Source of the DNA: Phalacrocorax aristotelis
Taxonomy: Eukaryota; Chordata; Aves; Suliformes; Phalacrocoracidae
Assembly (NCBI RefSeq): GCF_949628215.1
Contig: NC_134285.1
Span: 26,841,500 to 26,905,499 of the forward strand
Reading direction: 5' to 3'
Length of the DNA: 64,000 bases
Numbering within the stretch: position 1 is the stretch's first letter; each line of letters opens with the position of its first letter. The position numbers and the translations under genes are program-made. Below are positions 1-64,000 of the stretch, in pieces. Below the pieces are notes generated by a model, which made no database searches, had not been told where the DNA came from, and was given only the letters and a program-made list of their open reading frames with translations.

Positions 1-947
1 TACAGCCAAGTGAATTTATGTGTATATCAAGACTTAGTCTAGTGTAACTTGCTACACCTATTTATAGGTAATTGGGCTGGATGGCTTAATAGCTTTAATG
101 CTTGTTTGTTTTACAGGGCATCATGACTACTGGTGCTTCTTTAGACATTATCCAACCTGATTATTTCTGGGCTTCTGTAATGTGTGAAATGAAAGATATT
201 TTTAATTTACAATGGTGGGTTTTTATGGAACCTGATCAGATTGGAATATTACGTGTTATATCGGTATATTTTTTTAGTAAGGCTTGAAACAGGTGGATCT
301 GAAGATACACGTACAATTTTTTGTCTGCCCAATTTTTCTTTTCTATTCATTTTCTGGAGATGCAGGCTAATCACCATTGCTGCTTTTCACTAATGCTGCT
401 CCATTAAAGTACTTCCATGTGTGCGGTTCTGAAGTGAAGATAGTAACTTAAACACACTAGTAAACCAAATTTGATTTTTGGTTTAACTATGAGTTGGTGT
501 TCTCTTAACAATTTATGGATTTATGAGAGACTGGGTTTATATGAGTCTATATAGTCATTTAGCTGGCAAAAGATTACTTCAGACTAAGAGGTCTTTTCTG
601 TCTCTGCATACTCACAAAATCTGTCATGTAACTGCTTAAACATATCATTGAATTACTGTCAGTCTACAATCAGTGTAATGAGACACTTGATAACATGCTT
701 GATCAGGGGTTGTACAGTCAAAGTGAACAAGATGTTGGTAGCCCACCAAAGCGGTCTAACACAGATTTACAGAAAGTACTATGCTATTCCATGGGGGTAG
801 GCATGCAGACCACGAAGTGTCCAAATACAGCATATAAAGTTATTTAATCTAAACAAAATACACATACTGCTAATTGTTGGGGCTTGCATGCATGCTTATA
901 TTGTCTCCTTACTTTGAACGAGTAAGTATGTATATTCTTTTATATAG
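1..947 (+). other. KATNIP: KATNIP intron (3' part)
   Basis: AT-rich. No exon is supported. The open frame 102-287 follows an acceptor-like ttttacag, but its sequence does not resemble KATNIP and no fitting donor was found. Confidence 0.7.
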
Positions 948-23553
<22,606 letters not shown>

Positions 23554-23803
23554 CGAGAGGTTGTGATTGGAAAGTCCTGGATACACCCAGCCCAAAATAC
23601 CTCCAATCTAGCTCTTCAAGATGTATATCATCCAAATAGAAGGTTTTCCATGTCTGCTGCTGCTATGAGAGGAAGTTTTATTCACTACAGGAAAAATTCT
23701 TCAGTAATGAAATTTAAAGCATGAATTCAGTTTTCTCTTTTTTTTTTTTTTTTAATTTAATTGTCATTATCTGTCTGATTTTTTCCCCCCTCTCTCAATT
23801 AAA
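23554..23803 (+). other. KATNIP: KATNIP 3' UTR (start; end uncertain)
   Basis: The sequence follows the stop codon without an obvious splice site. It contains a T17 run at about 23738-23754. I found no AATAAA on + in the next 2 kb. The first usable variant is ATTAAA at 23798-23803. The true transcript end may be further right. Confidence 0.4.
23798..23803 (+). terminator. KATNIP: Possible KATNIP poly(A) signal (ATTAAA)
   Basis: The common variant hexamer ATTAAA lies 245 bp after the KATNIP stop. It is the nearest candidate, but one hexamer alone is weak evidence. Confidence 0.25.
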
Positions 23804-26800
23804 GACACAGGGAGGAAGGAACATAAAGGAGTGAGTGAGAACTGAGTGGGATTGCTAACTGACAACTGTTCCTGCCAAGTACCAAGTACTTGTGTGAAGG
23901 AGGGTGGTCATAACAAGAGGATTTCAGACTATTTCTCAAGCTTTAATTCCTAAATCCTAGCTGGATGATGATGAAGCTTCTCACTAGAAGGAGTCTGCTT
24001 TGTTTCTAATGCCTGAAATAGTTCTTTGGGAAATGCACTTATTAGAGGAAATATTCTCTATCTCTCTGTCTCTGGGCCTCCACTCTGTGTTTTGATGCCA
24101 TGGCTCTGTAGGGACTGACACTGCTTCTGACATCTGGAGAAGTGTGATGAATGCTTTTAGAAAATGGAGATCAGGTTGTAGGTTTAGGTTTATCAAGTTT
24201 AATAAGTAAGTTTCAGCTATCACTTATCTTTTGCAGTGAAATAATTATTTCTTGCATTATTTCACTACCATGAGAAAAGCAAAATAGGTGTTTTGTCTGA
24301 AGTGCTGTTGGCAGGTGCTCTATACATTCTTCAGAGTCCTCCTGCTACAGAGCAATGATCTTTTCTCCTGTATTTGGTTATGTGAACAAGGAGGCTGTAC
24401 CTCTATGCTACACCAACCAGATCTATTGCCAGCAACATATCATCACTGTTGAGAAATGGTAAATGCATTTTAACTAGAAGAAGGTAAGGAGTGAACTGCA
24501 TTTTTAAACACAAAATACTCTGCATATGTAGTTGTTTAAACAAAAACTCTAACCAAATAATTATGTTGCAGGATTTGAAGCTATGCAAATGTACTTTGCA
24601 CTGAAAAATTGTCAGTGGTGACAACTTGTAAATCTCTTCTGTAGAAGATTCTTCCTTTCTTGTTTAGAACTCGCTGGTTTCCAGAGAGAATTGAATGCTC
24701 TGAAGTCAGTATATGCTTTTAGACATGAAACAGCTTCTGATACAGAATCAAAATGTGCTGCTTCCCTTTCTGTGCTAAATCAGGAGTGCAATATCTTGTA
24801 TATTTGCTTATTAAAAGCATGCTTCTTAGCTGTTGTTGGCTAAACTGAAAAGGCTCAAGGTAGCAATGCATCTCCCAGATTTCTGTGTATTGATGGAGCG
24901 ACAAAATGTATTTTGTTCTAAATACAAAACACCTTACTTATAAATATAAAACAGTGTATGTGAGTATGTTGTACTTTGTTTAAAAGCTCTTCCCAAACTA
25001 CACTGACAAAAGAACCTTTCTGTTGTCCTGAGAAATGTCTCCCCTTATGTGTTTAGCAGTGTAGCTCTACCAAGAAGCAGGTTTTAATTTTTGCTCCAAA
25101 TCAGATAACCATTACTTGCTACTGAAAATGAAAATGAGGAGGAGCTGAAAGGAGGGCTATTGGTAGGGCTAAGAACAGATATAAAACTATGTGTTTGGAA
25201 GAGGAGAGGGTATATCAAGGTTTGTAAGACTTAAGGCACAATCACAGGTTTGTCATATAGGCAATCTCTAGATGAGATGAAGCCTGTCACATTGTCTGGT
25301 CTTCTGAGAAAATTCCATTGAATGTGAAGAGAAATGAAACCCATCTCGTTTCCTGGCACGGAATAGCATCTTTATTGATCAGGAAAGGTAGGAGGGGGAG
25401 AGGACTTTCTATGCTTATCTGTCTTTTCTGCGTCTGCCTGGAGCACCTCAAGTCCTATGCGATAGACTAATGATTTTTCAACCCTAATCCTTTGAGATCC
25501 TCCCTGCAGTGTCTCTGTCTGAAAGAAGGGTTTGCCAGCCTGCTGTCTGCTCTGGGATGACATACACCACCAAGGCAAAACTTAATGAAGTCCTTGATTC
25601 TAGTCAATCATATATAGAAAGTAGCATAATGTTCAGAAAATACTTCATTAATTTCTGTGGGGTAGGAGATGTCAGCATTTGCCCTCCTAATTGGAGCTGA
25701 GATGTAATGACCCTTTATACAACCAAAGATAATGAAGTGTCCTAGTCAGCCCTGTGTACTCAAACATAGATACTCAACTTGTTTCCACAATGAATCAAGG
25801 GGGAAAAAAGGTTTTATTCAATTTTTCACATTTTCTTAACTAGTCACAAATACATTCATGTCAGACTAGCATTTACAGGAGGAAAAAAAGGAAGAGCAAA
25901 CATGCAATCAAGAAAATCCCCACAGAGCACTTCGGTCAATGTCAGGCACAGTTTCAGCAAGAGTAATCCAGCAAGAATGTGCATAGGAACACATCAATCA
26001 ACATTGTCAAAAGCATGACCAAGGAAAATGAAGGGTTAATATGAATTCTTGCTGAAGCCTTTGATGTAAATTATTAAACTTTAGCTCAGCTCCAATCTCT
26101 GAGCCACTCAAAAACCTTAATGATGTAGTTGCTCACCTTTACTTGCAATGACTTGCTTTAAAGGGGTGGGATGAAGACAACAGAAATTAGTTTATTTGCC
26201 CCACAATAACACTGAGAAGGGCAGAGGATAAAGAAATAATCTGTGAGCAAGTACGTGTCATGCTGCCTACTTTTTGATTTTTAAAAAGATATTTTATCAG
26301 TCTTCACAGTGTAATCTGAAGACAGGGATGCCTGAGAAGGCCTGCAACTTCTGTTTTCAATTTCTGCCTTTTTGTGGTTTAATCCACTAGAATTTAAACA
26401 GCAGTGGGAAGCACCCGTGTGTGGACAAGGAAGCAAGGAGTGATGCAGGCAGTGTAAAAGGCAGCACAGAAGCCATGGAAGCTCATGTATTACCAAGACA
26501 GGAAAACTGAGCCCTTCTGATGGCTTAGGCTGGACCTGGACATAAAATTGCACTACAGCATTCTGCTTAGGTGATACTATTTTCTGTAAGATTTCCTGGT
26601 CCTGCTGGACTTTTACCATGTTCCTGGTGTGTTGCTCATTCCCCATAGTGATATTTAGTCCTGTCATTTCAGGGATGTATGCTAGACTGGTAACATCTGC
26701 AAGAGCCTGACAATGCCAGTGAGTGACTGGGTGTTGTGAGATTGGATGGAGATCTTGTATACCAGGTAACACACCGGAATGACCAGAGATAGGACTCACT

Positions 26801-29744
26801 GATAGTGATGATGTGAGGATGAAAGCAAGGGGTGAGGGAGGTTGAATGTTGAGTCTTTAACCTTTCTATGTTACCAGGGAAAGCTCAGGTTGAGCAAATG
26901 TAAAGTGCTGTATTGACAACTGAATTCTGGCTCATGCGGGAGGTGAAGTTTGCTTTCCCTCTGATTCAGTCAATGGCTTTTACTCTGTAATACAAGCATT
27001 TCCCATTCCCTCCTGCTATCTGCTTTGGCAATCCTCACTGTTGTGTGCACCTCTGTACTGGCCTGGGGAATATAGCAAGTGATCAGAGTCCAAACCAGCA
27101 CTGGTGTAAGCAGACACATTTATAGTGATGCCTTAGGCTGGCCTCCATGTTCTGGGACTGCTGATCCAGGAGGCTGAGCTCTAACAGGAGCTGCTCTCCT
27201 GGTAAGAGTCAATGAAGTAGCCAAATCTCTTCCAATAACCTTCAAAAAATGTGTACTCTAGAACACAGTGTCCAGTAATGGCTTCACCAGTAGTATAGAT
27301 ACCGTAATGATGCTTCCAACAGCATTTGATGCACCTTCCTGTATTTTAGCCTTTTTTTCAATGTGTCTATCTTTTACCTGCATCATTGTGCATAGGAGGT
27401 TACTCCTTTTGTCGTCCAAAAAATTCCTGAAGGTCTTGCAGGAGTGACCAACCTGTTTTGCTCTTCAGGCGCATGTGCTCAGATGTATTACAACATTAGT
27501 TTCATTTCATCTAGTTTCGCCTTTGTTGGCCACTTGCTGTATGTGAGCTCTGGTGTCTCCAACCCACCCCTATGATTACAGCACAGCGGCTCCTGTTTGC
27601 ATAGGGCCCTCATTTCTAGGGGTGCCGGTGCTGCATATCTGCCTGCTTGATTGTCGTCCATTCAAAAATGCTGCAGAGATGAATGTTCATTTTGGATATG
27701 TGCATTGACATGTCTCCTCTAAAAAGCAGATAGGGAAGCAGAGAGGAGTATAACATACTGGAAGAATGTTTGCTTCCATCTGAGTGCTGAGGTCCTGGTA
27801 TTCAGAGCACAAGAAAGAGGGTTCCTGGCTCAGTGGTCTTTGCCCATTTCTGTGACTATTTGCTTGTTTGCTGAGAAATGACTTACAGCCCATGTGAGAC
27901 ACAAACATCCCTTTATCACGCAGCTTGTATCACCCTAATGGAATTCTGTCAGCTGAGGATAAAATGTGGACTAAGAAAGCAATTATAGAGTGAATCTCCT
28001 AGCTGCAGGAAGAGCTGAGAGATGGGGACAGAGTGCCCAGCTGGAGTAATTTCCTGTCCGACTGGCTTCTAAATCTTGCTGGGAAGAGATCAATTTTCCA
28101 CTCTTGTCTAATAGCATCAGCTCCAGTCACCCTGGCTTAGGACCCTGTGAAGTGCTGTAGTGTTGAGATCCAGGCATAAAAGGAAACATTTGCAATTTGC
28201 CACTTCTTTCTTGCTGACCTAGAAATTACTGGAAAAGGGGAAAACAAGGCTACAGACCTTCAGTCTGATGGTTCTCTAGTGTTCCCTTTCTTAGCTCCTG
28301 GTTGAAGGAGAAGACTCACCGTCCCAATGATCAGCAGGGTGGAAGTTTCCCAGCCTGGACTATTGCTTCCAACACTTCACAGTCTTCCACCTACAGCTCA
28401 CTGCTTTGGCTCTAATTAGGACAGGCAAACCACCACCTCATGATCTGCTAGCGGCCTTCAGCAGGTATGCTGTTTATTTCTGGAAGGTCACAGTTATACA
28501 GTTGAGGTCAAAGTAAAATCCGGTATTTAGCTTTCAACTCACTCAAGGTCTCTTTGGTGTGACTGAAATCAACTTGATTCACAGATTCTTAGTGTGCATC
28601 TCTGCTCTATTGCTCGTGGGACTTCCAAAAATGTCAGCGTGCACAGATTTTGTGCAGTTTTCCCAAGAGGATGGGCATTCTGGGGAGCCATAAACCTAAG
28701 GAGAGATCTCAGACAGATACAGTTAACTTGAGCTCAACTTTTTCTTCTTAATCATATGTAATCTGTTGTTTCAGAGCTCAGTTGCTTGTGTTCCTTAGCT
28801 TCTCTGGATCTAACTGGAAGGAGAGGTTCATGGTGGTTTTTGAAAGTTCAGCATGCTGAACTAAGCATGTGGAGGTGAATGTCAGAGAATGCTAAAGTAA
28901 CTCAGCAATAGCCATGTCTCCATCTTCTCAGCAAAGAAGCTGGTTGCTACCTGAATGTCTTCGAGCCTTGGAGGAGGCAGGGTGTGGGTGGAGTGCTAAA
29001 GAGAAGCTTTAGGTCTGGACACAGCATTTCAGAGCCATTGTATGGGCCAGGAGGAGCCTGCTGCCTCCTGAGAGTGTGAGCCCAGCTGAGTATTATGGAC
29101 TAAACTGATCTCCAAACTGTATCCCAGTCAGTATAGGTGGAGCTGAACAAGATGTTGGTCAAAGGCTCGGGTGGAAAGCAAGTGTGATAGGCATAAGGAT
29201 AGGGGCTTACAGAAGAAGCTGCTATGGCTGTGAAGGTTTCTCAGGGAGATAACTCTTCACCCAAGGGGAGCCTTGTAGCTGGGAGAAGAGATGGTCCCTG
29301 CAGTAAAAATAATGAACTGTGAGCAGTTGAGCCCTTTTATCTTTTTCACTAAGATTTATCATCTGCCTGATGGCATCATAAGATGGCTGCCAGAATAGAC
29401 ATTTCTGTCTGTAACAAGCTGGGGAAAGAACTTTCCTCCTGAGCAAGGGAGAGCTTTCATCTTTCATCAAAAAGGGCGAGGTCTGAGGCAGCACCAGAAC
29501 AGCAGCTTTACAGAGTGGTTGGCAGGAAAATGAGTCAGCCAGCACAGCAAACTGAGCTGAGACACTGAAGACTGTCAGCCCTGCTTGCTTAGAAGTGTGG
29601 TTTAGCAATTGTAAAACACTGATGGTGCTGTTCCTGCCCATTATGCATGGCTCTGTGCCACAAATAATGGGCATACATCAAAGATTTTCCTGGCTGCTTT
29701 CTGCAGTTACACACTTTTTTTTTTACCTTACAAAAGTCAGACCA

Positions 29745-29890
29745 GGTAACACAGGGCTTCATCCAGTTTGGCCTGGAAAACCTCTAGGGATGGAGGCTGC
29801 AGAGCCTCTTCGGGCAATCTGTTTTAATACTTGACTGTCCTAACAGGGAAAAAGTTTTTCCTTTGACATATAATAATCTATACTTTCCCC
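29745..29890 (-). mobile_element. Degraded CR1 3' fragment lacking the terminal octamers
   Basis: The + strand holds 'cttcatccagtttggcctgg' and, further on, 'cgggcaatctgttttaatac' and 'aacagggaaaaagttttt'. These are diverged versions of the CR1 3' UTR blocks seen in the long copy at 8903. The terminal ATTCTRTG part is not present. Confidence 0.7.
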
Positions 29891-31639
29891 CACTGATTAA
29901 AGGCCTAGATCAGCATGGATAAGACTCCTGGCATTGCAGAAAGGTCATCTGTGCTGTCGTCATCTAGCTGTGTAATAATAAATTTGGTCTCCCAACTATA
30001 ATTTCAGATTTGCCGATTAGCAGAAGTCATATGATCTGCCTCTTTCCTAGTCTACTGGAGGCTCTGCTAAAAATAGAGTAAGTAACAAAGCTACCTGAAA
30101 TGGCATATGCCTAAACAGTGGTAAAAACTAATCTGCAATGAATGTCGGTTCTGGTGTGTTTCCAAAGGAATGTTTTTGGATGGCTTGCTATATGCTGGAA
30201 ATTGTTTGGAAAGGATTAGCTGGTGAACAGATGAATCAAACTGACATTTCCATTACCAACAGGAGATCTGTCTGTGGCCAGAACTCATGGAGAAGGATGT
30301 GGGATGATAGTAAGACTTTTCATTATGTTTAATATTGTCAGAGAAATGAAATAGCTCCTATTATTCATCTCTCTGGATGGTAACGTATCTGAATATTAAC
30401 ACAAAATGGGAGATCTGATCAAAACGCACTGCCTCAGCAAGACATTGATATGTGTTTTAATTACTCTCTTTGGGGCATTGAGAAAATGTACTATTCACAA
30501 TAAATCTGCAGGAAGCTAAGACCTGCATTTCTCAGTAGAGTACTAGGGTAGATCAGTGCATGTTCTGTCCTTGTGTATTCTGTCTGAAGTCCTTTGGAAT
30601 TCCCCAGTGTCACTCTTTTTCCTGGAGGAGTAGCTTTAAGGCCCTAGGGAGATCTGCACCTTTGTAATCTGCTTGTGGTTTGAGAATAAGGGTCAGGGGA
30701 TGGCTTGTTGGACACTTTTTTGCCTGTCAGACTCCACGGGGAGGAGAGGTTCACAGGGGAGGGCTCCAGCTCAATGTGAAAAAGTAACCACCTATAGAAG
30801 CATATGGATATAAGAAATGGAAAAGGGTGTCCAGAGAAAGCTTCACCTTGGGAAACAAAAATTGTAGATTTAATGTGAAAATTAGTAAAGTCAGGTTGAA
30901 TTGGAGTGCACAAAAGAAACTGGGTATATAAATGTATAGAGAACACATAATGAGAAACAGGCATTTATGTAGGAAGAATGGAGAAGGGATTAATGGCAAT
31001 TAATGGTACCACCCAAACACTTGTGACTCAGATTTCAGTCCACATGATGCCGATAATTAATACGAAGATGTTGACAGTTGCTTCAAACTAGTTCTTCTAT
31101 ATTTTAAGACATAAACCAGAAGGGATGGTGGCCTTGTTTTGTAGAGAGCTTTCATGTTACGCAGGCATATTATTATTAACAGCACAAAAGGGTAAGCATG
31201 AGGTCATAAAATGTGTGATTCAGTGACTGATTTTGGCTGCAGTTATGCATTAGAGGTATCAATGAGAAGTCTGAAAAATGGACAATGCATGTAGATCTAA
31301 CCATAGTAAAGGGCCCTCCAAAACAGCACCACAGAAACTTTGCCATTTATCTTTATCCACTGATGCAGGTGTAAATTAAGTTTCTACAGGCTGATTAGCC
31401 TGTGGAGAGCTCCTGCCTAGATGATCTCCCAGCACAGTGCTTCTGGGAGAAGAAAACTCAGATTTTCCTATAATGGATCTGATCTGCAAGTGATTCCAAT
31501 GCAGGTTAGTTGTATGGCTTCTCTCCTTTTTATTTTTTTCTCTTTTTTTAGTTGTTGTGAGATGTTCATCGTATTGCAATGGTTTAGTTTTTGCAGCACA
31601 GATTTTATTATTTCGTTTCTTTTACTAGGATACTGTCTG

Positions 31640-31707
31640 GTCAGAGGGGTTGGACCAGTTGACCTCCAGAGGCTCTTTCCAGTCTAAATTATACTGTGAT
31701 TCTATGA
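31640..31707 (+). mobile_element. Short CR1 3' tail (+)
   Basis: 'ggttggaccagttgacctcc', then 'agaggctctttccagtctaa', and a final actgtgattctatgac: the last ~65 bp of a CR1. It is very strongly 5'-truncated. Confidence 0.85.
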
Positions 31708-34338
31708 CCAGTATGGATCAGGACCCTCTGTTTAACATAACTTATCTGCTGTAGAAACTGTTCTGCCAACAGAAGCTTACTGAGCCACAGCAGGGTGAAT
31801 ATTAATAGGTTGCTTATTTCACACAATCAATCAGTACAAACTACAGATCGCCCAAGGCTAGAAAAAGTATTCATGTCCTCACACTTCTGACTAGACATCT
31901 ACTTCTAGAGATGACACAGGGAAAGACAACCTGTGCCATGGCTCTTAGGTCCTCAGGTTATGTGCAGGGCTGGATGCGTAACAGACAGTGCATGTTACTT
32001 GAATAAGTGTAATGAATCTCTGGATCTCGGGGTGACTGTAGAATACCAAATGTAATGCCTATAGTTATGAAAGGAAAGAAAATAATTTGGTCCGGTATTG
32101 GGTCTTCAGACTTGAAAGTACATGTCCAAGGGAAAAAATAGAGTTGCGTAGTTTAATGGAGAATAGATGGAATGCAACACGGATTTATAGACTAATTTTC
32201 ACTATGTGTCTGATTGCCTTCTCTGTCTTTCTCTATACAAGTGAAAGGGATAACATTTTGGAGAGAAAGCTTATTTAGGCTAAGGAGCGATGTCGGCACA
32301 GTGCAAATCAGTATGAATTGTCCAAGAAGAACAATGGTTGAATCTTTTTAACTGTCAGAATAATGGGACCTCAGGTCTTAAGACAGAGCATGCTTGTCAC
32401 AGGGCATATTTCTGGCAAGCACAAGATGCTAAAAGTGAATACAAAAAATTGCTTTCAAACCCCTGTGTTTAAGATACTGCTGTCTTACTTCTATTATGCT
32501 GACTCAGTTTTGTTATCCTCCAAGAAGGGCTCTTTCTGCAGGTGTAGGCGTTCAGCCCTCACCCTTCTGTTGTGTTAGGAGTGGGTGACTATAAAAAAAA
32601 TAGGCTGGACACAGAAAAGCTCTTCAGAATTGTTGGAAGACAGCTGTGTTTCTCTCCCCAGCAAACCTAGGTAAGGCTAGCAAGGAAAGCTAAGGCTTAT
32701 AAAAGGATGACAGGACTTGTTAATGCACAAGAACATGAACATCAGGAAGTGCTCAGGAAAATAAGTAGAAAATGAGTAGATTTTTCTCCCTGTAGGAAAA
32801 TCAGGGAAGGTGGCTCAAGTACTGAACATGGTCACAAAGGTGCAGATAACGTAGCAAATGGAGATCAAGCCATCCTCACAGAGGCAGAGCTGCCTTCAAG
32901 GCACAAAGGCAACAGAGGAAAAGAAGAAAGCAAGGAGCCTGTGAAGGACAAATGTAGTGAGTATGTCCTGTTGCTTTTTTCACAGGCTTCCTACAGATGA
33001 TCACTTGGGCTGCTACGGCAGGTAAGGCACTGGGGACAGGCTCTAAGACTCAGAAGCTGCAGATACATAATTATGATGTATGGGAGATCTGGCAAGAGTG
33101 GCCAACTCTAGTTGGATGCAATTAACCTGGAAGCTCTGCTGGAATAGCCAGAAGCCATGAATATCAGGGAACACAGAATGGGCAGTAGTGATTCATACCA
33201 GAATAGATCCAGAAAAAGGAGGACACTGAAACCTGAAAGGAATCCAGAACTGACAATATCTGACAGAACCATCCTTGATGAAGCAAAGCTAATAAAAATG
33301 ATTCATCAATCTGTGCTGGACCTTGTTACTAGTGGGCATGTGGAGAACAAAGCTAAAACATAATCTGAGCATATATTCTGTCCTCCTGAACATGAGAAGC
33401 CACAGAGCCTGTTCTTATATGATCGACTGTATTAAGATTTTACAGGCAGAGAGGGCAGTCAATACAACCTATGAAGGCTGATATTGCTAATGCCTACATT
33501 ACACTTTCCTCAGTTCTGTGTCCACTGGAGATTATGGAAAGCTCTGAAGAGAGACCTCCGAGGAAGTTGGTGGTCTAGGCCATTGTAGAAAAGCAAGCCT
33601 GGAGCAATGCCTATGTGAGTTCTGTGAGAGGAGGGCCAGCCTATTCCCACCCTTCTGAACCAAAGGGACACATGTTCCTACAAAAAAGAGCCATGACAGT
33701 GTAGAACAGAAATGCTTGCAGGATGGCATGCTTGTGCAAGACACAAATATCCTCTCCACGATGCATGGAGCCTTCCAGATTTGTCATGATCTGCCATGGT
33801 GGCCACCAGGGGTGTGTGATTTGCTCTGAGGGGACATTGCATCTCCAGTGGCTCCATCCATCCTACACTCACCTCTGCACCCACCTTGAAAGGGAGCTGG
33901 TCGTGTCAGGAGAGGCATCCTTTTGCCAGTCCCTTGCTTTGGTGCTGTGATTGCCCTGAGGACACGCACTGTGCACAACCCTCTGTATTGCCATGGCTAC
34001 CTGGTAGCTTGCCAGGTGGGGCTGTACATCTTGGCTGTAGTGTGGTACAGAGAGGCTACATGGGCAAAGTGCTCTGCCTGTGTCTGCACATCAGCTTGTA
34101 AGTAAAACAAATTGCTAATAACAAGGAGCTTTTAAAAATGTATTCATATGCCAAGCAGAGAAAAGTATAGATACATCATGCTGAAAGACAAGTAGGATCT
34201 CTCATATGAATGTCAGAACATCCCCAGAATCCTTATGCAGAAGAGCCCAGATGATATAGAGCATGTCCTTGGAGTGTTCTGCCCTCTCCCATCCTCCAAA
34301 GATGTTTGGAGCTGCGGTGACATGAGGAATGATCTGCT

Positions 34339-34348
34339 TTTATTTATT
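34339..34348 (-). terminator. Possible poly(A) signals for the BEN-domain gene
   Basis: Two overlapping AATAAA hexamers occur on - (34339-34344 and 34343-34348), about 1.3 kb past the stop at 35649. They are the first AATAAA I found on that strand downstream. A GT-rich element was not confirmed. Confidence 0.25.
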
Positions 34349-34561
34349 CTTTTTTAAATTTTATTTTCCCCCTCTTCCTCCCTGTTGTTTTGGAATAACC
34401 TTAAGAATCGGATTATATCCCAGTGCAGGGAAAGGTAGGCTGAACTTACAGGTTACCTTTTGCTCATCTTGCCACCCTCAATGACCTGGCAGGGAGCAGC
34501 AGTGTGCAGGACAGACGTTCTGGGTTTTGATGTATTTGTCACATTGAGACCAGGGAATTGT

Positions 34562-34584
34562 CAATGACTCTTTCAGAGTCATTG
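34562..34584. repeat. Short inverted repeat, 10-bp arms
   Basis: CAATGACTCT, spacer TTC, AGAGTCATTG. The arms are perfect and contain TGACTC, close to but not equal to the AP-1 site TGASTCA. It lies about 1.1 kb downstream of the BEN-domain stop. Confidence 0.75.
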
Positions 34585-35648
34585 GGGGAACCAATAGGGT
34601 AGGGAAACAGTATGGAGCAAAACAGCACAAGGACATCCTTCCACCCTCACCAGATCTTTGCAAAAATGGCTACAAGGCCAGCCCTGTGAACAGAACCTGA
34701 CGGACAAACTATTGTTCATCCATTGCACTTTGCTGGGTTCCAGATAGAGAGGAAGGAGCTCCAGGGCCATTTTCCTCTGTGTCCTCCATCACAGCAGCCT
34801 CCTTTCCTCAGGGCAGGCGCCATAGCAGCAATCAGCTTTGTGGGGCCTTTGCAAGGGACCAGTCTTTCAGCATCATTGTCATGGGAAGGACAAAGCATGA
34901 GCTGTTAACAAGCTGTTCTGTCAGCTCAGTTATCACAGGTTAGAAGAGATGGAGGTCACAGACCTTTACCTGATTCACTGGTAGGCTGATGATTATGGGC
35001 CATATCGTACACTTATGCCCTGGTCCCCAGTTAGCTACAATGGAGACCTGCTTGGGTGCACTGCAGCTGCTGTGCCCTCGTTTTCTTCCCATGTAACCCA
35101 GGGTGCAGATGGGCAGGGAGGGGAGGGTGGTTTGCTGCATGCCCAGGTCTCATCCCAGTGTGTACTCAAGTTTCATTGTTGATTGATTTGATGTGCAAAG
35201 GTTTTTTAGGCAAATAAATAAATAAGAACAGGCACAGTTCTCTAACAAGTAATGTCATTTAATGAATGATATACTCTAGAAAATAGAAACTACCCAGATG
35301 CTGGTTGGTTGGTTGGTCTGTTTGGGGCTGGGGGAAGGCCCTTGCTTGGACACAAAATGCCTTCTCTGGATTCTTTTGTCAGCATTTAGTGTTGCTGGAG
35401 ACAAGGAAGCATCCATATCTTGAAAGAGACACTATGGGGGGCCGTTTTTTTCTAAATTGTGGAAAGTATGCAGAACGACTTCCCATCCTGTCTCATTGGG
35501 CAAGTGACATGAAGGGCTCAGAGCTCACCAATATCAGATGATTCATACCTAAAGGGGATAGACTCAACCAAAGGTACGTACCCACAGTTCAGTCCTCTAA
35601 AATCATTGGAGACTTCTCACTTCACAGAACATGTTGTGAGCCCCGGTG

Positions 35649-36075
35649 TTATTGCACTTCTTTCTGGGTGCTTTTCTGCACGTGTTGTGTCTCTTCCCTC
35701 AAGGTCTGGCTGCTAATTCCAGGGAATATGCTTTTCAGAATGTCACAGTACACCATGTACAGCTCTGGGTCTATTTTGGGCTTGGGCAGAGATTGGGAGT
35801 TGCAGGCCTGTTCAGTGACTGAGTGCTGTAGCAAGTAGACATCGCTGAAGAGCGCAGTTAGGATCTTGTGTGCAGCCTTGTAAGGGTCATCTTCGGACTG
35901 CACCATTGCCTTGAGCTCCGTCAGGGTATAGCCGTTGTAACGCTTGCTGTCTTCGGCCAGGGGTTGCACAGTCTCACCAATGTGTCTCACTTTCCACTTC
36001 AGGCATTTCAGTTCTTCTTTAACATCCTCTAGTTCTTTCTCCATAGTTTGGAATTCCTTTGCGGTTACAAATCTC
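35649..36075 (-). CDS. BEN-domain protein, last exon (coiled coil + BEN-like domain)
   Basis: On -, the acceptor ttctttccttggcag opens the exon at 36075. The frame runs 142 codons, counting the split Arg, to TAA at 35651-35649. A Lys/Glu-rich heptad-like stretch (KEFQTMEKELEDVKEELKCL) suggests a short coiled coil. About 20 residues later comes a segment fitting the BEN pattern: a helix with ILTALFS, then L..HSVTEQ, a KPKIDPELY block, an IL.SIFPG helix and a final basic helix. BEN domains are all-helical DNA- or protein-binding modules of chromatin factors (NACC1, BEND3/5/6). The final helix lacks the common N..C/K ending, so function is uncertain. The layout, coiled coil then C-terminal BEN, resembles BEND5/BEND6, but the sequence is not one I recognise. 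Confidence 0.75.
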
Positions 36076-36590
36076 CTGCCAAGGAAAGAAGTGGCAGACA
36101 CAGTGTGGAGTTCAGAGGCTCAGAGGGGTGAAATCAGCCCAGCTTGCCTGGGGTCGGACTGCAGAGCCTGAGGTTTGGGAAGGGAGATACCAGCCATGTC
36201 ACTGAATACCATCCCCAGCCCTTATCTGTCAGGCTTCGTAGTATCAGCAGGTTTTCTCTCTGCTTGTATAGGGAGAGATGTGCTTTCTCATTTGAAAGAA
36301 AATGAGGCACCTTGAAACTGCCCTGTTGGAGGAGCTGAGGTTGACAACCTGGCCCAGGGACGGTCCTGTAATCGGGTCTGGAGAGCTAAATGAATATATG
36401 GAAAATATGGTATTTTGCTTCTTGGATAACCGGGTTTAGTGGGAGCATAGGGTAGTAACTGGAAAACAAATGCTGGGAACATTTAAATCATAAAAGATAT
36501 TCACATATTTTTTTATGAGGGGCTCTTAATGACCCTACACCAAGTTTAGTCATTTGAGGACTTAAACATGTGTATGGTCTGGATACGTAC

Positions 36591-37196
36591 CTTTCATGAT
36601 CAGGATCTTCCAGATCTGATTCAAAACCCTTTCCTGTATTCTTTAATCCAGTTTTAGAATAGCCAGGAGACTGGGAACTATCTTCAGGAGTCATTGTTGC
36701 TGGAGGCCTTGTGCTTTTCCTGGTTGGGGTCAGTGTGTGAGCTGATGATGAAGCTTGTACGTTTTGTGCTGTGTGAGGACAAAAGGTGTAGAAGGAATTT
36801 GCATTGATCCCTGGACTGACTGTAGAGGAGTCAGAGTATTGCTGTGGCTTGGCTGAGCTGCATGTTAGACTGAGCCTGGGGCTGGCTGGGCAAGATGCTG
36901 GAATAATCTTTGCTCTGAATGGGCTGGAACATGATATTGCTGATTTTTTGTCTCTTTGCTCAAATGGTTGAGGGCTTGGTGATTCTCCTGGGGCCAATCT
37001 AGTGATGGAGGCAATGTCCAGCAGGGTTTGATCCTGAACCATGGAGATCTGGCTGGTTGGTTCTGATGAAAGTGAAGAGCTGCTTGATGTGTCGCTGGAA
37101 GAGCTTGACATAGCGAATGGGGGTATTTTCTGAGCATTATGGTCCCTCCTGTTCCTCTGCGTGCTAGTGACGTTTAGAGCTGGGTGTTGTGAAGCC
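36591..37196 (-). CDS. BEN-domain protein, upstream exon (Ser-rich linker)
   Basis: On -, acceptor gtttgtctttctttag, donor CATGAAAG|gtacgt. It enters in phase 2 (first base G completes a codon) and leaves in phase 2 (AG|G, Arg), matching the next exon. It encodes about 202 codons without a stop, low in hydrophobics and rich in Ser, Thr and Pro, with a Ser cluster (MSSSSSDTSSSSSLSS) and an acidic end (ESDLEDPDHE). An in-frame ATG at 37111-37109 with G at -3 could start a 315-aa protein. The 28 codons before it are also open, so an upstream coding exon is equally possible. No family is recognised for this part; it is probably disordered. Confidence 0.7.
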
Positions 37197-38649
37197 CTAA
37201 AGAAAGACAAACACACACTTTTTCCTCTGGACTGGGCTAAAGACTTGTAAGATGATTTTAGGCCTATTTTGGGACGATTTTAAGCCTGTTTCCCATAACT
37301 GCATTTCCCCATAGGCTGATTTGCTTCTCAGGTCTGTATAAAAGCCTCTGCTTCTCATGACCAAGAACAAAGTGTTTGAGAATAAGGCACATAAATTCAG
37401 GACTAGTTCCTCCCTGGTGCCAACTAAGCATTCATCAGCTATCATCAGTGTGATAATCACTGTCACGTCAGTTTTCTCCTTCCCAAAAGTCATACAGCTC
37501 TGTGAGAACCAAGGATTTGGTGCTGGGGAAGGACAGGAAGGGAAGAAAACTACTGTCATATCAACTGTGACAAATTCCAGTAAGAACACAAGAGGATAAA
37601 ATATGGCTTGCAGGTTGCCACAGCACCCACCCTTGATCATCCCTGCAAAGTGTGAAGATCTGCCTCCACCTTGGACCCACACACTTCAGTCTCCTGGTAG
37701 CTCTGCACAGTTACCCAGTGAATTAGGGGATGAATAAACAGATAAGATAAAACCAGAAGGGCAGCATAAAATGACATCATTGTTCCTGTGGTACCATTAC
37801 AGGACATCTCTTTTATACAGCTCGGTGTGTTAAGGACTTTTCTTTCCCCCCTAAGCTGTAGACTGTGTACAGGGCTGACCAGCTATTTTAGGTGGCTGGA
37901 AATGCCAACTGTGTGGGATGCCAGGCTATCTCTCCTTAATATTGTTTCCTGTACTTTTCTCTGGCTGCTGCCAGGCAGGAGAGATCCCAATGCTTTTCTT
38001 TTCTATGACTAAATTTTACTTATTTGGCAAGACTGATGGCAAGAGAGGAAGATGTACTCCTGTAGATTGGAATTGTCCTGATGGGTAGCAAATGCAGCTA
38101 GAAGTGCCTTGACCTTGAAGGGGAACACAAACATACCCACTGTGCAGATCATGATTCAGGATTTCTAACAGCCAAAGGACATGACAAACTTCTGTAGCAA
38201 TACCAGTGACCAACTGAGTCTTCTTGTGCATCTGGTATATTCATATTCTTCTTGTGGTGGAAGACAGCAGAAAATCCTGGTCTGGATGGGTTATACAAGA
38301 TCTAGTGCACAAAGTCCTGTCCTGTTAGTACCAGTGGCTTGAATTAGCTACATATTCCACACTTCTCTACCTCCCTGCACCTTTCTCAGTGTCAGATGCA
38401 ATTAAACACCAAATTTTTAAGGCCCTAAAGAGCCTGCCTTACACTTACTGGCTTCAGTAAGGTTAATTAAGGCCTTTGCTAGAGCACAGCGTAATTACCA
38501 GGTTTAAATCAGAGTTTTATAATAGGAAAATCAGACAGTAACGGAGCTACTGCATAAAAGCAGAGCCAAAAAGAAGCATAAAATGAGTTATATAAAAGGC
38601 GGGAAAGAAAACAAGAACACACATGTCAGAGGGAGTACTTTTCCCCAGA

Positions 38650-38931
38650 AGTGCCTTGCTTTCATAAAGTGGCTGAAAAGGGTAGGAGAAAAGAATTGCC
38701 AACTAGATATAAGGAAATGTTTTTCACCCTGAGGGTGTTCAAACACTGGGACAGAGGCCAAAGAGAGGTATTGGGATCTCCATCCTTGGAGGTATTCAGA
38801 ACTCAGCTGGACAAGGAACTAAGCAGCCTGATCCAGTCTGGTGTAATGGACATGCTGCGAGCAAGGTACTGGGCTAGAGACCTCCAGAGGCCCTGCCCAC
38901 CCTGTGTTATTCTGTGATTCAATGATTCTGC
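38650..38931 (+). mobile_element. CR1 3' fragment (+)
   Basis: It contains the ORF2 end in degraded form (YKEMFFTLRVFKHWDRGQRE at 38707-38766, compare HWNRLPREV in intact CR1). The 'ctggacaaggaa' block follows, and the tail is attctgtgattcaatgattc. It lies between the BEN-domain exons and GSG1L exon 51438-51605. Confidence 0.88.
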
Positions 38932-41900
38932 CTAACTATGAAAATAACTTATTTCCTCCACAGTTTCCCTTTCTCCTTTCACTTTTCTCCTCTCTGAGAC
39001 CCATCTCACCACCCTGCTCTTCCATTGGAGGTTCTGGGCTGTCCCCTTCAATACCGACCTTGTAGTGCCCGCTGCAGGATAGTCCCTCATAAATAAAAAC
39101 CTTTTCAAAGGAAAAACAGTATTACTTGCAGCCCTCTGGCTCAGATGGATTGCTTCCCCTTCTTTGCATAAGTCAGAGTTGGTAACTCAGGCCTTTGGAA
39201 GAGTGGGCTGTGGGAGTGAATGTAGCCTGGAGCTGGTCATCTTTGTTGTGTTGCCTTTGTAAATTGAGTTGCTGTTTCTCAGTCTCTCCTGAAAGCAAGG
39301 AATGATGGCTTGTAGTGCATTTGGTCATGCTGTGGAGGTGTTCAGAAAGTTGGAATTTGGCACAGGTGAAGCTGATGGTTCATTTCTCACCAAAGAGACT
39401 CAGAAACCTGGTAAACTTGTGAGGATCTAGAGCCAGGGCTTCTGGCTGAAGGAGGGCTTCCCCACGCCCCACGGAGCAGGCAGATGGGGAGAGAGCTGTC
39501 TGCTGGTTCATGACTGCTCTGGGACCAAGAGGAGGAGTGGAAAAGGGTGATCTTCTGGTACAAGAAACACAAATCAAATTTACTGGTTATTTAAATTAGA
39601 GCTGAATCTCAGGCATTCCTTAATCTTCACTACAAAACCCCACATTCAGTAAATAGGTTTTGCTGTAGCAAATTAAAAAACCCCGTATTCTGATAAGAGC
39701 AAAACCTATTTTAAGGCAATGAAAATTAAAATGCAAGTTGTAACTTTTTTTTTGTTAAAGGTATGTGTATTTGTCCTCAAATATCTTACAGTGTAAAACT
39801 ACCTGAACATTGAGTGAGCAACAATCCCTACCTACATTCTGGGGGAAATAGAATATGCACAGGAACTGAAAGACTATTTGGGTGCATATACAATCTGAAA
39901 TACTTCATTTCACCTCTTTAGCAGTGTTGGACAGGGTTGGGGTTTCTGTGTTGTTCGTTTGGGGTTTTTTTTTTGCATAAATCCAGGATTAGTTGTAGGA
40001 GACGGAACATTTATTGAAAGATAAAATTTAAAAGAGTGACAGAAAACACATTTCATAACTGATCTCATCGAAATTTATATAAGAAATGTTTCCAATTCAC
40101 CTGTGCACTGGAGGAAACAAAAAAGTATTATAAACTATCACTTTATTTTGCTTTCCTTCTCCACCCTTTAATTTTCACAGGCTGCAGTGCTAAACATGGG
40201 ACTGAATTGACTCCTATCATCATGCTTATCTCAGAAGCAGAGGTGCTGATTGCTTAAGAAGCAATATGAAGCTTGTTAAAGCAAAATGTCAGTCTGGATT
40301 GTAGCAGAGGTAAATGGGGAGAGAACTGAGACCTGTAACTTTGGAGTTTCCTAGGGGGAAAGGGTTGCCTGAAGACAAGAATGATATCCCCATTGTTTTC
40401 AGTATAGGAAGGCTGGATCTTAGATCTGTAACCATGGTGCTTTATCAGGGTTTTTTTTCCACATGTTTTTATGTAGTTAGTGACTATGAACTGAATAAAT
40501 TACAGGAGGGATTGCAAGACCTGGAGTTGAAATCAATGCTGACATGAAATAGGAGGGTGACTGCATCTGTCAGGTATCTCCACAAGGAGAAACCTTGACT
40601 CAACTTTGAGCGACACTTCAAATGCATCAAGCCCTTGTTGTCTGCCTTCTTCCAGCCTTGTGCTGCTCAGCATATAAAGCATGTTCCCTGTTGTCAGAGT
40701 GACCTTGTCTGCCGTCTGTGCCTTGCCCTCTCCAGCTGAGCTTGTGCAATACACTTTTTGTAGTACTGAATTTGGAGACATTTGAAAGTTGCATGCAAAT
40801 CCAGCACCACTTTCCTTCTGTGGCACTTGCAACCAAGAAAAAACAGTGGATATTATTTTTTTTTTAATGAATCATTTCCACAATGTTTTAAATCTAGTGT
40901 TCTTCTGATGATCTTATTTGAATGGAAAAAAAATGACAATATGCTTTACAGTAAAGCACTGAGGGGCTGGTTGTGTAAATCTTACTGTAGACAGCCAGGG
41001 GTGGGAGTATGGTAGAAGAGCTGCGGGATGGACCCTGGGGATATGCCTGCAGGGTGATGATATGAGAATAAAAATTTTTTTTGAAGGCCTCCTCTCCGTC
41101 AGCTGACCCTCCTAAAATGCCCACTGCCAAAATAGTGACTATATTATTTTTTTTAATGCTGAAATAATTTTGAATACTCTTGCAGTTCTATGAGAAAAGC
41201 TGGTATCCTAGACCCTGGGTTTATCTGTGCCAAATAACAACTGAGGCTTTTAGCCACAGACAGTAATAGTATGCTATTTACTGCTCAGCTCTTGGCTCTT
41301 CAGAACTACCTGTCTCCTCTTTGGCTTTGTTACCATACCTGTGCCTCCTTGTCCTTTGTGGTATTTCTTCCACTTCTCTCTTACCCCTTGTTCTACATCT
41401 CTTATTAGTACCTCTCCCATCTGCCCTGTGGGTCCCAAGCACATTGATCTAAGCAGGAGGCTCATCATATTAATGCCTAGTGGTAGGAGAAGACTGGAGG
41501 AGAGGGTGGAAGTGGCATGGACATACAGATGTCTGAAATCAGGTACAACTACTGACAGGAGCCTATTAACAGTGAGCATTTCTTGGTAATAAATAAGTGT
41601 GCAACAACAAAAAATATCCCGATGCAAATTTTCTCCTATTGTTTTTGTGTAGCGACTGTGTGCAACTGGTGCATTGAGGTCTCCCAGCCCTGCACATCTG
41701 AAATAAAAAGTTGAGACCTCCAAGGTCAGAAATGACAGCAAATAGACTACTAAGAATGTTTAGACCTTTGCAATGGAAATGCTAATTTTGGTATGAACAA
41801 AACATGGCTGTGGATGTATAGGGGCCAGCACTATATGTTTGCACAGGAAGACAGTTTGGTGAGAGCAGAGGATGTCAATTTATAGCTAGAGCTCATTTAT

Positions 41901-44900
41901 ACTGTTCTTAGCCCAGCTCAGGCAAGTTTAAACCCTGTTAAAGGAAAATTATAGTTTAGTGATGGACATTAAGTGGTTTAATATAGAACTATCAAGACTG
42001 AATTTTGCATTGCCCTGATCAAGACTTGTCCAGAATCAAGCTTCTGGTGAAATTTATAATTTAAGTCCACTTCTCAAAATGGATAGCTTAGTCTTGTCAA
42101 CAGAGGAACGTGAGACCCTGCCCTGGTCCTCGTGCTACCTGCTGTCTCACAGTGCCCCTGGGCTGCTTGCAGACCTTTAATAGTCTCTCTTCTAAAATCA
42201 CCTGGCCAGCTGGTGTGTGTCTTCTACAATTGCTTGTTCTTTTATTTATAGTTTTTACTGTTTCACTCTACAGCGGCACTCCCCCAAAATCCTTGCCTCT
42301 CAACAAGGACCAGATGCCCTGTTTTGCATTTGTGGAGGGATGGAAAAAAGCGCGATGTCTGAGGATGAGTGAATATCCCTTATTTGCTGTTGGTTCAAAT
42401 TAGAACAGCCTCAGAGCATTTCTAAGTGAGGGCAGCTGACAAGTCCTCCAGGGAATGAAATGGTAGTTGATTTGAGCAGCAGGAATAACTTTTGGTGATA
42501 TGTCCTTGTGTCTTACTGGTACAGGACCACCTCTGTGTGAAGATTTCAAAAAGAGCTCAAAATGATCTGCTGGCATTTACTCTGCCACTGGAACGCAGAT
42601 GGTGAGTTGACCAAGCAATGGTGAGGACTTAGTCTGTTCTAGGTGAAGTGCCCTCTTCTTTCATACAGGCAGGCCCCTGGATAACCAAAGTGCCAGTATA
42701 ACATTTGTGGCTTCTCTGACTTTAGCAAAGCACTTCTCATGTTGTTCTCTTGCTGTTAACAATTCTCTGCTGGCCATGAGACCATTGCATTGGTAACGCG
42801 ACACAGAGAGCAGAGTGTATGAAGCTAGAAACAACGTTAAGGAGAATCCTCTGATCAGGTACAGGCCAGTTATGGCTTGATGGGACTTGTTCCAGGAAAG
42901 ACACTTTCATCTGCAGGTTGTGAGGCTTTGTGCCATCCTGAGCGGCAGTAACTAATGTTTTTTCCTCCCTAATAAGCATGAATAATGAAGCTTGTGAAGC
43001 TTAAGTTGGATTCATAAGTGAACTGTGAACCGAGCGCAGCACTTCACTCATATCACTTTATTAATATTGATCTGACTTCATTACAGTAGGTAACTGATGT
43101 GAAGCTGAAACTGAAGTAATATTGAAGAATGGCCGCCATTTTTTAACCTAATACCAGAATTCTTGTTTGCAGTTTGCTTTTACAGTGCTGTCAGCACACC
43201 TATGGAGGTAAGCTATGTATCCTCTAAACTGAAGTACTGGGGCAGGGCTGGGTGTAGGACCAATAGAGCCTTCCTTGGAAGAACTAATATCAAGTATTGT
43301 TATTTGTTCTTTGAAACAAAGACCTTTGGACAGTCTTCATTATGAAATAAGCAAATTTGAGTAGTAGCTTGGCAGGTAGGGAATTTTCTTGGGAAATATG
43401 AGCCAGATCAATTTTGTAGTAAGAGACATTTTCAGGCCTGTGAAAAAGAAGGATGTGGATCTGCCTGTGGAAAGGTCCATAACTGACATGACATTTTCAA
43501 GAAGCAGGAGTTACCAAATGAGCTGATGACAAACCAAGCTGGAGAGCAGTGCTAGCACTATCATGCCTGTGGGGACACTACCTGCAGTGACATGGGACTG
43601 GAGAGCTGTTCCAGCAGGTCTGATGAGGGATCAGGACCCTCAATTATTAGGTATAGACACCAGATTTCCATGGGTATGTGGCTGATATGTGTAGCTCAGC
43701 AAGGCAGAGGCAGCAAAATGGTGTATGGTTTCCAAATTTTAATAGCACAGAGTCAGCAAGTCACTTTCCCCAGTCTCACTTCTACTGAACGAAGAACACT
43801 TGCTTTCTTTGCAAGGAAATAGATGTGTGAAACTGCACACATCTTTCCTGGAGAGTAAAGGAAAAGTATAGTATTGAGAGCAGGGCAGGAGCCATGCTCT
43901 GATATTGCTCCGTACATTGAGCCACTGATTCCCATAGCTTAAAGTAAGAATTTTTGCAAACGCTGAATAAAAGCATAGCAATTTTCTGAGTAAGTGCAAG
44001 AAATGGCATTAATTATACTAATGTTATTGTCTACCAAAGCTGCTTTCAATCATTTTGATATTCAATAGCATGCATCTTCATGAATTGGTGATGAATATAG
44101 ATGAAAAAAGGTAGTGATAATGAAAGTTATACAGGTGTAAATTAGAGCATATTTTTAAACTACTATGAAGTCACAGCTTCTTGAGATAACATAAAATTAT
44201 AGGATATGTGCACATCCTAAATTGAATCCTGGAGAATTTTGTACTGCTCATATGCTGGTTGATTATCTTCTAGGCTACGCTGCCTGAGAAAGTTACAAAA
44301 CTCTATTTCCATAGCTTCCTACTCCAAACCTTATTCTTAACCCCAAGGATCCAGCATGGGGATGGTACAAGCCATTGTGTATCGGACATATTTGAGCCAT
44401 GGTCACTTACTATTAGGGGAGCAGCTATGGAGGCACTGTAACCTCAGATCCCCAGCCTCAGCCCTCTCCTCCTCAGTCCTGGAAAAGAGAATATAGAAGT
44501 AGCACCTTTAACAGAAACAAAGGCTGCTCCCAAATGTACAGAAATGGAAGGGTCAAAATCAGTAAGACTGTAACATACCTGGGCTCCTCCATCTATAGCC
44601 AGCCAGGCCCATTATGGAGATTGTAAAGGTCTCAGGAAGGACTCGGTTCCATTGGCTTTGCCCCTCTTGGGGGAAAGCTCATGTAAGGAGGCCATGGGGA
44701 ATAGAAATGAGGGGCTCAGGGCTGCATCTCTCCCACTCTTTCACTCTTCAGGATTAATTTAAGCGTTGGGGACCAACAGCATTGTACGGTACGTGTGTGT
44801 TGGAAGTGGGTATGTTGCAACTGCTACACCATTTAAGTGCCAGTCTGTGTAATTTTTCAGAAGGAACAGCTCTGCAGATAAACCTTCCTGTGTTGCAGAA

Positions 44901-47900
44901 TAAAGTACAGAATAAATCCAAGGCAGAATGTTACACTCATCCCTGTGTGCTAATGAAAGGTGAACAGTCAGATTGGAAATTCCTACTGATGTGCATATGC
45001 AAGATACTGACTCTAAATGGGAGGTACGGTAGGTCTGTAGCTTAAAACCTGTTCAGATATCTAGATGACCAAGGAGGAAGTCAGAGCAAAAGGTTGGCAT
45101 GTCTTTGGAAAGCATTGATATGATTTGCACAACATCTTGTATGAGTACAATGGAGTTAGAGAAAGCTAGGTGTGAGTACAATATATTAGAGAGATGTACA
45201 AAAAAGGAAAAAAACAGTGTATGTGAATGATAATTTGAAAAGTTCTGATTCTCGTAGTGCTGGGAATAGTCCTGATTTATTACCTCTGCAATAGCTTTGG
45301 TCCTGCTGCCTGTTTCTAACTGCTCCTAGCACTTCAAAACTACATTTTCTGTCCCTGCAGAGACATTTTGTCTGCACTGGTATCAATGGAAGTTTAAACT
45401 CAGTTCCCTCTAGAATTTCATCAGTAGCATTTGCCTGATGTTGGGTTGGTTTTGCAGATCAGAGTAAGGGCTCAGTCAGCAATAAAAATGTTGTGAAATC
45501 AGCTGCAATGCCACAATGGGTGTTGATGGACAGCTGCAAGTTGGCAAATACTGTGCTACAGATGAGCGAACTGTGGAAGGCTGGATCTTCCAGATTTACT
45601 TGCTAAATTTGTATGTTGATTTATGAGCACCAAATGAGGGACCAAAAGGCTGGATATCAGACAGGAGAGAGGGCTATGCTGATCTCTAGGAACCCCCTTC
45701 CCACCAGTGCCAGGGTAAGCTAACCTCCTTACCCCTGTCTGCAGCAGCTTCAGTTCCACTGGGGCTCGAGAGCCCTGGCCTCATGCAGCCTGACCAGGCA
45801 TGAATGCATTTCCAAAAGCTGCTGCTCTTTCTCCTTTTATCAATAATAAAAGCAGGCAATGGGTAATTAAAGTTTTCTCATATCACTTCACTGACTTTTT
45901 ATTCCTTGCTCAAGGCAGTGACTACTTCTCCATGAGAGCTCACCTGGATTTGATTTCCACCCTTTCAGGCCCCCTATCCCTGACCCCAGGCTTGAATCCT
46001 CACATAGTCTCACCCCAAACCTCTACATTCCCTTGCCCCAGACCTTCCTCCCCATAGCTACAACAGTCCTTGTTCCAGCAGCTGCGACTATTGCCCCAGG
46101 GTCTCCATCCAGCTTACCAAAGAAGCAGAGAGGAAAGTTTTCATTCTTTACCTGAAAGCAAAGTCCACCAGGGTTCTGGGAGCAAGGAAAGGTGGCAGGG
46201 AGTGGCTGAAAGGGGACTTTTTAATATATGAAAAAAGGAAGGCAGAAACTGGGGACAATCTTGGGAAAGACATTCAGTGTGAATAAGCTAGGTGCACTGT
46301 CCCTTGCCTGACTGGATGTGACGATAGTGTCAGTGTAGCCAGTTGGTCTAAATGAGTGCAATTCTTGTGAATGTGTCCTAATTATTACACAGCCATATGG
46401 GCAAAGCTGCTAAAACTGCTATACTTGCTACTGATTTCTATCTTGCCTTCCTCTCACTGCCTTTTTACAACACCCAAACTAGGTGCATTAGCTGTTACAC
46501 TAAGAAAGCTGAAGATTTGATAGTCTGGGTGCACTGAAGTTAGTGCTGCAATGGAAGAATTACCTCAGTCCCCTGCCTGTGGCCTTATTTTCTCACGGCC
46601 TTACAGATACACTTTTGCAGGGTAGGGAGGAAAGTGTGGGATGTCATGGCATGACTCCACTGTGGAGCAGCTACAGGTCTGTGGCAGCAACCAGTGGAAA
46701 GGGACAGCGGTCCTGGAACCACTGTGTGCTGCAGGGCATTACAGAAGTCAAATAGCTGGGCAGTGGCAGAGGAGAAGGTCCTTCAGCTGACTGTCACATA
46801 TAGCTTATCCGACTATATAGGTGGAATAAATAATCCCTGTCCCTTTGACTTATCTGGAAGGATCCTCAGAGCAAAGGAAGCAGAAAAGTATGTGGAAGGT
46901 TCCGCCTCTCCTAGCTTGTGAACTGTAAACAATGGACCATGCTTAAAAACATATGGGGCAAGAGTACTCCTGTGACACAGTGCAGAAAGAGAAATTGAGA
47001 GGGAAGGAAGAGCGATACCTGTTATGAACTGGCATGCAATAACATAAAAAATTGAAAAAGATGAGCAAAAGTTATAGACAAATATTCAGTTAAAAGGAAA
47101 AACAAAGAAAAAGGGAGAACAAATAATAGGACAGAGACTAAAAGCTGACATGTTGCAGGTAATTCTACTGATAGTTTTATAGAACACTTAATATATGAAT
47201 AATACCTCCAAGCCTGTATCATTTACTTGTTCTGCTTAGAGTTACTGTGAAGGCTATCATATAATTTATATCTCAAGGGCTATAATACCTTTTGATTTTA
47301 TGGTGTGAACTACAGAGTCTATTTTGTCTGGACTTTTCAAAGTATCTCAGACCTGGGATGAAAATAATTGTTGAATATAACGCCACAAATCCTTGATTTT
47401 TCAGCAGCTGTTTAAATGTTTTCCCAGTGATAGAAACAGTAAGATGCTTAGCTGTTGAGAGACAAAGTCTGTGTCTTTGCGGTTGCAAGTAGTCAGAGAA
47501 TTTGGCTGTCTCTATGTAAGCTGTCTCTGTTTGCAACTTGGTGTGCTTATGTGTGGACTTAGGGCTGGATAATTATATGCACTGTTTAAGGTGGAGTCAA
47601 ACCAGGCTGTGGAACAGCATTTGGGGTGTACACATATATTCACGTGATTTTAAATGTCTTTCCTGTGTTCCTCACATAGGAAGAACTGTCTCACGGCTGA
47701 GGCAGTTCTTAGGGTGCAGAGACTGAAGATACCAAGCAGCAGTAATGCAGATTGTGTGAGGCTGGCATGCCTGGGGAGGGGATGGGGTGAGCTGATGGAG
47801 TAGGAGGGGGTCAGGACAGCAAGCCATGCATTGATGTGGCTCATCCCCTGCATCTCCTGCACTGGGGGTTGAACATGGCGCACACTTGTTGAACTGGGAT

Positions 47901-48017
47901 CTCTCAAGGGAGCATTTCAGCTCTTGTATCTAACACATTTCTAGTAAACCTTCTGCTGTTTTATGCAGTTACATTAGATTAAAATTAAGTGAAATACAAT
48001 AATATTATGTTTGACAT

Positions 48018-48466
48018 AATATTGGAGAGCTACGAAGATGATCAGGGGACATAAGCATCTCTCTTATGAGGAAAGGCTGAGAGACCTGGGTTTGTTCAGC
48101 CTGGAGAAGAGAAGACTGAGGGGGGATTTTATCAATGCTTATAAATACCTGAAGGGTGGGTGTTAAGAAGATGGGGCCAGACCTTTTCAGTGGTGCCCAA
48201 TGACAGGACAAGGGAAAATGGGCACAGGTTGGAACACAGGGAGTTCCACCTCAATATGAGAAAAAACTACTTTTACTGTGAGGGTGCCAGCGCAGTGGCA
48301 CAGGCTGCCCAGGGAGGCTGTGGAGTCCCTTATCTGGAAATACTCAAACCCCACCTGGACACGTTCCTGTGCCCCCTGCTCTGGGTGTGCCTGCTCAAGC
48401 AGGGGGGTTGGGCGAGACGATCTCCAGAGGTCCCTTCCAACCCCTGCCATTCTGTGATTCTGTGAC
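48018..48466 (+). mobile_element. CR1 3' fragment (+), relatively well preserved
   Basis: It starts near ggagagctacgaagatgatc and includes 'ggtttgttcagcctggagaa', 'acaggctgcccagggaggct' and 'ggtcccttccaacccctgcc'. It ends with attctgtgattctgtgac. The match to the consensus-like pattern is better than in the other copies here, suggesting a younger insertion. Confidence 0.92.
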
Positions 48467-49418
48467 AAAGTACTTGCAAGATTAGCAGTATTTTACTGTC
48501 GCTATTTTTCATAAAGCAAATTTCTTCTCTGGCAGCAAGGGGCCTGTAGAAGAATATTCCAACAAAAAAACTTTTATCAGGCAAAATGGAGCTAATGCTT
48601 TTCTTCCCTGTCTCCCAGAAGATAAACTGCAGCTGTTGGAATAATGATAAACCTTTAACTTTCAGTAGAAATATATTGCTCTTAGAAAACTGCCTATTGC
48701 ATGGAGTCTATTCAACACAGAGGCTAGGTGTGTGTGTACAGTGCATGCTGGATGTGTGCTGAGGCAAAGGAACATGCAAAGAGGATAGTGATACATTCAA
48801 AGTAGCTGGAAGGAAGAAAGGCTGGGGGTTTTTATTTATGAGATATGGAAACGAACATGGAGGTGTAGGAGTAGGAGGTAATGTGAAGTTTCCCTGGGTA
48901 TATGCACAGGAAGGAAAGAAAAATTAAGTTGCTTTCTATTTGTGCAAAGGAAGATCAGAGCTAGGGGAAGTTTTGTGCTTGCTGGGACTGCTGGCACCGA
49001 CAGCATGCAACAACACTTTGTGCTCATTGATGATCCTTGGACACCCTGCAGTCTCAGAGTATTCCCAGGTCACAGTAGTTGAAGCTGATCATTAATATGC
49101 CAGCTTAAAAAAAATGGATGTAATACTGCATGGCTTTAAATCTCTGGAATGATCCCATGGTAACACTGTCTCTGGGCTTCTTATTATGTATTCAGATACA
49201 ACAACTAAAATAATGTGATATAAAAAATGAACACATAATCATGAAGTTTGAGAACACCACATGCTTGAGCTATGTTTGCCAAGTGCGTGTGGAAGGGCTT
49301 GGAGGATGTGACCAACAAGTGAATTGTTCACACAAATTCAAAATGAGCAAGGAAGCTGGAAGGACAGAACGAGATATCCAGTCCAGTCATAAAAGAAGTG
49401 GTAGAGATAAAGCATTGT

Positions 49419-49459
49419 CTCTGTATACTGGTCAGGGTGGCTCTGACCAGTGTACAGAG
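49419..49459. repeat. Near-perfect hairpin, 17-bp stem, 7-base loop
   Basis: The left arm CTCTGTATACTGGTCAG (49419-49435) pairs with CTGACCAGTGTACAGAG (49443-49459) around the loop GGTGGCT. The only non-Watson-Crick position is T49426 with G49452, a wobble pair in + strand RNA. It is intergenic or intronic relative to GSG1L/BEN. Confidence 0.85.
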
Positions 49460-51418
49460 CAGTCATAAGGAACAGGCTGTTCTGCATGCATGTTGCATAG
49501 TATGGAGCTTGTTTTGAATGATATATGTATAAAATAAGAGTTAAAAACTGGATGGCTTTGCACTGCTCACGGTGGGACTTGTCACTTCCTTTGGGCAGAT
49601 GTGTGTTAAGTACCCTGCTAGTTGCGTAGGTAAGAAACCTTCCTTCCAAGAAAACTGAAAAAGCCTTGATGCCATTCTTTGGGGCCCTTTACCTGTTTAT
49701 CTAGCGTGTTGGGCTGAAAGCCTTTGAGATTACAACTAGTCCAACATAGATTTTGATTGTAAAATGTTATGTGGTATTGATTTACATGGATGTAAATATG
49801 GTGGGGGGAGGGGGGGCACGCTGTGTGATATGGTGAGTGCAAAAGGAATCAAAATCAAACCACACAATACCTATGTGAGATAAAGACGGTTATTGTCCTC
49901 TCTGCCATTAATGTTTTTGCTATTTACTAGTCCAGAAAGGGCAGTAGCAGTACTATATTAAGTTTCCTTAGCATCTCCCACTGTTACTCAACATATTCTA
50001 TTGCTTACACTTCTGCTGGTCTCTCATCTGCAATTCTCACTTCAAAAATACAGCTATTTTCCCTTGGCTGACTTTTCCCTCACTGAGTGTTGATTTCTCC
50101 TGAGGGACATGCTGACCACTTCCTCTTCACTGAGTTTGGAGTTTTTCTCTCACGCACAGAATTTTTTAAAATTCACTGTCATCTCTAAATGCAAAATTAG
50201 GAAAATCATGGTTGTTTGAATAATTTATCTCAACTTGAAAGTTGGCAGAGGAATAACTGTAAAAACAGAGACTATTAATTAAGGTTGGGTAACGAAATAT
50301 AACAAAATAAAATAAAACAAGATAATAAGCACGGAGTTTCTCTAGTTCTTCCTGCTCAGGAGAGCTCCTCACTCTCGTCTCCTTACTGCTGAAATGTCTG
50401 ATCATTTCAAATCTTCTGTCTCCACAGAGCTTCCTAACCACTCTTTTCCACCACTGAGAAACTGCCACATTGGTTAGAAGAACAAGAAAGAATCCTACTT
50501 CTGTTTTCTGTCACCAAAATATCTTTACATTACTTCCAACAATAGGCTTTCAGTGAGGATTGTCTGTACTTGTCAGCTCCTTATTTCATGAGGGTAGATC
50601 TATGGAGTCCATCACACCTTCCCTGCTGTGTGAGGTCAATATTTGTCTGGTCTTCACATTCTGCAGTTTTAAGCAAAGCCTTAACCTCCTCATGAAAGAA
50701 TGAGGGCAGCAAGTATCGGGTGCAGCCACATGGGCCAGCTAAGAGTGCAAGGGGTCAGCAGTGCAGCAGGTGGGCAGTGTGGGGTGGCGAGCAGAGTGAA
50801 GGAGCATCTCTGGGCCTTCAGTGCTCAGACGGGACTTAGCGTCCATCTAAGACCCTGGTAGCAGTGTGGGTGGCACTGTGTGGATGTTTCTGCAATGTAA
50901 TATGATGTATGCACTCTATTTGTGTGGAGGAGCTTAGGAGGATGGGTTTTGTGGAGGAGCCTACGATCAGTTGTAGGCATGTGGCTATAGAAGATGGCAA
51001 CTCCAAAGTGGCATAGTGGTGGCTGGAAAATGCCTCAGCAGCCGTTAGGGTTACTGGGAGGTGCCTATTATGTGTGCTGACAAAGGATTGCTGTAACATT
51101 TGTTATAACCCCACGATTTTACCTTTCCAGAGAGGGAAAATCGGCTTGCATTGGCAGAATAGCTTCTTATGAATTCCTATGAATCAGATACATACTGTAA
51201 GGACTTGTTAGTCTTGTGTTTTAATGAGTATATAAGAAAAGGCAGGCACTGGGACATCACAAAATTTAAGAAAAAAACAACTCAAGGAGGATTATTCTTT
51301 GTTTTTGTCTTTAACACGCACCTCCAAGTATCTCAGATAGTTCACCCACACATGCTGGAATGGGTGAGAGTCTGGTTTTTCTGAGACTAGCAGAGTCCAT
51401 GGAAACCTCCACTGATTA

Positions 51419-60836
<9,418 letters not shown>

Positions 60837-60905
60837 TTAAAAATGTTAACTTTGGTAAAAAATAATTAGGAAATTAGGAATATTTAGGAATAATTGTGTA
60901 TTCAG

Positions 60906-60929
60906 AAGTTTAAATTTAAGTTTAAATTT
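60906..60929. repeat. Tandem duplicate of a 12-mer
   Basis: Two perfect copies of AAGTTTAAATTT, just upstream (on -) of the GSG1L TM2 exon acceptor, about 115 bp away. Confidence 0.8.
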
Positions 60930-62639
60930 AGGAAACCACCACCCACACTGAAAAATACAAAAAGTAGTGAATGAAGATGTGAAGAATGGCAGTGTGGTAA
61001 AGATATTGCAGAAAGGACAGGCTGTTTCCTAAGATCTCAGCTTGGCTGAAGAACCTCTTTGGGTATATCTAGAACATCTCGGCTCCTCTGACCCAAATCA
61101 TAGAACACAGAATCCATTTTCTCTCCCTGTGTCATGGTTTAGATGATCAGAATCTAGCACACGCGGCGGTGATGGGACATAATACCTTACAGTATATGGG
61201 CTGCTGGGAGGTGAACAGGCTTGAATACCTCTTTTGACAAGGCTGTTCAAAGAAAATGTTTTCAGTCCAGGTTTCAAAATGCTTATCATAGAATAGTGTT
61301 GGGCCTGTTATTAGAAACTAGTGTCCTGCAGAATGACTGCTCTGACCGGGGCTCTTTGGATCCACTGCACAGGTCTCTGCTGCTGGGACTAATATCAAAA
61401 CTGCCAGAATACCGGTGCAGTGGAGCCAGTTATTTATGACATACTTGGTTGAAGAGCTGCAGATACAAAATTTGGTCTGCCTTCTGTTTTCTCAGCCCCC
61501 AGGTGCAATCCCTCAGGTGAAGGGCAGAGCTGATTTGCCCCATTTGATCCTCACATTCTGCAGGACTTTGGGGTTGTGCACAGGTAATTGGGTCTGGCAG
61601 CATTCATCTGCTGTAGATGTTATGTTCGGAAATTTCAGCACAAAGCCTCTAGCAGGATCTGCTGAGTTTTTTAAAGTCTCCAAGCCATGGGGTAAATTTG
61701 AGAGGATGGTAACAGATGATAATATTGAGTCCCTGCCAGATTTTCAATCGCTGTTTCAACATGAGAATCTGCTATAATTCCTCAGTACATTTGCTAACAT
61801 GATTGCTAGAGAATTCACCTGGAAACAATAAGCAGTGATGGAAAATTTCAGCTTAAGCAGTTGAAATGTGGAAAGTCAAGCATCTGAAGACAATGGCTTA
61901 TATTAGAAAATGTTAGCTGTAACCATAGAGACTGCTACAGGCTTCACTTGTATTAATACATTCTCTCCTCACTGTAAGAACATATGTGTGATAATGCCTA
62001 TAGTTGAGCTTATCAAAACAGATATGCAGTCCCACTTTTACCAAATATTTGAGTGTCCTCTTAGTGACCAGGATGATCCCAGCTCACATTTTGTTTAGGA
62101 ACTTGTCTTCATAATTACATCTAATTAATATGTGCTATTCGTTGTTACCACCGTATCTGACCTTTTGAGTTTTTAAATTATACTACAGAGATAGTAATAA
62201 ATAAATCTTTTAATTTCTCACCTTGGCTGTACGTGTAATACTGCATCTATCAACAGCAAACAGCTCTTTATCTCACTCCTATTACTCAACTTGGTAGCAG
62301 AGAAGCTGGCACACTTTTCGAAAAAGAAATATGAGGGAGAGACAGCAAGGGTGGTGTTCTGCAATAGAGCAGGATTAAGGAGGGTTTTTGCCTGATTTTC
62401 TCACAAACAGAAGTTTCTATGACAAAAGAACAATGAAATTGTTCGAGCTGGAAATAATTAGATTATGTAAACCTGACCTACAAACCGAGGCAGCAGAAAG
62501 TCCTAACTAATGAGTTCTAATTCATAAATGTCTCAGCCCAAACTTGAAAGAGTAATACACAATGTATCTGCCCAGATGTTTATTATCCTGTTTCAACTCT
62601 TGAAGATACTCACTGCTGGTATCTACCCACAAAGGGAGT

Positions 62640-63497
62640 GCTGTAGTAGTGACTGCAGTTCAAGGATGTGGTGTGGCTCTGTCTTCTACTTCCTTGGGTG
62701 AACAACGGGCTGAAGGGTCTGGCTCAAAGAGCTGCCATCAATGGGTAACATCAGACTGGTGGCCAGTCAGTAGTGGTGTTCCCCAGGGCTCAATTTTAGG
62801 GCCAGTGCACTTCAATATTTTCATCAATGACCTAGACACAGGAGTTGAGTTTATCCTGCTGGTGAAGTAGAAGGACACAGGAGAAAGGAACACCTTACTC
62901 TGTGGCTGGTGTCACAGGGAGTGCTTTGGCTTCTCTAACCGCAGAGCCCTCCTTGAGGAGCAAGGGCTGCTGAGATGAATGTGTTCCTCCTGGTCAAATG
63001 GGACAAGAGTGGTTTTGCCAACATGATCACCTTGCAAGGAGATCTTCAAACCTGATACTCTGGAGAAGGCTTGTCACAATTTGAAGAGCTGTAAGGGCAT
63101 GGGAGACAGTGAGGAAGTGTCAGGGGCTGGAACACATGACATACCAGGTAAGGCAGAGCGAGCTTCACCTGCTCACCCTGTAGAAGAGAAGGCAAAGGTC
63201 TTGCTGTCTACAGCTACCAAATGGAAGGATATAGAGGGCAGAGCCAGACTCTTAGAGCTGAACAGGGGTAGGATAAGACAAAATTTGCAACATCAGAAAC
63301 TCTAGACTGAGCTAAGGAAAAAGGTGGTCAAACAGTGGAAGAGGGGCCCAGTGAGAGTGTGGGATGTCTGTCCTTGGAGACATTCAAATTTCCACTGGAC
63401 ATGGCCCTGAGCTGCTGGATCTAATGGACATGCTTTCAGCAGGGACTTGGACTAACAGCTCCAGAGGCCCCTTCCACTCTAAATCATTCTATGTTTT
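62640..63497 (+). mobile_element. CR1 copy with RT fragment (+), internally eroded
   Basis: At 62761-62850 the + frame encodes [20 protein letters not shown] followed by DLDTG, part of the CR1 reverse transcriptase. The frame then breaks and the FADD region is absent. The ORF2 end and 3' UTR follow at about 63130-63480, with tail aatcattctatgtttttc. Opposite strand to GSG1L, within its intron. Confidence 0.85.
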
Positions 63498-64000
63498 TCC
63501 AGTTGCACAGTTGCTAGGTCTAATGTGCTGGGGAAGCAGCTGAAGGGAGGAAGTTAGGTGTGGTAGGGTTAACTAGAGTAGAAACAGAGTTGAACTATGG
63601 CTCTGATGAACAGCTCAATGAGAAATGAGTTTTGCTGTTCTGTGAAATCTTTTTACAATGAGACACAAAGACTGGGTGAGTTTCCCTTGTAAAGGAAACT
63701 CACCTTCCCTTAGCATGGAATGTATAGGCAATTCTTCCTTCTTTTTTGGGCCCTGTTCCTATCTGGAAAGGAACTCTATGTCTAACTCTCATGTCTTATA
63801 TCATGATGTACACTGTATATCTGTTCTGTTCCTTTTTAAGATGCATTTAATGTGGGGGAAGGTAAGTCACACATGCAGTGTTTGCATAGTTCTGAGTATG
63901 TCCTGTCCTGCCTGCTTTGAATTTGATTATCATCTGAAATAATAACATCCAGAAAATGCAAGCTATATCTGGATTTTGCATCTTCCTGTGGCTGCCAGAA

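Follow-up and report, generated by a model that had tools for sequence, protein, structure and literature searches.

The stretch of DNA considered here, called the window, covers 64,000 nt of the genome of Phalacrocorax aristotelis (assembly GCF_949628215.1, contig NC_134285.1, also C10, positions 26,841,500-26,905,499), and the genome searched with it amounts to 1.28 Gb. A plus-strand open frame at 5004-5285 matches PF14652 of Pfam, which we take to be the KATNIP-type domain, and presumably KATNIP-like exons run along the same strand from 5.0 kb to ~22.1 kb, the later ones being recognised by eye. On the minus strand, exons at 51438-51605, 56.4 kb, and 60.7 kb are assumed to be GSG1L-like from their motifs. 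Between these two sets of exons, on the minus strand, is a gene of two exons, 36591-37196 and 35649-36075, that join in phase. The first-pass annotation had proposed a BEN-domain gene in just this interval, made of two minus-strand exons with good splice sites and matching phases, and both its position and its structure agree with what is described below. The features of this gene are as follows, C13 denoting the sequence that carries an unnamed paralogue in the same genome.

35258-35263, minus strand: ATTAAA, a candidate polyadenylation signal ~390 nt past the stop (pattern only)
35649-36075, minus strand: exon 2, the terminal coding exon, with coiled coil and BEN, and the stop TAA at 35651-35649 (open frame, acceptor, phase, codon usage, homology to C13)
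35652-35936, minus strand: conserved module from an NGYT motif through the BEN to the C-terminus, common to the C13 paralogue (BLOSUM62 local score; predicted BEN fold)
35676-35879, minus strand: stretch under the match to Pfam BEN, PF10523, profile positions 1-61 of 76
35970-36062, minus strand: predicted long helix or short coiled coil directly ahead of the BEN module (AlphaFold2 helix; C13 aligns there too)
36076-36590, minus strand: phase-2 intron, 515 nt, GT-AG
36591-37196, minus strand: exon 1, rich in Ser, Pro, and Thr, presumably disordered, with in-frame ATGs at 37111, 37042, and 36694 (long frame, strong acceptor and donor)
37197-37198, minus strand: acceptor AG of exon 1, phase 2, score 6.9, in the top 0.23% of AGs
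37811-37817, minus strand: TATAAAA, a candidate TATA box in a putative proximal promoter (pattern only)

Elsewhere in the window, a remnant of a CR1-like retroelement lies at 9520-10281 on the minus strand, whose 254-codon frame matches reverse transcriptase (RVT_1, 85.1 bits), and a polypurine tandem repeat of the GGAAA type, with a period of 5-12 bp, occupies 18194-18376 inside the KATNIP region. At gathering scores, Rfam returned no match in the whole window.

The splice sites of the gene are strong. Scored with a hand-entered matrix and ranked as shares of the minus-strand GTs or AGs, the donor of exon 1 is in the top 0.84% of GTs, and the acceptor of exon 2 (36075) is in the top 0.08% of AGs; four GSG1L-like sites scored with the same matrix ranked in the top 0.27-1.2%. 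Starting at the 37197 acceptor, the joined frame holds 343 residues; starting at its first in-frame ATG, at 37111, it holds 315. The strong phase-2 acceptor at 37197 implies a further exon on the 5′ side, and no splice donor with a score above 5 occurs between 37231 and ~37950. A tblastn search of the window for a counterpart to the N-terminal exon of the C13 gene gave a best E of 1.0, and a two-sequence profile that included a hand-entered BEND5 gave 0.31 at best against window ORFs of at least 25 residues. The candidate first exon of the C13 gene had four matches in a genome search, none of them in the window and none a second copy (next best E 0.94). A short exon reading MEEP, which ends at the donor by 44579, has a fitting phase and might be a 5′ exon, but it is not claimed here.

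Could the two exons then be alternative 3′ coding exons of GSG1L, which lies upstream on the same strand, so that the product is a GSG1L-BEN fusion? The last GSG1L-like exon found has a phase-2 donor at 51437, which suits the phase-2 acceptor of exon 1, and a hand-entered version of the mammalian GSG1L tail was not found in the window from 51438-51605 downstream to 22 kb. This missing tail is weak evidence because the query was entered by hand, and phases agree by chance about one time in three. Moreover, a separate candidate N-terminal exon exists for the C13 paralogue, and a BEN at the C-terminus of a membrane protein would be an odd construct. We regard a fusion as very unlikely.

The coding evidence differs from one exon to the other. 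Codon usage was scored after training on 1406 codons of other genes in the genome, and the controls were 47 noncoding ORFs of at least 80 residues from 23-35 kb and 38-51 kb, with background counts from the same stretches. Exon 2 outscores all 47 and is coding. Exon 1 has a negative score, above 10 of the 47 only, which its composition, rich in Ser, Pro, and Thr, may explain; its coding frame is still the best of the six, over the whole exon and in either half. This composition bears out the Ser-rich region of the first-pass annotation. From stop to stop the frame of exon 1 has 263 codons, the longest among the listed window ORFs of at least 90 residues, and none of 60 simulated 64-kb windows contained a frame that long (longest 246). 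Exon 1 had no match in Pfam and none in PHROGs, and its comparison with the upstream exons of C13 scored 39 (shuffled mean 36, maximum 60), with no excess similarity. Exon 1 is less certain: it is supported by its splice sites and frame length, and no homologue was found. Two weak PHROGs matches of exon 2 (E 0.059 and 0.16) were judged to be due to chance.

What does exon 2 encode? Its 78-residue domain, submitted alone, reaches 24.2 bits with Pfam BEN, above the cut-off of 23.2, while longer queries remain below it (22.1 for the whole exon 2 protein, and 21.7); other Pfam families match the window protein with E from 0.0067 to 0.13. The gene is absent among the nine matches listed in a genome-wide search with PF10523. 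Against the PDB, the window protein alone finds BEND6 second, at E 0.87, after an unrelated chain at E 0.14. The C13 protein alone finds BEND6 at E 0.0008, and a two-sequence profile of both proteins finds BEND6 (7yul) at E 1.5e-5, the best of the 12 matches listed and one of the two named proteins whose layout the first-pass annotation had thought similar. The C13 gene is itself an accepted BEN gene by Pfam (43.8 bits), and it aligns along nearly the whole of exon 2.

Predicted structure adds to this picture. An AlphaFold2 model of the exon 2 protein was built on an alignment of five sequences from this genome; as BEN sequences were included, the fold evidence is not independent. The model has a pLDDT of 81.7 and presents a helix over residues 5-35, the short coiled coil that had been expected, followed by predicted helices at 51-58, 64-75, 78-83, 103-116, and 122-140, the third and fourth of which are separated by a long loop. 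In Foldseek, ranks 1-17 among the best 50 of 69 matches (E up to 10) are all BEN structures, with no E-value of 0.001 or lower among the matches. BEND6 7yul superposes with a TM of 0.78 on its own length and an rmsd of 2.0; among the matches listed, BEND6 has the highest TM on target length and BANP the lowest E. A model from the single sequence is poor (pLDDT 67.2), and its Foldseek search has no BEN structure in the best 50 of 85 matches. Exon 2 is therefore predicted, from the five-sequence model, to adopt the five-helix BEN fold.

A sceptic might see in exon 2 a chance helical open frame that merely resembles BEN, and could cite the E-values of the other Pfam families, the E of 0.87 for BEND6 with the window protein alone, and the outcome of the single-sequence model. 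The C13 paralogue, aligned over nearly the entire exon, comes close to refuting this view, and the two-sequence profile and the ranks of the fold search also speak against it, so that coincidence is scarcely credible. On these profile and fold comparisons, the window gene encodes a BEN protein, and the C-terminal BEN-like domain of the first-pass annotation holds.

The paralogue deserves closer attention. Queried over the whole genome, exon 2 finds G000:C13:10943734-10944177 at E 1.8e-6, with 27% identity over 137 residues, and among the four matches listed, E falls below 1 for this one and the self-match alone. The reverse search from C13 returns the window at E 4.1e-6, with two of the three matches listed below E 1. 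The pair scores 131, against a shuffled mean of 31 (sd 5.1, maximum 52, n=500), and the module from NGYT through BEN scores 105 in a BLOSUM62 local alignment, against a shuffled mean of 25.2 (sd 4.5, maximum 45, n=500). The two genes have in common a single terminal exon that holds coiled coil, NGYT motif, and BEN, the residues VQK in the last helix, and, by eye, a phase-2 acceptor ahead of the coil: an AG with an open frame of matching phase behind it is present upstream of the coil in C13, at a distance of 3-4 codons. They differ in the charge of the BEN, which is basic in C13 and acidic in the window, and in a candidate first exon, Tudor-like, that belongs to the C13 gene and for which the window has yielded no counterpart. 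Being reciprocal best matches with the same coil-BEN exon, the same intron phase (by eye in C13), and an uninterrupted BEN in each, the two genes form, as far as sequence comparison goes, a two-gene subfamily. New here, beyond the first-pass annotation, are the paralogue on C13, a BEN exon without interruption, and the acidity of the BEN domain.

BEN domains are also known from viral proteins, according to PMC11472053, and one may ask whether the gene was captured or derived from a virus or a mobile element that carries BEN. The intron phase common to a cellular paralogue tells against such an origin, as does the two-sequence profile, whose best listed match in the PDB is human BEND6. No second DNA copy was found (the search skipped very common words), and one scan for viral relatives with two short patterns gave 375 pattern matches and no confirmed relative. 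An origin of this kind is highly improbable.

Another question concerns the place of the pair within the BEN family. The nine PF10523 matches in the genome are four BEND3 domains, C13, BEND6, BEND7, BEND5, and a NACC-like gene, names that we assigned by eye; BANP, BEND2, BEND4, and NACC2 loci were not recognised among the nine. In BEND5, BEND6, BEND7, and the NACC-like gene, the match ends at profile positions 45-46 and a donor follows, whereas in BEND3, C13, and the window gene the BEN is unbroken at this point. The window BEN scores 108 with C13 (z 19.1) and 67 with BEND6 when the two BEND6 exons are joined (z 9.7), or 47 with the first BEND6 exon alone (z 5.2). With the four BEND3 domains it scores 33, 35, 49, and 40 (z 5.9 for the top one and 1.5-3.7 for the other three), and with first BEN exons only, it scores 40 for NACC, 32 for BEND5 (z 2.3), and 23 for BEND7. 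The C13 BEN scores 67 with the first BEND6 exon alone (z 11.2), followed by BEND5 at 46. By these scores BEND6 is probably the family member closest to the pair. This holds firmly for C13 but less so for the window gene, because the first BEND6 exon scores about the same with it as a BEND3 domain does.

Nearness is not orthology. A locus on C3, named by eye, encodes a near-copy of the solved BEND6, which rules out the window gene as the BEND6 orthologue; BEND6, a BEN-solo CSL/CBF1 corepressor, resembles it in that its lone BEN is C-terminal and has a long loop 1, but differs in the intron that splits its BEN after profile position 45. BEND5, BEND7, and NACC are also ruled out as orthologues, as the BEN of the window gene is uninterrupted and they have separate loci, likewise named by eye, on C6, C1, and C23. 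BEND5, which we take to have a similar layout (N-terminal domain, coiled coil, single BEN), has a split BEN whose first exon falls far short of C13 in its score with the window. The distinction from BEND5 and BEND6 made by the first-pass annotation is borne out, since each has its own locus in this genome. BEND3 resembles the window gene in keeping its BEN domains in one uninterrupted exon, but it has four of them.

To our knowledge, none of the nine human BEN genes is located at KATNIP-GSG1L. The nine human BEN proteins named in PMC10206803 and PMC11472053 are BANP, BEND2-7, NACC1, and NACC2. Within open-licence papers, none joins "BEN domain-containing" with GSG1L, which is weak evidence, and names such as "BEND5-like" and "BEND6-like" occur in none. 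Both genes may already be in public annotation under a locus number.

The charge of the domain differs from that of its relatives. At a pI of 5.5 and a net charge of -3, the BEN of the window gene is acidic, while those of C13 (+9) and BEND6 (+7) are basic. According to PMC10206803 and PMC11472053, solved BEN domains insert their fifth helix into the major groove and touch the minor groove or the backbone with loop 1; the base contacts that PMC10206803 reports for this helix of BEND6 are R254, N261, N262, and K265. At these four positions, read from the two-sequence-profile alignment to BEND6 with the last two extrapolated without a gap, the window has E, Q, K, and Q, and C13 has E, Q, K, and R. 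The acidic BEN suggests that DNA binding of the window protein may be altered or lost; taken together with the replaced base-contacting residues, weak or altered binding can be expected from sequence.

An acidic BEN among basic relatives also suits the main rival to a working gene, namely a BEN paralogue that is not expressed or has lately begun to decay, in which exon 2 is open by descent and exon 1 is chance open sequence. The borderline Pfam score, the N-terminal exon missing from the window searches, and an exon 1 that neither codon usage nor homology supports point the same way. Against it are two fully open exons with strong splice sites and matching phase, a frame in exon 1 longer than any in the simulated windows, and the strongly coding codon usage of exon 2. 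We consider decay unlikely. The reading that we prefer, and hold to be probable, is a real and apparently intact gene for a small, presumably nuclear BEN-solo protein, paired with that of C13 and proposed to be a chromatin factor.

How might such a protein work? The layout appears to be that of a BEN-solo protein, in part by prediction: an N-terminal part that is rich in Ser/Pro and presumably disordered, then a short coiled coil, then a single BEN at the C-terminus. The coiled coil would pair two chains, either with itself or with the C13 protein, the BEN module would be docked on DNA or on another BEN protein, and chromatin co-factors could be recruited by the disordered part. As the DNA contact of the window BEN itself is expected to be weak or changed, specificity would come from the partner. 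The outcome, by analogy with other BEN proteins, might be repression or boundary activity: PMC10206803 describes CSL corepression for BEND6 and boundary activity for BEND4 and BEND5. In PMC11472053, BANP is described as discriminating methylated DNA only when oligomerised, via the coiled coil or other parts.

A bolder reading, which we consider doubtful, is that birds, and perhaps other non-mammals, have a tenth and an eleventh BEN gene that were lost in mammals, the acidic window member acting as coiled-coil partner or dominant antagonist of the basic, DNA-binding C13 protein. The first-pass annotation had suggested that the gene could be a lineage-restricted chromatin factor or a BEND paralogue lost in mammals. 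A further vertebrate pair beyond the nine human proteins would widen the family and would offer a natural case of basic and acidic BEN partners. If the pair was lost in mammals, accounts of BEN function built on mammals (Notch repression, chromatin boundaries, and CpG-island binding) would be incomplete.

Two observations concern the surroundings of the C13 gene. Its candidate first exon, G000:C13:10940740-10940907, matches SGF29_Tudor at E 0.034, below the cut-off, and we take it to resemble the N-terminus of BEND5. In the nearby stretch G000:C13:10884000-10903999 are two receptor-like genes that presumably resemble OPRL1 and NPBWR2, and these neighbours suggest that the C13 region matches human 20q13.3.
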